Assembly: GCF_001423485.1 (NCBI RefSeq)
Contig: NZ_LMOD01000002.1
Location: 274,539-338,538 of the forward strand
DNA length: 64,000 bases
From: Microbacterium sp. Leaf320
Lineage (GTDB): Bacteria > Actinomycetota > Actinomycetes > Actinomycetales > Microbacteriaceae
Direction: 5' to 3'
Positions 1 through 64,000 of this stretch are shown here, piece after piece. The notes beneath the pieces were generated by a model. The model was not told where the DNA came from, made no database searches, and saw nothing but the letters and a program-made list of their open reading frames with translations. A program made the translations under genes and the position numbers. Numbering within the stretch: the stretch's first letter is position 1; the number at the start of each line of letters is the position of its first letter.

Positions 1-265
1 CGCGAAGCGCGAGCCGCACCCGACCGACCGCCGTGCGGGCGTCGTCGTGCCGACCGTCAGCAGCGACGACGAGGTGCGCGAGACCCTCGGGGCGATGCAC
101 CGACGGATGCTGTCGCTCGTCGACGAGATGAGCGACAAGGAGCGCGGGATCGTCACGCACTTCCTCGCGGGCATGACGTCGGCGATCGAAGAGGCATCCG
201 ACCTCGACCAGGAGCTGCGCGACGTCATCCGCTCGCACGAAGAATCGGAGTCTTCCGGCGAGTGA
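1..265 (+). CDS. MarR-family transcriptional regulator, C-terminal part (5' end outside window)
   Basis: The reading frame is open from base 2 and ends at a TGA at 263-265. The first visible residues form the HPTDRRAG stretch that MarR proteins carry in the wing of their winged helix. It is followed by a helical C-terminus of about 70 residues of the kind that builds the MarR dimer interface. The recognition helix and N-terminus lie upstream of the window, so ligand and target cannot be judged. It is convergent with the MHS transporter that ends at 311. An ATG at 47 is internal and not a likely start, because the conserved wing precedes it. Confidence 0.75.
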   Translation, partial: AKREPHPTDRRAGVVVPTVSSDDEVRETLGAMHRRMLSLVDEMSDKERGIVTHFLAGMTSAIEEASDLDQELRDVIRSHEESESSGE

Positions 266-276
266 CCGCCGAGGGC

Positions 277-293
277 CGGCCGCGAATCGGCCG
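277..293. terminator. candidate bidirectional terminator hairpin
   Basis: Perfect 6-base arms CGGCCG (277-282 and 288-293) around a CGAAT loop lie in the 45-base gap between two convergent stop codons. There is no clear U tract on either strand, so this is only a weak candidate. Confidence 0.3.
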
Positions 294-310
294 ACCACCC
301 GACGGGTCGA

Positions 311-1912
311 TCAGGCCTTCTCGGCCTGATCCTCGGTCTGCTCATCCGCGTCCTGTTCCGCCTGCGCGGCCAGCTCGGCCACGTACTCCGGGTTCTCGAG
401 GCGCTCGGGGAAGAGCTCGTCGAGATCGAGGTCGGGGTTCTCCTCCTGCGTCTCGACCAGCTCGACGGCCTCTTCGTGGGTCTGCACGCTCGGCATCGCG
501 CCGGGCAGGGGCCGGCGCGCCGACTCCTTGAGCACGACCACGGCGATGAAGCCGGCGATCGAGGTGCCGATCACATAGAACGCCGGCGCGAGCGACGACC
601 CGGTCATCTGCACGAGCGCCTCCATCACCACCGGAGCCGTACCCGCGAACAGCGCGACCGCGAGGTTGTACGAGATGCCCATGCCGCCGTATCGCGACGA
701 CGTCGGGAAGAGCGCAGGCAGCGACGACGCGAGGTTCGCGACGTAGAACGTCACCGGGAACGCGAGCAGCACGAGACCGAGCAGAGTCGACCAGATCTCG
801 CCGTGCATCATGAACAGGAACGACGGCACGGCCAGCACGATCGCCGAGATCGATCCGATGAACAGCACCCTCTTGCGACCGATGCGGTCGGACAGCTTGC
901 CGGTGAGCGGGATGCAGAGGGCCATCGCAACAAGCACCGGAAGCGTGAGCAGGGTGCCGTGCACCTCGTCGTAGCCGAGGGTTCCGGTCAGATACGTCGG
1001 CATGTAGGAGGTGAGGGCGTAGCCGACCGTGTTCGCGGCGGCCACCAGCACGAAGGCCGTGAGCAGCTCACGCCAGTACGCGCGGATCAGCGCGATGACG
1101 CCCTTCGGGGCATCGACCGCTTCCTTCGCGTCGTCGGCCGCGCGCTGGGCGGCATCCTGCGCTTCCTGGAAGGCCGGGGTGTCTTCGATCTTGAGACGGA
1201 AGTAGATCGCGATCAGTCCGAGCGGCAGGGCGACGAGGAACGGGATGCGCCAGGCGAAGCCCTGCATCACGTCGGCCGAGAGCGTGAGCTGCAGGATCGA
1301 CACGAACGCGGCGCCGATCGCGAAGCCCATGTACGAGCCGAGGTCGAGCAGCGAGGCGTAGAAGCCGCGGCGCTTGTCGGGCGCGTATTCGGTGATGAAC
1401 GTCGTGGCACCGGCATACTCGCCGCCGGTCGAGAAACCCTGTGCGAGCTTGAGGACGATCAGCAGGATGGGCGCCCAGACGCCGATCACCGAGAAGTCGG
1501 GCAGCACGCCGATGAGGAAGGTCGCCGCAGCCATCATGATGAGCGTGAACGCGAGCACGCGCTGGCGACCCATGCGGTCGCCGAGCTGGCCGAGCACGAT
1601 GCCGCCGAGCGGACGCGCGACGAAAGTCACGGCGAAGACGCCGAGCGAGAAGAGCGACTGCGCGCCGGCCGACGCGTCGGGCAGGAATGCGCGCCCGATG
1701 ATCACGGCGAGGTAGCCGTAGACGCCGATGTCGTACCACTCCATGAGGTTGCCGACCACGGTGCCCGCGACGGCGCGGCGGAGCATCGGGCGGTCGACCA
1801 CCGTGACGTCCTCGACGGTGAGGCGCCGCAGTTCGTCCTGCTTGACCGGTCGCAGGCGACGGATCAGTCGCTGCCACATGGTCGGATTCTCGGTCTTCAA
1901 TGGATCGGACAT
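311..1912 (-). CDS. MFS transporter, metabolite:H+ symporter (MHS/ProP-ShiA type)
   Basis: This 533-residue protein is an integral membrane transporter. The first about 45 residues are cytoplasmic. A WYDIGVYGYL segment in the first helix and the GRPLG-like and GDRMGRQR loop motifs identify the metabolite:H+ symporter branch of the major facilitator superfamily, which includes ProP (proline/betaine) and ShiA (shikimate). About 12 hydrophobic segments follow, with a second family loop (GKLSDRIGRKR) after the central cytoplasmic loop. The C-terminus is a long acidic tail rich in E and D, as in osmosensing ProP proteins, but I see no clear heptad coiled coil. The ATG at 1912 is preceded by an AGAAG ribosome-binding site. 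The substrate is uncertain; a compatible solute or a carboxylate are both possible. Confidence 0.85.
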   Translation of the reverse strand: MSDPLKTENPTMWQRLIRRLRPVKQDELRRLTVEDVTVVDRPMLRRAVAGTVVGNLMEWYDIGVYGYLAVIIGRAFLPDASAGAQSLFSLGVFAVTFVARPLGGIVLGQLGDRMGRQRVLAFTLIMMAAATFLIGVLPDFSVIGVWAPILLIVLKLAQGFSTGGEYAGATTFITEYAPDKRRGFYASLLDLGSYMGFAIGAAFVSILQLTLSADVMQGFAWRIPFLVALPLGLIAIYFRLKIEDTPAFQEAQDAAQRAADDAKEAVDAPKGVIALIRAYWRELLTAFVLVAAANTVGYALTSYMPTYLTGTLGYDEVHGTLLTLPVLVAMALCIPLTGKLSDRIGRKRVLFIGSISAIVLAVPSFLFMMHGEIWSTLLGLVLLAFPVTFYVANLASSLPALFPTSSRYGGMGISYNLAVALFAGTAPVVMEALVQMTGSSLAPAFYVIGTSIAGFIAVVVLKESARRPLPGAMPSVQTHEEAVELVETQEENPDLDLDELFPERLENPEYVAELAAQAEQDADEQTEDQAEKA

Positions 1913-1969
1913 TCAGTCATCTTCTCTCTCGTGCCGGATCAGCCTCGTAGGCCGGGCCGGACAGACGAC

Positions 1970-1995
1970 GGGGAGGCGGCTGTCGCCGCCTCCCC
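1970..1995 (-). terminator. intrinsic terminator-like hairpin downstream of csbD
   Basis: Perfect 11-base arms (GGGGAGGCGGC at 1970-1980, GCCGCCTCCCC at 1985-1995) enclose a TGTC loop. It lies 18 bases after the csbD stop codon on the minus strand, between csbD and the transporter gene, so it should separate the two transcripts. Confidence 0.7.
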
Positions 1996-2012
1996 GCACT
2001 GTGTGGCTGTTC

Positions 2013-2186
2013 TCAGCTGTTGAACGCGTCCTTGACGTTCTCGCCGGCCTTCTTGACGTTGGCCTTCGCCTGGTCGGCGCGGCCCTCTGCCTCGAGCTTC
2101 TCGTTGTCGGTCACCTTGCCGGCGGCCTCCTTCGCCTTGCCGGCGAGGTCCTGAGCGGCGTTCTTGATCTTGTCATCGAGTCCCAT
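2013..2186 (-). CDS. CsbD family protein
   Basis: A 57-residue, highly charged protein begins MGLDDKIKNAAQDLAGKAK and continues with repeated K/A/E/G-rich helices typical of the CsbD family. These are small soluble proteins whose members are often induced by general stress; the molecular role is unknown. The ATG at 2186 is preceded by GAAAGGATC, a reasonable ribosome-binding site. The gene is followed by a strong hairpin at 1970-1995. A small membrane-protein gene ends about 60 bases upstream on the same strand, so the two may share a transcript. Confidence 0.85.
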   Translation of the reverse strand: MGLDDKIKNAAQDLAGKAKEAAGKVTDNEKLEAEGRADQAKANVKKAGENVKDAFNS

Positions 2187-2246
2187 GGGGGATCCTTTCT
2201 CTCATCAGCGGTGGTCTTCAGTTGGTCTACGACTGCGGCTCTGCAC

Positions 2247-2531
2247 TTACAGCGGGAGCGAGAGGATCTGGGCGATCAGCGGCAGCGTGGCGGCGGCGAT
2301 CAGGGCGATGAGCCCGACGATGCCTGCGGTCTGCCAGAGGGGAGCGCGCGACGAGGAAGCCTGCGAGAACGACGCGCGCGACGAGGAAGCGGCGACGCGG
2401 TCGATGCCGGTGCGCCTTCCTACGGCCTCGCGGGCGGACAGCGGGGCGAGGGTGACGGACGAAGCCTCCGGGCTCACGATCCGGCGCGCTCGGAGATCGC
2501 GACGCGTGGGGGCTTCTGCTGCTGTCGTCAT
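2247..2531 (-). CDS. small single-pass membrane protein, unknown function
   Basis: This 94-residue protein has an Arg- and Ser-rich soluble N-terminus (about 65 residues) and one C-terminal hydrophobic segment (IVGLIALIAAATLPLIAQIL), so it is probably a tail-anchored protein. I do not recognise a family. The start is well supported by GGAGGAAGGTGAG just upstream of the ATG at 2531. It is divergent from the SDR gene at 2625 and upstream of csbD on the same strand. The link with CsbD hints at a stress role, but that is only inference from position. Confidence 0.6.
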   Translation of the reverse strand: MTTAAEAPTRRDLRARRIVSPEASSVTLAPLSAREAVGRRTGIDRVAASSSRASFSQASSSRAPLWQTAGIVGLIALIAAATLPLIAQILSLPL

Positions 2532-2560
2532 GGCCTCTCACCTTCCTCCGCACAAAGATT

Positions 2561-2575
2561 ACTAGGTGAACTAGT
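2561..2575. promoter_or_regulatory. candidate operator in a divergent promoter region
   Basis: ACTAG-GTGAA-CTAGT is an inverted repeat in the 93-base space between two divergent genes, and the surrounding bases also read as an imperfect direct repeat of ACTAGNTGAA. Such A/T-rich dyads are unusual against this GC background and resemble MarR or PadR sites. The binding protein is unknown. Confidence 0.4.
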
Positions 2576-2624
2576 GAATTGCCACCCTAGCGAAATATTC
2601 AGGCATTCCGCTTACGCTCAAGAC

Positions 2625-4241
2625 ATGACCGAGCTCACCCAGCCCACCGGGCACGAAGAGGCCCTGCGCGCCCTCCCCCGCGAGGACGGATCGGCGCCCC
2701 GCGCGCTCGTCCTCGGAGCCACCGGATACATCGGCGGCCGCCTCACCCCGCGCCTGCTGAACGCCGGATACCGGGTGCGCACGCTCGCCAGAGACGCCGC
2801 GCGCGCGGCATCCTTCCCCTGGGGCCCGGAGTGCGAGATCGTCGAGGGCTCGGCGGATGACGCGGATGCCGTGGCCGAAGCCATGGACGACGTCGATGTC
2901 GTCTACTACCTGATCCACTCGATGACCGCGGGCAAGGGCTTCGAGGAGAGCGACGAGCGCGCGGCCACCACGGTCGCGGAGGCCGCGGCGAAGGCCGGCG
3001 TGCGTCGCATCGTCTACCTGGGCGGCCTGCATCCCGAGGATGCGAAGCTGTCGCCGCACCTGCGCTCGCGCGTGCGCGTGGGCGAGATCTTCCTCGAATC
3101 CGGAGTGCCGTCGCTCGTGCTGCAGGCCGGTGTCGTGATCGGCTCGGGGTCGGCATCGTTCGAGATGATCCGCCACCTCACCGATGTGCTGCCGTACATG
3201 CCGGCGCCGAAGTGGGTGCGCAACCGCATCCAGCCGATCGCCGTGCGCGACGTGCTGCACTACCTGCTCGGAGCTGCACGGGTGGATGCCGATGTGAACC
3301 GCGCGGTCGACATCGGCGGCCCCGACGTGCTGCGGTATGGCCAGATGATGAACGGGTACGCACTCGAGGCGGGTCTGCGTCAGCGGGCGATCGCGGCTCT
3401 GCCCGTGCTGACCCCCGGCCTGGCATCGCACTGGGTGAACCTCGTGACGCCGGTTCCGCGGTCGATCGCGCGGCCGCTCGTCGCCTCACTGCAGAACGAG
3501 TGCATCGTGAAGGACCATGCGATCGATGACCTGATCCCGAAGCCCGACGGCGGGCTGACGCCGTACCGCACCGCGGTGTCGATGGCGCTGGGCCGGGTCG
3601 ACGCCGACACGATCGAGACGAGCTGGCAGGATGCCGAGGTCTCGGGCGCCCCGAGCGATCCGCTGCCGAGCGACCCCGACTGGGCCGGACGCACCGTCTT
3701 CACCGACACCCGCAAGCTGAAGACGGCCGCGCCGGTCGACGGGCTCTGGCGCGTGATCATCGGCATCGGCGGCTCCAACGGCTGGTATTCGTCGAAGTTC
3801 CTGTGGGCGGTGCGCGGGTGGATGGACCGCCTCGTCGGCGGCGTCGGCCTTCGCCGCGGGCGTCGCAGCAAGGTCGAGGCCCGGGTCGGCGACGCGATCG
3901 ACTTCTGGCGCGTCGAGGCCGTCGAAGAGCCGGGGCGCGCGACCGAATCCTCCCCCGCGAGCGGCGGGCTGCTGCGCCTTCGCGCCGAGATGAAGGTGCC
4001 GGGCGAGGCGTGGCTCGAACTGCGGGCGCTGCCGGACGGCGAAGGGTCGCGCTACGAGCAGCGCGCCGTGTTCTTCCCCCGCGGACTCGCCGGCCGCCTG
4101 TACTGGCTCGGCGTGCTGCCGTTCCACGGGTTCATCTTCGCGGGCATGGCCGCCAGGATCACCGACGCGGCTGCCGTTCCGGTCGAGACGGTCGCGCCCG
4201 GGGCTCCGGGTGCTGATCCCGAGGCGGCCGCCGTCGCCTGA
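2625..4241 (+). CDS. NAD(P)-binding SDR/NmrA-like protein with C-terminal DUF2867 domain
   Basis: This 538-residue protein has an N-terminal atypical short-chain-dehydrogenase fold with the dinucleotide motif GATGYIGG at residues 31-38 and a YYLIHSM segment. Its C-terminal part, from about residue 350, matches the DUF2867 architecture common in actinobacteria. Such proteins are predicted oxidoreductases of unknown substrate, and some family members act on quinone- or lipid-like compounds. I chose the ATG at 2625 because TACGCT (2613-2618) stands exactly 6 bases before it, the spacing expected for a leaderless transcript, and no Shine-Dalgarno sequence is present. The frame remains open far upstream, but those codons overlap the divergent small membrane-protein gene. 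Confidence 0.85.
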   Translation: MTELTQPTGHEEALRALPREDGSAPRALVLGATGYIGGRLTPRLLNAGYRVRTLARDAARAASFPWGPECEIVEGSADDADAVAEAMDDVDVVYYLIHSMTAGKGFEESDERAATTVAEAAAKAGVRRIVYLGGLHPEDAKLSPHLRSRVRVGEIFLESGVPSLVLQAGVVIGSGSASFEMIRHLTDVLPYMPAPKWVRNRIQPIAVRDVLHYLLGAARVDADVNRAVDIGGPDVLRYGQMMNGYALEAGLRQRAIAALPVLTPGLASHWVNLVTPVPRSIARPLVASLQNECIVKDHAIDDLIPKPDGGLTPYRTAVSMALGRVDADTIETSWQDAEVSGAPSDPLPSDPDWAGRTVFTDTRKLKTAAPVDGLWRVIIGIGGSNGWYSSKFLWAVRGWMDRLVGGVGLRRGRRSKVEARVGDAIDFWRVEAVEEPGRATESSPASGGLLRLRAEMKVPGEAWLELRALPDGEGSRYEQRAVFFPRGLAGRLYWLGVLPFHGFIFAGMAARITDAAAVPVETVAPGAPGADPEAAAVA

Positions 4242-4264
4242 GCCGCACCGGCCGTCCGGCCGCT

Positions 4265-4412
4265 GCGCGGGGCCACTTACACACCGCAATTCCGCGCGGG
4301 GTCGCCTTCGCACCCGATTCCATGCGGGGCCACTTACACACCCCACACAGCCGATTCGGATGCGTAACTGACCCCGCACGGGCCGAAACCCGTGCGGGGC
4401 CACTTATGCATC
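4265..4412. repeat. cluster of short intergenic repeats (GCGGGGCCACTTA units)
   Basis: Three direct copies of a unit resembling TGCGGGGCCACTTACACACC start near 4265, 4321 and 4391. A weaker relative (GCGCGGGGTCGCC) starts near 4294, and an inverted relative (GATGCGTAACTGACCCCGCA) lies at 4359-4378. The last inverted and direct units form an imperfect palindrome. The cluster fills the gap between two convergent genes and resembles elements near 36.3 kb and 61.8 kb. Confidence 0.7.
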
Positions 4413-4417
4413 GAAAG

Positions 4418-6394
4418 TCAGGATGGGCGCTCGGCCAGTCCTGCGGGGTCGGCGCCGGGATCCGCAGCGGCATCCGCATCCGCATCCGCACCGGTCTCGA
4501 TCGCCCCGGCATCCGGGATGATGTCGATCGCCTCGGTCGCGGTCGCGTAGACCTCGGCGAGGCTGTCGTCGACGTCGGCTTCGTCGATCCAGGCGAGGTC
4601 GTCTTCGGAGTGGTCATACTCCACCGGTACGAGGGCGAAGTCGTCGCCGTACTCCTCGAGCCCCGCCATGACGCTGTGGCGCACGGCCATGCGGGCATAC
4701 CGGTCGCGCAGGATCAGCGGATCGCGCCGGAGGTCCTTCATGAACGCGACCATCATGAACGCCATGATCACCGCGAACGGCAGGGCGGCGATGATCGTGA
4801 CGTTCTGCAGCGATTTCAGCCCGCTGCCCTCCTCGCCGGTGACGAGCAGCACGGCGGCGATGACTCCGACCAGGACACCCCAGACGACCGCGACCCAGCG
4901 CGACGGCTCGGGCCGCCCCTGCTGCGACAGCGTGCCCATCACGAGGGATGCGGAATCCGCCCCGGTGATGAAGAAGATCGCGATCAGCAGGATCAGCACG
5001 ATGCTGGTGATCAGCGGGAACGGCAGGTTCTCGAGCACGCCGAAGAGCACTTCCTCGGGCGGATCGACCGTGAGGTTCGCGCCGTCCATCTGCTGCTGAA
5101 TGGCCGTGGTCCCGAAGATCGCGAACCAGATGAGCGAGATGACGGCGGGCACGACGATGACGACCGACACGAACTGGCGAAGCGTGCGGCCGCGCGAGAT
5201 CTTCGCGATGAACATGCCGACGAACGGCGACCACGAGATCCACCATGCCCAGTAGAAGATCGTCCAGCTCGACAGGAACATCTGCGCCTCGTCGCCCTGC
5301 GAGGCCGAGCGGGCGACCATCTCGGGCAGGTCGCCGAGGAACTGCACGGCGACCGAGGGGATGACGTTGAGGATCAGCAGCGTCGGACCGACGAAGAACA
5401 CGAAGAATGCGAGCAGCAGAGCCACGACCGCGTTGATGTTCGACAGCGCGCGGATGCCCTTCGAGACGCCCGAAACGGCGGATGCGATGAAGCACGCGGT
5501 GAGCACGGCGATCGCGGCGATGAGCACTCCGTTGCCGAGTTCGCCGATGCCGCTGACGATCTCGACGCCGTGGCCGATCTGCAGGGCGCCGAGGCCGAGC
5601 GAGGCCGCGGTGCCGAACAGCGTGACGATGATCGAGAAGATGTCGATCGTGCGGCCGAGGGGTCCGGTCGTGCGACCCTCTCCGAGCAGCGGAGCGAAGA
5701 TCGACGAGATCAGCGGCGTGCGGCCGCGGCGGAATGCACCGTAGGCGATCGCGCCACCGACGAGCGCGTAGAACGCCCAGGCCTGCGGGCCCCAGTGATA
5801 GAGCACCTGCGCCTGCGCGGTGTGCATCGCGTCGAGAGTGTTCGCCTCGACGGTGCCGGGCGGCGGGTTCTCGAAGAAGGTGAGCGGCTCGGCGGCACCC
5901 CAGAAGACGAGGCCGATGCCCATGCCGGCGGCGAACAGCATCGAGATCCACGAGAACATCGAGAACTCGGGCTCTTCATCGTCGCGGCCGAGGGGGATGC
6001 GTCCATAGCGGCTGAAGCCGATGAACAGCATGAAGACGAGGATGACGGTGGCGATCGTCGTGAAGAAGAAGCCGAAATACTCCACGACCCAGGCGAGCAC
6101 GGTCGAGGTCGTGCCCGAGAGGTTGTCACCCGCGAACACACCCCACGCGATGAACGCGACGGTCAGCGCGACGGCGAGGCCGAACACGAGCGGATCGGTG
6201 CGGTAGGTGCGGCCGGTCTCTTCGACCGCGACGCCGGGAACGAGCGCCGGATGCACGCCACGCGGCGGCACGGCGGCGATGTCACGCACGATCTTCTGGG
6301 CGGCCTCGGTGGCCTTCGCGGCCTGCCGGACTGCGGCAGTGTTGGTCTTCGGAGCGTCGTTCCTCGGGGGCGTCTTATCGTCCGGAGTGTCCAT
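4418..6394 (-). CDS. BCCT-family (betaine/carnitine/choline) transporter
   Basis: This 658-residue membrane protein belongs to the BCCT family of compatible-solute importers. It carries the glycine-rich GMGIG motif at residues 157-161, which in BetP-like members goes with Na+-coupled betaine transport. The family signature spans residues 377-404 (FYWAWWISWSPFVG followed by ISRGRT). About 12 transmembrane segments lie between residues 70 and 590. The long N-terminal tail and the acidic, Ala-rich C-terminal tail are cytoplasmic and may sense osmotic stress, as in BetP. The start at 6394 gives a normal length and has GGGAGAA upstream; an in-frame ATG 18 bases earlier is a weaker choice. Together with the MHS transporter at 311 it suggests osmoprotectant uptake. 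Confidence 0.9.
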   Translation of the reverse strand: MDTPDDKTPPRNDAPKTNTAAVRQAAKATEAAQKIVRDIAAVPPRGVHPALVPGVAVEETGRTYRTDPLVFGLAVALTVAFIAWGVFAGDNLSGTTSTVLAWVVEYFGFFFTTIATVILVFMLFIGFSRYGRIPLGRDDEEPEFSMFSWISMLFAAGMGIGLVFWGAAEPLTFFENPPPGTVEANTLDAMHTAQAQVLYHWGPQAWAFYALVGGAIAYGAFRRGRTPLISSIFAPLLGEGRTTGPLGRTIDIFSIIVTLFGTAASLGLGALQIGHGVEIVSGIGELGNGVLIAAIAVLTACFIASAVSGVSKGIRALSNINAVVALLLAFFVFFVGPTLLILNVIPSVAVQFLGDLPEMVARSASQGDEAQMFLSSWTIFYWAWWISWSPFVGMFIAKISRGRTLRQFVSVVIVVPAVISLIWFAIFGTTAIQQQMDGANLTVDPPEEVLFGVLENLPFPLITSIVLILLIAIFFITGADSASLVMGTLSQQGRPEPSRWVAVVWGVLVGVIAAVLLVTGEEGSGLKSLQNVTIIAALPFAVIMAFMMVAFMKDLRRDPLILRDRYARMAVRHSVMAGLEEYGDDFALVPVEYDHSEDDLAWIDEADVDDSLAEVYATATEAIDIIPDAGAIETGADADADAAADPGADPAGLAERPS

Positions 6395-6565
6395 GGGAAC
6401 CCATTCTCCCATGCCGGCATACTGCGGCTGGGGCGGGAAAACCCAGATCAATCGGTCGATCCGCGGCGCGTCGGGGTCGGACGCGCCGCGCGGATGCCGG
6501 ACGCTCCGGGTTTTCCGGGCGCGTCAGCGCGGGCCGGACGCGGCGGCGGGGCGGGCGGGCGCGCG

Positions 6566-8254
6566 TCAGCGCAGGCGACGCCCGCCGAAGACCGCGTGCA
6601 GCAGGGGAAGGGCCGAGACGCAGATGAGGGTGATGCCGAGCGGCGGCAGAGTCGCGACGAGCAGCGCTCCGCCGACGAGCATCGCGGCGAACAGCACGCC
6701 GGATCCGATGCGGCGCGCGATGCCCTCGAGCCGGTCGAGGCGACGCTCGAGGCGCGAGGTGTCGAAAGAGACGTTGCCGTCGTCGACCCGGGTGATGATC
6801 GCGTCGATCCGCTTGGGAAGGCGATAGGTGACGGCCGCGGTCTCCATGGCCTGCTGGGCCATCTCCTGCATGAGGTTGCCCGACTCGTCGCGCAGCAGTC
6901 GCCCGGCGTAGGGCTCGGCGGCATCCCACACGTTGAAAGTCGGGTCGAGGCTCGAGCACATGCCCGAGGTCAGCGAGACCGCGCGGATCAGCAGCAGCAT
7001 GTTCTCGGGAAGCTGCAGCGGGAGCGAGCGCACCATGTCACCGAACTCGTCGGCGAAGTCCGTGAACTCCTTCGGGTCGACCTTGCTCAGCTCGGCGAAG
7101 CCCATGCCGCCGAAGCGGGCGAAGAGCGCCCGCAGAGCGCGTTCGAGCTCGGCGGTGTCGGCCGACGGCAGCAGCACGCCGATCTCCTGCGCAGCGGCCA
7201 CGAGCCCCTTGCTGTCGCGGCCGGCGACCGCGATGAGCAGCGTGCGCAGCCCGTCGCGAAGACTCGCCGGGACCTCGGCCATCATCCCGAAGTCGATGAA
7301 GGTGAGCCGGAAGTTGCGGCCGGTGGTGGATGCAGGCTCCGGCGTCACGAAGATGTTGCCGGGGTGCGGGTCGGCGTGCACGAAGCTGTGCGTGAACACC
7401 TGGTCGAACATGACCTCGGCGAACACGTCGGCGACCTCCGACGGATCGATGTCCGCTGCGCGCAGAGCATCCGTGTCGTTGATCTTGATGGCAGTGACGT
7501 CCGACAGCGTGAGCACGCGGCGGGTCGAACGCTCCCAGACGATCTCGGGGGCGCTGACGCGCGCATCCTCGGCGAAGTTCTCGCGGAACCGCTCGGCGCT
7601 GGCCGCCTCGTGCAGGTAGTCGATCTCCTCGAGGCTCGTCTGCGCGAACTCCTCGACGAGACCGGGGGCGTCGACGCGGTCGGCGACCAGCCGCACGCGC
7701 GTCAGCCACCGGGCCACGCGGCGGAGCGCGGCGAGGTCGACCGCGACGATCTCGTCGATGCCGGGGCGCTGCACCTTGACGACCACGTTGCCGAGTCCGG
7801 TGTCGACGGCATCCTGGGCTGCGAGACGGGCGCGATGCGCCTGCCCCAGGGATGCCGCGGCCACCGGCGTCTCGTCGAACCACGCGTAGGCCTGCTCGAG
7901 CGGCATGCCGAGCTCGGCCTCGGCGGCAGCGCGGATGCCGGAGAACGGCACGGACGGAACCTCGTCCTGCAGTCCCTCGAGCTCTTTCGTGATCTCGGGC
8001 GGCAGCACGTCGAGGCGCGACGACATGAACTGGCCGACCTTGATCATGAGGCCGCCGAGCTCGACCGCGAGCACGTGGAAGCGCTTCGCGAAGCGCTGCA
8101 TGCGCGGCGCTCGGGTGCGCTCCGAGACCGAGCTCAGACCGAACTTCGGCAGAACGAGCTCGAACCACCAGATCTTGAGGAATTCACGCGCCGCGAACGA
8201 GAGGATGCGGCGGTACCGGGCACGATGGGCGCCCTGCGCCGCAGCATCCGTCAT
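6566..8254 (-). CDS. ABC1/UbiB (AarF) atypical kinase family protein
   Basis: This 562-residue protein has the family's diagnostic KxGQ motif (IKVGQFMSSR, residues 71-80), an invariant lysine in VVVKVQRPG, an HADPHPGN catalytic loop and an FIDFG metal-binding motif. Two hydrophobic segments at the C-terminus anchor it in the membrane. Characterised relatives (UbiB, ADCK3) are ATP-binding proteins needed for isoprenoid quinone synthesis or lipid handling. In a menaquinone-using actinobacterium the role is unproven. It ends 171 bases from the BCCT gene start and begins 27 bases after the PadR stop on the same strand, so it may be co-transcribed with the regulator. Confidence 0.9.
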   Translation of the reverse strand: MTDAAAQGAHRARYRRILSFAAREFLKIWWFELVLPKFGLSSVSERTRAPRMQRFAKRFHVLAVELGGLMIKVGQFMSSRLDVLPPEITKELEGLQDEVPSVPFSGIRAAAEAELGMPLEQAYAWFDETPVAAASLGQAHRARLAAQDAVDTGLGNVVVKVQRPGIDEIVAVDLAALRRVARWLTRVRLVADRVDAPGLVEEFAQTSLEEIDYLHEAASAERFRENFAEDARVSAPEIVWERSTRRVLTLSDVTAIKINDTDALRAADIDPSEVADVFAEVMFDQVFTHSFVHADPHPGNIFVTPEPASTTGRNFRLTFIDFGMMAEVPASLRDGLRTLLIAVAGRDSKGLVAAAQEIGVLLPSADTAELERALRALFARFGGMGFAELSKVDPKEFTDFADEFGDMVRSLPLQLPENMLLLIRAVSLTSGMCSSLDPTFNVWDAAEPYAGRLLRDESGNLMQEMAQQAMETAAVTYRLPKRIDAIITRVDDGNVSFDTSRLERRLDRLEGIARRIGSGVLFAAMLVGGALLVATLPPLGITLICVSALPLLHAVFGGRRLR

Positions 8255-8280
8255 GTGTCGTCCCTGGGTCGTGTGTGCGA

Positions 8281-8913
8281 TCAGTCCTGAGCGAGGATCG
8301 AGTACAGCCTACGGCGGGCGTCATCGAGGATCTCGATCGCCGCCTGCACCTGCTCAGGCGATCCGCTGCGGCCCACCTGCGCGGCTGCCGCTGCGAGGTC
8401 GACGCCCGCCTTGGGCAGAGCCGTGAAGCGGGGATCGTTGCGGTGACCGTCCTTCGTCGAGCTCGACTCCCAGGGTGCCGGTGCCTCGGTGGTCTCGGTC
8501 GCGACCGCACGACCGGCCTCGGTGAGCGAGTAGGTCTTGCGACCGTTCTGCTCTTCGGCCTCGATCAGGCCCTCGTCGGCGAGCAGCTGCAGCGTCGGGT
8601 AGACCGAGCCTGCGCTCGGCTTCCACGAGCCGCCACTGCGCTCGGCGATCTCGTTGATGATCTGGTAGCCGTGCATCGGCTTCTCGGCGAGGAGCGAGAG
8701 CACCGCGGCGCGAACGTCGCCCTTGGCCATGCGGGTGCCGCCGGACGGACGCTGCTCGAACGACTTGCGCAGCTGGTCGAGTGCGTCGAAGAGGGTGCCG
8801 GCCGGGCCGTTGGCTCCGCCGAAGCCGCCGGATCCGAAGATGCCGCCCAGCGGGTTGTCGGTGTTGCCTGCGCCGTTGCCTGCGCCGGTGCCGAAGGGGA
8901 ATGCGTTGTTCAT
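8281..8913 (-). CDS. PadR-family transcriptional regulator
   Basis: This 210-residue protein has a Gly/Asn/Phe-rich low-complexity N-terminus of about 60 residues. It is followed by a PadR winged helix (VRAAVLSLLAEKPMHGYQII, then SAGSVYPTLQLLADEGLI and GRKTYSLTEAG) and a C-terminal helical dimerisation region. PadR proteins are mainly repressors released by small hydrophobic ligands. The start at 8913 is supported by GGGAGGTCATC before the ATG. A perfect palindrome 32 bases upstream (8945-8958) is the likely autoregulatory operator. The long N-terminal extension before the winged helix is unusual for the family. Confidence 0.9.
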   Translation of the reverse strand: MNNAFPFGTGAGNGAGNTDNPLGGIFGSGGFGGANGPAGTLFDALDQLRKSFEQRPSGGTRMAKGDVRAAVLSLLAEKPMHGYQIINEIAERSGGSWKPSAGSVYPTLQLLADEGLIEAEEQNGRKTYSLTEAGRAVATETTEAPAPWESSSTKDGHRNDPRFTALPKAGVDLAAAAAQVGRSGSPEQVQAAIEILDDARRRLYSILAQD

Positions 8914-8944
8914 GATGACCTCCCGGAAGTGGTGAGCGATAGTC

Positions 8945-8958
8945 AACGATATATCGTT
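8945..8958. promoter_or_regulatory. PadR operator candidate
   Basis: AACGATATATCGTT is a perfect 14-base palindrome in an otherwise GC-rich region, immediately upstream of the padR-like gene. Its size and A/T-rich core fit known PadR-type operators. Binding is inferred. Confidence 0.65.
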
Positions 8959-9009
8959 AAGGCTGAGTGGCGGGTGGGAGTTTCGGTTCTGAAGAAACTT
9001 CGGCGGATG

Positions 9010-9036
9010 TGTCGATCGACCTGATGCTCGATCGTC
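9010..9036 (+). promoter_or_regulatory. candidate ECF42-type sigma-dependent promoter
   Basis: TGTCGA (9010-9015) is followed after exactly 17 bases by CGTC (9033-9036), 42 bases upstream of the DGPF gene. From memory, published work on ECF42 sigma factors describes a TGTCGA -35 and a CG(A/T)C -10 element in front of their DGPF partner genes. The match in sequence, spacing and position supports autoregulation. Confidence 0.6.
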
Positions 9037-9077
9037 ATCCCTCTGTACGCTGACCGTCGAACAGTGAGGAAGAGACC

Positions 9078-9455
9078 ATGCGCTACACACTGCTGTTGCA
9101 CTACGAAGAGCTCGACGCCGAGACTCTGGGCGCCGAAGCGCTCGCAGGAGGACAGGCCGCATTCGCGAGCTACGCCGCCACCCTGCAGTCGGCGGGGGTG
9201 CTGATCTCCGCCGAGGTCCTGCAGCCGTCGGCCGTGAGCACCACGGTGCGGGTGCGCGACGGAGAACTGCAGGTGCAGGACGGCCCGTTCGCCGACACCA
9301 AGGAGCAGCTCGGCGGGACGGTCGTGATCGACGTCGCCGATCTCGACGCGGCGATCGGGTTCGCCCGACAGGCACCTCCCGCATTCTGGGGCACGGTCGA
9401 GGTCCGGCCCGGCGCCGTCTTCACCGTCGACGGCGTCTGGATGCCGAACCGATGA
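9078..9455 (+). CDS. YCII-related (DGPF domain) protein
   Basis: This 125-residue protein contains the DGPF motif (VQDGPFADTKEQLGG) that names the family, within a dimeric alpha+beta barrel related to YciI. The biochemical role is unknown. In actinobacteria such genes are the standard neighbours and targets of ECF42 sigma factors, and here the sigma gene starts inside its stop codon (ATGA at 9452-9455). The start has a good ribosome-binding site (GAGGAAGAG). An ECF42-like promoter lies upstream at 9010-9036. Confidence 0.9.
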   Translation: MRYTLLLHYEELDAETLGAEALAGGQAAFASYAATLQSAGVLISAEVLQPSAVSTTVRVRDGELQVQDGPFADTKEQLGGTVVIDVADLDAAIGFARQAPPAFWGTVEVRPGAVFTVDGVWMPNR

Positions 9456-10639
9456 TCCCCGAGGAGGTCCGAGCCGCCGCAGAGAGCGCGGCGCGGACCT
9501 CCTATGGCCGGCTCGTCGCGCTGCTCGCTGCCCGCTCGGGTGACCTCGCACTCGCCGAGGACTCCCTGTCGGGGGCATTCGAAGAGGCATTACGACGCTG
9601 GCCGGATGCCGGTGTGCCCGACAACCCGGAAGGGTGGCTGTTGACCGTGGCCAGGAACAGACTGCGCGACGTGTGGAAGTCGGCTGCGGCGAGAGCATCC
9701 GCTCCTCTCGACGAGGAGAGCGCACGCGACGATCCGTTCGCCAAGCACGATCCGCTGGCGATCGGCGACAAGCGGCTCGAGCTGCTGTTCGTGTGCGCGC
9801 ATCCGGCTATCGACCCGGCGGTGCGCGCTCCGCTGATGCTGCAGGCCGTGCTCGGCTTCGACTCGGCCGACATCGCCCGCGCGTTCGCGGTGCCGCCCGC
9901 AGCGATGGCGCAGCGACTGGTGCGGGCGAAGAGGCGCATCAAGGACGCCCGCATCCCGTTCGCGATTCCCGAGCGGCGAGCGATGCCCGAGCGGCTGCCC
10001 GCTGTGCTCGAAGCCGTGTACGGGTGCGCCGCGCTGGCCTGGAGAGGAGACAGCGATTCGCTCGCGGGTGAGGCGCAGTACCTGGCCGCGACCCTCGCCG
10101 GGCTGCTCGAGGACGAGCCCGAGGCGTGGGGTCTCGCGGCTCTCACGACGCTGACGCTGGCGCGGCGATCGCGGGAGTTCGTGCCGCTGGACGAGCAGGA
10201 TCCCTCGTCGTGGGATGCCGCACTGATCGCCGAGGGCGAGGCGTATCTGCGGCGAGCGCAGCCTGCGGACGCGCCGGGGAGGTTCCAGCTGGAGGCGGCG
10301 ATCCAGGCGGTGCATTGCGACCGTCGCCGAACGGGCCGCACCGACTGGGAGGCGCTGCGGATGCTGTACTCGGCGCTGCTCGCAGTCGCGCCGACTCTCG
10401 GAGCTCGGGTGGCGGCCGCCGTGGTGACGGCGCGCATCGAGGGGCCCGAGTCGGGACTCGACGCGCTTCCGCCCGATGCCGAGGGATTCCAGCCCTACTG
10501 GGCGGCGAGAGCGGAGCTGCTCGCAGAGGCAGGCCGGGATGCGAGGGATGCGTACGCGAGGGCGATCGCGCTCGCCGACGATGAGGATGTCCGGGAATTT
10601 CTGCGTTCTCGCGCGGAGGCGCACGGACGGAGCCGCTGA
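9452..10639 (+). CDS. ECF RNA polymerase sigma factor, ECF42 group (C-terminal TPR-like extension)
   Basis: This 395-residue protein is about twice the length of a minimal ECF sigma factor. Residues 1-70 match sigma region 2, which binds core polymerase and the -10 element (PDNPEGWLLTVARNRLRDVW). Residues about 105-165 match region 4 (LGFDSADIARAFAVPPAAMAQRL). The remaining roughly 220 residues are helical, with AE/AL/AY repeats like the TPR-type extension of the ECF42 group. No anti-sigma gene is adjacent, which fits ECF42, where the extension is thought to control activity. Translation is coupled to the DGPF gene by a 4-base overlap. Confidence 0.85.
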   Translation: MIPEEVRAAAESAARTSYGRLVALLAARSGDLALAEDSLSGAFEEALRRWPDAGVPDNPEGWLLTVARNRLRDVWKSAAARASAPLDEESARDDPFAKHDPLAIGDKRLELLFVCAHPAIDPAVRAPLMLQAVLGFDSADIARAFAVPPAAMAQRLVRAKRRIKDARIPFAIPERRAMPERLPAVLEAVYGCAALAWRGDSDSLAGEAQYLAATLAGLLEDEPEAWGLAALTTLTLARRSREFVPLDEQDPSSWDAALIAEGEAYLRRAQPADAPGRFQLEAAIQAVHCDRRRTGRTDWEALRMLYSALLAVAPTLGARVAAAVVTARIEGPESGLDALPPDAEGFQPYWAARAELLAEAGRDARDAYARAIALADDEDVREFLRSRAEAHGRSR

Positions 10640-10711
10640 CTCTCCTGCACGCATTCGCGCCTGAGCGCAAGCCCCGTGCGCCACATAGCTCTCGGTGTTT
10701 GACTGCCGTCG

Positions 10712-12298
10712 ATGTCGAATTCCCCTGCCGTTCAGCCCGCGTCCACCTCGATCCGAGTGAGCGTGGTCGTCCCCGTGTTCAAGCCGGGTGCGGCATTCGA
10801 CGAACTCATCGCCTCGCTCGACGCCCAGACGCTCGATCACTCACGCTTCGAGGTGCTGCTGTGCGACGACGGATCGGGCAAGGCGACCGCGGCACGGCTT
10901 GTCGAGGTCGCCCGCGATCGGGACTACATGCATGTGGCGTTCCTGCCGCATTCCGGGTGGCCGGGCACGCCCCGCAACCACGGGATCGACGAGGCGCGAG
11001 GCACGTACATCCAGTTCGTCGATCAGGATGACTGGCTCTACCCCGGGGCACTCGAGGCGCTGTGCGACTACGCCGACCAGCACGCATCCGACGTCGTGGT
11101 CGGCAAGGAGGTCGGGATCGGGCGCCGACTGCCGAGCCGGATCTTCCGTCGCGACGTGCCCCAGGCGCGGCTCGGTGAGGATCCGCTGCTCGAGATGCTC
11201 ACGCCGCACAAGATGTTCCGCACGTCGTTCCTGCGCGAGAATCGCATCCGCTTCCCCGAGGGCAAGGTGCGCCTCGAAGACCACCTGTTCGTCATGCGCG
11301 CGTACTTCGAGGCGTCGACCATCTCGATCCTCGCGAGTCAGCCCTGCTATGCCTGGGTCAAGCACGCGGGCAGCGCGAGCTCGTCGCGGATCGACCCGGA
11401 GTCGTACTTCCCGCACCTCGAGGCCGTGCTCGACCTGGTCGAGCGCTACACCGAACCCGGGCGACTGCGGGATCGACTGCTGCGGCACTGGTTCCGCGGC
11501 AAGATCCTGAAGAGGCTGACGGGCAAGAAGTTCCTCGGGTACCCCGACGAGTATCGCGAGCGGCTGCTCGACGTGGTCGGGCCGCTCGCGCAGCGTCGGT
11601 TCGGACCGGGCGTCGACGGCGGGCTCGCGTTCCCGAACCGGATCAGGGCCGCGCTGCTGCGGGCCGACCGACGTGCGGATCTCGTGACGTTCGCGCGATT
11701 CGAGGTCGAGACGACCTGCCGCGCCGTCGTGACCTCGGCGCGGTGGTCACGGGGTGGCGGGCTGTATCTGACGGTCGCCGTGTCGATCACCCGCGACGGA
11801 CAGGATGCTCTCGTCGTCGAGCCCGGCACCGGTGTGCTCACCTCGCTCCCCGTGGCGATGGACGGCCTGCCCACCGGCCTGCTCGAAGCCGGCCGCGAGC
11901 TGCAGAACGACCGGGTCGAGCTGGTGCTGCGCGACAAGGCCGCGGGGGTCGAGCGTCGTGTTGCGCGCGTGAAGCCCCGAAACCTCGACGCCGTCCCGCT
12001 CGCGATCGATCCGCTGAAGGTATTCGGACCTGATGACGAGTCGCGCGGCGCGCGACTGTTCGTGACCGTCCGGCGTGCCGGATGGACGTTCGACGTTCCC
12101 CTCACGGCGGATGCGGCGACGCTCGCCGCTGCCGGACACTCACCGCTGCTCGCCGGACGCACCTGCACTCCGGTCGCGCGCCGCGGCGGCGCGGTCGAGC
12201 TGCGGCGGCAGTGGCCCGGCGGGCGGTTGAAGGATCTGGCCGGGCGCGCGGTGCGTCGGGTGCGGGGTGGCGCGCGGAGCGCTTCGCGCACGACGTGA
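10712..12298 (+). CDS. family 2 (GT-A) glycosyltransferase
   Basis: This 528-residue protein has an N-terminal GT2 domain: a beta strand VSVVVPVFKPG, the nucleotide-binding DDG at residues 52-54, and the metal-binding DQDD at 104-107. A conserved EDH segment and an HxGSASS stretch follow within the first 240 residues. The C-terminal half is a separate beta-rich region without a recognised family. No transmembrane segment is evident, so it probably acts at the cytoplasmic face on cell-wall or teichoic-acid-like glycans. No polysaccharide cluster surrounds it, so acceptor and sugar are unknown. It is convergent with map. Confidence 0.8.
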   Translation: MSNSPAVQPASTSIRVSVVVPVFKPGAAFDELIASLDAQTLDHSRFEVLLCDDGSGKATAARLVEVARDRDYMHVAFLPHSGWPGTPRNHGIDEARGTYIQFVDQDDWLYPGALEALCDYADQHASDVVVGKEVGIGRRLPSRIFRRDVPQARLGEDPLLEMLTPHKMFRTSFLRENRIRFPEGKVRLEDHLFVMRAYFEASTISILASQPCYAWVKHAGSASSSRIDPESYFPHLEAVLDLVERYTEPGRLRDRLLRHWFRGKILKRLTGKKFLGYPDEYRERLLDVVGPLAQRRFGPGVDGGLAFPNRIRAALLRADRRADLVTFARFEVETTCRAVVTSARWSRGGGLYLTVAVSITRDGQDALVVEPGTGVLTSLPVAMDGLPTGLLEAGRELQNDRVELVLRDKAAGVERRVARVKPRNLDAVPLAIDPLKVFGPDDESRGARLFVTVRRAGWTFDVPLTADAATLAAAGHSPLLAGRTCTPVARRGGAVELRRQWPGGRLKDLAGRAVRRVRGGARSASRTT

Positions 12299-12316
12299 CC
12301 CTGAGCCGGCTCGCGC

Positions 12317-13087
12317 TCAGCGCGGGAGCGTGAGGATCTCCGCTCCCTCTTCCGTGATCGCGATCGTGTGCTCGGTGTGGGCGGTGCGGCAGCCGGTGGC
12401 GCTGCGCAGAGTCCAGCCGTCGTCGTCGGTGATCAGCTCGTCGGTGTCGGCCATGACCCACGGTTCGAGGGCGAGCAGCAGGCGGGGGCGCAGCTTGTAG
12501 CCACGACCGGGGCGCCCGTCGTTCGCGACGTGCGGATCCTGGTGCATGGTCGAGCCGATGCCGTGGCCGCCGAACTCGAGGTTGATCGGGTACCCCGCGT
12601 TGCTGAGCACCGTGCCGATCGCGTGCGAGAGGTCGCCGATGCGGGCACCAGGACGGGCGACGGCGATGGCCGCGGCGAGCGCGCGCTCGGTCGTGTCGAT
12701 CATCGCGAGATCCTCGGGTGTCCGGGTGGTTCCGACCACGAAGCTGATCGCGGCATCGGCCGCGATCCCGCGCAGCGTGACGGCGAGGTCGAGCGTGAGC
12801 AGGTCACCGTCAGCGAGGGCGTAGTCGTGTGGCATCCCGTGCAGCACCGCGTCGTTCACGGCGGTGCAGACGTAGTGGCCGAAGGGTCCGCGGCCGAACG
12901 ACGGCGCGTAGTCGACGTAGCAGGACTCGGCACCGGCATCCTCGATCATCTGCTTGGTCCAGCGGTCGAGGTCGAGCAGGTTCACGCCGACCCTCGTGCG
13001 CTCTTTCAGCGACTGCAGGATGCTGCCGACGAGCGCGCCGGCATCCCTCGCCCTGGCCAGTTCGTCGCTCGTGAGGATCTCGATCAT
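12317..13087 (-). CDS. map: type I methionine aminopeptidase
   Basis: This 256-residue cytosolic metalloprotease removes the initiator methionine from nascent proteins. The pita-bread-fold ligands are visible: an Asp in LLTLDL, a second Asp in TLRGIAADAA, His in GGHGIGSTMHQDP, Glu in LALEPW and Glu in HTEHTIAITEEG. The gene stands alone, whereas the main map of actinobacteria usually sits with secY-adk-infA, so this may be a second paralogue. The start has GGAGAG upstream. It is divergent from an XRE regulator, and the shared promoter region contains two operator-like repeats. Confidence 0.9.
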   Translation of the reverse strand: MIEILTSDELARARDAGALVGSILQSLKERTRVGVNLLDLDRWTKQMIEDAGAESCYVDYAPSFGRGPFGHYVCTAVNDAVLHGMPHDYALADGDLLTLDLAVTLRGIAADAAISFVVGTTRTPEDLAMIDTTERALAAAIAVARPGARIGDLSHAIGTVLSNAGYPINLEFGGHGIGSTMHQDPHVANDGRPGRGYKLRPRLLLALEPWVMADTDELITDDDGWTLRSATGCRTAHTEHTIAITEEGAEILTLPR

Positions 13088-13123
13088 GGGGCTCTCCGCA
13101 TCCGGGTCGCTGTTTTTCCAATA

Positions 13124-13156
13124 ACTATCCCGGTAATACTATCCCGGTATTAGAAT
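13124..13156 (+). promoter_or_regulatory. XRE gene promoter with tandem operator repeats
   Basis: ACTATCCCGGTA occurs twice (13124-13135 and 13138-13149), 14 bases apart. The second copy lies within an AATAC-N7-GTATT dyad. TAGAAT (13151-13156) follows directly and stands 6 bases before the ATG at 13163. The repeats would cover the -35 region, which suits autorepression. Confidence 0.65.
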
Positions 13157-13162
13157 CGGCAC

Positions 13163-13444
13163 ATGATGGTTCGGATGCCCCTCACTCCCGCCGAGGTCGA
13201 ACGAGGCGAACGTCTCGGTGCCCTGCTGCGGCGAGCGCGTGGCGAGCGGTCGATGCTGAGCGTCGCGCTCGACGCCGGGGTCTCGCCCGAGACGCTGCGC
13301 AAGATCGAGTCGGGTCGCGTGGCGACTCCCGCTTTCTCGACGATCGCGGCAATCGCGGGCGTGCTGCACCTCTCGCTCGATTCGGTGTGGGCCGAGATCG
13401 AGCCGCCGGTGCGCACGATCGGACGAGTGCAGGTCGCGTCCTGA
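13163..13444 (+). CDS. XRE-family helix-turn-helix regulator
   Basis: This 93-residue protein is essentially one Cro/CI-type HTH: LGALLRRARGERSM, then LDAGVSPETLRKIESGRVAT as the recognition region, and a final helix. It lacks a sensor domain. Translation probably starts at 13163 on a leaderless transcript. It is followed one base later by an SDR gene (13446), so both are likely in one operon, and it is divergent from map. Tandem repeats upstream suggest that it represses its own promoter. There is no toxin-like neighbour. Confidence 0.85.
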   Translation: MMVRMPLTPAEVERGERLGALLRRARGERSMLSVALDAGVSPETLRKIESGRVATPAFSTIAAIAGVLHLSLDSVWAEIEPPVRTIGRVQVAS

Positions 13445-13445
13445 G

Positions 13446-14204
13446 ATGGCGCATGCACTGATCACGGGCAGTTCGCGCGGCATCGGTCGCGCTGTCGCCC
13501 AGGCGTTCGCGCGCAGAGGCGATCGGGTCGTCGTGCACTACGGCCGGGATCGCGCCGCAGCGGAGGAGACACTCGCCTCGCTCGACGGCTCGGGGCACGC
13601 TCTCGTGGGCGGCGACTTGGGGAATCCCGCTGAGGCGCATCGCGTGGTCGAGGAGGCCATCGCCGCGCTGGGCTCTCTCGACATCCTGGTGAACAACGCG
13701 GCGGTCGCGCCGAGTGCAGCGAACGAGCATCGCGTCGATTCAACGTCGTTCGCCGAGTGGCAGGCCGCGTGGTCTTCGATGGTCTCGGTGAACCTGCTCG
13801 GAGCCTCGAACGTGACGATGCTGGTGGCACAGCACATGATCGAGCGCGGTGGCGGCGGGGCGATCGTCAATGTCGGCTCGCGCGGCGCGTTCCGCGGCGA
13901 GGCCGATCACCCCGCGTACGCCGCGACCAAGGCGGGGCTGCAGGCGTTCGGCCAGTCGATGGCCCTGGTTCTCGCCCCACACAACATCTCGGTCACATCG
14001 ATCGCACCGGGAATGGTCGCGACCGAGCGCCAGTCGGCGAAGCTCGAGGGCGAGCAGGGCGACAGCATCCGCGGGCAGAGTCCGTTCGGGCGCGTGGGCA
14101 CTCCCGAAGAGGTGGCGGATGCCGTCGCCTACCTCACGTCGCCCACCGCCACATGGGCCTCGGGCACGGTGCTCGACCTCAACGGGGCGTCGTACTTCCG
14201 CTGA
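13446..14204 (+). CDS. SDR-family oxidoreductase
   Basis: This 252-residue classical short-chain dehydrogenase has the cofactor motif GSSRGIGRAV near the N-terminus, NNAAV, a catalytic Ser in NVGSRGAF and the YxxxK pair in YAATKAG. A PG segment follows and the C-terminus is typical (GTVLDLNGASYF). An Arg just after the cofactor motif suggests NADP(H) preference. The gene starts one base after the XRE stop codon. The substrate is unknown; FabG-like 3-oxoacyl reductases are the nearest textbook relatives but so are many others. Confidence 0.85.
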   Translation: MAHALITGSSRGIGRAVAQAFARRGDRVVVHYGRDRAAAEETLASLDGSGHALVGGDLGNPAEAHRVVEEAIAALGSLDILVNNAAVAPSAANEHRVDSTSFAEWQAAWSSMVSVNLLGASNVTMLVAQHMIERGGGGAIVNVGSRGAFRGEADHPAYAATKAGLQAFGQSMALVLAPHNISVTSIAPGMVATERQSAKLEGEQGDSIRGQSPFGRVGTPEEVADAVAYLTSPTATWASGTVLDLNGASYFR

Positions 14205-14298
14205 GCGTCGGGTCAGTTCCCTCCTGGGAGAGTCGTCTCGCGACGTTTCAACTCAGGCGACTTCGTCGTCTTCGCTCAACGACCGAAACCCAACCCCG

Positions 14299-14340
14299 CT
14301 CGTTGAGCGAGGCCCGCGAAGCGGCCCGAGACGAAACGCT
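14299..14340 (+). repeat. dispersed repeat unit (GTTGAGCGAG...GAGACGAAACGC type)
   Basis: CTCGTTGAGCGAGG followed by CGAAGCGGCCCGAGACGAAACGC forms a unit that recurs inverted at 57042-57081 and shortened at 42546-42576. It lies downstream of the SDR stop codon in a noncoding gap. No terminal transposase is present. Confidence 0.65.
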
Positions 14341-14471
14341 CCGCGCCCCGCGCATACCCCCGGGAGGAGATCTGCCTCTCGGGAGGAGGGTTCCCGAGAA
14401 TTCCTCCTCCCCGGGCGCAGTTCTCCTCCCGGGTGGCGAGCTCGCTCCGCCCCCGTGCGTACCTTCGCGAC
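14341..14471. other. noncoding GGGAGGAG/CTCCTCCC-rich stretch with nested inverted repeats
   Basis: Between the dispersed repeat and the ArsR stop codon there are several GGGAGGAG and TTCTCCTCCC runs (from about 14362 to 14437) that can pair with one another, for example CCCGGGAGGAGA with TTCTCCTCCCGGG. They could act as a terminator for the plus-strand SDR operon and the minus-strand ArsR gene. I see no gene here. Confidence 0.45.
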
Positions 14472-14777
14472 CTAGCCCCGCAGCACCGAGTCCAACAGCC
14501 CAGGGAAGAGCGAGTCGAGATCGTCACGGCGCAGCGTCAGCATCCGTCGCCGTCCGTTGGGCTCGTTGCGGATGACGCCCGCTTCGCGCAGCACCTTCAT
14601 GAAGTGCGACTTGGTCGACTTGGGGAGGTTCGGGTCGGTCGCGTGGCACGCGGCCATGTCGAGCGGACCGTCACTGAGCTGTCGGGCGATGGCCAGTCGT
14701 TCGGGGTCACTGAGCGCGAAGAGCACGTCGGTGAGCTGGATCTCGGAACGATCCGGATGCGGAAGGTCGCCTGGCAT
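14472..14777 (-). CDS. ArsR-family (HTH_20-like) transcriptional regulator
   Basis: This 101-residue winged-helix protein has an N-terminal LTDVLFALSDPERLAIARQL helix pair, the recognition segment STKSHFMKVLREAGVI and the wing NGRRRMLTLRRDDL. The Cys in AACHATD is not part of a clear metal-binding CxC, so a metal signal is not indicated. I place the start at the ATG 14777: TATTCT stands 6 bases upstream with no ribosome-binding site, indicating a leaderless mRNA. A TTG at 14798 would lie before that -10 element. It is divergent from an MFS exporter, and identical operators flank both starts, so it probably represses exporter and self. Confidence 0.85.
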   Translation of the reverse strand: MPGDLPHPDRSEIQLTDVLFALSDPERLAIARQLSDGPLDMAACHATDPNLPKSTKSHFMKVLREAGVIRNEPNGRRRMLTLRRDDLDSLFPGLLDSVLRG

Positions 14778-14778
14778 G

Positions 14779-14843
14779 GTTCGAGAATAGTTGAACAATC
14801 GCGGGAAGGCGAGTACGCTCCGATAGTTCGATGATTCTCGAAC
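14779..14843. promoter_or_regulatory. divergent promoter with two ArsR-type operators
   Basis: GTTCGA-N6-TTGAAC (14779-14796) and the perfect dyad GTTCGA-N6-TCGAAC (14826-14843) have identical architecture, 47 bases apart. The first overlaps the -10 region of the ArsR gene, and the second lies just upstream of the MFS gene. Confidence 0.7.
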
Positions 14844-14893
14844 CCAACGAGTTCGCCCCTCTCAGACCCGACCCCACACCCGCGGGAGCACAG

Positions 14894-16105
14894 ATGACCA
14901 TCACGTCACCGATCGCCACGATGACGGCCGCGCCGATCCGCCGCCCGCGCTTCGGCTTCGCGCTGGCGATCGTCACGCAGATCGCGATGATGATGGGTGC
15001 GAGCGCGCCGTCGCCGTTCTACCCGGTGCTCGCCGCCGAGATCGGGTTCGACGCGATCGCCATAAGCGCCGTGTTCGCCGTGTACGCGGTCGCCCTGCTT
15101 CTCGCACTGCTCACCGCCGGGTCGCTCTCCGACCACGTCGGTCGCCGTCCTGTCGCGATCGGCGGACTCCTCCTGCTCGCCGCGAGCATGCTGCTCTTCT
15201 GGCATGCAGACACCGTCGCGACGCTCATGCTCGCGCGCATCCTGCAGGGAGCCGCGAGTGGTGTGCTGATCGCCGCGCTCTCGGCCGCAGCGCTCGACCT
15301 CGCTCCCGGCGGACGCTCGAGGGTCGCCGCCCTATGGAACGCCCTCAGCCCCGGCATCGGCCTCGCTCTCGGCGCGCTGATCTCGGGCATCGCTCTCGAC
15401 CTGACCGGCCAGCCGCTGCTCGACGTGTTCGCGCCGCTGACCGTCGTCTACGTCGTGCTCGCCGCGCTCTTCTTCCTCGCGCCCGAGACCGCACCCCTGC
15501 GACCTGGAGCACTGGCGTCGCTGAGCTTCCGCCTTTCGGTGCCGGCCGGTATCCGTTCGGACTTCTGGCGAGGCGCGCCCGCGATCATCGCCGGGTGGGC
15601 GACGGGTGGGCTCTTCCTCTCACTCGGCGCGAACATCGTGCGCACCGAGCTCGGCGGCGAGGCGCACGTCTGGCAGGGGCTCGCGGTCGCGATGCTCGCG
15701 GGAGTCGGCGCGATCACGGCGTTCGCGTTCCGCAACCGCACGCCGCGCACGTCGGTGATCTTCGGCACTGCGGCGCTCGCGACGGGAACAGCCCTGTCGC
15801 TCTGGGCCCTCTCGGCCGAGTCGCTCGCCTTCTATCTCGCCGCGACCGCCATCACCGGCATGGGATTCGGCACCGCCTTCTCGGGAGTCGTCGGCTCACT
15901 CGCACCGCGCATCCCCGCGACCGACCGCGCCGACACGTTCGCCGTGATCTACCTGCTCGCCTACCTCGCGTTCGGGGTGCCCGCAGTGGTCGCCGGAACG
16001 CTGGTCGGGGTGTTCGGGCTCGGAGTCGTGTGCGTGGGATACGGCGTGGTGGTCATCGTGCTCGCGCTCGTCGCGCTGGTGCTGCGGGTGCGCCGCGCAG
16101 AATAG
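14894..16105 (+). CDS. MFS transporter, drug:H+ antiporter-like
   Basis: This 403-residue protein has 12 hydrophobic segments, the loop motif GSLSDHVGRRPVAIGG between helices 2 and 3, and an LQGAASG motif in helix 4 that is typical of multidrug efflux carriers. I chose the ATG at 14894 because GGGAG precedes it. The in-frame ATG at 14831 lies inside an operator palindrome and would add 21 non-conserved residues. Control by the divergent ArsR-type repressor is likely, making this an inducible efflux pump for an unknown compound. Confidence 0.85.
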   Translation: MTITSPIATMTAAPIRRPRFGFALAIVTQIAMMMGASAPSPFYPVLAAEIGFDAIAISAVFAVYAVALLLALLTAGSLSDHVGRRPVAIGGLLLLAASMLLFWHADTVATLMLARILQGAASGVLIAALSAAALDLAPGGRSRVAALWNALSPGIGLALGALISGIALDLTGQPLLDVFAPLTVVYVVLAALFFLAPETAPLRPGALASLSFRLSVPAGIRSDFWRGAPAIIAGWATGGLFLSLGANIVRTELGGEAHVWQGLAVAMLAGVGAITAFAFRNRTPRTSVIFGTAALATGTALSLWALSAESLAFYLAATAITGMGFGTAFSGVVGSLAPRIPATDRADTFAVIYLLAYLAFGVPAVVAGTLVGVFGLGVVCVGYGVVVIVLALVALVLRVRRAE

Positions 16106-16130
16106 AGCGGATGCCGGATGCCGCCGCGAC

Positions 16131-17000
16131 CTACCGCTCCGCGAGCATCTCCCGCAGCCGCGCGGCCTCAGCCTCGGGCATGCTGTACCCGTGCTCGGGC
16201 GCGGGATACACACCGTCGCGCACCTCGTCGGCATACGCCTGGACTCCTGCGACCGACACTCCCCGCACATCGGCGTAGCGCTTGACGAACTTGGCGACGC
16301 CGCCCGCATAGATGCCGAGCAGGTCGTGGAAGACGAGCACCTGGCCGTCGGCATCTGCTCCGGCTCCGATGCCGATCAGCGGAATGCGCAACAGGGGCGC
16401 GAGGGCTGCGGTGACCTCCGACGGCACGGCTTCGATGACGAGCACCGAGACTCCGGCATCCTGCAGCGCGAGGGCATCTTCGATCACGGCGAGCGCGGCG
16501 TCGGCGGTGCGTCCCTGGGCGCGGTATCCGCCGAGGGATGTCGCGGTCTGCGGGGTCAGTCCGACGTGTCCGACCACGGGGATGCCGGCACTCACCAGCG
16601 CGCGGGCACGGTCGACCGTCGTGCCGCCGCGCTCGATCTTGACCAGGTCGACGCCCGCCTGCTTGATGAAGCGCTGCGCGGTCGCGAGGGCGAGTTCATC
16701 CGACGCCTCGTACGAGCCGAAGGGCAGGTCGCCGACGAGCAGCGGCTTCTCGAGTCCGCGTCGCACAGCCTTCGTGAGCATGAGCATCTCGTCGATCGTG
16801 ACGGGCACGGTGCTGTCGTAGCCGAGCACGGTCATCGCGGCCGAGTCGCCGACGAGCACCATGTCGACGCCGGCCTCCTCGACGATCTGCGCGCTCGGAA
16901 AGTCGTAGGCGGTGACCATGACGATGGGTTCGCCGGACTGCTTCTTCGCGGCCAGATCGCCCAGGGTCAGGCGCTTGGTCGGGGCGGCGTGGGCACTCAT
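16131..17000 (-). CDS. panB: 3-methyl-2-oxobutanoate hydroxymethyltransferase
   Basis: This 289-residue cytosolic TIM-barrel enzyme makes ketopantoate from alpha-ketoisovalerate and methylene-tetrahydrofolate, the first committed step of pantothenate synthesis. Family signatures include VMVTAYDFPSAQIVEEAGVD, the metal-binding VGDSAAM, PLLVGDLPFGSYE, VKIERGG and the catalytic-region VIEAVP. The start codon overlaps the panC stop by 4 bases (16997-17000), so panC-panB are translationally coupled. Confidence 0.95.
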   Translation of the reverse strand: MSAHAAPTKRLTLGDLAAKKQSGEPIVMVTAYDFPSAQIVEEAGVDMVLVGDSAAMTVLGYDSTVPVTIDEMLMLTKAVRRGLEKPLLVGDLPFGSYEASDELALATAQRFIKQAGVDLVKIERGGTTVDRARALVSAGIPVVGHVGLTPQTATSLGGYRAQGRTADAALAVIEDALALQDAGVSVLVIEAVPSEVTAALAPLLRIPLIGIGAGADADGQVLVFHDLLGIYAGGVAKFVKRYADVRGVSVAGVQAYADEVRDGVYPAPEHGYSMPEAEAARLREMLAER

Positions 17001-17845
17001 CGGGTGGCCCCTCTCAGCAGGTGGTTGTCGATCAGTCGGGCGGCGCCGACGCGGGCGGCGACGAGCAGCAGTGCGTCCCGTTCGACGACCGTCACGGGCT
17101 GCAGGGTTTCGGCATCCCGGAGTTCCAGGTACTCGACAGCGATCCCCGCGTCGGCCAGAACAGCATGGGCGGCAGGCAGGATGCCGGCGCGCTCCCCCGA
17201 TCGGTGCGCCGCGTCGGCGGCGTCGAGGGCGCGGTTGAGCGCGGTCGCCTGGGCGCGAGCATCCGCGTCGAGGTAGACGTTTCGTGAGCTCATGGCGAGT
17301 CCGTCGGGTTCGCGCACGATGGGGCACGCTTCGATCCGCACGTCGAGGTCGAGGTCGCGCACGACACGGCGGACGACGAGCACCTGCTGCGCATCCTTCT
17401 GGCCGAAGTAGGCGACGTCGGGCTGCACGATGCCGAACAGCTTGGTGACGACGGTGGCGACGCCGTCAAAGTGGTGGGGTCCGCGGCTCGCGCCATCGAG
17501 CACCTCGGTGATGCCCGCGACGTGGATGTTCGTCGCGAAGCCGTCGGGGTAGATCTCGGCGGGCTCGGGTGCGAACAGGATGTCGACGCCCGCGGACTCG
17601 GCGAGCGCGGCGTCGCGTGCCTCGTCGCGCGGGTAGGTGCTGAGGTCTTCGTTCGCGGCGAACTGGGTCGGGTTGACGAAGAGCGAGACGACGACGAGGT
17701 CAGTCTGCTCGCGCGCGGTGCGCATGAGCGAGAGGTGTCCCTCGTGGAAGGCGCCCATGGTGGGGACGAGTCCGACGGACCGGCCCGCTGCCTTGGCTTC
17801 GCGGACCGCGGCTCGCACCTCGGCGATCGTGCGGAGGATTCTCAT
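16997..17845 (-). CDS. panC: pantoate--beta-alanine ligase
   Basis: This 282-residue cytosolic enzyme joins pantoate to beta-alanine with ATP. It has the nucleotidyltransferase HIGH-type motif (GAFHEGHLSLM), VSLFVNPTQF, YFGQKDAQQ and the MSSRNVYL signature. It is the middle gene of a three-gene minus-strand operon, overlapping the upstream DUF2520 gene (ATGA at 17842-17845) and the downstream panB. Confidence 0.95.
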   Translation of the reverse strand: MRILRTIAEVRAAVREAKAAGRSVGLVPTMGAFHEGHLSLMRTAREQTDLVVVSLFVNPTQFAANEDLSTYPRDEARDAALAESAGVDILFAPEPAEIYPDGFATNIHVAGITEVLDGASRGPHHFDGVATVVTKLFGIVQPDVAYFGQKDAQQVLVVRRVVRDLDLDVRIEACPIVREPDGLAMSSRNVYLDADARAQATALNRALDAADAAHRSGERAGILPAAHAVLADAGIAVEYLELRDAETLQPVTVVERDALLLVAARVGAARLIDNHLLRGATR

Positions 17846-18657
17846 GCCTCGGACTCCTCGGTGGTGGCGGCTTGATCGGCGGTCGCGGTGGCGGCGTGAT
17901 CGGCGGTCGTGTCGGCAGTCGCGTCAGGGGTGGTCACGTGTGGCGCGCGCCCGGCGACCGCGCGGGTGGCGGTGGCGAGTGCGTCGAAGAGGTCTTGGTA
18001 GTCGGCGGATGCTGCGCGCTGCCGCGCCACGGTCGCTTCGTCGCCGCGCGCGATCGGCCCGGTAAGTGCGGCCACAGCACCGGAGGCCGCCCAGTTGTCG
18101 ACCGTCTGCCGCACGAGCGGTGCGAGGTGCGCGCGGTCGACGCCGGCATCCTTCGCGAGGTGTTCGGCCGCGTCGAGCACGGTGAGCACGAAGTTCGAGG
18201 CGAAGGATGCGGCGGCGTGATACTCCGCGCGGTGGGCGTCGTCGACGCGGAACGGGTTCGCGCCCAGCGCCCGCGCGAGCTGCTCGGCCACCTCGAGCGC
18301 CTCGGGTGTGCGGCCATCGATCGCGACGCCGATTCCGCGGAACACCTCGGCTGACTCCTTACCCGTGAAGGTCTGGAGCGGGTGGAGGCTGAAGTCGACG
18401 TCGGTGAGCGGCGTCGCGCCCGAGACGTGGGCGATGAGTCGCGCATGGGGTCGAACAGCGAAGGCTACGGCGGGGATGGCGGAGTCCGGGACGCAGAGCA
18501 GTGCGATGTCGGCATCCGGGGCTCGGTCTTCGCGGCGGAGGGGTCCGATGACGACGAATCCCGCTGCGCGCAGGGCCCGTGCGAGTACGCCGCCGAGACG
18601 GCCGGCGCCGACGATGGCGATGGACGTTTCAGGGGCGAGAGCAGGGGTGCTGTGCAT
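17842..18657 (-). CDS. Rossmann-like and DUF2520 domain protein, pan operon
   Basis: This 271-residue protein has an N-terminal NAD(P)-binding motif (AIVGAGRLGGVLARAL), the SLHPLQTF motif typical of the Rossmann-like/DUF2520 family, and an all-helical C-terminal domain (YHAAASFASNFVLTVLDAAE). The last 35 residues are a low-complexity A/T/D tail with repeated TADTTADHAATA-like units. Relatives commonly sit directly upstream of panC in actinobacteria. A role as a ketopantoate reductase substitute for panE has been suggested by context but is not shown here. Confidence 0.8.
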   Translation of the reverse strand: MHSTPALAPETSIAIVGAGRLGGVLARALRAAGFVVIGPLRREDRAPDADIALLCVPDSAIPAVAFAVRPHARLIAHVSGATPLTDVDFSLHPLQTFTGKESAEVFRGIGVAIDGRTPEALEVAEQLARALGANPFRVDDAHRAEYHAAASFASNFVLTVLDAAEHLAKDAGVDRAHLAPLVRQTVDNWAASGAVAALTGPIARGDEATVARQRAASADYQDLFDALATATRAVAGRAPHVTTPDATADTTADHAATATADQAATTEESEA

Positions 18658-18692
18658 GTCGATTCCCGGCCGATACGGTCGACACGGATGGG

Positions 18693-18899
18693 ATGAGTAT
18701 CCGCCCGAAATGGGGTGAGCGCAAAATCTGGGAGCAGAGTGCCCAGCGCAAAGTGCTCTTCTATGCCCTTAATGCCGCATTTTGCCTGGCGCCACTGTGC
18801 ATATCGCTCCCACTCTTTATGGCAGCGGTCTGCGTCGGCGTGCGCGATACGACCGGCACGCGCGCAACGTCGTCGTGTCCAGTGGACGCGAAGGCTTGA
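18693..18899 (+). CDS. possible small membrane protein (low confidence)
   Basis: A 68-codon frame from the ATG at 18693 encodes a charged N-terminus and one clear hydrophobic stretch (ALNAAFCLAPLCISLPLFMA). No family is recognised and no convincing ribosome-binding site is seen. The segment is somewhat less GC-rich than its surroundings. It could be noncoding or a decayed gene. Confidence 0.25.
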   Translation: MSIRPKWGERKIWEQSAQRKVLFYALNAAFCLAPLCISLPLFMAAVCVGVRDTTGTRATSSCPVDAKA

Positions 18900-18930
18900 C
18901 GATCCAGGCGCAGCACCATGGACTAGATGG

Positions 18931-19239
18931 ATGCTGTCGACACCTGTTCCCGGCGAGGTCCCCGTAGAGCTCGTCATCATGCCGGAATGGGCGAGCTCGC
19001 AACGGGTGGCAGGCATATTCTCTCCCCGTCTGTCGAGAGACCTTCAGGCACGTATCCGTGCGTGGAACGACGAGTGGAAGTTCACGCTCAACCCTCAGAA
19101 GACGATCCGCTGGCCCCACCCCGAGATCGGGCGCCGCTGGATAGAGGAAGGGAACGCTCTCGTCGAGGCGATCCAGGCAGAGCTCGGGTCGAGGTTTCAC
19201 GTCGTCGGCGGGTTCTCTGCGTACGCCCCGGAGCCCTGA
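18931..19239 (+). CDS. hypothetical protein, about 102 residues
   Basis: From the ATG at 18931 the product begins MLSTPVPGEVPVELVIMPEW and is well structured in the rest: a PRLSRDLQARIRAWNDEW helix, a HPEIGRRWIEEGNALVEAI helix, and a final ELGSRFHVVGGFS strand. This pattern (VPVELVIMPEW, then a WNDEW helix, then EGNALVEAIQAELG) looks like a small actinobacterial family that I cannot name. A ribosome-binding site is weak. It stands alone before the SulP gene. Confidence 0.5.
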   Translation: MLSTPVPGEVPVELVIMPEWASSQRVAGIFSPRLSRDLQARIRAWNDEWKFTLNPQKTIRWPHPEIGRRWIEEGNALVEAIQAELGSRFHVVGGFSAYAPEP

Positions 19240-19396
19240 GCGCGCATCGACGACTTAAGACAACGGGACAGATGCCGGAGTGCGTTCGACGGGCCTCCTC
19301 ACCGCCGCTCACGACCGGGGAACGGCAGCCCCCAGCATCCGCCGTACCCTTAACTGTTCTGCCCCATCCCCCGGGCACCTTCTCTGGAGCATCCCC

Positions 19397-20905
19397 ATGT
19401 CTGCACCTGCGGTCGACGATCGTGCCCGCTATCGGGCGAATCCCACCGTCCTCCAAGCGCTGAAGAGTCCGCGGATGCTGACGCGCGAGGTACTCGCGGG
19501 GCTGGTCGTGGGGCTCGCGCTGATCCCCGAGGCGATCGCGTTCTCGGTGATCGCGGGCGTCGACCCGAAGGTCGGGCTGTTCTCGTCGTTCATCATGGCG
19601 GTGTCGATCGCGTTCCTCGGCGGGCGCCCCGCGATGGTGACCGCGGCGACCGGAGCCGTCGCGCTCGTGATCGCACCCGTCGCTCCGACCTACGGGATGG
19701 ACTACTTCATCGCGACCGTGATCCTCGCGGGCATCTTCCAGGTGCTCCTCGGGGTGCTGGGCGTCGCGAAGCTGATGCGATTCATCCCACGCAGCGTCAT
19801 GGTCGGGTTCGTGAACGCGCTCGCCATCTTCGTGTTCAGCTCGCAGTTCCCGCAGCTGATCGACGTGCCGTGGCTGGTGTATCCGCTGGTGGCACTGGGA
19901 ATCGTCGTGATGATCGTGATGCCGAGGATCACCCGGGTCGTGCCGGCGCCACTCGTGTCGGTGATCATCGTGACCGGTGTCGTGCTGGCGTTCGCGATCA
20001 CCGTGCCGACGGTCGGCGATCAGGGCGAGTTGCCGAAGAGCCTTCCCGAGCTGTTCATCCCGAACGTGCCGCTCACCTGGGAGACGTTCACGATCATCGC
20101 TCCGTTCGCCCTCGGGGTCGCGCTGGTCGGGCTCATGGAGTCACTGCTCACCGCCAAGCTCGTCGACGAGATCACCGACACCCACTCGAACAAGACGCGC
20201 GAGTCGTGGGCGCAGGGCGTGGCGAACATGCTCTCCGGAATCTTCGGCGGCATGGGCGGCTGCGCGGTGATCGGCCAGACCATGATCGGCGTCAAGGCGT
20301 CCGGGGCGCGCACCCGCATCTCGACGTTCTGCGCCGGCATCTTCCTGTTCCTGCTGGTCGTCGTGTTCGGTGACTTCGTCGGCACGATCCCCATGGCCGC
20401 CCTCGTCGCCGTGATGATCATGGTCGCGATCGGCGCCTTCGACTGGCACAGCGTGAAGCCGTCGACCCTCAAGCGGATGCCGAAGAGCGAGACCTTCGTG
20501 ATGGTGGCGACCGTCGTGCTCGTGCTCCTCACCCACAACCTCGCGGTCGGCGTCGTCGGCGGGGTGCTGGTCGCATCCGTGCTGTTCGTGCGCCGCGTGG
20601 CGCACTTCGTCTCGGTCGAGCGCTCGGTCGACCGCTCGGTCTCGGGCGACGTCGCGCGCTACGTCGTGAACGGCGAGCTGTTCTTCGCCTCGAGCAATGA
20701 CCTGACCACCCTCTTCGAGTACCCCGACGACCCCGAGCATGTCGTGATCGACCTGTCGGGATCGCACATCTGGGATGCGTCGACCGTCGCCGCTCTGGAT
20801 GCGATCGAGACGAAGTATGCAGCGCTCGGCAAGAGCGTCGAGATCGTCGGGATGAACGAGAGCAGTCAGCGGATGCGGGGACGGTTGACCGGCGGGTTCG
20901 AGTAG
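19397..20905 (+). CDS. SulP-family inorganic anion transporter with STAS domain
   Basis: This 502-residue protein has a SulP transmembrane core of about 10-12 helices (residues about 25-400), including the family segment LIPEAIAFSVIAGVDPKVGL and GGMGGCAVIGQ. A C-terminal STAS domain (about 415-500) contains VVIDLSGSHIWDASTVAALD. SulP proteins move sulfate, bicarbonate or dicarboxylates; the substrate is not shown. The ATG at 19397 has GGAG 9 bases upstream, and an earlier in-frame start lacks that. It is convergent with gudD. Confidence 0.9.
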   Translation: MSAPAVDDRARYRANPTVLQALKSPRMLTREVLAGLVVGLALIPEAIAFSVIAGVDPKVGLFSSFIMAVSIAFLGGRPAMVTAATGAVALVIAPVAPTYGMDYFIATVILAGIFQVLLGVLGVAKLMRFIPRSVMVGFVNALAIFVFSSQFPQLIDVPWLVYPLVALGIVVMIVMPRITRVVPAPLVSVIIVTGVVLAFAITVPTVGDQGELPKSLPELFIPNVPLTWETFTIIAPFALGVALVGLMESLLTAKLVDEITDTHSNKTRESWAQGVANMLSGIFGGMGGCAVIGQTMIGVKASGARTRISTFCAGIFLFLLVVVFGDFVGTIPMAALVAVMIMVAIGAFDWHSVKPSTLKRMPKSETFVMVATVVLVLLTHNLAVGVVGGVLVASVLFVRRVAHFVSVERSVDRSVSGDVARYVVNGELFFASSNDLTTLFEYPDDPEHVVIDLSGSHIWDASTVAALDAIETKYAALGKSVEIVGMNESSQRMRGRLTGGFE

Positions 20906-20924
20906 CGATCCACCCGGACGCGCC

Positions 20925-22247
20925 TCAGCGCACGAGGGCGGGCCGCTTGCTGTCGAACTGCCAGTCGGGCACGAGGTACTGCATGCCGATCGCGTCGTCG
21001 CGGGCGCCGAGCCCGTGCTCGACATACAGCTCGTGGGCCTCGGCGAGCCGCACGCGGTCGATCGTCACACCGAGTCCCGGCCGGTCGGGCACGCGCACCG
21101 CGCCGTCGCGGATCTGCGGCGCATCGACCGTCAGCTGCTGACCGTCCTGCCAGATCCAGTGCGTGTCGAGTGCCGTGATCTCGCCGGGCGCGGCCGCACC
21201 GACCTGCGTGAACATCGCCAGCGAGATGTCGAAGTGGTTGTTCGAGTGCGAGCCCCATGTGAGGTCGAAGTCGTTGCACAGCTGCGCGACGCGCACCGAC
21301 CCTGCCATGGTCCAGAAGTGCGGGTCAGCGAGCGGGATGTCGACGGCATCCGATCGGATCGCGTGCGCCATCTCGCGCCAGTCGGTCGCGATCATGTTCG
21401 TCGCGGTCCGCAGTCCGGTGCGCCGCCGGAACTCCGCCATCACCTCGCGGCCCGAGAACCGGCCCTCGGCACCGCAGGGGTCCTCGGCGTAGGCGAGCAC
21501 GTCGCGCAGTCGTCGACCGATGCGCACCGCATCCTCCAGCAGCCACCCGCCGTTCGGGTCGAGCGTGATGCGCGCCTCGGGAAAGCGCTGGGAGAGGGCG
21601 GTCACGACGTCGGCCTCGATCTCTCCGTCGAGCACGCCGCCCTTGAGCTTGAAGTCCGAGAATCCGTAGCGCTGCTGGGCGGCTTCGGCCAGGCGCACGA
21701 CGCCCTCGGCCGTCATCGCCTCTTCGCGTCGCACGCTCTCCCAGCTGTCGCCGCTCTCGCGCAGATAGGGGAGGTCGGTCCTGTCGGCATCCCCGACGAA
21801 GAACAGATAGCCCAGCATCGGCACGCTGTCGCGCTGCTGACCGTCGCCGAGCAGTTCGGCGACCGGCACGCCGAGGTGCTGCGCATGGAGGTCGAGAAGC
21901 GCCGACTCGATGCCGGTGACGGCGTGCACGGTGGTGCGCAGGTCGAATGTCTGCAGCCCGCGGCCACCGGCGTCGCGATCGGCGAAGCGCGTAGCGATCG
22001 ACCGCAGCAGCGAACGGTATCGGCCGACCGGCTGACCCGAGAGCATCTCGCCGGCCTCGGTGATGGTGCGGCGGATCGGCTCTCCGCCGGGGACCTCGCC
22101 GAGACCCTCGCGTCCGTCCGAATCCGTCACGATGACGATGTTGCGGGTGAAGAACGGCCCGTGCGCGCCCGAGAGGTTCAACAGCATCGAGTCGTGGCCG
22201 GCGACCGGAACGACCTCGACTCTGTCGACGGTGGGAACGGCGCTCAT
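20925..22247 (-). CDS. gudD: glucarate dehydratase
   Basis: This 440-residue enolase-superfamily enzyme dehydrates D-glucarate (often also L-idarate) to 5-dehydro-4-deoxyglucarate. Seen in order are the capping N-terminus, the KLKGG catalytic lysine, metal ligands in [12 protein letters not shown] and ATNMIATDW, and the catalytic histidine in [10 protein letters not shown]. The start at 22247 overlaps the stop of the upstream aldehyde dehydrogenase by 4 bases. It is the last gene of a three-gene catabolic operon (5-dehydro-4-deoxyglucarate dehydratase, aldehyde dehydrogenase, gudD). Confidence 0.92.
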
Positions 22248-23830
22248 GCGGACGCCTCGCGCCGCCCGTCGATGAAGCGCGGGACGTGCCACTGGTTGGC
22301 GTCGCGCAGCGCCTCGGGCAGCAGCTCGTCGGGGATGTTCTGATACGCGACCGGCCGCAGGAAGCGCTCGATCGCGAGAGTCCCGACGCTCGTGGTGCGC
22401 GAGTCGCTCGTCGCCGGGAACGGTCCGCCGTGAACCATGGCGTGCCCGACCTCGACCCCGGTCGGCCAGCCGTTCGCGAGGATGCGTCCGACCTTGCGCT
22501 CGAGCACCGGCAGCAGCGCCGCCGCGAGCTCGTTGTCGTCCGCGCTGAGCTGCAGCGTGGCCGTCAGCTGACCCTCCAGACGCGACGCCGCCTGCACCAG
22601 CTCGGCGACATCGCCGTACCGCACCACCAGCGATGCCGCACCGAAGATCTCCTCGTGCAGCACGTGGTTCTCCTCGAACGATCCGAGGTCGGCGGCGTGG
22701 ATCACCGGCGCGGGAGCATGCGGACCATCTCCGTCGGATCCCCTCGCGAGGATCTCGGCGTTGGCGTCCCTCGTCTCGACGCCCTCGCGCCACGCGGCGG
22801 CGATGCTCGGCGAGAGCATGGTCTGCCCTGTGGCCGCGCGCAGCGCCTCGGATACGGCCTGCAGGAAGGCGTCGCCCTGCTCGCCCCGCGGGACGAAGAC
22901 GATTCCGGGCTGCGTGCACAGCTGCCCGCTGGATCCGGTCGCGCTCTGCACGTACCCCGCGGCGAGTGCTCCGACATCGCCGCGCAGAGCGCCGGGCAGG
23001 ATGAACACGGGGTTCACCGAGCTCATCTCGGCGTAGACGGGGATCGGCACCGGCCGCGCCTGCGAGGCGCGCACGAGGGCGAGACCGCCTTCGCGGGAGC
23101 CGGTGAACCCGACGGCCTGGATCTCGGGGTCGGAGACGAGCGCCTGTCCGACGCTGCGGCCCGGGCCGAAGATGTGCGAGAAGACTCCCGGGTGGAGTCC
23201 ATGGGCGTCGATGGCACGCGCGATCGCCGTCGCCACGAGCTCGCTCGTGCCGGGGTGCGAGCTGTGCGCCTTGAACACGACCGGGCAGCCGGCTGCGAGG
23301 GCGGATGCGGTGTCTCCGCCGGCGGTGGAGAACGCGAAGGGGAAGTTCGACGCCCCGAACACCGCCACCGGCCCGAGAGGGATCTTGCGCTGGCGGATGT
23401 CGACGCGGGGCACCGGCGTGCGGTCGGGCTGAGCCGGATCGATGCGCACGCCTCGGTGCTCGCCGGCTCGGACGACCTCGGCGAACAGCCGCAGCTGCCC
23501 GGTGGTGCGCGCACGCTCCCCGAGAAGACGCGCCTGCGGCAACCCGGTCTCCTGCATCGCCCGTTCGATCAGTGTGTCGCCGATCGCCTCGATCTCCTCC
23601 GCGACCGTCTCGAGGAAGGCCGCGTGTGCCTCGGGCTCGAGGCGCGAGAACGTGACGAATGCCTCTGCGGCGGCCGCCGTCGCCTCGCGGAGCTGGTCGA
23701 CGTCGATCTGCGAGTAGGGCGGATCGAGCTGTTCGTCGGTGTCGGGCGCGATGGCGTGCAGTGCCGAGCCGGTGCCGGCGACGGAGCGTCCGGCGATCGA
23801 GGAATGCCCGGTGAGGACGGGAACGGTCAT
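22244..23830 (-). CDS. alpha-ketoglutarate semialdehyde (2,5-dioxovalerate) dehydrogenase, NADP-type
   Basis: This 528-residue aldehyde dehydrogenase has the cofactor region GFTGSREGG, the general-base Glu in [10 protein letters not shown] and the nucleophilic Cys in [11 protein letters not shown]. Length and motifs fit the semialdehyde dehydrogenase subfamily of sugar-acid pathways. It oxidises 2,5-dioxopentanoate to 2-oxoglutarate, which enters the TCA cycle. It lies between the gene that makes its substrate (23868-24803) and gudD, with which it overlaps by 4 bases. Confidence 0.88.
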
Positions 23831-23867
23831 GTCACTCTCCTTGAGTCGAGGGTGGGGATGGTGAGGA

Positions 23868-24803
23868 TCAGACGGGGACGGACTCGAGCAGCCCGGCGCG
23901 GTCGAGAAGCTGCAGGAGGTCGGCGTCATCCTGCTCCGACAGGTCGTGCAGCGGCGGGCGGACGGGTCCGACGCCGTGTCCGGTGAGACGCAGCCCAGCC
24001 TTGACGATCGAGACGCCGAAGCCGCGGCCCCGATCGCGGATCGCGATGTACGGCAGCACGAAGCGTCCCAGCTTCTCGGTCACCGCGACTCGGTCCTGGG
24101 CACGCACGTCCCGGTAGAACTCGAGGGCGAACTCGGGAACGAAGTTGAACATCGCGGACGAGTAGGTGCTCATGCCCATCTGCAGCAGCGGCAGCGCATA
24201 CGTCTCCGCCGTCGGCAGCCCGCCCAGGTAGAACAGCCGCTCGCCGTTGCGGACGTAGACCGAGGCGAGGTGCTCGATGTCGGCCGTCGCATCCTTGAAG
24301 CCGATGACGTTCTCGTGTCGGTCGGCGAGGATCGCCATCGTCTCGGCCGAGTAGATCGCGTTGCCCCGGTTGTAGACGATGATCGCGAGACGGGTCGCTG
24401 CGGCGATCGCCGAGACATGCTCGACGAGACCGGGCTGGTCGCACTCGGTGAGATACGGGGGCAGCACGAGGATGCCCTCGGCACCGGCCTCCTCGGCTGC
24501 GCGAGCGTTCGCGATCGCGTTGCGGGTCCAGCCTCCGGCCGACGCGAGCACGGGCACCTCGGGTCGGGATGCCTGCACGGCCGCGCGGACGACCGCGGCC
24601 GACTCTGCGGCATCGAGACTGAAGCCCTCGCCGGTGCCGCCGGCGGCGAACAGACCGGCGACGCCGAATCCGGCCTGCCACTCGACGTGCTCGCGGTAGC
24701 GCTTCTCGTCGAACTCGAGCTCCGGCGTGAATGCCGTCGCGGGGAACGAGAGGAGACCTTCGCGAAGGTGGTCGGCCAGCTCGGTGGGCGTGAATCGTGC
24801 CAC
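23868..24803 (-). CDS. kdgD: 5-dehydro-4-deoxyglucarate dehydratase (DapA superfamily)
   Basis: This 311-residue class I aldolase-fold enzyme converts 5-dehydro-4-deoxyglucarate to 2,5-dioxopentanoate with loss of water and CO2. Motifs are GGTGEGFSL, the catalytic Tyr in IVYNRGN, and the Schiff-base Lys in GFKDATADI. I chose the GTG at 24803 because AGGAG precedes it by a good distance; the open frame extends 48 bases upstream without a better start. It leads the operon, and its promoter (24855-24910) resembles that of the second dehydratase operon. Confidence 0.9.
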   Translation of the reverse strand: MARFTPTELADHLREGLLSFPATAFTPELEFDEKRYREHVEWQAGFGVAGLFAAGGTGEGFSLDAAESAAVVRAAVQASRPEVPVLASAGGWTRNAIANARAAEEAGAEGILVLPPYLTECDQPGLVEHVSAIAAATRLAIIVYNRGNAIYSAETMAILADRHENVIGFKDATADIEHLASVYVRNGERLFYLGGLPTAETYALPLLQMGMSTYSSAMFNFVPEFALEFYRDVRAQDRVAVTEKLGRFVLPYIAIRDRGRGFGVSIVKAGLRLTGHGVGPVRPPLHDLSEQDDADLLQLLDRAGLLESVPV

Positions 24804-24854
24804 GGTGCACTCCTGGGGTGTCGCGCCGGTGTCCGGCTCGGATCTGAACAATCG

Positions 24855-24910
24855 TCACGCTATGCGGGAAACGATGCGCCTACAAACCAAATGGTGGATG
24901 GATCAATGCG
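24855..24910 (-). promoter_or_regulatory. promoter and LysR-type site of the kdgD operon
   Basis: On the minus strand, TTGTAG and TAGCGT (17 bases apart) form a plausible promoter. The block GATGCGC-NN-ACAAACCAAA (24873-24891, plus strand) recurs at 33498-33516 before the other dehydratase operon. ATGGATCAATGCG (24898-24910) upstream resembles a motif at 25947. This is a likely binding region for the LysR regulator at 33548. Confidence 0.6.
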
Positions 24911-24919
24911 CCGCCTGCA

Positions 24920-25897
24920 TCAAAGCGCAGACATCTCCGGCACCGGCGTCGGGAGCGGCTCGCCTGCGAGGTACGCCCGGAGGTTCGCCAGCGTGAGGTC
25001 TCGCATGTCGCGCCGGGTCTCGTGCGTCCCGCTGCCGACGTGGGGCAGCAGCGTGACATCGTCGCGGATCAACCGCGCGGGCACGTGCGGCTCCTGCGCG
25101 AACACGTCGAGACCCGCCCCCGCGATCTCACCGGCCTCGAGAGCGGCGATCAGCGCGTCCTCATCGACGACCGAGCCGCGAGCGATGTTGACCAGGAACC
25201 CGTCCGGTCCCAGCGCCCGGATGACCTCGGCGTCGACCAGACCCTCGGTCGCGGCTCCTCCGGGAACCGCGATGACGAGCACATCCGATCGGCGTGCGAG
25301 TTCGACGGCGGAGGCCACGTGCTCCCACGGCACCTCCTCGACCGGGCGGCGGGTCGTGTAGAGGATCGTCGCGTCGAATGCTGCCGCGCGCCGGGCGATC
25401 GCCTGCCCGATGCGGCCGAGGCCGAGCACGCCGACCGTGCTGCCCGAGAACCGACGCGTCAGCGGGAAGCCGCCGGACTGCCAGCGGCCCTCGCGCAGGA
25501 ACCTCTCGGATGCTCCGAACCGTCGGAACACGTCGAGCATGAGGCCGAGGGCCGTATCGGCGACGCAGTCGGTGAGCACATCGGGCGTGTGGGTGACCTG
25601 GATGCCGCGCGCGACCGCCTGAGCCACATCGGTCGTGTCGTAGCCCACCCCGAAGTTGGTCACGATCTCGAGGTTCGGGAGCGCAGCCATCAGAGCGGAC
25701 GGGACACCGTTGCGACCGCTCGTGACGACGGCGCGCACCTTCGCGGCATCCGCGGGATCGAGGGTCGTGAGGTCGTCGGGAAGACGCACCACGGAGTACT
25801 CGTCCTGGAGCGTCCGCTCGAGCGAGTCGAGCAGTGGCCCCGCCTGGGCGACGGAGCCGGGGGCGACGGGCGAGGGGGCATCGATGATGTTCGTCAT
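24920..25897 (-). CDS. D-isomer-specific 2-hydroxyacid dehydrogenase
   Basis: This 325-residue NAD(P)-dependent oxidoreductase has the Rossmann motif GLGRIGQAIARRAA, the substrate-binding Arg in NIARGSVVDEDAL, and the active-site His in LLPHVGSGTHE. Such enzymes reduce glyoxylate, hydroxypyruvate or similar 2-keto acids. TAGTCT lies 6 bases before the ATG at 25897, suggesting leaderless translation. Its position between the dehydratase operon and the ABC importer implies a role in sugar-acid catabolism, but the substrate is unknown. Confidence 0.85.
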   Translation of the reverse strand: MTNIIDAPSPVAPGSVAQAGPLLDSLERTLQDEYSVVRLPDDLTTLDPADAAKVRAVVTSGRNGVPSALMAALPNLEIVTNFGVGYDTTDVAQAVARGIQVTHTPDVLTDCVADTALGLMLDVFRRFGASERFLREGRWQSGGFPLTRRFSGSTVGVLGLGRIGQAIARRAAAFDATILYTTRRPVEEVPWEHVASAVELARRSDVLVIAVPGGAATEGLVDAEVIRALGPDGFLVNIARGSVVDEDALIAALEAGEIAGAGLDVFAQEPHVPARLIRDDVTLLPHVGSGTHETRRDMRDLTLANLRAYLAGEPLPTPVPEMSAL

Positions 25898-25946
25898 GGC
25901 GCGAGACTACGACCCGTCAACGATGCAGTTCCATAAGCGAAGTTGC

Positions 25947-25959
25947 ATGGATTGATGCG
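25947..25959 (+). promoter_or_regulatory. candidate regulator site upstream of the ABC importer
   Basis: ATGGATTGATGCG differs from ATGGATCAATGCG (24898-24910) only at the two central bases. It lies in the gap between the divergent dehydrogenase and binding-protein genes. It may be a second LysR-type site of the locus. Confidence 0.45.
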
Positions 25960-26156
25960 TCCGCTGTATTCATCGGGCGAGAACGGCGGAATCCCGCGGA
26001 TCGCCGCATGTCGCTCCACCGCTGCCGAGCGCCGAGCCCCGGTTCCGCCCGCCGATGCGTGCCGCGCATCGGTTGACGCTCGTGAAGCGGTCTGCGACAT
26101 TCTGAACGAGCCGACGACCACTCTGGGCCTCGGCCGTCCCCTACCTGGAGGAACCG

Positions 26157-27725
26157 ATGAAGCTTTCTTCCCCCCGACGCAGAGCGGCCCGCGCGTCCGC
26201 CGTCACCGCTGGAATCGCGTCGATCGCACTGCTCGCATCCTGCTCGGTCGCGAACTCGGAGTCGCAAGGCGGCGGCGAGGGTGGCACCGAAGACACCCTC
26301 CGCGTCGTGCTCACGCAGGAGCCGCCCACGCTCGAGGCATGCGACGCGAACCTCACCTCGACGGGTGTGGTCGTGCGCAGCACGGTGACCGAGCCGCTCG
26401 TCGAGCGCAACCCGTCGACCGGAGAGCTCGAGCCGCTGCTCGCCACCGAGTGGGAGCAGACCGGCGACACCGAGTGGACGTTCACCGTCCGCGACGACGT
26501 CACGTTCCAGGACGGCACCCCCTTCGACGCCGAAGCGGCCGCCTACTCGATCGACCGCGCCGTGAACGGCGACCTCGGCTGCAACGTCGAGGGCTACATC
26601 TTCGGTGACGACGACCTCGAGGTCGCCGCCACCGATGCCACCACCCTCACCGTGACCACCCCGAGCCCCGACCCGATCCTCCCGCTGAAGCTCTCGTTCA
26701 TCGAGATCGTCTCCCCCGAGACCTCGAACACGGAGTTCGTGCGCGAGCCCATCGGCACCGGCCCCTACGCGATCGGCGACTGGCAGGCCGGCACGAAGCT
26801 CACCCTCGACCGCAACGACGACTACTGGGGCGACGCTCCGCAGTTCGCCGAGGTCGAGTACCAGTGGCGGTCGGAGGGCACCGTCCGTGCCGCGATGATC
26901 ACCAGCGGCGAGGCAGACATCGCCCTCGGCCTCAGCGCCGAGGACGGCATCGGCGACTTCGGCGTGAGCTACCCGAACAACGAGACGATCGCACTGCGCT
27001 TCTCCGGGCAGACGGCGCCGCTCGACGACATCCGCATCCGCCAGGCGATCAACTACGCGATCGACCGCGAGGGCATCGTCTCCTCCCTCTACCCCGACGG
27101 CGACGTGGTCGCCGCGCAGCTGATCCCCGAGGGCATCGTCGGCTTCAACTCCGACCTCGAGCCCTGGGAGTACGACCCCGAGAAGGCGAAGGCCCTCGTC
27201 GAGGAGGCTGCGGCTGACGGTGTCCCGACGGACACGAAGATCCTCATGCCGGTGCGCACCGCGCAGTTCCCGAAGGTCAGCGAGCTCGGCGAGGTCCTGC
27301 GCGAGCAGCTCGCCGCCGCCGGCCTCAACGTCGAGCTCCGCATGGTCGACACCACGCAGCACCTGCAGTACCAGCTGAGCCCGTTCGTCACGAACGAGGG
27401 CCCCATCTCGATGCTCATCCAGCACGGCAACCAGGCGGGTGACGCGCAGTTCACGGTCGAGCAGTACATGCTCACGGGCGGTGCGCAGGCCGAGTTCGGC
27501 GACCCGGGTCTGGACGAGCTCATCAACACGGCCCGCACCCTGACCGGCGATGAGCGTCAGGCGGCCTACGAGGACGTGTTCGCCTACGAGCGCGAGAACG
27601 TCGTGGCCCTCGCCCCGATCGCGCACCAGACGGTCATGCTCGGTCTCGCCGACCGCGTGACGTACGAGCCCAACTCGTCGACCGGCGACGAGCTGCGCAT
27701 CAAGGAGGTCTCGCTCGCGGGCTGA
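26157..27725 (+). CDS. ABC transporter substrate-binding lipoprotein (family 5, peptide/opine type)
   Basis: This 522-residue protein begins with a lipoprotein signal peptide ending in LLASC, so it is anchored outside the membrane. The mature protein matches the solute-binding protein family 5 fold (LRVVLTQEPPTLEACDAN, ATEWEQTGDTEWTFTVRDDV, IRQAINYAIDREGIV). The family includes peptide, nickel and some carbohydrate or opine binders. The ATG has GGAGGAACCG upstream. It leads an operon with two permeases and a TauE/SafE protein. The setting suggests that it binds an aldarate or a derivative. Confidence 0.9.
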   Translation: MKLSSPRRRAARASAVTAGIASIALLASCSVANSESQGGGEGGTEDTLRVVLTQEPPTLEACDANLTSTGVVVRSTVTEPLVERNPSTGELEPLLATEWEQTGDTEWTFTVRDDVTFQDGTPFDAEAAAYSIDRAVNGDLGCNVEGYIFGDDDLEVAATDATTLTVTTPSPDPILPLKLSFIEIVSPETSNTEFVREPIGTGPYAIGDWQAGTKLTLDRNDDYWGDAPQFAEVEYQWRSEGTVRAAMITSGEADIALGLSAEDGIGDFGVSYPNNETIALRFSGQTAPLDDIRIRQAINYAIDREGIVSSLYPDGDVVAAQLIPEGIVGFNSDLEPWEYDPEKAKALVEEAAADGVPTDTKILMPVRTAQFPKVSELGEVLREQLAAAGLNVELRMVDTTQHLQYQLSPFVTNEGPISMLIQHGNQAGDAQFTVEQYMLTGGAQAEFGDPGLDELINTARTLTGDERQAAYEDVFAYERENVVALAPIAHQTVMLGLADRVTYEPNSSTGDELRIKEVSLAG

Positions 27726-27754
27726 CCGCGAGCGAGAGTGAGAGGCGGGCGACC

Positions 27755-28744
27755 ATGTGGACCTACCTGAGAAAACGGATCCTGCAGAGCGCGCTGCCGC
27801 TGATCGCCGTCGTACTGGGTGTCTTCGTGCTCGCCCGTCTCACCGGCGATCCGTCGCAGCTGTACCTTCCGCTGAACGCCACCGACCAGATGCGCGAGGA
27901 CTTCGCCGCCCGCAACGGCTTCGACCAGCCGCTGTGGAAGCAGATGGGCGACTACTTCCTCGGTGTCCTGCAGCTGGACTTCGGTCAGTCGCTGCGCACC
28001 GGGGAACCCGCCGCCGAGATGGCGCTGCGCGCCTTCCCCGCCACCCTGCAGCTCGCCGCGGTGACGATGGTCCTCGCGATCGTCATCGCCATCGTGCTCG
28101 GCAGCTGGGCGTCGCTGAAGCCGAACGGCATCGCCGACCGCATCGTGAGCTTCTTCTCGATGACGGCGGCCAGCGTGCCCGACTTCTGGGTGGCGATCCT
28201 CGGCATCTGGATCTTCGCGATCACCCTCGGCTGGCTGCCGACATCCGGAACCTCCGGCGCTCTCGTCTGGATCCTGCCGGTCGCGACGCTCATGCTGCGA
28301 CCGGTCGGGGTGCTCGCCCAGGTGATCCGCGGGTCGATGGTGACCGTGCTCGGGCAGCCGTACATCCAGGTCGCCCGCAGTCGCGGCGCCGGCCAGATGC
28401 ACATCGTCTCGAAGCACGCGCTGCGCAACGCCGCAGCACCTGCCCTGACCGTCGCCGGCGACCTGACCGTCGGCCTCATCAACGGCGCGGTCGTGGTGGA
28501 GTCGATCTTCGGCTGGCCGGGCATCGGCAAGCTCATGATCGACTCGATCCTGCAGCGGGATTTCGCGGTGCTGCAGGCCGCGGTGCTGATCACCGCTCTG
28601 GCGATCTTCGCCCTCAACATCATCATCGACCTCGGTTACGCGCTGCTGGATCCCCGCGTGCGGCCGACCTCGGGAGCCAAGGCCCGTCGCCGCGGTCCCG
28701 GGGCACTCTCTGACACGAAGGCAGAGGTGCTGACGAATGTCTGA
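27755..28744 (+). CDS. ABC transporter permease (DppB type)
   Basis: This 329-residue integral membrane protein begins MWTYLRKRILQSALPLIAVV, typical of DppB/OppB permeases, and has six predicted helices. The EAA-like loop (ARSRGAGQMHIVSKHALRNA) contacts the ATPase. It overlaps the next permease gene by 8 bases (28737-28744), indicating coupled translation. Confidence 0.92.
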   Translation: MWTYLRKRILQSALPLIAVVLGVFVLARLTGDPSQLYLPLNATDQMREDFAARNGFDQPLWKQMGDYFLGVLQLDFGQSLRTGEPAAEMALRAFPATLQLAAVTMVLAIVIAIVLGSWASLKPNGIADRIVSFFSMTAASVPDFWVAILGIWIFAITLGWLPTSGTSGALVWILPVATLMLRPVGVLAQVIRGSMVTVLGQPYIQVARSRGAGQMHIVSKHALRNAAAPALTVAGDLTVGLINGAVVVESIFGWPGIGKLMIDSILQRDFAVLQAAVLITALAIFALNIIIDLGYALLDPRVRPTSGAKARRRGPGALSDTKAEVLTNV

Positions 28745-29702
28745 CAACGCATCGACCGTCACCGTCCTCACGCAGAAGGCGCGCGGAGCCCGCTCGTCGG
28801 GTCGCGCCAACCTCTGGCAGCTGCTGCTGAAGGACAAGGTCGCCACCGCCGCCGCCATCGTGCTGTCGTTCATCGTGCTCACCGCGATCATCGGTCCGCC
28901 ACTGTTCGGCGAGATGGCGCAGCGACAGGACCTCGGCGCGCGCAACATGCCGCCGTTCAGCTTCCAGCTCGGCTGGGAGTACGTCCTCGGCAGCGACTCG
29001 CTGGGTCGCAGCCTGCTCGCCCGCATCATCACCGCGGCGGGAACCACGCTCGGTGTCGCGGCGGCCGCCGTGGTCGTCTCGGCGGTCGTCGGCTCGATCT
29101 GGGGCATGTGGGCGGGGTTCCACCGCGGATGGCGCGAGTCGGTGTCGATGCGCATCGCCGACGTCATCATGAGCTTCCCCTCGCTGCTGCTCGCCGTCGT
29201 GATCCTGTACGTGTTCAACCCGAGTGCGGCCAACATCGTGCTCGTGCTCGCGATCACACGCATCCCCCTCTACCTGCGCACCGCGCGAGCGGATGCCGCC
29301 GAGCTGCGTTCACGGATGTTCGTCGACGCCGCGACCAACTTCGGAGCCACCAACCGCGCCATCGTCTTCCGGCACATCGTCCCGAACGTCCTGCCGACGC
29401 TGGTCACGCTGGCGACGCTGGAGTTCTGCTACGTGATGCTGGCCGAGTCGTCGCTGAGCTTCCTCGGCATCGGCATCCAGCCGCCCGATGTCAGCTGGGG
29501 CCTCATGGTCTCGCAGGGGCGCCAGTACCTCGCCGAGGCGTGGTGGCAGTCGGTGCTCCCGGGTCTGGCGATCGTCATCACCACGGTCTGCGCGAACGTG
29601 CTGGCCGCATGGCTGCGTCTTGCGACCGATCCCGGTCAGCGCTGGCGCCTGCAGAGCAAGAAGCGCCGTCGTGTGATCGGCTCGATCGCCCCGCGCCGCT
29701 GA
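28737..29702 (+). CDS. ABC transporter permease (DppC type)
   Basis: This 321-residue partner permease has an N-terminal helix after about 38 residues, the periplasmic GSDSLGRSLLARII signature of DppC/OppC proteins, and the EAA loop DAATNFGATNRAIVFRHIVPN. It pairs with the upstream permease. No ATPase gene follows; the only peptide-type ATPase in the window is the fused gene at 34581. Confidence 0.92.
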   Translation: MSDNASTVTVLTQKARGARSSGRANLWQLLLKDKVATAAAIVLSFIVLTAIIGPPLFGEMAQRQDLGARNMPPFSFQLGWEYVLGSDSLGRSLLARIITAAGTTLGVAAAAVVVSAVVGSIWGMWAGFHRGWRESVSMRIADVIMSFPSLLLAVVILYVFNPSAANIVLVLAITRIPLYLRTARADAAELRSRMFVDAATNFGATNRAIVFRHIVPNVLPTLVTLATLEFCYVMLAESSLSFLGIGIQPPDVSWGLMVSQGRQYLAEAWWQSVLPGLAIVITTVCANVLAAWLRLATDPGQRWRLQSKKRRRVIGSIAPRR

Positions 29703-29709
29703 GCCTGTC

Positions 29710-30435
29710 GTGACGCCCCTCGAGTTCGTGCTGCTGGGGGCGGTCATCCTCGCGGCCGGCTGCCTGCAGGGGTCGATCGGATTCGGCATGGGCATGCTGG
29801 CGGCTCCCTTCATCGCCCTCATCGACGCCACGCTGCTGCCGGTGCTCGTGATCATGCTGGCGATGGTCGTGACGCTGATCGTGGTGGTGATGGACCGCGC
29901 AGCCCTCGACCTGCGCGGCGCCGGCTGGGCGTTGGCGGGTCGAGTGCCGGGAACCGTCGTCGGGGCAGGGCTCGTCACCGTGATGTCGGCGACGGCGCTG
30001 TCGTGGGCGGTCGCCGGCGTCGTGCTGCTGGGCGTCGTCATGTCGCTGCGCGGCTGGCACCCGCGGGTGACCAGGGCGACACAGGCGGTGGCCGGGGCGC
30101 TGTCGGGCCTCATGGGCACGACGACGTCTGTGGGCGGCACGCCGATGGCGATCATCTGGCAGGGGTCGGAGGGGCCGCGGCTGCGCGGCACGATGTCGGC
30201 GTTCTTCCTCGTCGGCTCGTCGCTGTCGCTCGTCGCCCTGTTCCTGTGGGGTGCTGTGCCGCCGCACGCGCTCGTCACCGCCGCCTGGATGGCGCCGTTC
30301 GCCGTGGGCGGGGTGGTGCTGTCGCGCTTCGTGAACCGGTTCCTCAACCGTCGGCGCACGCGCGCGATCGCACTCGGCGCATCCGCTCTGGGCGCGGTGA
30401 CGCTGATCGTCACCCGCCTGGTCGAGATGTTCTGA
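29710..30435 (+). CDS. TauE/SafE-family membrane exporter
   Basis: This 241-residue protein has about seven or eight hydrophobic helices and the repeated glycine-rich motifs of TauE/SafE carriers (GCLQGSIGFGMGMLAAP near the N-terminus, LSGLMGTTTSVGGTPMAI in the middle). Relatives move sulfite, sulfoacetate or other organic anions. The GTG start at 29710 lies 7 bases after the permease stop, so it belongs to the same operon. Its presence with a sugar-acid importer is unexpected. Confidence 0.85.
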   Translation: MTPLEFVLLGAVILAAGCLQGSIGFGMGMLAAPFIALIDATLLPVLVIMLAMVVTLIVVVMDRAALDLRGAGWALAGRVPGTVVGAGLVTVMSATALSWAVAGVVLLGVVMSLRGWHPRVTRATQAVAGALSGLMGTTTSVGGTPMAIIWQGSEGPRLRGTMSAFFLVGSSLSLVALFLWGAVPPHALVTAAWMAPFAVGGVVLSRFVNRFLNRRRTRAIALGASALGAVTLIVTRLVEMF

Positions 30436-30523
30436 GCGGATGCCGGGGCGCTCAGCCATGTGGTGAGTCACGCGGAGCACGAAGGCTGGAGAGAACCGCG
30501 CGAGCGCCGTCTCCACTGATCAC

Positions 30524-30802
30524 CTACTTCTGTACGCCAGCATCCTTGCCGTGGCGCTCCTCGAACGCTCGAACCTCGCGAAGAACTCGGCGGAGCACGA
30601 AGAGCTGCGCAACTGCCAAACCAGCATTCACAACGCCCACGATCAACCGCATCACGTCGAGATCCGCAGAGTCGTCGAGCAACCCGGAGCTCAGCCACCA
30701 TACGGCGCTGACAGTAAAGACGACGAGAAGAGCGATCGCCAGCGTTCTCTTTCGCTGCAGCGCCAGGCGCTGCTGTGTGAGGGACGGCTCGGGCTCGCTC
30801 AT
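30524..30802 (-). CDS. small two-helix membrane protein, unknown function
   Basis: This 92-residue product has a basic N-terminus, two hydrophobic segments (TLAIALLVVFTVSAVWWLSS and LIVGVVNAGLAVAQLFVL) and a charged C-terminal helix (RRVLREVRAFEERHG). TATGCT stands 6 bases before the ATG at 30802, so a leaderless transcript is likely and supports the gene as real. No family is recognised. Confidence 0.6.
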   Translation of the reverse strand: MSEPEPSLTQQRLALQRKRTLAIALLVVFTVSAVWWLSSGLLDDSADLDVMRLIVGVVNAGLAVAQLFVLRRVLREVRAFEERHGKDAGVQK

Positions 30803-30855
30803 GCGCAGAGCATACCGAGAGGGTGCCGACGCACAACGGGGATGGCGTTGCCCAG

Positions 30856-31053
30856 TCAACCGGCGGGGTCTTCGCCGAGTTCGGTCAGGCGCGCCTGGAT
30901 GTCGCGCGCCTCGTCCTCGTGAAGACTCTGCTGTTGGTGCGCGCCGAGGCCGCCACCCATACTCAGACCGCTCAGCCACGCTTCGCGGTGGAGGCGCTGA
31001 ACCTCAGCGAGACGCCGACGCAATCGCACGATCTCGTCATCAGAACCGACCAT
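30856..31053 (-). CDS. small charged protein, unknown function
   Basis: This 65-residue product begins MVGSDDEIVRLRRRLAEVQ and is predicted to be two helices rich in R, E and L around a glycine turn (SGLSMGGGLGAHQ). TACGCT is located exactly 6 bases upstream of the ATG at 31053, the leaderless pattern seen repeatedly in this window. No family is recognised. Confidence 0.5.
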   Translation of the reverse strand: MVGSDDEIVRLRRRLAEVQRLHREAWLSGLSMGGGLGAHQQQSLHEDEARDIQARLTELGEDPAG

Positions 31054-31112
31054 GCGGACAGCGTAGCTCGCCCCTCTGGTTGGGCAGGAAGGAGGCGCCG
31101 ACGCCTGACCGC

Positions 31113-32105
31113 TCAGCGCACCTGACGCTCGAGCGGGAGGCCGGCGTCGAGCAGGTCGATGTTGCGGGCGATGTCGGCGGCCCGCGCGGTGAAGACCTCG
31201 CGGGCATGGCCCGAGTGGTGCGGGGTCAGCACGACCCGGTCGAGCGCAGCGAATCTCTGCACGACAGGCGGCGCCTCGGCACCCTGCGGAGCATCCCACC
31301 AGACGTCGATCGCCGCTCCTCCGATGCGTCCCTCGTCGAGGGCTGCATACAGCGCGTCCTCGTCGAGGAGCGCACCGCGGGCGACGTTGATGATCAGCGC
31401 GTCGCCGTGAAGCTGCGCGAGCGCGGCGGCATCGATCATCCCCCGCGTGCTCTCGGTCAGGGGTGCGGTGACGACGACGACATCGCTCTCCGCGAGCAGC
31501 GGATGCAGGTGGTCTTCGCCGTACACGCGATCGAGCAGCTCGGTTCCCGGGCCACCCGCATCCGGATGCCGACGCAGGGCGACCACGCGCATCCCGAAGG
31601 CCTTCGCCAGGTGCGCCACGGAACGACCGATCTCGCCGTAGCCGACGAGCCCGAGAGTGCTCCCGGCCAGCGCGCGGTGGTACGGGGCGTCAGCCGTGGC
31701 GATCGTGCGCCACTCCCCTCGACGCATCTCGGCGTCGGCCTCGAGCGCACGACGGCGCAGCATGAGCGCGGTCATGATCACGTGCTCGGCGATCGCGGCG
31801 CCGTGATGACCGGTGTTGCACAGCGGCACACCGTCGGGCACGGCACCGGCATCCACCCGGTCGACTCCGGCACCCGTCGCGTGCACGAGATGCACGCGGT
31901 TGCCGTCGGCCATGTCGTCGGCCGTGAGCCGCGAGCAGATCACCACATCGGCGCCCGCGATCGCCGCGCGAGCGGAGCCGGGCACCTCGAGGTCGGCGAA
32001 CACCCACTCGTGCGGCCGCTCGGTGCGACGCAGGTCGTCGGCGAACGCCGACATGATCGGGTCGGTGACCGCGATGCGCAACGGATCCCGCCGCACCGCG
32101 CTCAC
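31113..32105 (-). CDS. D-isomer-specific 2-hydroxyacid dehydrogenase
   Basis: This 330-residue protein has GLVGYGEIGRSVAHLAKAFG for NAD(P) binding, NVARGALLDEDAL with the conserved Arg, and a catalytic His in LTPHHSGHA. The GTG at 32105 is chosen because it overlaps the stop codon of the upstream enolase gene (GTGA, 32102-32105). The pair forms an operon. It is the second such dehydrogenase in the locus and is only distantly similar to the one at 24920, so the two probably act on different keto acids. Confidence 0.85.
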   Translation of the reverse strand: MSAVRRDPLRIAVTDPIMSAFADDLRRTERPHEWVFADLEVPGSARAAIAGADVVICSRLTADDMADGNRVHLVHATGAGVDRVDAGAVPDGVPLCNTGHHGAAIAEHVIMTALMLRRRALEADAEMRRGEWRTIATADAPYHRALAGSTLGLVGYGEIGRSVAHLAKAFGMRVVALRRHPDAGGPGTELLDRVYGEDHLHPLLAESDVVVVTAPLTESTRGMIDAAALAQLHGDALIINVARGALLDEDALYAALDEGRIGGAAIDVWWDAPQGAEAPPVVQRFAALDRVVLTPHHSGHAREVFTARAADIARNIDLLDAGLPLERQVR

Positions 32106-33415
32106 CAGCGAGGGCTTTCCAGCACGTATCCCGGGTCGACTCGCTGCATGTAGCCGGTGTCGTCGCGCTCGCGGATGCCGCCGTCGAGATACTGCCTGTG
32201 CAGCCGCGCCAGCGCCTCCGGGTCGAGCTCGACGCCGAGGCCCGGTGCGGTCGGCACCGCCAGCGATCCGTCGCGGAACGTCAGGGCGCCGGGGGCGATG
32301 ACGTCTTCGTCCTCGCGCTTCCACGGCCAGTGCGTGTCGCACGCGTAGCCGACGCCGGGGGTGGCACCGGCGAGGTGGGTCATCGCGGCGAGGCTGATGC
32401 CGAGGTGCGAGTTCGAGTGCATGGAGAGCCCCCACCCGAGAGTCTCGGCGAAGCCGGCGAGCAGCCGGGATCGTTCGAGACCTCCCCAGAAGTGGTGGTC
32501 GGAGAGCACGATGTCGATCGCGCCGAGCCGCACGGCCTCGGCGACGTGCGAGAACGCGACGACGCACATGTTGGTCGCGAGCGGCAGATCGGTGTGGCGG
32601 CGCACCTCGGCCATGCCCGCAAGGCCCGGGGTGGGGTCTTCGAGGTACTCGAGCACATCCTTCAGTGCGTCGGCCACCCGCAGCGAGGTCTCGACGGTCC
32701 AGGCGCCGTTCGGATCGATCCGCAGCGGGTGATCGGGAAACTCCTCGCGCAGCGCGAGGATCGCCGCGATCTCGTCGTCGGGCGCGAACACCCCGGCCTT
32801 GAGCTTGAGCGCTGTGAATCCGTAGGCGTCGACGATGCGATGCGCCTGCGTGACGATGCCGTCCGGCGTCAGCGCCTCGCCCCATTCGTCGGATGCCTCA
32901 CCCGGGTGGCCTGCCCACTTGTAGAAGAGGTAGCCGCTGAACGGCACGGCGTCCCGCACGCGTCCGCCCAGCAGCTCACTGGCGGGCATGCCGAGCAGCT
33001 TGCCGCGGATGTCGATGGCGGCCACGTCGAACGGCGAGAGCACGCGGTCGCCGGTGCTCGTGCCGGTGACCATGCCCGACATGCCGTGTCCGCCCTGCAC
33101 CCCGTCGCCGGCCACACTGCGTTCGACCCACGCTCGCAGGTCGTTCGTGGCGAACACGTCGCAGCCGAGCACGGCGTCGGCGGCGACCCGCAATCGCTGC
33201 AGGTGCGCGCTGTCGCCGTAGGTCTCGCCGAGTCCGACGACGCCCGATTCGGTGGTCACCTGCACGATGGCGCGCAGCGCGAGCGGCTCGTGCACGCCGA
33301 CGGTGTTGAGCAGCGGCGGGTCGTGGAATGCGACCGGCGTGATGCGGACGGACCGCACCGCGTTCTCGGACAACCGCGTGGCAGCCGGGACAGACAGCAG
33401 GAACTCTTCGGACAT
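32102..33415 (-). CDS. enolase-superfamily glucarate dehydratase-like enzyme
   Basis: This 437-residue protein shares the architecture of gudD: LKLKAG catalytic Lys, metal ligands in RIDPNGAW, LEDP and ATNMCVVAF, and the catalytic His region MHSNSHLGIS, followed by a DTHWPW signature. It is clearly diverged from the gudD at 20925, so it may act on another aldarate such as galactarate or idarate. The ATG at 33415 has GGAGG upstream. It is divergent from the LysR gene and shares a promoter block with the kdgD operon. Confidence 0.85.
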   Translation of the reverse strand: MSEEFLLSVPAATRLSENAVRSVRITPVAFHDPPLLNTVGVHEPLALRAIVQVTTESGVVGLGETYGDSAHLQRLRVAADAVLGCDVFATNDLRAWVERSVAGDGVQGGHGMSGMVTGTSTGDRVLSPFDVAAIDIRGKLLGMPASELLGGRVRDAVPFSGYLFYKWAGHPGEASDEWGEALTPDGIVTQAHRIVDAYGFTALKLKAGVFAPDDEIAAILALREEFPDHPLRIDPNGAWTVETSLRVADALKDVLEYLEDPTPGLAGMAEVRRHTDLPLATNMCVVAFSHVAEAVRLGAIDIVLSDHHFWGGLERSRLLAGFAETLGWGLSMHSNSHLGISLAAMTHLAGATPGVGYACDTHWPWKREDEDVIAPGALTFRDGSLAVPTAPGLGVELDPEALARLHRQYLDGGIRERDDTGYMQRVDPGYVLESPRW

Positions 33416-33480
33416 CACGCCTCCGTTGGTGAGACTCCGGGACTCCGCTTCGACGGATTCCGCGTCATCGAGTTTCTCCG

Positions 33481-33516
33481 ACACTATGGTGGGGACAGAT
33501 GCGCGGACAAACCAAA
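33481..33516 (-). promoter_or_regulatory. promoter of the second dehydratase operon with LysR-type site
   Basis: On the minus strand TTGTCC and TAGTGT lie 18 bases apart. GATGCGC-NN-ACAAACCAAA (33498-33516, plus strand) matches 24873-24891 except at the two spacer bases. It is positioned between the dehydratase and the divergent LysR gene, the usual place for LysR control. Confidence 0.6.
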
Positions 33517-33547
33517 ACTCGCACTGATTGATGTCGGGAGTGGATCG

Positions 33548-34456
33548 ATGATCTCGCTGGTACAGCTCGAATGCTTCATCGCCGTCGCGGAGGAACTGCA
33601 CTTCGGTGCGGCCGCGACCCGACTCAAGATGACGCAGCCGCCGCTCAGTCGGCAGATCCAGCAGCTCGAGCGCGAGCTGTCGACGAGGCTCTTCGATCGC
33701 ACCAGCCGTCGCGTCGCGCTGACCCAGGCCGGGCGCGCGCTGCTCCCCAACGCGCGGCGCCTGATCGACCTCGCGGCGAAGGCGGTCTCGGACGTGCGCT
33801 CGGTCGGCGAGGGCGCCGCCGGAACCGTCACGATCGCCTACACCGCGATGGCCGGGCAGGCCGTGGTGCCCGATCTGCTGCGGCGCGCGTCGGCCGAGCT
33901 GCCCGGCGTCACCCTGCTGCTGCGCGAACTCGTCTCGCTCGACCAGGTGGAAGAGCTCGACAAGGGCACGGTCGACATCGGCCTGATGCGGCCACTGCTC
34001 GCCCGGCCGCAGATCAGCAGCCGCGCGGTGTACCGCGAGCGGCTGGCGGTGGCGCTCCCCAGCGACTCGGCACTGGCGCAGCGCGCGGAGCCGGTGAAGC
34101 TCATCGACCTCAAGGACGAGTCGCTGCTCATGTACTCCCCGAGCGGCGCGCGCTACTTCCACGACCTGCTGCTGTCGATGTTCGTGGCGAGCGGGGTGCA
34201 TCCGCACATCGTGCAGTACGCCGGGCAGGTGCCCGCCCTGCTGGCGATGGTCAGCGCCGGCATCGGGTTCACGCTCGTGCCGCAGTCCGCCGAGCGGATC
34301 TCTCCCGACACCGTGACGCTGCTGCCGATCAGCGAGGCCGATCCGTCGTCGCGGGTGAACAGCGTCGAGCTCGACATCGCGTGGAACTCCGAGTCGCACA
34401 ATCCCCTCGTCGAGCGTCTGCTGAATCTGATCGACGACGTGGATCACGACGACTGA
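33548..34456 (+). CDS. LysR-family transcriptional regulator
   Basis: This 302-residue protein has an N-terminal LysR HTH (LVQLECFIAVAEELHFGAAA, then TQPPLSRQIQQLERELSTRL) and a periplasmic-binding-like effector domain from about residue 90. LysR proteins of this branch (CatR/BenM-like, LFDRTSRRVALTQAGR) respond to pathway intermediates. The ATG at 33548 has GGGAG upstream. The gene is divergent from the enolase operon and is the best candidate regulator for the whole sugar-acid locus. Confidence 0.9.
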   Translation: MISLVQLECFIAVAEELHFGAAATRLKMTQPPLSRQIQQLERELSTRLFDRTSRRVALTQAGRALLPNARRLIDLAAKAVSDVRSVGEGAAGTVTIAYTAMAGQAVVPDLLRRASAELPGVTLLLRELVSLDQVEELDKGTVDIGLMRPLLARPQISSRAVYRERLAVALPSDSALAQRAEPVKLIDLKDESLLMYSPSGARYFHDLLLSMFVASGVHPHIVQYAGQVPALLAMVSAGIGFTLVPQSAERISPDTVTLLPISEADPSSRVNSVELDIAWNSESHNPLVERLLNLIDDVDHDD

Positions 34457-34470
34457 TCCATGCAGTGGGC

Positions 34471-34527
34471 GCATTGCCCAATGCCGATGTAGTGCTTGAT
34501 CGGGATGAATCCCCACGCATAGCGTGA
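34471..34527 (+). promoter_or_regulatory. promoter region of the fused ATPase gene with inverted repeat
   Basis: GCATTG-CC-CAATGC (34471-34484) is a perfect dyad. GCATAGCGTGA (34517-34527) contains the -10 candidate TAGCGT and is identical in 11 bases to the -10 region of the kdgD promoter (minus strand, 24855-24865). This ties the ATPase gene to the sugar-acid regulon. Confidence 0.55.
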
Positions 34528-34580
34528 ACGAGAAGATGATCAGTGCTGATGACACGACCCGTGCTCGACGAGGAGGACGC

Positions 34581-36287
34581 ATGCCGAAGGACATCGCCGC
34601 GACCGCCGATGAGTCCGCCCGACTCGGTGAGGCCGTGAAACCGACACCCGGCGGTCGACCCGCCGCGCGTGACGACATCCTGCGCGTCGAGGATCTGCGC
34701 GTCGCCTATCGGATCGGCGACCGCGAGGTCGATGCGGTCCGCGGGGTGAACCTCAGCGTGGGCCGCGGTGAAGTGGTCGCGATCGTCGGCGAGTCCGGAT
34801 CCGGCAAGAGCACGGTCGCGCAGTCGATCATGAACCTCCTCGCGCCGAACGCCGAGGTCACCGGCGGGCGCATCGAGTTCGACGGCGAAGACCTGATCCC
34901 GCTGAGCGAGCGCCGCTGGCGCAGCATCCGGGGCCGTCTGATCGGACTGGTCCCCCAGGACCCCGCACTCTCTCTCAACCCGGTGCGACGCGTGGGCGTG
35001 CAGGTGGCGGAGCCGTTGCTCGTGCACGGACTCGCGACCAAGCACGACGCGAATGATCGTGCGGTCGAGCTGCTCGAAATGGCGGGTCTGACGTATCCGG
35101 CCGAGCGGGCGAAGCAGTATCCGCACCAGTTCTCGGGTGGCATGAAGCAGCGTGCGCTGATCGCGGGGGCGCTGGCCGCGCAGCCGAGCCTGATCATCGC
35201 CGACGAGCCGACGAGCGCCCTCGACGTCACCGTGCAGAAGCAGATCCTCGACCACCTCGCGAACCTCACGCAGGAGCTGGGCACCGCGATCCTGCTCATC
35301 ACCCACGACCTGGGCATGGCGGCCGAGCGGGCCGACCGGGTCGTCGTCATGAAGCAGGGCGAGATCGTGGACTCCGGACCGGCGGCGCAGGTGATGACCG
35401 CGCCGACGCACGAGTACACCCGCAAGCTCATCGCCGCCGCACCGCGGCTGAGCGCACACGAGCGACGGACGGCATCGACCCAGGCCCGCATCGAGTTCGG
35501 CGGCGAGCCGATCGTCCGGGTCTCCGAGCTCACCAAGGTCTTCCCGCTGCCCAAGGGCGAGGGCGAGCGCCGCTCGCTGACCGCCGTCGACGCCGTCTCA
35601 CTCGAGGTTCGCCGCGGCGAGACACTCGCCGTCGTGGGCGAGTCGGGGTCGGGCAAGAGCACGCTCGCGCGACTCGTGCTGCGGCTGGAGGAGCCGACCT
35701 CTGGGTCGATCTCCTTCGCCGGCGAGGACATCACGCACCTGAAGGGCGAGAAGCTGCGTCAGCTGCGGCGGCGGTTCCAGATGGTCTACCAGAGCCCGTT
35801 CGACTCCCTGAATCCGCGCATGACGATCGAGCAGCTCATCACCGAGCCGCTGCTGTCGTTCGGCGAGGGCGACCGGTCGTCGCGGTCGAAGCGCGCCGTC
35901 GAGCTGTCTGAGCAGGTCGCTCTTCCCGACGGGATGCTGGGTCGGTTCCCCGACGAGCTGTCCGGCGGCCAGCGGCAGCGCGTGGCCATCGCCCGCGCTC
36001 TCGCGCTCGACCCGGAGTTCCTCGTGCTCGACGAGGCCGTCTCGGCGCTCGACGTGTCGGTGCAGGCGCAGATCCTCGCGCTGCTCGACGAACTGCAGCG
36101 CGAGCGCGAGCTGAGCTACCTCTTCATCACGCACGACCTCGGTGTCGTCGCCGAGACCGCCGACCGCGTCGCCGTGCTCAAGCACGGCAAGCTCGTGGAG
36201 TGCGGCGATGCCGCGCAGATCTTCACGAGCCCGCAGGAGGAGTACACGCGGATGCTGATCGAGGCCGTTCCGGCGTTCTCCGCCTGA
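34581..36287 (+). CDS. fused double ATPase of a peptide-type ABC importer (DppD-DppF fusion)
   Basis: This 568-residue cytoplasmic protein has two complete nucleotide-binding domains. The first has Walker A GESGSGKS at residues 70-77, the signature FSGGMKQRALIAGAL and the Walker B region LIIADEPTSALD. The second has Walker A at about 353-360, LSGGQRQRVAIARAL and LVLDEAVSALD, where the usual EP after LDE is EA. The ATG at 34581 follows GAGGAGGA. It probably energises the permeases at 27755-29702, which have no ATPase beside them. Confidence 0.88.
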   Translation: MPKDIAATADESARLGEAVKPTPGGRPAARDDILRVEDLRVAYRIGDREVDAVRGVNLSVGRGEVVAIVGESGSGKSTVAQSIMNLLAPNAEVTGGRIEFDGEDLIPLSERRWRSIRGRLIGLVPQDPALSLNPVRRVGVQVAEPLLVHGLATKHDANDRAVELLEMAGLTYPAERAKQYPHQFSGGMKQRALIAGALAAQPSLIIADEPTSALDVTVQKQILDHLANLTQELGTAILLITHDLGMAAERADRVVVMKQGEIVDSGPAAQVMTAPTHEYTRKLIAAAPRLSAHERRTASTQARIEFGGEPIVRVSELTKVFPLPKGEGERRSLTAVDAVSLEVRRGETLAVVGESGSGKSTLARLVLRLEEPTSGSISFAGEDITHLKGEKLRQLRRRFQMVYQSPFDSLNPRMTIEQLITEPLLSFGEGDRSSRSKRAVELSEQVALPDGMLGRFPDELSGGQRQRVAIARALALDPEFLVLDEAVSALDVSVQAQILALLDELQRERELSYLFITHDLGVVAETADRVAVLKHGKLVECGDAAQIFTSPQEEYTRMLIEAVPAFSA

Positions 36288-36313
36288 CGCTCGCCCTCGG
36301 TTCGACCGCGCGC

Positions 36314-36370
36314 GAGTGGCCACTTTCGCACCCCTCACGGCCACTTCCGGTGCATTACTGACCACCCACC
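36314..36370. repeat. intergenic repeat related to the 4.3-kb cluster
   Basis: GTGGCCACTTTCGCACC is followed by CGGCCACTTCCGGTGCATTA and then CTGACCAC. The words GGCCACTT and TGCNTNACTGACC are shared with 4265-4412. It lies directly after the ATPase stop codon in a 270-base gap with no gene. Confidence 0.55.
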
Positions 36371-36493
36371 GCACAGGCGTCAGGCGTCGGGCGAGGCACA
36401 GCGTCGACAGTTCACTTCGCACTCCCCGTGCGTTCACCTCGGACGCCTATCTTGAGTGCGGTCGCGCGAACGCGGCTAAGAATCAGACAGATC

Positions 36494-36525
36494 GTTGTAC
36501 GTAAACCACAACATCGCGGTAAAGT
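36494..36525 (+). promoter_or_regulatory. promoter of the second ABC importer operon with a dyad
   Basis: TTGTAC (36495-36500) and TAAAGT (36520-36525) are 19 bases apart. GTTGT-N9-ACAAC (36494-36512) overlaps the -35 element and could be the operator of the LacI regulator encoded at the end of the operon. Assignment is tentative. Confidence 0.4.
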
Positions 36526-36561
36526 CGGATCAGACATACCTCGATGACGAGAAAGGCGACC

Positions 36562-37635
36562 ATGGTCGACATCCGAAAGAAGCGCTGGTCTCTCCTGGGA
36601 ATCGCTGCGGTGGCGGCCGTGACCCTGACCGGCTGCGCAGGCGGCAGCACCGAGTCCGACGGCGGTTCGAGCGACGGCGGGTCGGATGCGACCCTCATCG
36701 TCTACACGAACTCGAACAGCGACGGCCGTGGCGAGTGGATCACCGAGAAGGCCGCGGATGCCGGTATCGACATCGAGATCGTGGGTCTCGGCGGCGCCGA
36801 CCTCACCAACCGCATCATCGCCGAGAAGAACAACCCCGTCGGCGACGTGGTGTTCGGTCTGAACAACATGTTCTTCGAGCAGCTCAAGGCCGAAGAGGCG
36901 ATCACCGCCTACGAGCCCGAGTGGAGCGGAGAGGTTCCCGCCGACGCGGGCGACCCGGCCGACGGCGCCTTCTGGCCACTCGTCGAGCAGGCCATCGTCA
37001 CGGTCTACGACGAGAACACCATCACCGACGCCCCCTCCGACGAGGAGGACCTCTGGACCGAGGAGTACGCGGGCCGCTACGAGGTCAACCCGGCTCTCGG
37101 CCAGGCCACCCCGCAGCTCGTGCTCGCCAGCATCCTGTCGCGTCACCTCGACGAAGACGGCGACCTCGGCGTCAGCGACGAGGGCTGGGACCTGGTGAAG
37201 TCGTACTACGCCAACGGATCGCCTGCCGTCGAGGGCACCGACCTCTACGCCCGCATCACGCGTGGCGAGATCGACTACGGCGTGCTGCCCTCGAGCGGCA
37301 TCGCGGCGCGCGATGAGGAGTACGGCACGAAGACCGGCATGATCGTGCCCGACTACGGCGTGCCGTATGTCACCGAGCAGATCGCGCAGATCAACGGCAC
37401 CGGCAACGAGGAGAAGGCCCAGGAGTTCATCGACTGGTTCGGCAGCGCCGAGGTGCAGGGCGAGTTCGCGGCCGAGTTCAACTCGATGCCCGTCAACGAG
37501 GGTGCGGTCGAGCAGGCCAACCCCGAGGTCGTCGAGCTCATGGGCACCCTCGACCGTCAGGACATCGACTTCGGCTTCGTGAGCGAGAACCTCGGTGCCT
37601 GGGTCGAGAAGGTCACGCTCGAGTACATCGGCTGA
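36562..37635 (+). CDS. ABC transporter substrate-binding lipoprotein (iron/sugar-phosphate/aminoethylphosphonate type)
   Basis: This 357-residue protein has a lipoprotein signal peptide ending in LTGC and an acidic Gly/Ser linker. The bilobed binding protein belongs to the family 1/6 group (TLIVYTNSNSDGRGEWITEKA, NPVGDVVFGLNNM, TAQEFIDWFG-like segment). Relatives bind Fe3+, thiamine, hexose phosphates or 2-aminoethylphosphonate. I prefer the ATG at 36562, which has GAAAGG upstream, over the one 18 bases earlier. It leads an operon with ATPase, double permease, LacI regulator and phosphoesterase. Confidence 0.87.
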   Translation: MVDIRKKRWSLLGIAAVAAVTLTGCAGGSTESDGGSSDGGSDATLIVYTNSNSDGRGEWITEKAADAGIDIEIVGLGGADLTNRIIAEKNNPVGDVVFGLNNMFFEQLKAEEAITAYEPEWSGEVPADAGDPADGAFWPLVEQAIVTVYDENTITDAPSDEEDLWTEEYAGRYEVNPALGQATPQLVLASILSRHLDEDGDLGVSDEGWDLVKSYYANGSPAVEGTDLYARITRGEIDYGVLPSSGIAARDEEYGTKTGMIVPDYGVPYVTEQIAQINGTGNEEKAQEFIDWFGSAEVQGEFAAEFNSMPVNEGAVEQANPEVVELMGTLDRQDIDFGFVSENLGAWVEKVTLEYIG

Positions 37636-37681
37636 TCTCGCACGACACCACCCCTCCTCTCGCACTAGCCGGAAAGACACC

Positions 37682-38698
37682 ATGATCCGTTTCGAAGATG
37701 TCGAGGTCGCGTTCGGCGATCACCGCGCGGTCTCGCACCTCGATCTGGAGATCCAGGAGGGTGAGTTCTTCACCCTCCTGGGTCCGTCCGGATGCGGCAA
37801 GACCACCGCCCTGCGGGCACTCGCCGGGTTCGTCGAGCCGACCGGCGGGCGCATCCTGATCGACGGACGCGATGTCACGCGTGTGCCGAGCGAGAAGCGC
37901 GGCGTGGGCATGGTGTTCCAGAACTACGCACTGTTCCCCAGCATGAACGTGCGCGAGAACATCGCGTTCGGGCTCTCCATTCAGAAGACGTCGAAGGCCG
38001 AGCAGCGCCGCCGCGTCGACGAGATCGCCGACCGCACCGGCCTCGCGCTCTCACAGCTCGAGAAGAACGTGTCGGAGCTCTCTGGAGGGCAGCAGCAGCG
38101 CGTGGCGATCGCCCGCGCTCTCGCGCTGACCCCCAGCATCCTGCTGCTCGACGAGCCGCTGTCGAACCTCGACGCGAAGCTGCGCGTGCAGCTGCGTGAG
38201 CAGTTGAAAGACCTGCAGCACGAGGTCGGCGTGACCACGGTCTACGTCACGCACGATCAAGAAGAGGCGCTCACCCTCAGCGACCGCATCGCCGTGCTCG
38301 ATGCCGGCACGCTGCAGCAGGTCGGCACTCCTGAAGAGATCTACGACCGCAGTGCGACGCCGTTCGTCTGCCGGTTCATCGGCGAGAACAACCGTCTCAG
38401 CCCGGCGCAGATAACGAGCCTCGGCGGCGGACTGGATGCCACGGCCGAGAGCTACGTGCGGCCTGAGAAGCTTCACCTCGCCGAAGCCGGCGAGGTCTCG
38501 ACAGCATCCGCCTCGCTCGATGGCACCATCGTCGACCGCACGTATCACGGCAGTCACAGCGTCTACACGGTGACGGCAGAAGATGCCGCGCTGCGCGTGA
38601 GCGTTCCGGCTGCGGCGAGCGCACGCCAGTGGAACCCGGGCGACGCCGTTCGGGTCGACGTGGATCCTCGCTGGATCCTGCAGTACCCGGCGGCGTGA
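37682..38698 (+). CDS. ABC transporter ATP-binding protein (FbpC/PotA type)
   Basis: This 338-residue cytoplasmic ATPase has Walker A GPSGCGKTT near residue 37, Q-loop VFQNYALFPSM, signature LSGGQQQRVAIARAL, Walker B ILLLDEPLSNLD, an H-loop in VTHDQEEAL and a C-terminal TOBE-like regulatory region (YVRPEKLHL). GGAAAG precedes the ATG at 37682. The 46-base gap to the binding-protein gene and the near-contact with the permease gene indicate one operon. Confidence 0.92.
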   Translation: MIRFEDVEVAFGDHRAVSHLDLEIQEGEFFTLLGPSGCGKTTALRALAGFVEPTGGRILIDGRDVTRVPSEKRGVGMVFQNYALFPSMNVRENIAFGLSIQKTSKAEQRRRVDEIADRTGLALSQLEKNVSELSGGQQQRVAIARALALTPSILLLDEPLSNLDAKLRVQLREQLKDLQHEVGVTTVYVTHDQEEALTLSDRIAVLDAGTLQQVGTPEEIYDRSATPFVCRFIGENNRLSPAQITSLGGGLDATAESYVRPEKLHLAEAGEVSTASASLDGTIVDRTYHGSHSVYTVTAEDAALRVSVPAAASARQWNPGDAVRVDVDPRWILQYPAA

Positions 38699-38699
38699 C

Positions 38700-40580
38700 A
38701 TGTCGGATCAGACTCCCCAGAACTCTCAGAACCACACAGACCCCGCGGTCCCGCCGTCAGCGGCCGTGACCGGAGAAGCCGGCTCCTTGACGACACAGGC
38801 TGTCGTCGAGGGTCAGACGGCGGGACCGCGGCTCCGCAAGAGAGGGCGACCGGGCAGCGTTAAGGCGATGCTGCGCTCGCCGCTCGCGTGGATCACGGGC
38901 ATCATCGTGATCTGGTTCGCTGCGGCGTTCCTCGTGCTTCCCAACGCCGCCCTGCTCGGGGTCACGTTCTTCCCCGACGGGCAGTTCAGCATCCGTGCGG
39001 TCGAGAAGCTGTTCGGCAGCGAGCGTGCGCTGAAGACCCTCGGCAACAGCTTCCTGCTCGCGGTCACGCTGTCGATCACGGTCAACGTGGTCGGTGTCTT
39101 CATCGTGCTGGTGACGAAGTACTTCCAGGTGCGCGGAGCGAAGATCCTCTGGCTCGGCTATGCCACGACCCTGATCTACGGCGGCATCGTGCTGGCCGCC
39201 GGTTACAACTTCATCTACGGCCGGTTCGGGTTCTTCACGAACATGATGGTCAACTGGTGGCCCGACATGGACCGCGACTGGTTCTCGGGATACTTCGCGG
39301 TCGTCTTCGTGATGACGTTCGCGACCACCACGAACCACATGCTGTTCCTCTCGTCATCCCTCGGCAAGGTCGACTACGCGTCGATCGAGGCGGCGAAGCT
39401 CATGGGCGCATCGACGTGGACGATCCTCCGCCGCATCGTGCTGCCGGTGATGAAGCCGATGCTGTTCGCCGTCACCGTGCTGACGTTCCTGATCGGGCTC
39501 GGGGCGCTGACAGCTCCGCTCGTGCTCGGCGGGCCCGACTTCCAGACCGTCGCGCCGCTGATCATCGACCTCTCGCGCAGCCCCATCACGCGTGACATCG
39601 CCGCGCTGCTGGCGATCGTGCTCGGCATCGCGACGATCATCCTGCTCGCGATCATGAACCGCTTCGAGAAGTCAGGCGTGTACTTCTCGGTCGCGAAGGT
39701 GGCGACCCCGATCCAGAAGCAGAAGATCCGCAACCCGTTCGCGAACGTCGTCGTGCACGTCATCGCGTACCTGCTGTGGGTGATCTACCTGATCCCGGTC
39801 GTGCTGATCGTGATCTTCTCGTTCGTCGATGCGCGCAGCATCCTCGCCGGGTCGATCACCCTCGACAGCTTCACGCTCGACAACTACATCACCGTGTTCT
39901 CGAGCGCCGAGGCGATCCGTCCGTTCATCGTCAGCGTCGTCTACAGCGCCGTCGCATCGCTCGTCGTGGTCGGCGGTCTGCTGTTCGTGGCGCGCATGCT
40001 GCAGAAGCACCGCAACCTGCTGACCACCGCGATCGAGTACGTGCTGCACATCCCGTGGATCCTGCCGATCGTGCTGATCGCGCTCGCCCTGGTGACCGCG
40101 TTCGATGAGCCGCGGGCGATCGTGGGCGGCTTCGTGCTCACCGGCACGCCGATCCTGCTGCTCATCGCGTACATCTGCGTGAAGATCCCGTTCACGCTGC
40201 GCCTGCTCAAGGCCGGGTTCGCGTCGGTGCCCGATTCGCTCGAAGACGCCTCGCGCATCCTCGGAGCGAAGTCGCTGACGACGTTCCGCAAGGTGCTGGT
40301 TCCGCTGGTGCTGCCGACGGCTGCGGCGATCACGGCGCTGAACTTCAACAGCCTGCTCGACGACTACGACGCGGCGATCTTCCTCTATCACCCGCTGTTC
40401 AAGCCGCTCGGTGTGGCGATTCAAGAGAGCACGCGCGGCGAGAACAATCTCGATGCGATGCCGATCACGTTCGTCTACACAGTGCTGCTGATGATCATCA
40501 TGGGTGTCACCATGTATCTCGTGTATGGACGAGGTTCGCGCGCCGGAGCGCCCCGCAAGGCCAAGAAGGCTCGCGCGTGA
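38700..40580 (+). CDS. ABC transporter permease with two fused membrane domains
   Basis: This 626-residue protein has a polar N-terminus of about 60 residues and two repeats of a six-helix binding-protein-dependent permease domain. Each contains an EAA loop (EAAKLMGASTWTILRRIVLP in the first, DASRILGAKSLTTFRKVLVP in the second). Such double permeases are typical of FbpB/AfuB-type importers. The start is one base after the ATPase stop codon. Confidence 0.92.
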   Translation: MSDQTPQNSQNHTDPAVPPSAAVTGEAGSLTTQAVVEGQTAGPRLRKRGRPGSVKAMLRSPLAWITGIIVIWFAAAFLVLPNAALLGVTFFPDGQFSIRAVEKLFGSERALKTLGNSFLLAVTLSITVNVVGVFIVLVTKYFQVRGAKILWLGYATTLIYGGIVLAAGYNFIYGRFGFFTNMMVNWWPDMDRDWFSGYFAVVFVMTFATTTNHMLFLSSSLGKVDYASIEAAKLMGASTWTILRRIVLPVMKPMLFAVTVLTFLIGLGALTAPLVLGGPDFQTVAPLIIDLSRSPITRDIAALLAIVLGIATIILLAIMNRFEKSGVYFSVAKVATPIQKQKIRNPFANVVVHVIAYLLWVIYLIPVVLIVIFSFVDARSILAGSITLDSFTLDNYITVFSSAEAIRPFIVSVVYSAVASLVVVGGLLFVARMLQKHRNLLTTAIEYVLHIPWILPIVLIALALVTAFDEPRAIVGGFVLTGTPILLLIAYICVKIPFTLRLLKAGFASVPDSLEDASRILGAKSLTTFRKVLVPLVLPTAAAITALNFNSLLDDYDAAIFLYHPLFKPLGVAIQESTRGENNLDAMPITFVYTVLLMIIMGVTMYLVYGRGSRAGAPRKAKKARA

Positions 40581-41611
40581 GTTCGTCGGAGCCTGGCGGG
40601 CCGGGGCTGCGTGTCACGGTCAGCGATGTGGCGGCGGCCGCCGGGGTCTCCCGTGCCACCGCGACCAGGGCGCTGAAGGGCGAGGGGCGATTCGCGCCCG
40701 AAACCCAGGAGCGGATCCTCGCCGAGGCCGAGCGCCTCGGATACGTGCGCAACACGATGGCCGCCGAGCTCGCCGCCGGCCGCACGGGAACCGTCGGACT
40801 GATGCTGCGCGACGCGAGCAACCCGGCCTACGGTCTGCTGTTCTCGCGGCTGCAGGATGAGGCGCACCGGCGTGGCCTCGACCTCGTGACCGTGACGATC
40901 GGCGCCGACGTGCAGGGAGCCGAGCAGGTCAACGCCCTGCACCGGCTGCTCGGAATGCGCGTCGCCGGACTCATCGTCGCGACCGGTGGCATCACGGCCG
41001 CGCAGCTCGAGCCGTTCGCCGATCAGGTGCCCATCGTGCGCGCGGGGCGGGTCGAGACGGCCGAGGGGATCCATACGGCGCACTACGACGATCCCTCGCA
41101 TGGAGAGTTGCTGGCTTCGCACGTTCTGTCGCTGGGGCACCGGCGTGTGGTTGTGCTCTCCGGCGCGGAGGACGTCTCGTTCGCTGAGCATCTGCGGGCT
41201 TCGGCAATGTCGTCGACTCTGGTGGACGGCGGGGCGTCGGTGATTCTGGTGTCTGCGGGGGCTGCGCCGACCGATGGAGTGGATGAGGCGCTGGATGCCG
41301 TGCGCGATGGGGCCACGGCTGTGATGTGCGCGTCGGACTATCGGCAGCTCGCGGTCATGCGGGCGTTGCGTGCTGCGGGGTTGTCTGCGCCCGGGGATGT
41401 GAGCGTGACGGGGTGCGATGGCATCCTTCCCGGAGCCGACCTGCTGGGGCTGACGACGCTGCGGATTCCGGTCGAGGCCGTTGCGGCCGCGGCTGTAGAG
41501 ACGATGCAGCGGTTGCTTTCGGGATCGGATGCTGAGTCGGATTCTTCGGAAACCGTGCGACAGCCCTTCGTCGGAACTCTCGTGCCCGGGTCGACCGCCG
41601 CCGCCGTCTGA
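40577..41611 (+). CDS. LacI-family transcriptional regulator
   Basis: This 344-residue protein has an N-terminal LacI HTH (VTVSDVAAAAGVSRATATRAL) and hinge helix (VRNTMAAELAAGRTGTVGLM), followed by a sugar-binding-like effector domain. The GTG start at 40577 overlaps the permease stop (GTGA). As the fourth gene of the operon it probably controls the importer in response to its substrate. The hinge and effector domain point to a carbohydrate or sugar-phosphate ligand. Confidence 0.9.
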   Translation: MSSSEPGGPGLRVTVSDVAAAAGVSRATATRALKGEGRFAPETQERILAEAERLGYVRNTMAAELAAGRTGTVGLMLRDASNPAYGLLFSRLQDEAHRRGLDLVTVTIGADVQGAEQVNALHRLLGMRVAGLIVATGGITAAQLEPFADQVPIVRAGRVETAEGIHTAHYDDPSHGELLASHVLSLGHRRVVVLSGAEDVSFAEHLRASAMSSTLVDGGASVILVSAGAAPTDGVDEALDAVRDGATAVMCASDYRQLAVMRALRAAGLSAPGDVSVTGCDGILPGADLLGLTTLRIPVEAVAAAAVETMQRLLSGSDAESDSSETVRQPFVGTLVPGSTAAAV

Positions 41612-41651
41612 CTTCTGTCCTGTACTTGTTCGTCGTCTCACTGGAAGAGAA

Positions 41652-42536
41652 ATGATCCTCACCGAGCACTCTCGCCCATCGCACACCTTCGTGCACATCT
41701 CCGATACGCACCTTCCCGGTGAACGCGCGCCGCTGTATGGCAGCGGGGCGGATGCCGATGCGAACCTTGCGTCTGTGCTCGCCCGGTTGGTGTCTTCCGG
41801 GCTTCGCCCTGACGCGCTGCTGTTCACGGGGGATCTCGCGGATCGGGGTGATGCGTCGTCGTATCGGCGCTTGCAGGAGTTGGTGGTGCCTGCGGTTGAG
41901 GCGTTGGGGTGCGAGGTCGTGTGGGCCATGGGCAACCACGATGAGCGTGGGGCGATGCGGGCGGAGTTGGGGCTCTCGGGGGGCGCTTCGGATGCTGTGG
42001 TCGAGGTGCGGTGGTTCGGCGGGATGCGGGTGATCGTGCTGGATTCGACGGTTCCCGGGCAGCACTGGGGTCGGGTCGATGAGGCGCAGCTGTCATGGTT
42101 GGCGGCTGAGCTGGCCACGCCCGCGCCGGAAGGTTCGCTGCTGCTGATCCATCACCCGCCACTGCCGACGGTGCTCGACCTCGCGGTGACCGTTGAGCTG
42201 CGTGAGCAGGCGGCGCTGGCTGCGGTACTGGCCGGGTCCGATGTGCGGGGGATCCTGTCGGGCCACGTGCATCACCCGTCGTTCGGGACGTTCGCGGGGA
42301 TTCCGGTGGCGGCCGCGTCATCGAGCGCGTATGGGCAGGATCTGGCTCAGCCGGTTGGCGCTACCCGTGGGCAGGATGCAGCGCAGGGGTACAACCTCGT
42401 GCACGTGTACGACGGAACGATCGTGCACTCGGTCGTCGGGCTTGAAGTTGGGGCGGATGTCGGGGAGCCGGTTGCAGCGGAGGAAGCGGGGAGACGGATC
42501 GCTGGGCGTGGGATCAGCTGGCGCGAGCGGGTCTAG
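41652..42536 (+). CDS. calcineurin-like metallophosphoesterase (class III phosphodiesterase, CpdA/GpdQ type)
   Basis: This 294-residue cytosolic enzyme has all binuclear-metal motifs in order: HISDTHLPG, FTGDLADRGD, AMGNHDE, HHPP and GHVHH. The short HTHL-initial form belongs to the class III cyclic-nucleotide or glycerophosphodiester phosphodiesterases. GGAAGAG precedes the ATG at 41652. It follows the LacI gene by 40 bases and probably degrades a phosphodiester brought in by the upstream importer. Codon choice is somewhat less GC-biased than in the importer genes. Confidence 0.85.
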   Translation: MILTEHSRPSHTFVHISDTHLPGERAPLYGSGADADANLASVLARLVSSGLRPDALLFTGDLADRGDASSYRRLQELVVPAVEALGCEVVWAMGNHDERGAMRAELGLSGGASDAVVEVRWFGGMRVIVLDSTVPGQHWGRVDEAQLSWLAAELATPAPEGSLLLIHHPPLPTVLDLAVTVELREQAALAAVLAGSDVRGILSGHVHHPSFGTFAGIPVAAASSSAYGQDLAQPVGATRGQDAAQGYNLVHVYDGTIVHSVVGLEVGADVGEPVAAEEAGRRIAGRGISWRERV

Positions 42537-42545
42537 TCCACCCCG

Positions 42546-42576
42546 TTCGTTGAGCGAGCGAAGCGAGACGAAACGC
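42546..42576 (+). repeat. dispersed repeat unit, short form
   Basis: TTCGTTGAGCGAGCGAAG followed by CGAGACGAAACGC is a contracted version of the unit at 14299-14340. It fills the space between the convergent phosphoesterase and HAD genes. Confidence 0.65.
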
Positions 42577-42581
42577 GGCAA

Positions 42582-43178
42582 TCAGTCCACGATGCCCGCT
42601 TCGCGCAGTGCCGCGCGAAGCTCCGCGACTCCTGTGAAGTGATGTGTCGGCATCCCGATCGCCTCCGCCCCGACGAGCTTGCCGACAGAGTCGTCGGTGA
42701 AGAAGACCTCGTGCGGCGCGAGCTGCATCGCATCGAGCACGTGCTGGAACGCTCGCACGTCAGGCTTCGTCCACCCGATCTCAGCGGAGTTGAAGACAGC
42801 CTCGAAGTGAGAGCCGAGGTTGATCGAATCGACCTCGTCCGGAATCGTGTCGGTCCCGTTGGGCAGGATCGCGGTGCGGATGCCGTTCGCTCGCAGTCCA
42901 TCGACAAGGTCCAGCACCTCCTCGTCGACGCGGAAGGGCTGACTCCCCCATCCATCGGCAGCCTCAGCGTTGCCGAGCTCTTCGCCGATCCGCTCAACCC
43001 ACTCGCGGCGGGAGATGCGGCCGGTCGTCACCTGTTCGAGATGGTGTGGAGCGAAGGCAATGGCTTCGATCGAACCGGGTTCGAGTTCGTACGCTCTCTC
43101 AATGCTCGCGACGTTCTCGGGGTCGAAGTGACGGACGACGCCATCGAGGTCGAGGAGCACAGCGCGGATGGGAGGCAC
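42582..43178 (-). CDS. HAD-superfamily hydrolase
   Basis: This 198-residue phosphatase-like protein has motif I LLDLDGVV with the nucleophilic Asp, motif II ILPNGTD, a Lys in WTKPDVRAF and motif IV FFTDDSVGKLVGA. The cap is small and helical (C1 type), as in YihX or haloacid-dehalogenase relatives. The GTG at 43178 has TAGCCT exactly 6 bases upstream, so it is probably leaderless. The substrate is unknown. It marks the left edge of the defence island. Confidence 0.87.
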   Translation of the reverse strand: MPPIRAVLLDLDGVVRHFDPENVASIERAYELEPGSIEAIAFAPHHLEQVTTGRISRREWVERIGEELGNAEAADGWGSQPFRVDEEVLDLVDGLRANGIRTAILPNGTDTIPDEVDSINLGSHFEAVFNSAEIGWTKPDVRAFQHVLDAMQLAPHEVFFTDDSVGKLVGAEAIGMPTHHFTGVAELRAALREAGIVD

Positions 43179-43233
43179 CGGAACAGGCTACCGGGGTAGA
43201 CAGTCACCGACCGTCGTAGGCCATGATCAGAGC

Positions 43234-43902
43234 ATGGAAGCTTCGACGATTCTCCCGAGGACCCTGATCGACATCTCGCGCCGCTACGACATCCCGGTCG
43301 CGAACATCCGGGTTGCTCTGAGGTCGAAGTATCCCGAGCTTCGCAAGATGCCCGGGTCGCTTGAGCTGAGTGACGATCATGTCGCCCATATCCTGGCTAG
43401 CTTCCCGACCGAAACCGCGCGCCATCTTGAAGCCATTTCGACGCCTGCACTTCTCCGGCAATATGCGGACATCATCGCCGAACTGCGGGCTCGCGGCGTC
43501 ATACGGACGGCCAACGCACCCGTTGGAGACTACGCAGAGCACCTCGCGCAGCAGGTGTACGGCGGGACGCTTGAGAACAACTCGGTGAAGTCACATGACC
43601 TGCTGAGCGAAGCCTCTCAGCGCATTCAAGTGAAGGCGCGAGCCGTAGGAAAGGCGAGCAACCGTACGACGAAGTTCTCGACCTTTCGGTCATTCGAATT
43701 CGACCTCGCTTGCTTCCTCCTGTTCGATTCCCGTACGTACAACCTCATCTGGGCACGCGAGCTCGCGCCTGACGTCGCGCGCTCACTGGCTCGACACTCA
43801 GACCATGTGAACGGGGATCACCTGACCAGGGCCGTCGTCGAGCGTGAAGGTGAAGACGTGACGGCGGACTTTCGACGCGTCCTGGACTTGGCGGGATCGT
43901 AG
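43234..43902 (+). CDS. predicted PD-(D/E)XK nuclease-fold protein (DUF6998-like)
   Basis: This 222-residue protein has a helical N-terminal half and a C-terminal domain beginning at TANAPVGDYAEHLAQQVYGG. E102, D122 and the Q132-x-K134 pair (RIQVKARAV) are spaced like a restriction-endonuclease-fold active site with Q in place of the usual D/E before the lysine. I recall this architecture as DUF6998. It converges on the next gene with only 4 bases between stops. A nuclease or defence role is inferred from fold and setting. The start at 43234 lacks a clear ribosome-binding site. Confidence 0.65.
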   Translation: MEASTILPRTLIDISRRYDIPVANIRVALRSKYPELRKMPGSLELSDDHVAHILASFPTETARHLEAISTPALLRQYADIIAELRARGVIRTANAPVGDYAEHLAQQVYGGTLENNSVKSHDLLSEASQRIQVKARAVGKASNRTTKFSTFRSFEFDLACFLLFDSRTYNLIWARELAPDVARSLARHSDHVNGDHLTRAVVEREGEDVTADFRRVLDLAGS

Positions 43903-43906
43903 AGGT

Positions 43907-44389
43907 TCACCCCCGATCAGGGAGGAGTTCGCGTCCGCCGAAGATCGGTACAGCTCTCAGTTCCAAGGCATAAGGCTCAAGATCCTCAGCGGATCGCGCG
44001 CCCTGCACATCGGACCCCACATACCAATAAAGGTGCCGGGAACCGTCCTGGCGATGCTGCTGCGCGAGGGCAAGAGCTTCGTTGCGAGTCATCAACCACG
44101 CACGATCTGAACTGAGATCGACGAGGACGAGGGTCTCCGCCCGAAGGTCATGTGGAAATGTAAACCCGAGGGACAAGCGCCCCGTACCACCGGCCGGAGT
44201 AGGGGTGTACTTCGTTTTTACTTGAACCGTTGTTGCCCGCGTAGCTCCCGGCGCGTACACGACGAGGTCGACCCCGGAGTCGGTCGTAAGGCGTGCCGAA
44301 TCCAACCCCATCTTGAGCAGCTTGTACTGGGTAAGGAGCTCACCGGCTGCTCCGATGTGCAGAGTACTCAGGGATGACGAGGCACCCAA
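43907..44389 (-). CDS. predicted PD-(D/E)XK nuclease-fold protein, partner of the HsdR-like gene
   Basis: This 160-residue protein has E17 (HIGAAGELL), D41 (DSGVDLVVYA) and Q56-x-K58 (TTVQVKTKY), again an E...D...QxK restriction-endonuclease-like site. A C-terminal beta region contains YWYVGSDV. No ATG precedes the conserved Glu. The TTG at 44389 has AGGA 9 bases upstream and lies 5 bases after the upstream stop codon, so it is translated with the HsdR-like gene. Function is unknown. Confidence 0.6.
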   Translation of the reverse strand: MGASSSLSTLHIGAAGELLTQYKLLKMGLDSARLTTDSGVDLVVYAPGATRATTVQVKTKYTPTPAGGTGRLSLGFTFPHDLRAETLVLVDLSSDRAWLMTRNEALALAQQHRQDGSRHLYWYVGSDVQGARSAEDLEPYALELRAVPIFGGRELLPDRG

Positions 44390-44394
44390 CGCAC

Positions 44395-45480
44395 TCAGTC
44401 CTTGTATCGCCGCACGGCGTCCCTGATCGCGTCGGCATGAGCATAGATCTCGTCCAGCTCCTCGAGAGCATGGCGCGTCTCGACCTTCTCTTCGTCGAGC
44501 AGGCCGAGGTACTTCTGCTTGCCGTTGAAATGAAGGCGCGCGACCGGCTTGCGGTTGTTGTCGTCGAGAAGGACGGCGAAGTAGCTCTTCGCATCGCGGT
44601 GGGTCACTCGCTGTGGCTTCACTTCTCCACAAGCGATGGCCTTCACGATCTGGTAGCCCTCAAGCTCCTCCAGAGTTGTCTCGATCTCTGTATCCCGATC
44701 GAGGTCTGCCTCCGCTACCTCGGCGCTGGCGGGTGCTGGCGCCGTCGACGTATGAGTGATCCCGCTGACGCCCAGCGCAGTCTTGAGCCTCTCGTTGACC
44801 CGCTCCGTAAGGAACTGCTGACCGGCCTTGCTCACTAGAGTCGTGAACTGCTGACGGACCTTCTGCGTGTAGGAACCGTCGAGCACGCGCGTCGCGAAGA
44901 ACTTGATCCACTCGTCGGTGGGCTCGCGGAACTGTGCCGCGATCTCGCGCTTGAGCGCTCCGATGTACTTGAGTTCCTCTGCGGCGCTGATGATCGAGTC
45001 GAGATCGAAGCTCTCCTTGCTGAGCTTTTGGATCTCGTGGATGAGCGTCTCGTCGATGTCGAGCAGATCAAGGACGAGGAACGGCTTCGCGTCCATGCGG
45101 TTCGGAGCATCGAGGTCGGTGTAGAACTGCCAGACCACGCCATTGGTCAAGATCGCGATCCGGGCATTGGTGACAGAGAAGTAGCGGAACAGCTGTGACG
45201 CGTGCTCGATCTTGAGCGCACCCATCGACGGCTTGCACTCGATGAGGATCTGCACCTCACCATCACGCATGATGGCGTAGTCGACCTTCTCGCCCTTTTT
45301 GGTGCCCACGTCTGCCGTGAACTCCGGGACGACCTCAAGCGGGTCGAACACGTCGTACCCGAGGATGGTCGAGATGAACGGCATCACGAAGGCGTTCTTC
45401 GTCGCCTCCTCTGTCCCGATTGCCGTTGCCTGGTTCTTCACCTTGGTCGCCAGTGAATCGAGACGCTCCGAGAACTCCAC
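44395..45480 (-). CDS. type I restriction HsdR N-terminal-like nuclease protein without helicase
   Basis: This 361-residue protein has an N-terminal HSDR_N_2-type nuclease domain: D67 (KGEKVDYAIM) and E81-x-K83 (ILIECKPS), then IEHASQLFRYFSVT and AILTNGVVWQFYTDL. The rest is helical with a C-terminal SYFAVLLDDNNRKPVARLHFN beta module. A full HsdR has about 1000 residues with helicase motors, which are absent here, and no hsdM or hsdS lies nearby. The GTG at 45480 is chosen because GGAG precedes it. It is the first gene of a two-gene operon. Confidence 0.75.
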   Translation of the reverse strand: MEFSERLDSLATKVKNQATAIGTEEATKNAFVMPFISTILGYDVFDPLEVVPEFTADVGTKKGEKVDYAIMRDGEVQILIECKPSMGALKIEHASQLFRYFSVTNARIAILTNGVVWQFYTDLDAPNRMDAKPFLVLDLLDIDETLIHEIQKLSKESFDLDSIISAAEELKYIGALKREIAAQFREPTDEWIKFFATRVLDGSYTQKVRQQFTTLVSKAGQQFLTERVNERLKTALGVSGITHTSTAPAPASAEVAEADLDRDTEIETTLEELEGYQIVKAIACGEVKPQRVTHRDAKSYFAVLLDDNNRKPVARLHFNGKQKYLGLLDEEKVETRHALEELDEIYAHADAIRDAVRRYKD

Positions 45481-45934
45481 CGCTACTCCGCTCTTCGTTG
45501 AACACGCATTCATCCAGACGATAGCGGAATACCGGGACATCGGGAGGGACGCTGTGCGCCTGGTCAATGCGCCGGCAACCAGAGATAAAAGCGCGCGATG
45601 GCGCCGCAGCTCTGTGGGGCGCGACTACCACGGCGCGACCGCACACATCGATGCGGTGAACACGCATCTGTGCGAGTCGCCGACGGCGTGCGATATGCAG
45701 ACGCTTGCGCGGGTCATGACGCAGGGCAGTCGGCACTTCCGGGCGCAGCAGCCGCGGAGCGCGACGCCCCGGAGGCACCACCTGCAAACCTGAAAATCTC
45801 CATCGCGAGGATCGACGAATCCTGCCCCGTCGGCAGATCCGCCCTAGCGATCCCATCTGCGCCACCAGACCGAATCTCATCGCGGCCCGAACCGAAACGG
45901 CGCAAAAGAGTGCGACAGGAGATAGCGTGAGAGC
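45481..45934. other. 454-base gap without a recognised gene
   Basis: This stretch lies between the HsdR-like gene and the SIR2 gene and should hold their divergent promoters. Open frames exist on both strands (for example minus strand 45714-45905) but none has a convincing start signal, family motif or codon pattern. It may contain remnants of older island genes. I see no tRNA or strong inverted repeat. Confidence 0.5.
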
Positions 45935-47089
45935 GTGACCGATCATTCAGCTAGCTCCTTTATCGCGGGGCTCTCCGCCCGACTGGCAACTCGCATGCGC
46001 CACATTTGCGTTTTTCTCGGTGCTGGATCCTCGCGACCGGCGGGCCTCCCGGATATGAACGGGCTGAGCAGCGCCGTGTCGACGACATTAAGAGAACCAG
46101 ACAGGGCCACGTTTGAGGCAATGGTCGGAGACCACGGTCTGGAAGGCACGCTAACGCGATTGCGACGAATCGCCGCGCTCGTCGAGGGAGATGACGAGAT
46201 CCAGGGCGTTTCGGGCACGCAAGCAGACCGACTAGATGCGGCGATCTGCTCGGCTATAGTCTCTGCCTTGAGTGCTATCCCAGCAAACACCCGCGCCGCA
46301 GACGATTTTGCCGCATGGATCGCCAGAGCAAATTATTCACGCCCCGTCGAAGTCTTTACCGTGAACTACGATCTGATGATCGAAACTGCCCTTGATAAGA
46401 TCGGTGCGCCATACTTTGACGGATTTATCGGAATGCAACGAGCACGTTTCCGAAGTGATCTCATCGAAGCACGCGAGACAGACGAAAATTATATTCCCGC
46501 GTTCTTTGCACGCGTATGGAAGATGCATGGCTCTCTGAACTGGGAAGCGAGCGCCACGGGAGTAGTACGACTCGGCTCCACCGTCAGAGCGGGGCGGTCT
46601 GCTGCTATTTACCCATCCGATGCGAAGTACCACGAATCGCGACGGATGCCTTTTGTTGTCCTTCAGGATCGCTTTCGTCGCGCTTTGTACGAAAATGAAA
46701 CCCTCGCGCTTGTTGCTGGATACTCATGGGGTGATGAGCATCTTAACGAGTACCTATTTGACGCCGCAAGTCGCCGCCAACGCTCCGAGGTTATCGCCTT
46801 CAGCCACGGAGAGCTTCCAGTTGAACTGGTAGATTTCGCAAGGCGAACACCGAATCTCCAACTGATCGGTTCAACGGAGGCGGTGATTGGGGGTGTGCGC
46901 GGGCGGTGGCAGGAACCGGAGGATACGCAACTCCCTAGTGACGTTTGGGCCGATCAAAAGTTGAAGCTTGGAGATTTCGCCTCACTTGCATCTTTCCTTG
47001 CTCGAGCAAGCGGCGCGAGCTCTCCAGACCAGACAGAGGTCGCGGCGGCACCCAACCGTGAAGCCGGCGCAGCGGATGGGGGGGCCTAA
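45935..47089 (+). CDS. SIR2-like NAD+-consuming defence protein
   Basis: This 384-residue cytosolic protein has a SIR2-like domain: NAD-binding FLGAGSSRPAGLPD (27-40), TVNYD with the conserved Asn at 144, HGS with the catalytic His at 198, and GYSWGDEHLNEY (262-273). In phage defence, such domains hydrolyse NAD+ upon infection. The C-terminal 110 residues are unassigned. The GTG start follows AGGAG by a rather long 13 bases. The next gene encodes a HerA ATPase and starts 2 bases after the stop. The region is A/T-richer than its flanks, suggesting horizontal transfer. Confidence 0.88.
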   Translation: MTDHSASSFIAGLSARLATRMRHICVFLGAGSSRPAGLPDMNGLSSAVSTTLREPDRATFEAMVGDHGLEGTLTRLRRIAALVEGDDEIQGVSGTQADRLDAAICSAIVSALSAIPANTRAADDFAAWIARANYSRPVEVFTVNYDLMIETALDKIGAPYFDGFIGMQRARFRSDLIEARETDENYIPAFFARVWKMHGSLNWEASATGVVRLGSTVRAGRSAAIYPSDAKYHESRRMPFVVLQDRFRRALYENETLALVAGYSWGDEHLNEYLFDAASRRQRSEVIAFSHGELPVELVDFARRTPNLQLIGSTEAVIGGVRGRWQEPEDTQLPSDVWADQKLKLGDFASLASFLARASGASSPDQTEVAAAPNREAGAADGGA

Positions 47090-47091
47090 GG

Positions 47092-48861
47092 GTGCGTCAC
47101 ATTTCTTCAACCCGAATTGGGCAGGTCCAGGAAGTTTTGGGCGCTCAGGTGACCGCCGAGTTAGATCCTGAGCTTGCCGGCATCTCACCGGTGCACGAAG
47201 GAGAGATCCGAACAATTGGCCAGGTTGGGTCGCTTGTACTCATTCCTCAAGGAATGGTCGATTTGGTTGCTATGGTGGAATCAGTAGGTCTCTCGGAGCT
47301 GTCACCTTCAGACCGCATGCCAATTCCGTTTGTCGCTGCGGGACGACGGTGGTTGCGTCTCCAAGTAATCGGCGAGGTTGACCGAGGTACAAGACAGTTC
47401 ACGCGTGGTATCGCAAACTACCCAGCCCTTGGCGATCAGGTGCACTTGTCAAGCACCGACGACATATCGGCACTATTTCCCCGGTCAGGTGAGTTGCGGA
47501 TCGAGATTGGCCACCTATCAACCGCGAAGTCAGTCCCGGTCACGCTTGACGTTGGCAAGCTCGTCCTGAGACACAGCGCAGTAGTTGGATCAACTGGGTC
47601 AGGAAAGACAAGCGTCGTCGCGGCGTTGCTACAACGATTCTCTAACGCGGACTGGCCCGGAGCGAACGTCATCGTTATTGATAGTCATGGAGAGTATCGG
47701 AATACCCTCGATGAGGGCATGTCCGTGCGATCCGTCCTCGGGCGCGACCAGGAGGCTCTGCCGGTTCCGTTCTGGGCCCTGCCTGCCACGGAGATACTCA
47801 GGGTATTCTCCGGCGTAACAGCCAGTGCGACGACTCAAAAGTCATTCGCCAACATTGTTGAGGACGAGCGTAGGGAGTTCCTTGCACAGTGTGATTGGCT
47901 AGATCTACCGCGAGCTGCCGTGACTGCGGATACTCCGGTGCCATTCGATCTCAATCGAGCCTGGCTGCGACTAGACAGTGAGAATCGGGAAACTCGAACT
48001 GACAAGGGCGACCCCCGTACCGCATGCGTGATCTCTGTCGGCGACTCCTCGACGCTCACACCAACGGAATACGAACCGAACGGCCCGGGCTCGACGCCGC
48101 CCCATCAGGCAACCACCTACGGTACACACGGCTCAGTTCCGGCTGCACTTCGTTTGGGACTTCTCGACCCGAGACTGGGCTTCATGAGGAGCACCGGGGC
48201 AGAGACCAAGCAGGACACGCTCGCCGAAGCGATTCGCGCATGGGTCGGGGGAAGCAGTCCAGTGTCCGTCCTCGACTTCAGTGGTGTGGCAAATCATGTT
48301 GCCGAACTCGCGATCAGCGTTGTCCTGAAGCTGCTTTTCGAGACAGCGACGCGGTCTCGCCCAAGCGAGGATAGCGTTGGTAGGTCACGACCAGTCCTGG
48401 TTGTAATCGAAGAGGCGCATCGATATCTCGGGAATGATTCTCTCGAGGCAGCAAAGGATGCTGTTAACAGGATTGCTCGCGAAGGACGGAAATATGGAAT
48501 CGGGCTGATGTTGGTCACTCAACGACCATCCGAACTACCCGATACCACGCTCTCTCAATGCGGCACCCTGATCGCCCTCCGTCTGTCAAACAGCACCGAC
48601 CAGGGACGAATTCGGCAAGCGCTACCTGACGAAATGAGAAGCACCACAGACGCTCTGTCTTCATTGCGAGTAGGTGAAGCCATCGTTAGCGGCGAAGCGT
48701 CGTCTTTCCCCGCACGGGTGATACTGAATACACCAGCCCCTTGGCCCCGCGCCGAGGATCCTGATATCTCATCTTGGCGTTCGGAGAACAGCTTCCCTGA
48801 TGTTGAGCTCGCCCTCGAACGCTGGCGCGGCATTTACAATGAAGAGAAGAGGAAAGAATGA
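47092..48861 (+). CDS. HerA/FtsK-like ATPase of a SIR2-HerA system
   Basis: This 589-residue protein has a HAS-barrel-like N-terminus and a HerA ATPase core: Walker A GSTGSGKT at 166-173, IVIDSHGEY, Walker B VLVVIEEAHRYL at 435-446, and sensor region MLVTQRPSELPDTTLSQCG. HerA proteins form hexameric DNA translocases. In SIR2-HerA systems they assemble with SIR2 and regulate NADase activity. The GTG at 47092 lies 2 bases after the SIR2 stop codon. The stop overlaps the KTSC gene start (ATGA), so all three genes are translationally coupled. Confidence 0.88.
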   Translation: MRHISSTRIGQVQEVLGAQVTAELDPELAGISPVHEGEIRTIGQVGSLVLIPQGMVDLVAMVESVGLSELSPSDRMPIPFVAAGRRWLRLQVIGEVDRGTRQFTRGIANYPALGDQVHLSSTDDISALFPRSGELRIEIGHLSTAKSVPVTLDVGKLVLRHSAVVGSTGSGKTSVVAALLQRFSNADWPGANVIVIDSHGEYRNTLDEGMSVRSVLGRDQEALPVPFWALPATEILRVFSGVTASATTQKSFANIVEDERREFLAQCDWLDLPRAAVTADTPVPFDLNRAWLRLDSENRETRTDKGDPRTACVISVGDSSTLTPTEYEPNGPGSTPPHQATTYGTHGSVPAALRLGLLDPRLGFMRSTGAETKQDTLAEAIRAWVGGSSPVSVLDFSGVANHVAELAISVVLKLLFETATRSRPSEDSVGRSRPVLVVIEEAHRYLGNDSLEAAKDAVNRIAREGRKYGIGLMLVTQRPSELPDTTLSQCGTLIALRLSNSTDQGRIRQALPDEMRSTTDALSSLRVGEAIVSGEASSFPARVILNTPAPWPRAEDPDISSWRSENSFPDVELALERWRGIYNEEKRKE

Positions 48862-49079
48862 TCGAACTCCTGTGGAGAGATGTTTCATCCTCCCGTATTG
48901 TAGCTGAAGCCTACGACCCGGAGACCGAGACAATTTACGTTCGATTTCCGTCCGGGGTCGAGTGGCGCTACGAGGGTTGTCCGCCAGACATATGGGAAGC
49001 GTTCAGCAGAGACGGACAGTCACGTGGAGCCTTCATCCATGAGGTACTCAACTACAAAAGCCATGGCAGACACGGATAG
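48858..49079 (+). CDS. KTSC-domain protein, third gene of the SIR2-HerA operon
   Basis: This 73-residue protein matches the KTSC domain: SSSRIVAEAYDPETETIYVR, FPSGVEWRYEGCPPDIWEAF and a final HEVLNYKSH segment. The domain is a small beta-rich fold also found at the C-terminus of some lysyl-tRNA synthetases; its role is unclear. GAGAGGAAAGA precedes the ATG, which overlaps the HerA stop codon by 4 bases. The coupling makes it a likely accessory subunit or substrate sensor of the defence complex. Confidence 0.8.
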   Translation: MIELLWRDVSSSRIVAEAYDPETETIYVRFPSGVEWRYEGCPPDIWEAFSRDGQSRGAFIHEVLNYKSHGRHG

Positions 49080-49117
49080 CTAAAGCCTAGGCAACCAGAG
49101 ATCTGATTTCGCTGGGT

Positions 49118-50047
49118 TCATGAACCCGCGCGCTTGATATTGGCCCAGTCTTCAGCGTCTTTCTTAAGAATTTCCTTTAGGGCTGAGGCGAAGGCTGTGG
49201 TTTTTGTTTCACCATCGCCTTCCTCTCCGCTAGCGCTACGCTTCGAGAGCTCGACGTCAAGGCGCAGTGCTTGAAGTTGGCTAAGCACTCCCGAGCGCTG
49301 TACCCAGAGTTCGGCGTGATGGAAATGAGCGTTCCAGGCAAGTAGCACGGCTGCCGTTGCTGACGCCGCGGTAGTCATCACAGAAATAACCTCGACCCAC
49401 AGGTCCGTCGCAAGTGCCGCGCTTACGGCTCCGAAAACGGCGACAAGCCCGCTAAGGGAAGTTGTCCATATCGTCACGAGCGAAGCGCGCCTCTTCACCA
49501 CCCGTCTCGCTCTCGCGTACTCCGCCTCCCAGCCCTCCAAGTAATGGTCTAGCACCTCCGCGCGCGACAGATCCGCTGCCGGTGGTTCCGGCGATCTCAC
49601 ACCACTGGTGCCGGATTCCTGTTCTTCGCCGCCCTCAACAGCAAGGCCGGTCGCCAGCGTCCAGGCACTCAAGGCTATTACGACGACAGAAAGGATGCTG
49701 CCTGCGAGCGGTACTGCTGGAATCGAATCGAGCACAATGAAGAGAATGCTCCCGCCAAGCAGCGTTGCACAAGCGACCAGTGAGCGCCGCCGCAGTAGGC
49801 GCTCTTTAGCAACATATGCTGAACGCATCGTGAGTATTGTTGCTGCAAACCACAAGCCTAAAGTCAACCAAGAAGTCGTCGCCCAAAGGTCTCGTGCCAT
49901 GTCTTCGCTCGAGCCATATGATGCTGATTCTATCGCTCGAGTTATCGGGACCCCGATAAGCGCAAGCGTCACTAGACAGGCGACGCGGAGCCAGCCTGTT
50001 CGTTGATCAGGCGGGCCCTGGTCCTTCGCCTGCGCGAGTGTTGACAA
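49118..50047 (-). CDS. SLATT/DUF4231-like multi-pass membrane protein
   Basis: This 309-residue protein has six predicted helices. There are four in the N-terminal half, then a charged linker (SRAEVLDHYLEGWEAEYARA), then a closely spaced pair followed by WNAHFHHAELWVQRSG. The last helix pair with its downstream amphipathic helix resembles SLATT/DUF4231 domains, which are pore-forming effectors in nucleotide-signal defence systems. It starts with TTG at 50047, with GAGG 7 bases upstream overlapping the stop codon of a small upstream frame. It converges on the KTSC gene. No signal-producing synthase is adjacent. Confidence 0.65.
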   Translation of the reverse strand: MSTLAQAKDQGPPDQRTGWLRVACLVTLALIGVPITRAIESASYGSSEDMARDLWATTSWLTLGLWFAATILTMRSAYVAKERLLRRRSLVACATLLGGSILFIVLDSIPAVPLAGSILSVVVIALSAWTLATGLAVEGGEEQESGTSGVRSPEPPAADLSRAEVLDHYLEGWEAEYARARRVVKRRASLVTIWTTSLSGLVAVFGAVSAALATDLWVEVISVMTTAASATAAVLLAWNAHFHHAELWVQRSGVLSQLQALRLDVELSKRSASGEEGDGETKTTAFASALKEILKKDAEDWANIKRAGS

Positions 50048-50056
50048 CTCCGTACC

Positions 50057-50284
50057 TCACTTGCTGCTTAAGGAGTCCGATCTTTCAGTCGCGATCTTAG
50101 CCAGAAACTCCTCCCGCTGCTCGTCACTCAAGCACCGCCGCGGCCTCGATGTCCAGCCGAGCCGAGGTCTCACTTCGATTCTGATGCGGGAAGATTGCCG
50201 CGCTCTGCTCGCCCGGAGACCATGCGCTACGTCGGCATCTCGTGCGCGGCGCGGTTCTCCTGCTCGCGAGAAGCGCCCTGACAA
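50057..50284 (-). CDS. possible small gene or gene remnant upstream of the SLATT-like gene
   Basis: A minus-strand frame ends with a TGA at 50057-50059, 10 bases before the SLATT-like TTG, with the ribosome-binding site overlapping the stop. Its C-terminus (CLSDEQREEFLAKIATERSD) reads like genuine helical protein, but the start is unclear; a TTG at 50284 is possible. The N-terminal part is Arg-rich and unconvincing, and a frameshift from the neighbouring frame (50124-50348) is conceivable. No family is recognised. Confidence 0.3.
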   Translation of the reverse strand: MSGRFSRAGEPRRARDADVAHGLRASRARQSSRIRIEVRPRLGWTSRPRRCLSDEQREEFLAKIATERSDSLSSK

Positions 50285-50695
50285 GAAAGTGTGGGTCCTG
50301 GGGCTTTTTCTGCCCCAATCTCTGAGTCGCCAAATAGATGCCGCTCAATCGGCAGATACGTCATGTCGGCTGCGCGCTGCAGCTACCGGTCGGGACGTGT
50401 CCCCGAGCCTCGACTCGCGGGGTCGATGCGCCGCCAGCGACGGTCTTAGCGTCTCGCGCTGGCATTCGACGGGAAGTTCACGATGTCTGACATTCAGCGA
50501 CGAGTTTCCTTCGCGCGTCGACGTCTACAGACCTAGGAATTCCCAGTCCTGGCGGAGAACGACCCACGTACCGGCCGGGTGGCACACACCGTCAAGATGA
50601 AGCCGACGCATCGACCGACCGCTAGGTGCAGCCAACATCTGAACACGCGCGTAAACTCTCCCATAAATAGACGCACCGTTGCGAAACCCAAGCCT
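50285..50695. other. noncoding gap before the SDR gene
   Basis: About 410 bases without a supportable gene. Codon patterns in the open frames are poor. The last 60 bases must contain the SDR promoter. This is a plausible left junction of island DNA with the SDR locus, but I see no direct repeat that proves it. Confidence 0.4.
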
Positions 50696-50709
50696 CAAGG
50701 AGCTCCACC

Positions 50710-51711
50710 ATGGCCCTCACCGCACACTCCACCATCGGCGACTGGATGAACGACCCGACCGGCGGGCCACTCATCCGCGCACTCTTCGAGCAGACGGGCG
50801 CTGACCCCGAGCTCCTCACCCCCGTGCTCGGGCTGCCGCTGCAGCAGCTCGTCGCGATGAGCCAGGGCGCCCTCCCGCAGTCGGTCGTCGACGACCTCGT
50901 GCGCGCTGCCAACGGCGGCGATATCCCCGAGGCTGACGAGTCCGAGGGCTGGACCGAGAAGCCCACCACCGGACGTTTCGCCGGCAAGACCGTGATCGTC
51001 ACGGGCGCAGCATCCGGAATCGGCAAGGCCACCGCATCCCGCATCGCCCGCGAAGGCGGACGCGTGATCGCCTCCGACATCGCCGCCGACAAGCTCGACG
51101 CCCTGAAGGCCGAGCTGCCGGATGCCGACATCACCACCGTCGCCGGAGACCTCACCAAGCAGGACGCGATCGACGCCGTCATCGCCGCCGCGGGCGACCG
51201 CATCGATGCCCTCGCGAACGTCGCCGGCATCAACGACGATTTCTCGCCCGCAGGCGAGACGACGGATGCGGTCTGGGACCGCGTCATCGCCATCAACCTC
51301 ACGGCCCCGTTCAAGCTCATGCGCGCGGTGCTGCCGATCATGGAGAAGGCCGGCCGCGGCTCGATCCTCAACGTCTCGAGCGAAGCGGGCCTGCGCGGCA
51401 ACTCGTCAGGCAATGCCTACACGGCCAGCAAGCACGGCATCATCGGCGTCACGAAGTCCGCGGCATTCATGTACGGGCCGAAGGGCATCCGCGTGAATTC
51501 CGTCGCTCCGGGCGGCGTCGCCACCGGCATCCCGATGCCCCCGAACATGTCGGAGTACGGCTCCGGTCGCCTGGCTCCGTTCCAGCAGTCGATCCCGACG
51601 GTCGCGACCGCCGAGCACCTCGCCGCGTCGATCACGTTCCTGTTGTCGGACGACGCCGTGAACATCAACGGTGCTGTGCTGGCATCTGACGGGGGATGGT
51701 CGGTGCAGTAA
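50710..51711 (+). CDS. SDR-family oxidoreductase with N-terminal extension
   Basis: This 333-residue protein has an N-terminal extension of about 85 residues (begins MALTAHSTIGDWMNDPTGGP) that ordinary SDRs lack. A classical SDR domain follows: GAASGIGKAT cofactor motif, DLT, NVAGIND, catalytic Ser in NVSSEAGLRG and YTASKHG with the Tyr/Lys pair. The extension resembles the tail module that some beta-hydroxyacid or glycerol-type SDRs use for oligomer contacts. AAGGAG precedes the ATG. The last 226 bases of the gene are duplicated at 52603-52828 beyond an HNH gene. Confidence 0.88.
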   Translation: MALTAHSTIGDWMNDPTGGPLIRALFEQTGADPELLTPVLGLPLQQLVAMSQGALPQSVVDDLVRAANGGDIPEADESEGWTEKPTTGRFAGKTVIVTGAASGIGKATASRIAREGGRVIASDIAADKLDALKAELPDADITTVAGDLTKQDAIDAVIAAAGDRIDALANVAGINDDFSPAGETTDAVWDRVIAINLTAPFKLMRAVLPIMEKAGRGSILNVSSEAGLRGNSSGNAYTASKHGIIGVTKSAAFMYGPKGIRVNSVAPGGVATGIPMPPNMSEYGSGRLAPFQQSIPTVATAEHLAASITFLLSDDAVNINGAVLASDGGWSVQ

Positions 51712-51757
51712 GCGCCTCGATGACCACGCCCCTGCCGACCCGAACGGCAGGGGCGTT
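51486..51757 (+). repeat. direct repeat copy 1: 3' end of the SDR gene plus terminator
   Basis: These 272 bases align without gaps to 52603-52874 with 13 mismatches (about 95%). Mismatches in the coding part are nearly all third-position; the only amino-acid change is Ser to Ala (QQS versus QQA). The repeat flanks the HNH gene. Confidence 0.9.
51727..51755 (+). terminator. intrinsic terminator after the SDR gene
   Basis: CGCCCCTGCCG (51727-51737), ACCCGAA loop and CGGCAGGGGCG (51745-51755) form a perfect 11-base stem, followed by TTCTT. The same structure is repeated at 52844-52872. Confidence 0.85.
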
Positions 51758-51828
51758 CTTCGTGTTCAACGCGTCCTCTGTGTGCGTAATACTGGGATTC
51801 TGATCGGGATCAGGAGGCCGCAAAGATC

Positions 51829-52548
51829 ATGGCGCAGAGAATCGGCTGGCTGCACGACGAACTGCTCCTCGCCGCTGACCTCGTAAGCCGCAACCATTGG
51901 TCTGCTGTACGCGCGAACAACCCTGCAGCGGAAGAGCTGTCTCAGTTGCTTCGACAGGGCACACTCCACCCTGGCAAGGTGCTGCCGGATGACTTTCGTT
52001 CGCCCTGGTCGATTCAGCGAAAGACATTCGATCTCGCTACTTCCGACCCCTCATACCAGGGCAAGGCGACTCGAGGCGCGTTGCGAGACGCCGGCGTTCT
52101 TGCCGCATTCCGACGCGATGTCAACGGTATGCAGGCGGCTGCAGCAGAGGTGCGACGCCTTCTTCTTGAGAACCTGGCGCTACCGCAAGATTGGTCGACC
52201 GATGTCGATAACCTCTCCTTCGATGAGGGCGGGGTAGTTGAGTACTTGGGCCGCAGGCGCGAGCGCAGCTCAAGACTGCGCGAGGCGAAAATAAGCGACG
52301 CCCTCAAGTCGAGGGGCTCACTGGAATGCGAGATCTGCCAGTTTGACTTCAGCGCCTTCTACGGGTCGCGGGGGGATCGCTACATCGAGGTGCACCATCG
52401 AACCCCACTCCATGCCTCCGGGAGTACCCACTCTTCGTTAAAGGAGCTCGTTCTCCTTTGCGCCAACTGCCACAGGATGTGCCACCGTGGAAACTGGATC
52501 ACTCCGGACGAGTTAGGAGCGATGATTCGGGAAGCTCGCGGCGCCTAA
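51829..52548 (+). CDS. HNH endonuclease
   Basis: This 239-residue protein has a helical N-terminal domain of unknown function and a C-terminal HNH nuclease: zinc-type C167/C170 (CEIC), catalytic HH at 189-190 (YIEVHHRTPL), and C211/C214 with H215 (CANCHRMCH). The layout resembles McrA-like or standalone restriction HNH proteins. AGGAGG precedes the ATG at 51829 by 11 bases. The gene and its own promoter-like TAATACT sit exactly between two copies of the SDR 3' end, so it appears to be cargo of an insertion event. Confidence 0.87.
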   Translation: MAQRIGWLHDELLLAADLVSRNHWSAVRANNPAAEELSQLLRQGTLHPGKVLPDDFRSPWSIQRKTFDLATSDPSYQGKATRGALRDAGVLAAFRRDVNGMQAAAAEVRRLLLENLALPQDWSTDVDNLSFDEGGVVEYLGRRRERSSRLREAKISDALKSRGSLECEICQFDFSAFYGSRGDRYIEVHHRTPLHASGSTHSSLKELVLLCANCHRMCHRGNWITPDELGAMIREARGA

Positions 52549-52602
52549 CAACGAGGCCACGGCCCCGATGGGACACCCGCTGGGAGGTGTGCGGTAGGAG
52601 CA

Positions 52603-52874
52603 CATCCGCGTGAACTCCGTCGCACCGGGCGGCGTCGCCACCGGCATCCCGATGCCCCCGAACATGTCGGAGTACGGCTCCGGCCGCCTGGCCCCGTTCC
52701 AGCAGGCGATCCCGACGGTCGCGACCGCCGAGCACCTCGCCGCGTCGATCACCTTCCTGTTGTCGGACGACGCCGTGAACATCAACGGTGCCGTGCTGGC
52801 ATCCGATGGTGGATGGTCGGTGCAGTAAGCACCTCGATGACTACGCCCCTGCCGATCCGAACGGCAGGGGCGTT
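52603..52874 (+). pseudogene. displaced 3' fragment of an SDR gene with its terminator (repeat copy 2)
   Basis: The fragment encodes the last 75 residues of the SDR protein in frame to the stop codon at 52826-52828 and retains the terminator. It has no 5' part or ribosome-binding site; a GTG at 52610 is internal. Because its differences from copy 1 are mostly silent, the two copies seem to have diverged while both were parts of working genes. It therefore looks like the original 3' end, displaced when a related allele plus HNH gene arrived. Confidence 0.85.
52844..52872 (+). terminator. terminator of the displaced SDR fragment
   Basis: Same 11-base stem as 51727-51755 with loop ATCCGAA, followed by TTTC. 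It faces the convergent restriction-enzyme gene. Confidence 0.7.
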
Positions 52875-52920
52875 TCACTCTACGCACGACAGGTCCGTCG
52901 AGCGCCAGCCTCCTGACGCG

Positions 52921-53790
52921 CTAGATCGTCAGGTCAAGGGGAAGGTCGGCGATGTCTCGGAGACGCTTGCCGGTGATGAGAGTTTGAAGCGTCTGCTGCG
53001 CTTCATCGTTGTCGCTTAACTTGGTCGCCTCTACGAGCTCCGGCAACGCGAAGTGGTAGACCGTGTCGAGATCACCCGTCCCCAAGGCAAGTGAAGCGAG
53101 CCTCGAGGGAGACGGCTCTCCTGTCACGACAACGATGTGAGGGGCGCGGCCCTTTCTGTTGCGAATTAGGCCAAGTGCCTCGGTTCGCGCATTCTGGGCA
53201 CGGTCGGAGCGAAGCGTCCACTTGCACGAGATCACCGCGTGGACGATTGCGTGGCTCTGGTTGGCCTGACGGATGGGCGAGTAACGTCCATGCTCGTCAT
53301 CGACGATGATGCGATCAGCGTTGATCGCTGAGTCCGGTACTGGAAGACGAACGACGATCACGTCAGGGGAAACGTCGTAGGAGTTGCCAAGCACGCTTGC
53401 GAGAATCGGACTCGCCTTGATCTGCCGGGCCAGTTCGTCGAGGTGACGGTACGGCTCGAACTGAGCGAGCTGATACCCGCTTCTCGACCCGCCAACGTTC
53501 TCCACCGCCCAGTTGCCGGGCCTGAGCCCTCCGAGATGCGGCATCGCTCGCGCCACGAAGTTGCGGACCGCCGTTTCGAACTGGCTACCTGCGCGTTGGC
53601 CGTCGAGCTTCACTCCGCCCATTCCCGCCCCAAGGCTTTGCGCAATTCTCAGTGCGGCTTCGCGGGAGAACCGCTGGCCTGAATCGGCATTGGACGCAAC
53701 GCCCTTTTCATCTACTACGAGAGTTCGGTTGAGCACCAACTCCTGATGAAAGTCGGCCCTAGCTTGCGATAGCAGCGCTCGTTGATTCAC
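52921..53790 (-). CDS. NgoMIV-like type II restriction endonuclease
   Basis: This 289-residue protein has the complete NgoMIV-family active site: E72 (SQFE), D143 (SPDVIVV), S188-C-K190 (ISCKWTLRSDRAQNART) and E204. These match NgoMIV E70, D140, S185, K187 and E201 as I recall them, with nearly the same spacing. NgoMIV cuts GCCGGC as a tetramer needing two sites. The GTG start follows GGGGGAA. It lies 47 bases downstream of a cytosine methyltransferase on the same strand, forming a modification-then-restriction operon. Confidence 0.85.
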   Translation of the reverse strand: MNQRALLSQARADFHQELVLNRTLVVDEKGVASNADSGQRFSREAALRIAQSLGAGMGGVKLDGQRAGSQFETAVRNFVARAMPHLGGLRPGNWAVENVGGSRSGYQLAQFEPYRHLDELARQIKASPILASVLGNSYDVSPDVIVVRLPVPDSAINADRIIVDDEHGRYSPIRQANQSHAIVHAVISCKWTLRSDRAQNARTEALGLIRNRKGRAPHIVVVTGEPSPSRLASLALGTGDLDTVYHFALPELVEATKLSDNDEAQQTLQTLITGKRLRDIADLPLDLTI

Positions 53791-53837
53791 ATGTTCCCCC
53801 GTTGCGTTCCTTCGAAAGCCAAGCTCAGTGAGCCGGT

Positions 53838-55115
53838 TCAGCTGATCTTGTTGCGCTCCCGAGCGATCACGCCGTGACGCCAGTGGTCGGCTTGCCCGGT
53901 GAACCCTCGGAACTCACCCAGCTGGTAGCGATCCACTCCCTGATCTTCAACGATCACGAGCTCGAAATCACGCTGCAAGGCAGCAAGCCGCTGCTGCACC
54001 GCCGCCACGCTGCCGTCGTTGTATGCGGCGACGAGCTCGTCGAGGCTGAGTGGCTGCTCGCTTCGAGACAGTGCCCTGTAGACAGGATCGTGAAGGTCCG
54101 TCTGGTCGGCAATGTCGGTGCGAGGTGCGCCCTCTCGAAGCAGAGCCGCGCGGATACTCTCACCGATCGCTTGAGCGACCGGTGGGGGGAATGCGTTGCC
54201 GATCTGGCGGTACTGCGAGGTCTTCCGACCCGAGAACGAATAGTTGTCTTCTTCGCGCCAGCCCTGAACGCGCGCCGTCATCTCGATCGTGAGCCTCGGC
54301 ATAACCTGGCTAGGCGGTAGAGCGTCAGGGCCAGGTGCAGCGTCGGCAACGCCGCGGCCATCGACGCTGAGCTTCGCCCAGCCCGCTTTCGCGCGGGTCG
54401 GACCGAGGTCAGCACCTCCATGCTTCTTGCTGCCTCCGACGAGCGTCGGGCCGATGTCGTTAGCGAGTCGACGCCACTCTTCGGCGTGAGGCCACCCCGC
54501 TGAGGCCATGAGCGGAAACAGTGCGTCGCCGACCGTAGTGCGCGCGCGGCCGTCCGGCTCGGGCCAACGGAAGTACTTCATGTCTTCTGCAGCCATGGCA
54601 ATCAGGACGAACCTTGGCCGCAACTGAGGTACCCCGAAGTCGGAAGCATTGAGCAGTTTCCACTCCCCGACAAAACCGAAGTCTTCGAGACGATCAAGAA
54701 CACGCTGCCGATACGCAGCAAAACGCGGAGCTGACAAGCCACGAACGTTTTCGAGCATCACCGCCCGAGGACGGATCACCGGAATCTGCTCGATCGCCCA
54801 TGCGAAGAGGTCTCGCTCGTCTGAGGTTCCGAGCTGCTTCCCGGCTGCGGAGAACGGAGGGCATGGAACGCCACCAGCGAGCAGGGTCACATCGGCGTAA
54901 TTGGCCGGCTCCCACACCTTCGGATCCGCCACATCTCCGACGACAACGGGCGCACCAAGGTTCTGCCTAAGCGTTTCGGCTGCTGTCTCGTCCAACTCGA
55001 CAGCAACGACGTGCCGAAAACCTGCCTTGTGCAGTCCTAGAGACTGCCCACCCGCTCCAGCGCAGATCTCCGCGACAGTGAACGCGGGCGGGTTCTGCTC
55101 ATTCTCAACATGCAC
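53838..55115 (-). CDS. DNA (cytosine-5) methyltransferase, partner of the NgoMIV-like enzyme
   Basis: This 425-residue enzyme has all main C5-methyltransferase motifs: AdoMet-binding ICAGAGGQSLGL (about 17-28), the catalytic PCPPFS with C85, ENVRG at 122-126, a QLRPRF motif VIII, and motif X RQIGNAFPPPVA. The PCPPFS variant instead of PCQPFS is found in several GC-rich-site enzymes. A C-terminal extension of about 95 residues after motif X is unassigned. It should protect GCCGGC from the downstream nuclease. It starts with GTG at 55115. Confidence 0.88.
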   Translation of the reverse strand: MHVENEQNPPAFTVAEICAGAGGQSLGLHKAGFRHVVAVELDETAAETLRQNLGAPVVVGDVADPKVWEPANYADVTLLAGGVPCPPFSAAGKQLGTSDERDLFAWAIEQIPVIRPRAVMLENVRGLSAPRFAAYRQRVLDRLEDFGFVGEWKLLNASDFGVPQLRPRFVLIAMAAEDMKYFRWPEPDGRARTTVGDALFPLMASAGWPHAEEWRRLANDIGPTLVGGSKKHGGADLGPTRAKAGWAKLSVDGRGVADAAPGPDALPPSQVMPRLTIEMTARVQGWREEDNYSFSGRKTSQYRQIGNAFPPPVAQAIGESIRAALLREGAPRTDIADQTDLHDPVYRALSRSEQPLSLDELVAAYNDGSVAAVQQRLAALQRDFELVIVEDQGVDRYQLGEFRGFTGQADHWRHGVIARERNKIS

Positions 55116-55222
55116 ACTGTCATCGTACTTTCGACCCCGGACATCGGGCCCGCCGCAACACCTCCTCTCTCACACTTGAGTACTGCAAGTCCAAACTCGC
55201 TAGCCAGTGAAAGACTGAACTC

Positions 55223-55534
55223 GTGCCCGACCGTCCTGAAACCGTCTGCATCTGCGGCTCAATGCGGTTCGCCGAAGAGATGCGAGCGGTGAGCCGAAGC
55301 CTGACGCTCGCTGGCGTCATCGTCCTGATGCCCGGCGAGATCGACTTCGCGATCACCGCCGATCAGAAGGCCGCGCTCGACGAGCTGCACCTGCGCAAGA
55401 TCGATGTGGCCGATCGTGTCGTGGTGGTAAACCGCGGCGAGCGCTTCGGCGAGTCCACGACGCGGGAGATCGACTGTGCGCGCGCAGCCGGCAAGCCCGT
55501 GACCTTTGTCGGCCCCGCCCGGGCCTCGACGTAG
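55223..55534 (+). CDS. nucleoside 2-deoxyribosyltransferase-like protein
   Basis: This 103-residue protein has the fold pattern VCICGSMRFAEEM, GVIVLMPGEIDF, LDELHLRKIDVADRVVVVN, GESTTREIDCARAAGKPV of the small nucleoside deoxyribosyltransferase/SLOG-related group. The GEST motif and the Asp/Glu residues form the likely nucleotide pocket. It starts with a GTG at 55223, divergent from the methyltransferase. A nucleotide-processing role is inferred. Relatives occur both in nucleotide salvage and near defence loci. Confidence 0.75.
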   Translation: MPDRPETVCICGSMRFAEEMRAVSRSLTLAGVIVLMPGEIDFAITADQKAALDELHLRKIDVADRVVVVNRGERFGESTTREIDCARAAGKPVTFVGPARAST

Positions 55535-55565
55535 ACCTCACATCTGCCCCGCCTACCCTGGCCCT

Positions 55566-55946
55566 ATGAAGAAGCTCCCCGCGCTCGCGACGCTCGCCGT
55601 CGGCATCCTCCTGCTGTCCGGATGCTCGCAGGCGTCGACCACCGCGGCCTGCGGCCAGGTGGCCGCTCAGGCCGCGCAGGTGACCGGTGTGATCGGCAGC
55701 GTGACCTCGCCGACTCCCGAAGCAGCGCAGGCGGCTCTCGACGAGGTCAGAAACGTCGCGGAGAACATCCGCGGAGTCGACGGACCCGAGGATTTCGTCA
55801 CGCTCCGCGACTCGTGGACGACGAGCATCGACGCGTTCGCCGCCGAGGGCGAGAAGGCCATCGCGGGTGACATCACGGGCCTGGACGCGGCGACGACAGA
55901 GATGCGCACGGCGACCGACGCGATGCTCGCCTATTGCACCCCGTGA
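55566..55946 (+). CDS. small lipoprotein, unknown function
   Basis: This 126-residue protein has a signal peptide with the lipobox LLSGC, so it is exported and lipid-anchored. The mature part is helical and Ala-rich with two further Cys (TAACGQ and AYCTP) that may form a disulfide. TACCCT stands 6 bases before the ATG, indicating a leaderless mRNA. Confidence 0.8.
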   Translation: MKKLPALATLAVGILLLSGCSQASTTAACGQVAAQAAQVTGVIGSVTSPTPEAAQAALDEVRNVAENIRGVDGPEDFVTLRDSWTTSIDAFAAEGEKAIAGDITGLDAATTEMRTATDAMLAYCTP

Positions 55947-55956
55947 CCGGAGCCCC

Positions 55957-56367
55957 TCACTCTTCCTGCTGAACGCTCATCGCGATCTCGAAGCTGTCGC
56001 CGATCACGCGGCCTCCATCGAAGACGGGGTCTTCATCGAGCGTCTCGAGAACGCGGGGATCACTCGTGACGGCAGCGGTTCCGCGGTCACGCGCCTCGCG
56101 CGACGGCCAGGTCGTCACCGTGACCACGACGGATTCCTCGGCGTTCGTTCCTGCGAGCTCAGCGATGCTCTTGAGCTCGCCCGATTCGTACGACGCCCCG
56201 TCTGCGTGGAAGTCACCCTGGTCGGCCGCATCACTCGACTGCCAGTAGTCCACGACGCTGATCGCACCGTGATCGCGGTAGACCTCCGCCATCCGCTTCG
56301 AGAAGTCCAGATATGCGGCCTTGCGTTCCGTCGACACCGGAACGACCGTGATGTCAACGATGACCAT
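55957..56367 (-). CDS. DUF1428 family protein
   Basis: This 136-residue protein begins MVIVDITVVPVSTERKAAY and contains the HADGASYESGELKSI and VVVTVTTWPSREARDR segments of the DUF1428 dimeric alpha-beta barrel family. Function is unknown. GGAG precedes the ATG. It converges on the lipoprotein gene. Confidence 0.8.
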   Translation of the reverse strand: MVIVDITVVPVSTERKAAYLDFSKRMAEVYRDHGAISVVDYWQSSDAADQGDFHADGASYESGELKSIAELAGTNAEESVVVTVTTWPSREARDRGTAAVTSDPRVLETLDEDPVFDGGRVIGDSFEIAMSVQQEE

Positions 56368-56442
56368 TGCCTGCTCCAGTCCTCAGCGGTGAGTGTCCGT
56401 CGCAAGGGTATCCACCGTCGGTCTCACCCGACCAGACGTGCC

Positions 56443-57012
56443 CTACTGAGCGATCCCCCGCAGCAGCCGCGTCACCGCCTCTTCGACGCGCTCTGCGCTC
56501 AAGGGCTGACCGATCAGCGCGGCGTACGAGGCCATGGCGATGAGCTGGTCGGCGATGGCGTCAGCATCCACGTCGGCCCGGATCTCGCCGGCCGACTGTC
56601 CGCGCGCGATCCGTTCGGCGACCCACGAGCGGATCGGCGCCGCGAGACGCTCGTTGAGCGCCAGGCCGAGTTCGTGGTCGGTGGCGGTCACCGCGATCAG
56701 CGCTCGGGCGAGCGCGACGCCCTCGGGCTTCGCCAGCCCGGCGGACATCGCGGAGAACCATGCGTGCAGGTCGGCCCGGATGTCACCGCTCATCGCGACT
56801 GCGGGATCCGCCCCTGGCAGATCCCCCTCAAGCAGCGCCTCGCCGAGGATCGCCGCCTTCGACGGCCACCACCGGTAGATCGTCTGCTTGGCGACTCCCG
56901 CTGTCTCGGCAAGCCCCTCGATGGTCACCGCTTCGTAGGTGCTGGCCACGACGGCAGCGCGCATGGCCTCGAGCACGGACTGGCGCGCGGCTTCACTTCG
57001 GGGACGGGGCAT
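56443..57012 (-). CDS. TetR-family transcriptional regulator
   Basis: This 189-residue protein has the N-terminal TetR HTH (VLEAMRAAVVASTYEAVTIE, GLAETAGVAKQTIYRWWPSK) and a helical C-terminal ligand domain of the TetR_C_16/AcrR-like kind. TAGCCT is exactly 6 bases upstream of the ATG at 57012, so it is probably leaderless. No divergent target gene is directly adjacent; the DUF1428 gene downstream on the same strand may be its partner. Confidence 0.87.
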   Translation of the reverse strand: MPRPRSEAARQSVLEAMRAAVVASTYEAVTIEGLAETAGVAKQTIYRWWPSKAAILGEALLEGDLPGADPAVAMSGDIRADLHAWFSAMSAGLAKPEGVALARALIAVTATDHELGLALNERLAAPIRSWVAERIARGQSAGEIRADVDADAIADQLIAMASYAALIGQPLSAERVEEAVTRLLRGIAQ

Positions 57013-57041
57013 TAGTTCAGGCTACCGAGGCAGCGGGTGGC

Positions 57042-57081
57042 GCGTTTCGTCTCGGGCCGCTTCGCGGTCATTGCTCAACGA
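57042..57081 (-). repeat. dispersed repeat unit, inverted copy
   Basis: GCGTTTCGTCTCGGGCCGC followed by TTCGCGG and, after a short variable stretch, GCTCAACGA is the reverse complement of the unit at 14299-14340 with few mismatches. It lies in the 138-base gap between the divergent TetR and membrane-protein genes. Confidence 0.65.
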
Positions 57082-57150
57082 CCGAGGGGGAACAACCGCG
57101 GGCTCCGCTCAACGACGTGAGTGGCTGCGCAGCTTGGATAGAGTCGCGGG

Positions 57151-57663
57151 ATGAGGGAGACACGAGGGCCGTTGAGCATGGGCATGTTGACCCTCGCCCT
57201 CACGGTGTTCGGACTCGTGTTCTTCATCGTGACGATGCTGATCATCCACGGCGTGCCCTACGTCACCGACTCGCTCGGCCCCGCGAACGACCAACACTGG
57301 ATCAATTGGTACTGGCTGGCCCTGCTCATCGTGGTGCCGACTGTCGTCACCGGCGCCGCATCCGGACTGACCTCAGCCTTCGGCGCGTACATCGGCAAGC
57401 GCGTCTCGGCGACCACCGATGGCGCGCCAGCGGATCGCAAGAAGATCAGCGTCGGAGCCGGTCTCGGTGGCGCCTTGGGCAGCGCCCTGTTCCTGATCTA
57501 TATGAGCTTGCTCTACCCGAACGGGCTGGGCCCGTGGATCCTGGTGCTCGGCTCCACGGCGGTATTCGGCGCCTACGCGGGCTTCACCGCACTGTGGATG
57601 GGCCGCAGATCGCGGAGCCCTCAGGCGCCCGCAGCTCCGGTCACCTCAGCGGACGGTATGTGA
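57151..57663 (+). CDS. four-helix membrane protein, unknown function
   Basis: This 170-residue protein has about four hydrophobic segments (LTLALTVFGLVFFIVTMLII, LALLIVVPTVVTGAASGLTS, GAGLGGALGSALFLIYMSLL, WILVLGSTAVFGAYAGFTAL). I do not recognise a family. TAGAGT is 6 bases upstream of the ATG at 57151. Its 3' end overlaps the convergent dihydrofolate-reductase-like gene by 23 bases. Confidence 0.65.
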   Translation: MRETRGPLSMGMLTLALTVFGLVFFIVTMLIIHGVPYVTDSLGPANDQHWINWYWLALLIVVPTVVTGAASGLTSAFGAYIGKRVSATTDGAPADRKKISVGAGLGGALGSALFLIYMSLLYPNGLGPWILVLGSTAVFGAYAGFTALWMGRRSRSPQAPAAPVTSADGM

Positions 57664-58201
57664 CGGCCACGGCTCCAGAGGCGAACTCTCGACGATCCAC
57701 GACGACGAGCTCGAGCGGTCCGTTCAGCCCGTCGAGCAACCGCGGCCCGTGCCCGGCAACGAGTGGATGAACGACGAAGATGTACTCGTCGATCAGCCCC
57801 AGCTCGGTCAATGCCAGCGGCAGCGTCACGCCGCCGACCGACAGCCCCTCGCCCGGCTGCTGCTTCAGCTGGCGGACCGTCTCGGACAGGTCGCTTCGGA
57901 TGAGCTCGGCGTTCCAGTCGACGGCTTCGAGCGTGCTCGACACGACATGCTTCGGCACGCGGTCGATGGCCTCGGCGAACGGGATCTCCCACTCGCTCAT
58001 CCAGTCGGGCCAAACTCCGGATGCGGGGCGACGCCACGCGCCCTCCATCATCTCGTAGGTCGTTCGACCGTAGATAACGGCATCCGCTCGTTCCATCTCG
58101 GCGGTCCAGAAGCGCATCAGCTCCTCATCGGGAGCGACCCCCGCCTCGTGATGCACGCACCCGTCGAGCGTGACGTTGATCGAGTAGCGCAGTGGTCTCA
58201 T
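57641..58201 (-). CDS. dihydrofolate reductase family protein (RibD C-terminal domain)
   Basis: This 186-residue protein matches the RibD_C/DHFR-like fold: LRYSINVTLDGCVHHE, DAVIYGRTTYEMME, LSVGGVTLPLALTELGLIDEYIF and HPLVAGHGPRLL. Such proteins bind NADPH; their substrates are mostly unknown and they seldom replace FolA. AAGGAG lies upstream of the ATG at 58201. Confidence 0.87.
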   Translation of the reverse strand: MRPLRYSINVTLDGCVHHEAGVAPDEELMRFWTAEMERADAVIYGRTTYEMMEGAWRRPASGVWPDWMSEWEIPFAEAIDRVPKHVVSSTLEAVDWNAELIRSDLSETVRQLKQQPGEGLSVGGVTLPLALTELGLIDEYIFVVHPLVAGHGPRLLDGLNGPLELVVVDRREFASGAVAVTYRPLR

Positions 58202-58321
58202 CTCGCCGATCTCCTTCGATGCGGGCGGTGGGTGGTACGGGGTGGGACTCAGAGTACCGACGGGCCGCCGCTGAGGTAACCGTGCTGTCGCCGAGGAGGC
58301 CACGGCGAATATCGTGAATGC

Positions 58322-58741
58322 ATGCCCTCCAGCCAGCCTCGCGTCATCTCCGTTCGGGGCGGTCACGTACGTCCCAGTGGGTCGTGGCTGTACGTCTGGC
58401 TCGACTCCGCCACGGGAGAGATCGTTCACGTAGGTGGCACAGGGTTCGATCCGGAATTGCGGGCGCATCTGCATCTGACGGGCGACGACCCGCAGCTCGG
58501 ACGAGCGCGTGCCACAGTGCCTCGATCCAGCGAGCGCGACTTCGACGTCCTCGCCTTCGAGCTGAGTGAACGAATCGACCGGCCACGTGCGAAGGAAGCC
58601 CTCACCCTCCGCCTCCTGGACTCCTTCAACGAGGTCGAACACCGAGAGCAGCCGTCGAGCGAGATGAGCGAACTCATCGATTCGATCGCTCAAGAGGTGA
58701 AGAAGTATGTGGACAGCTTGCCAGGGAGCACCGACGGCTGA
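58322..58741 (+). CDS. hypothetical protein, possibly GIY-YIG-like
   Basis: This 139-residue protein has a beta hairpin WLYVWLDSATGEIVHVGGTG followed by DPELRAHLHLTG, DVLAFELSERIDRPRAKEAL and a long helix. The order Y-x10-V-G-G-T and a later R/K-rich helix recall GIY-YIG folds, but the catalytic Glu and Arg are not secure. TATCGT stands 6 bases before the ATG, so it is probably leaderless. Confidence 0.5.
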   Translation: MPSSQPRVISVRGGHVRPSGSWLYVWLDSATGEIVHVGGTGFDPELRAHLHLTGDDPQLGRARATVPRSSERDFDVLAFELSERIDRPRAKEALTLRLLDSFNEVEHREQPSSEMSELIDSIAQEVKKYVDSLPGSTDG

Positions 58742-58826
58742 TTGCTCGTCGCCGCGATCTCCACTGCGTCCGTGATCCAGTTCAAGCCCCTGTTCAGCAC
58801 GTGTCAGTCGCCCTAACCTGACCCGC

Positions 58827-59219
58827 ATGTTGAAGATCGTGTCGATCGTGATCCGCGTGAACGACCTCCCGGCGCAGTCCCGCTTCTGGCAGGCGGCCCT
58901 CGACTATGTCGAGCGAGACCCGGCATCCGATGACTGGGTCGTGCTCAAGCCGCGCGATGCCGACGCTCCCTGCATCGCCCTCGACGCTCACCACTCCGAG
59001 CGGGTGCTGCCGCCGCGAATCCACCTCGACATCTATGCCGAGGATCAGGATGCCGAGGTGCGACGCCTCACCGAACTCGGCGCTCGCGAGGTGCACTGGG
59101 ACAACCTGCCGGACCATGCCGACTACGTGATCATGGAGGACCCCGAGGGCAACCGGTTCTGCATCGTGGACCGGCCGGACTGGGTGGGCTGGGTGGGCTG
59201 GGAGCGCCCGACGGCGTGA
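58827..59219 (+). CDS. VOC (glyoxalase/bleomycin-resistance) family protein
   Basis: This 130-residue protein has two beta-alpha-beta-beta-beta modules, with IVIRVNDLPAQSRFWQAALDY at the start and EDPEGNRFCIVDRPDW at the end, a typical VOC metalloenzyme pattern. The C-terminal DWVGWVGWERP is unusual and contains a small tandem repeat (GWVGW). TAACCT lies 7 bases before the ATG. Confidence 0.85.
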   Translation: MLKIVSIVIRVNDLPAQSRFWQAALDYVERDPASDDWVVLKPRDADAPCIALDAHHSERVLPPRIHLDIYAEDQDAEVRRLTELGAREVHWDNLPDHADYVIMEDPEGNRFCIVDRPDWVGWVGWERPTA

Positions 59220-59233
59220 CGGAACGCCTGAAG

Positions 59234-59764
59234 TCAGCCCGTAGCCACTCCTTCAACGCCACCCGACAGACGTCCCATGACTTGCCGGTTCGCCCCATAA
59301 GTCGCGAGGGTGACCCAGCCTCGTGACGAGTAGAGCCGCGCCCCCGGATCCTCCGTGTGAGCCGACGTCGAGAGCAGCGCCCGCTCGTGCGGCAGATCGG
59401 CCAGAAGCGCATCGTGCAATCGTCGCCCGATTCCGCGGCGGCGTGCATGGGGCATCACCGCGAGCTCGACGAACTCGAAGTGACCACCGATCCATTCGTC
59501 GATGCCCGGGCCGATCTCGCGTGCGATGAAGTCAGTCCAATACTGTCCGCGCTCGCCGGTGTATCCCCACGCGAACCCCTGCAACCTGTCGTCCTCTCGG
59601 GCGACGACCAGACGGAAGCCAGGGCGAGACCGATGCCGATCCCAGACGGACACTCGCCAGTCATCGGCATCCTCCACCGGGCCGAAGACCTCAGCCCAGG
59701 CCTCGAGGATCTCGCGGTCGAGCCCTGCCGCGTCCGACCCCGAGAGGGTCATGACAGAGACCAT
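59234..59764 (-). CDS. GNAT-family N-acetyltransferase
   Basis: This 176-residue enzyme has the acetyl-CoA-binding motif VMPHARRRGIGRRLHDALLA and the preceding HFEFVELAV strand, with an ASTSAHTEDPGARLYSSRGW-like final module. It begins 4 bases from the stop codon of the small membrane-protein gene upstream on the same strand, so the two are co-transcribed. The acceptor is unknown. Confidence 0.85.
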   Translation of the reverse strand: MVSVMTLSGSDAAGLDREILEAWAEVFGPVEDADDWRVSVWDRHRSRPGFRLVVAREDDRLQGFAWGYTGERGQYWTDFIAREIGPGIDEWIGGHFEFVELAVMPHARRRGIGRRLHDALLADLPHERALLSTSAHTEDPGARLYSSRGWVTLATYGANRQVMGRLSGGVEGVATG

Positions 59765-59767
59765 TCG

Positions 59768-59932
59768 TCAGCGCCCGGAGTAGCGCTGCGCCGGTCGTCC
59801 CTCTTCCGCCAGCGCCTGACGATGCGACGTCAAGGCCGACCGCACGGCCGTGTAGATCACGAGCCACAGGATCAGGATGCCGATCAGGAACCCGGCGACG
59901 TAGAAGAGGACGATGGTGAGGAAAGGATCCAT
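59768..59932 (-). CDS. small single-pass membrane protein (54 residues)
   Basis: The product begins MDPFLTIVLFYVAGFLIGIL, has one long hydrophobic helix to about residue 30 and a basic tail ending AQRYSGR. TATCCT is 6 bases upstream of the ATG at 59932, supporting the start. Function is unknown. Confidence 0.65.
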   Translation of the reverse strand: MDPFLTIVLFYVAGFLIGILILWLVIYTAVRSALTSHRQALAEEGRPAQRYSGR

Positions 59933-59979
59933 GGCGTCAGGATAGCCACCGGGGTGCGCGGCACCTCTAGCCCCGGCAG

Positions 59980-60450
59980 CTAGGCGCCGACCTCGAGCGA
60001 CCTGTAGAAGTAGAACGCCCGCTCTCCGGAATCGGGGTCGACGCCACTGAACCCGTGTCGTTCGTAGAAGCGCATCGCCGCGGCATCCGATTCATCGACG
60101 TTGATCTCGATCGCCGCGACGCCGAGTTCCCGGCAGATCTCGACCATGTGCCGGAGGATCGCGCCCCCGACGCCACCCCCGCGGTGAGCGGGCTCGACGT
60201 ACATCTCGTCGAGCAGCGCGACCGGTCCGTCCGACCACACGTTCGGACGCAGGGTCACGAGCGCGAGACCGACCGCAGGATCGCCGCCGAGCACTGCGAA
60301 AGTGGAGGTTCCGCCCAGCAGCGTGCGCAACCGCTCGGCGAGCACCTCGACCCCCGGAGTCTCGGTGTCGAACTCCGTGTTGAAGGCGTGCAGGAGTTCG
60401 GCGAGACGGGCGGCGTCGTGCGGGGTGGCTCGACGTGTGGCGGCGGTCAT
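59980..60450 (-). CDS. GNAT-family N-acetyltransferase
   Basis: This 156-residue enzyme has the CoA-binding signature MYVEPAHRGGGVGGAILRHM and the IEINVDESDAAAMRFYERHG ending typical of GNATs. The ATG at 60450 has GAAAGG upstream. A long hairpin separates it from the gnd gene, so it probably has its own promoter. Confidence 0.85.
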   Translation of the reverse strand: MTAATRRATPHDAARLAELLHAFNTEFDTETPGVEVLAERLRTLLGGTSTFAVLGGDPAVGLALVTLRPNVWSDGPVALLDEMYVEPAHRGGGVGGAILRHMVEICRELGVAAIEINVDESDAAAMRFYERHGFSGVDPDSGERAFYFYRSLEVGA

Positions 60451-60507
60451 CGGATGCCTTTCTGGGGTCGAGGGCTTCGGTTCGGGCGGACGGCGGCAGT
60501 TCTGCCT

Positions 60508-60605
60508 GTTCACAACTCCGGAAGAACGAGCGGGCCGACGCATCGGTCCCCCGGGATTCCGGGGCCGAGTCGGCGGACGCACCCGCTTCTTCCGGAGTTG
60601 TGAAC
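60508..60605. repeat. 98-base imperfect palindrome with 19-base perfect ends
   Basis: GTTCACAACTCCGGAAGAA (60508-60526) and its exact reverse complement (60587-60605) bracket a GC-rich centre that also pairs partly (GCGGG with CCCGC, CCCGGG in the middle). It lies between the gnd stop and the GNAT start and could terminate gnd, but it is much longer than needed, so a mobile palindromic element is also possible. Confidence 0.7.
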
Positions 60606-60648
60606 GTGAACCTGCGTCGGCCCCGCTCGACGATCCGCGAGAACGCGA

Positions 60649-61710
60649 TCAGGCACTGTCGGAATCCGCCTTCCGCGATCCGGCCTCGAGCACATCTCCG
60701 GCCGGCAACTCCTGATGTCCGCCGAACTGCAGACGCATCGCCGACAGCACCTGGTTGGCGAACTTGTCTTCATCGCGTGAGGCGAAGCGCTCGAACAGCG
60801 ACGCCGCGAGCACCGGCACGGGCACGCCGACATCGACGGCGGCCTTGACCGTCCAGCGTCCCTCGCCCGAGTCGGAGACCCGGCCGGCCAGACCGTCGAG
60901 CTGCGGGTTGTCGGCGAGCGCGGCAGCGGTCAGGTCGAGCAGCCACGACGAGATCACCGACCCCCGGCGCCACAGCTCGGCGACCTTCGACGTGTCGATC
61001 GGGAACTGGTAGAACTCCGGCTCTTCCAGCGGAGCGATCTCCGCCGAGTGCTCGGCCTCGCGCACCCCGGCATCCGCGTTGTGCAGCAGGTTCAGCCCCT
61101 CGGCGATCGACGCCATGATGCCGTACTCGATGCCGTTGTGCACCATCTTCACGAAGTGCCCCGCACCCGACGGTCCGCAGTGCAGGTAGCCCTGCTCCTC
61201 GGGGGTGAGGTCTCCGGTGCGGCCCGGCGTGCGCTCGATCTCGCCGACACCCGGGGCGATCGTGCGCAGCACCGGCTCGATGCGCTGAACGGCCTCATCC
61301 GGTCCGCCGACCATCAGGCAGTATCCGCGGTCGAGCCCGAAGACGCCGCCGCTCGTGCCGACGTCGACGTAGTGGATACCGCGCTCACGGAACGCCTTCG
61401 CCCGGCGCACGTCGTCGCGGTAGTTCGAGTTGCCGCCGTCGATCAGGATGTCGCCCTCGTCGAGCACCTCCGCGACCTGATCGGCGACCATGCCCGTGAG
61501 CGAGGCGGGCACCATCATCCACACGGCCCGCGGCGCCTCGAGCTTCGACGCCAGGTCGGCCATGCTGTCGGCACCTGTGGCTCCCTCGGCGACCAGCGCC
61601 TGCACGGCATCCGCGTTCACGTCGTAGACCACGCACTCGTGCCCCGCCCGCATGAGGCGGCGCACGATGTTGGCACCCATCCGGCCGAGTCCGATCATCG
61701 CCAGCTGCAT
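60649..61710 (-). CDS. gnd: 6-phosphogluconate dehydrogenase, short decarboxylating type
   Basis: This 353-residue cytosolic enzyme oxidises 6-phosphogluconate to ribulose 5-phosphate and CO2. It has the dinucleotide motif GLGRMGANIVRRLM, DVGTSGGVFGLDRGYCLMVGG, and the catalytic GHFVKMVHNGIEYG with Lys. It is the short form (about 300-350 residues, YqeC/GndA-like), distinct from the 470-residue long form. GAAGGG precedes the ATG at 61710. Confidence 0.92.
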   Translation of the reverse strand: MQLAMIGLGRMGANIVRRLMRAGHECVVYDVNADAVQALVAEGATGADSMADLASKLEAPRAVWMMVPASLTGMVADQVAEVLDEGDILIDGGNSNYRDDVRRAKAFRERGIHYVDVGTSGGVFGLDRGYCLMVGGPDEAVQRIEPVLRTIAPGVGEIERTPGRTGDLTPEEQGYLHCGPSGAGHFVKMVHNGIEYGIMASIAEGLNLLHNADAGVREAEHSAEIAPLEEPEFYQFPIDTSKVAELWRRGSVISSWLLDLTAAALADNPQLDGLAGRVSDSGEGRWTVKAAVDVGVPVPVLAASLFERFASRDEDKFANQVLSAMRLQFGGHQELPAGDVLEAGSRKADSDSA

Positions 61711-61806
61711 GAGAATCCCTTCGTCCCCGCCCCCGGTGAGCCGAGTCGGGGCAATCCTGGCACGGTCGGGGTGGGTGCTCAATGGTGTGGCGGCGGTGTG
61801 TGCTCT

Positions 61807-61820
61807 CGTGCGGGGTCAGT
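61807..61820 (-). repeat. single element of the ACTGACC repeat family
   Basis: CGTGCGGGGTCAGT followed by CGTGCATGCG matches, in reverse complement, ACTGACCCCGCACG at 4367-4380 over 14 bases. It lies in a 275-base gap between divergent genes that otherwise shows no gene. Confidence 0.5.
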
Positions 61821-61985
61821 CGTGCATGCGCGACGTCGGTTTCGGATGCCGAAGTCGCCCCGCCACGCATCGCGGTGCGGTGCGCACGCACCCCGCGAGC
61901 GACCTGACGGCATACGCCGGCATCCCGATACCCTGGGACCGTTGATCGCGCGGGGGAGCTGCGCGACCTGACGACCGGAGACCTG

Positions 61986-62966
61986 ATGCCTTCACCGCGC
62001 TTTCGCGCCTTCGCCGCATTCGCCCTCGCAGCCCTCGGCGCCGCAGCGCTCGCGAGTTGCACCGCGTCCGCCGACACCAGCGGGAACGGGCCGACCGAGG
62101 CGAGTGTCGCCGTGCTCGACGAGTTCTTCGCCCACCTCGAGAACGGCGAGTCCACCGATGCTGCGGCGATGACGAGCATCGACTTCCCCGCCGAGTTCAT
62201 CGACGAGGACTTCTACGCGGCATCCGCTGCCCTGCCGTCTGACGCGAAAGTCGTCGACGTCAAGGGCAGCGACGAGCACACCGTCACGGCGATCGTCGAG
62301 TACGTGCTCGATGATCCCGATCAGCCGATGACGGCGACCTTCAAGGTCAAGAACACCGATGGCGAGCGCCTGATCTCCTGGAGCGACGAACGGCTCGCCG
62401 TGATCAACGTCGGCTCCCCGGGGCGACTCGTGCTCAACGGCGAGATGGAGTACCCCATGAGCGCCGATGCGGAGCTGGCGTTCCTGCTGCCCGCGCTCTA
62501 CGAGTTCACCTATGACGACCCCACCGGCATCACCCAGCTCGACCCCGACGGCACGAACGAGTTCACCGTCGCGTGGCCGATGGACGATCAGCCCTCCGAC
62601 GCCGACCTTCCCGACCGCGTGAACGTGAGCACCGCGAACGTGTCTGTGGTCGCCTACGTCGAAGCAGACGTGACCGATGCCGTCGACGCGCAGATCGACG
62701 AGCTCATGGCCGCCTGCGTCGCCGAACGTCTCGCCGGCCCGTCGTGCCCCGCCTCGGTGGTGGAGTACGACAGACCGCTGGTCGATCCGTCGACCGTGGA
62801 GTGGCTGCGCGAACCCGGCTACGGCGTCAGCGGCACCGATGGGGTGGTGGAGTACTCGAAGGGATTCACTCTCCGCGCCGACGGCGACTCGTACCCGACT
62901 CCCGCCGTGTACGAGGGCACCGTGACCCGGGATGCCGCCGGTGTGGTGACCTTCACCCGGAAGTGA
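61986..62966 (+). CDS. secreted lipoprotein, unknown function
   Basis: This 326-residue protein has a signal peptide with lipobox ALASC followed by a Ser/Thr/Gly linker. The mature part shows a helical NTF2-like segment (VAVLDEFFAHLENGESTDAA) and later beta-rich domains with two Cys pairs. The repeated domain order resembles actinobacterial proteins with NTF2-like N-terminal modules next to penicillin-binding domains, but no transpeptidase motif is present. GGAGACCTG precedes the ATG. Confidence 0.75.
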   Translation: MPSPRFRAFAAFALAALGAAALASCTASADTSGNGPTEASVAVLDEFFAHLENGESTDAAAMTSIDFPAEFIDEDFYAASAALPSDAKVVDVKGSDEHTVTAIVEYVLDDPDQPMTATFKVKNTDGERLISWSDERLAVINVGSPGRLVLNGEMEYPMSADAELAFLLPALYEFTYDDPTGITQLDPDGTNEFTVAWPMDDQPSDADLPDRVNVSTANVSVVAYVEADVTDAVDAQIDELMAACVAERLAGPSCPASVVEYDRPLVDPSTVEWLREPGYGVSGTDGVVEYSKGFTLRADGDSYPTPAVYEGTVTRDAAGVVTFTRK

Positions 62967-63021
62967 GACGGGGCGACGGCGCGACGGGCCCGGTGCCGCC
63001 GCCGGATGAAAGACTTTCTTC

Positions 63022-64000
63022 ATGACCTCCGGCACGTTCGACCAGATCACTCAAGACGACCTGCGCCACGCGGGCAGCCTGAAATGGACGACGTTCCCCG
63101 ACATGATCGGCGCTTTCGTCGCCGAGATGGACTTCGGACTCGCCCCGGCCGTCACCACCGCCGTGAAGGATGCCCTCGACCTGGGCGTCACCGGCTACCT
63201 GCCCGAGAAGCTCGCGAAGGACCTCTCGGCGGCGACGGCCCGGTGGTACTCGGACTCGTACGGATGGGAGATCGCCCCCGAGCGGGTTCACCACGTGCCC
63301 GATGTGATCGCCGCGTTCGAGCTGGCGATCGACCACTTCACCACTCCCGGCTCGGCCATCATCGTGCCGACGCCCGCGTACATGCCGTTCCTCCTGGTGC
63401 CGCCGATGCGAGGCCGCCGGGTCATCGAGGTGCCGAGCATCGAGGTCGACGGGCGCTGGGTCATGGACCTGGATGCCGTCGCGCAAGCGTTCCGCGACGG
63501 CGGCGAGATGCTGGTGCTCTGCAACCCGCACAACCCCCTCGGCACGGTCGCGACGCGGGACGAGCTGCTCGCCATCGAGTCGGTCGTGACGGATGCGGGC
63601 GGCCGCGTCTTCGCCGACGAGATCCACGCGCCGATCATCTATGCCCCCGCACGGCACATCCCGTACGCCTCGGTGTCGGATGCCGCCGCAGGCCACACGT
63701 TCACCGCGACCTCCGCCTCGAAGGCGTGGAACCTCGCGGGCCTCAAGTGCGCGCAGGTCATCCTCTCGAACGACACGGATGCCGAGCTCTGGGAGCGCCT
63801 CGGATTCTGGCCGGGACACGGCACCTCGACCCTCGGAGTCATCGCGAACACCGCGGCCTACACGGCGGGCGGCGAATGGCTCGATCAGGTCGTCGACTAC
63901 CTCGACGGCAACCGGCGAATGCTGGCGCAGCTCGTCGACGAGAAGCTCGCCGGCGTGCGGATGATCGTGCCCGAGGGCAGCTACATCGCCCTGCTCGACT
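63022..64000 (+). CDS. PLP-dependent MalY/PatB-type C-S lyase, N-terminal part (3' end outside window)
   Basis: The frame is open for 326 codons to the window end. It shows fold-type I aminotransferase motifs of the MalY/PatB subgroup: VAEMDFGLAP, CNPHNPLG, ADEIHAPII, and the PLP-binding lysine in SASKAWNLAGLKCAQ. Such enzymes cleave cystathionine or cysteine S-conjugates. The family is about 390 residues, so roughly 60 residues are missing. GAAAGAC lies 8 bases before the ATG at 63022. No neighbour defines the substrate. Confidence 0.87.
   Translation, partial: MTSGTFDQITQDDLRHAGSLKWTTFPDMIGAFVAEMDFGLAPAVTTAVKDALDLGVTGYLPEKLAKDLSAATARWYSDSYGWEIAPERVHHVPDVIAAFELAIDHFTTPGSAIIVPTPAYMPFLLVPPMRGRRVIEVPSIEVDGRWVMDLDAVAQAFRDGGEMLVLCNPHNPLGTVATRDELLAIESVVTDAGGRVFADEIHAPIIYAPARHIPYASVSDAAAGHTFTATSASKAWNLAGLKCAQVILSNDTDAELWERLGFWPGHGTSTLGVIANTAAYTAGGEWLDQVVDYLDGNRRMLAQLVDEKLAGVRMIVPEGSYIALLD

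Follow-up and report, generated by a model that had tools for sequence, protein, structure and literature searches.

Three genes lie one after another in the window, i.e., the whole stretch of 64,000 nucleotides of Microbacterium sp. Leaf320 DNA that was analysed (Table 1). Only 2 bases separate the SIR2 gene from that for HerA, and the HerA stop overlaps the KTSC start by 4 bases, ATGA. An operon of this composition, placement and spacing had been proposed in the initial annotation, and the open reading frames, the sequence and the family matches bear it out. To go by the spacing, SIR2, HerA and KTSC may well be translationally coupled.

Table 1. Genes of the operon and their positions in the window
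Product	Positions	Strand	Length	Start codon	Basis
SIR2 family effector, predicted NADase	45935-47089	+	384 aa	GTG	ORF list, Pfam, PADLOC
HerA-FtsK family ATPase	47092-48861	+	589 aa	GTG	ORF list, Pfam, PADLOC
KTSC domain protein	48858-49079	+	73 aa	ATG	ORF list, Pfam, predicted fold

The family assignments are clear of their thresholds: SIR2_2 (PF13289) at 46.3 bits for the first protein (cut-off 24.5), DUF87 (PF01935) at 99.8 bits (cut-off 23.2) and HerA_C at 58.6 bits (cut-off 22) for the second, and PF13619 at 37.7 bits, above the gathering cut-off of 25, for the third. The best PADLOC models are PDLC04093 for SIR2 (E 4.7e-103) and PDLC04105 for HerA (E 3.8e-129). No PADLOC model matched the KTSC protein of the window, and when it and 24 relatives were scanned together none of the 25 matched at E < 0.05, the one weak match being at E 0.052. 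The SIR2 active-site motifs TxNYD and HG are present as N144, Y145, D146 and H198, invariant in an alignment of 8, and a passage of PMC11263360 describes their counterparts as key, conserved residues. The HerA motifs are intact, with GSTGSGKT as Walker A and VVIEEAH as Walker B. The operon has the genes by which SIR2-HerA is recognised, a SIR2 with the NYD and H residues and, directly downstream, a HerA with intact motifs. The NCBIfam equivalogs for anti-phage SIR2/HerA fell short of their curated cut-offs (NF042942, 57.2 of 500 bits; NF042943, 185.6 of 800; NF042944, 208.4 of 850). HerA-DUF4297 is not what is present here, as the gene upstream of the window HerA is SIR2 and not DUF4297.

The operon sits within a variable stretch of ~7.4 kb, as comparison with another genome, G424, reveals. 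The flanks match at 42602-43197 (78%) and 50649-51763 (94.5%), and between them G424 holds ~10 kb of different DNA, save for one 51-base match (43216-43266). Genes neighbouring the operon look defence-related. A megablast of window positions 42500-53500 against plasmids gave no match. Since among 29 genomes of the genus only one, the window's own, has this HerA, it was probably acquired.

KTSC beside HerA in other genomes

Is the third gene a regular companion of HerA, or a neighbour by chance? The initial annotation had advised counting how often KTSC follows HerA, and this was done with 396 whole genomes from the window's phylum, relatives of the window HerA (P0002) being counted at E ≤ 1e-20. 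Such relatives occur in 10 of the genomes and KTSC (PF13619, E ≤ 0.001) in 15, in 14 of these above the cut-off. KTSC is directly 3′ of HerA in all six genomes whose HerA match is at E < 1e-40 (G000, G002, G078, G140, G289 and G342), and the four with weaker matches (G001, G020, G305 and G374) are without KTSC altogether. With six of six among the strong matches vs 15 of 396 overall, the association exceeds chance. The HerA of G289 is split into pieces over two contigs. A sample of 66 genomes from the class to which G140 belongs, overlapping with the 396, has HerA in three and KTSC in five; the two adjoin in G140 and G289, and G097, with a weak HerA, is without KTSC. Nine of the 15 KTSC genomes have no HerA match in the flanks examined (up to 1.5 kb), so the KTSC fold has other jobs too.

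The picture from other collections is much the same. Among the best 80 of 574 named-genome loci, each of the top 27 has KTSC either immediately 3′ of HerA or in fusion with it, and 26 of them have SIR2 upstream, the exception, L053, being cut by a contig end; in the remaining 53 of the 80 KTSC is absent. A scan of viral contigs with P0002 alone found no relative. A search with alignment A2 gave 47 viral-contig loci, of which eight have KTSC, all eight with SIR2, while two (L141 and L150) are unscorable as their contigs end 9 and 30 bases past the HerA match. For plasmids, 17 records were examined among 40 listed of 336. Thirteen carry SIR2-HerA-KTSC, with HerA at least 33% identical to P0002, and four carry HerA without KTSC, at 30.5% identity or less; profiles confirmed these assignments.

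One branch of the HerA tree

In a FastTree of 137 HerA proteins, a single branch (support 100) sets off all 46 that are accompanied by KTSC. The enlarged tree of 146, i.e., the earlier one with ten plasmid loci and with the partial L149 left out, separates 52 with KTSC from 94 others by a single branch (support 99, one change), on an alignment that contains near-copy rows (L118-L120, L123-L124) and drew a program warning of long branches. Outside the 52-member branch KTSC is present in none of 93 scorable loci, the unscorable member of the 94 being L141, and one of the 93, L109, having only 580 bases of downstream DNA. Plasmid loci that were examined after the tree had been built, six of the 13 with KTSC and all four without, matched its expectation. 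Each of the 52 has KTSC on the strand of HerA, starting at most 122 bases from the end of the HerA match, and in 51 SIR2 is present, the truncated L053 again being the one that is short of it. The members span Gemmatimonadota, Pseudomonadota, Bacteroidota and others, together with the haloarchaeon Natrinema.

Pairs of SIR2 and HerA without KTSC are common on other HerA branches, which means that KTSC is not required by SIR2-HerA pairs generally. Upstream of ten KTSC-less HerA genes that were scanned, the gene matched DUF4297 in five, and in the other five SpoIIE, Alph_Pro_TM, ParB, an AAA-ATPase/PDDEXK_9 protein, or nothing. KTSC is apparently a constant, single-origin part of one SIR2-HerA branch, mostly as its own gene, and as every examined member of that clade carries it, a machine of three parts is a better description of the branch than one of two. 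The proposal of KTSC as a third component has held up, and as a systematic one, against the genome counts, the named-genome and viral loci, and the HerA tree; a chance neighbour is rejected by the genome counts and the tree.

Separate genes, fusions and the KTSC fold

Where KTSC is a separate gene, its start lies in the range from 20 bases upstream of the HerA stop to 42 bases downstream of it, in 38 distinct loci from which six repeat views and the remnant L017 were set aside and for which the start codon nearest the domain was taken. In three further loci (L039, L040 and L122) HerA and KTSC are fused, with a methionine retained at the junction, and on the tree of 52 the fusion state requires three changes. 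A fusion has also been present in solved structures: the KTSC profile matches residues 628-695 of the HerA of PDB 8wiv/8wld at E 2.7e-23, and matched no other HerA protein in the PDB.

The predicted fold concurs. The AlphaFold model of the window KTSC (mean pLDDT 91.2) matches 4rgi with Z 12.5, 7x8c with Z 11.9 and residues 611-696 of chain M of 8wld with Z 11.0 (1.8 Å over 69 residues), followed by the other HerA entries 8wof (Z 10.3), 8wj3 and 8wiv (both Z 9.9); the first unrelated chain is at Z 4.0. The domain is ordered in entries without SIR2 sequence (8wiv, 8wj3) and also in those of SIR2 with HerA (8wld, 8wof). In an AlphaFold model of the fused L040 protein (mean pLDDT 80.4) the linker is of low confidence; how KTSC sits on HerA was not recovered from it, the match to 8wiv being confined to model residues 9-564.

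Selection and shared descent

Among 40 systems (the 46 minus L039, L042, L053, L119, L120 and L124) pairwise distances correlate at 0.73 for HerA and KTSC, 0.63 for SIR2 and KTSC and 0.87 for HerA and SIR2, values that none of 2000 permutations reached. Without the window's subclade, which leaves 34 systems, the values are 0.56, 0.60 and 0.88, respectively. What such correlations show is shared descent, not contact. Within that subclade of six, which includes the haloarchaeon, mean pairwise identity is 62.6% for KTSC, 61.3% for HerA and 53.4% for SIR2. The dN/dS of KTSC is 0.037 in the pair L022/L180 (70 codons) and 0.116 in L020/L042 (first 60 codons), these being the two close pairs on which the estimate rests, two further pairs being without usable dS; to judge from the codons compared, purifying selection acts on KTSC. 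In L042, one of the loci so compared, SIR2 is fragmented into three matches. As to charge, 44 of the 46 KTSC domains carry a net acidic one, with a median of -3.5.

What might KTSC do?

The reading that we favour, and hold to be somewhat better than an even bet, is that the operon is a SIR2-HerA system, predicted to act by abortive infection, of the subtype of 8wiv/8wld, in which KTSC, elsewhere a domain at the C-terminus of HerA, is produced as a small protein by itself. The separate KTSC would bind the C-terminal part of HerA, to which other members have it fused, and once bound would stabilise or regulate the HerA ring, which would assemble with a SIR2 oligomer. On infection, the SIR2-HerA assembly would trigger loss of NAD+, and perhaps DNA cleavage, and the loss of NAD+ would halt the cell, and hence the phage. 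The binding of the separate KTSC to HerA, the copy number of KTSC, its aid to assembly and the defence activity we infer, and help for the HerA ring to assemble or be regulated is its probable contribution. Of the three roles suggested at the outset, i.e., phage sensor, inhibitor of the NADase and assembly factor, it is the last that fits best, since in 8wiv/8wld and in three of the loci HerA itself carries KTSC, fused to it as a C-terminal domain; the other two are less likely.

A more elaborate proposition, which we regard as unlikely, is that KTSC licenses an obligate three-component machine, its binding to the HerA ring and departure from it toggling between an idle and a SIR2-activating state; the split form would then be ancestral, and the fusion of 8wiv derived and locked. 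About equally doubtful is KTSC as the infection sensor, with a phage protein or nucleic acid as its ligand and HerA as the recipient of its signal. There is room for a sensor in that a table in a 2025 review, PMC12198126, gives the activation mechanism of Sir2-HerA as 'Unclear', and an excerpt of PMC9503650 calls the KTSC protein DNA-binding, citing PMC7824862, in which the wording is RNA-binding domain. Two points speak indirectly against it. Among the six members of the window's subclade, the conservation of KTSC is on a par with that of HerA and exceeds that of SIR2, contrary to what a part that follows diverse phages would show. The acidic nature of KTSC does not suggest the binding of nucleic acid, so that a generic nucleic-acid binder is also weakened.

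More improbable again is that KTSC acts as an antitoxin, inhibiting the SIR2 NADase until infection. A small gene that shares an operon with a probably toxic effector is what such a notion calls for, and once the window's subclade is removed KTSC correlates with SIR2 no worse than with HerA (0.60 and 0.56). Its gene, however, comes after HerA and not SIR2; in L039, L040, L122 and 8wiv it is covalently fused to HerA and so cannot leave; it is absent from other branches that have SIR2 and HerA; and over all 40 systems it tracks HerA better than SIR2. That KTSC is an unrelated passenger of a defence island is scarcely credible, even though KTSC genes are found without HerA nearby and the cargo varies at this site, given its presence in 52 of 52 on one branch and in 0 of 93 scorable loci elsewhere, as well as the fusions to HerA, the co-divergence and the purifying selection. 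As a pure passenger it is rejected by the last two and by the tree.

SIR2-HerA is listed among two-component systems in PMC12198126, and the third gene is of some practical consequence. If loci of this branch are cloned as two genes, the system could turn out silent or deregulated; PADLOC is without a model for the KTSC part of the clade. With split and fused forms both provided by nature, what the C-terminal domain does for HerA can be tested directly through one gene of 73 residues.

Relation to known systems

For the more distant relatives, the likeness is partial. SIR2-HerA of E. coli, or Nezha (8j4u, 8su9, 8uae), is likewise composed of SIR2 and HerA, with related folds, but it is remote, with HerA at 119.9 bits and no match to the KTSC profile. 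HerA-DUF4297 resembles the window operon in having an effector gene upstream of HerA and in fold, but its effector is DUF4297, and KTSC was found in none of five DUF4297 loci (L076, L097, L103, L108 and L134). The PF13619 proteins 7x8c and 4rgi have the fold of the window KTSC, but are single proteins with no HerA in the chain.

The coupling itself has an antecedent. An excerpt of PMC9503650 (2022) mentions HerA coupled with KTSC, an endoDNase replacing the sirtuin, as an unpublished observation of its authors. That variant, as described there, shares with the window clade a HerA coupled with a KTSC gene; its effector is an endoDNase, whereas that of the clade is SIR2 in 51 of 52 members. The initial annotation, to its author's knowledge, had KTSC as a component not described before. 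That stands to the extent that the literature searched, with many subscription papers outside its reach, gave no description of KTSC as the third gene of SIR2-HerA, the terms KTSC and HerA occurring together only in PMC9503650 and PMC7824862. It does not stand for the domain, which is in released structures, nor for HerA-KTSC coupling, which is in the excerpt of PMC9503650.

The nearest system is the solved one. The SIR2 of the window has 8w9l as its closest solved relative (E 1.7e-46), and its HerA has 8wiv (336.6 bits vs 187.8 for the next); against the clade profile the HerA of 8wiv scores 793.6 bits and the next solved HerA 380.1. PDB entries 8w9l, 8wiv, 8wld and 8wof are presumably of the Paenibacillus SIR2-HerA system of Liao et al. 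2024, in which a C-terminal extension reportedly stabilises the split-spiral HerA. PMC12198126, in a passage that cites the same paper, says only that no hook of a similar kind was seen at the C-terminus there. Having its nearest HerA in 8wiv, and KTSC besides, the window operon is, as far as sequence can place it, of the SIR2-HerA subtype of 8wiv/8wld. The difference is that in 8wiv/8wld KTSC is the C-terminal domain of a HerA of 696 aa, and in the window a separate gene of 73 aa. Added here, at the level of sequence, are the constancy of KTSC in the clade, which it defines, and the identification of the C-terminal end of the solved HerA as KTSC.

Neighbouring genes and a probable-looking insertion site

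The SLATT gene that follows KTSC, the small third gene of the SIR2-HerA-KTSC operon, is oriented towards the operon, and in Pseudoalteromonas (locus L023) a SLATT gene likewise lies 3′ of KTSC. Close to the operon the NgoMIV-type enzyme and the C5 cytosine methylase form a restriction-modification pair (52921-55115, (-)), and the other restriction-type genes are listed with them below.

Features around the operon (window coordinates)
Feature	Position	Strand	Remarks
Relative of type II methyl-directed restriction enzymes	43168-43902	(+)	5′ of operon
Relative of HsdR N-terminal domain	44395-45567	(-)	5′ of operon
SLATT domain protein	49118-50047	(-)	NCBIfam 46.5 bits, cut-off 41
Direct repeat, one copy	51486-51757		
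HNH gene	51829-52548		between both repeat copies
Direct repeat, other copy	52603-52874		
NgoMIV-type restriction enzyme	52921-53790	(-)	357 bits
C5 cytosine methylase	53838-55115	(-)	

The direct repeat on the 3′ side, 272 bp in length with its copies at 95%, consists of the 3′-terminal part of an SDR gene, and when the compared genome G424 is set against the window their match picks up again at 55207, directly past the SDR gene. The repeat with its HNH gene looks like an insertion site that duplicated the end of the SDR gene.

Solitary, apparently decayed and accompanied relatives

In L024 (1483-1677) a KTSC domain is within an open frame of 596 residues, and no HerA match was found within the 3.2 kb examined. 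On a Rhodococcus plasmid (L017, 5822-6213) the annotation has KTSC without HerA, and directly upstream is a HerA remnant; this is apparently a decayed system whose KTSC frame is still open. On a Serratia plasmid (L181, 4663-4749) a scrap of the KTSC 3′ end (91 bases, 96.7%) is followed by a short recombinase/integrase gene, neither SIR2 nor HerA being matched anywhere in the locus. For a Sphingorhabdus MAG (L042, 1477-4634), with its SIR2 match split over three stretches and a KTSC C-terminus that diverges from related KTSC, the copy is possibly decaying, or else sequencing errors are involved.

Other relatives have extra genes beside the operon. An ADP-ribosylglycohydrolase, split by the annotation into two genes, overlaps KTSC and continues 3′ of it in the haloarchaeon Natrinema (L019, 6122-7099). 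Directly 5′ of the Rhizobium etli operon is a DUF4062 gene (L020, 1249-2577), of what the abstract of PMC13174449 describes as a TIR-like NADase family.
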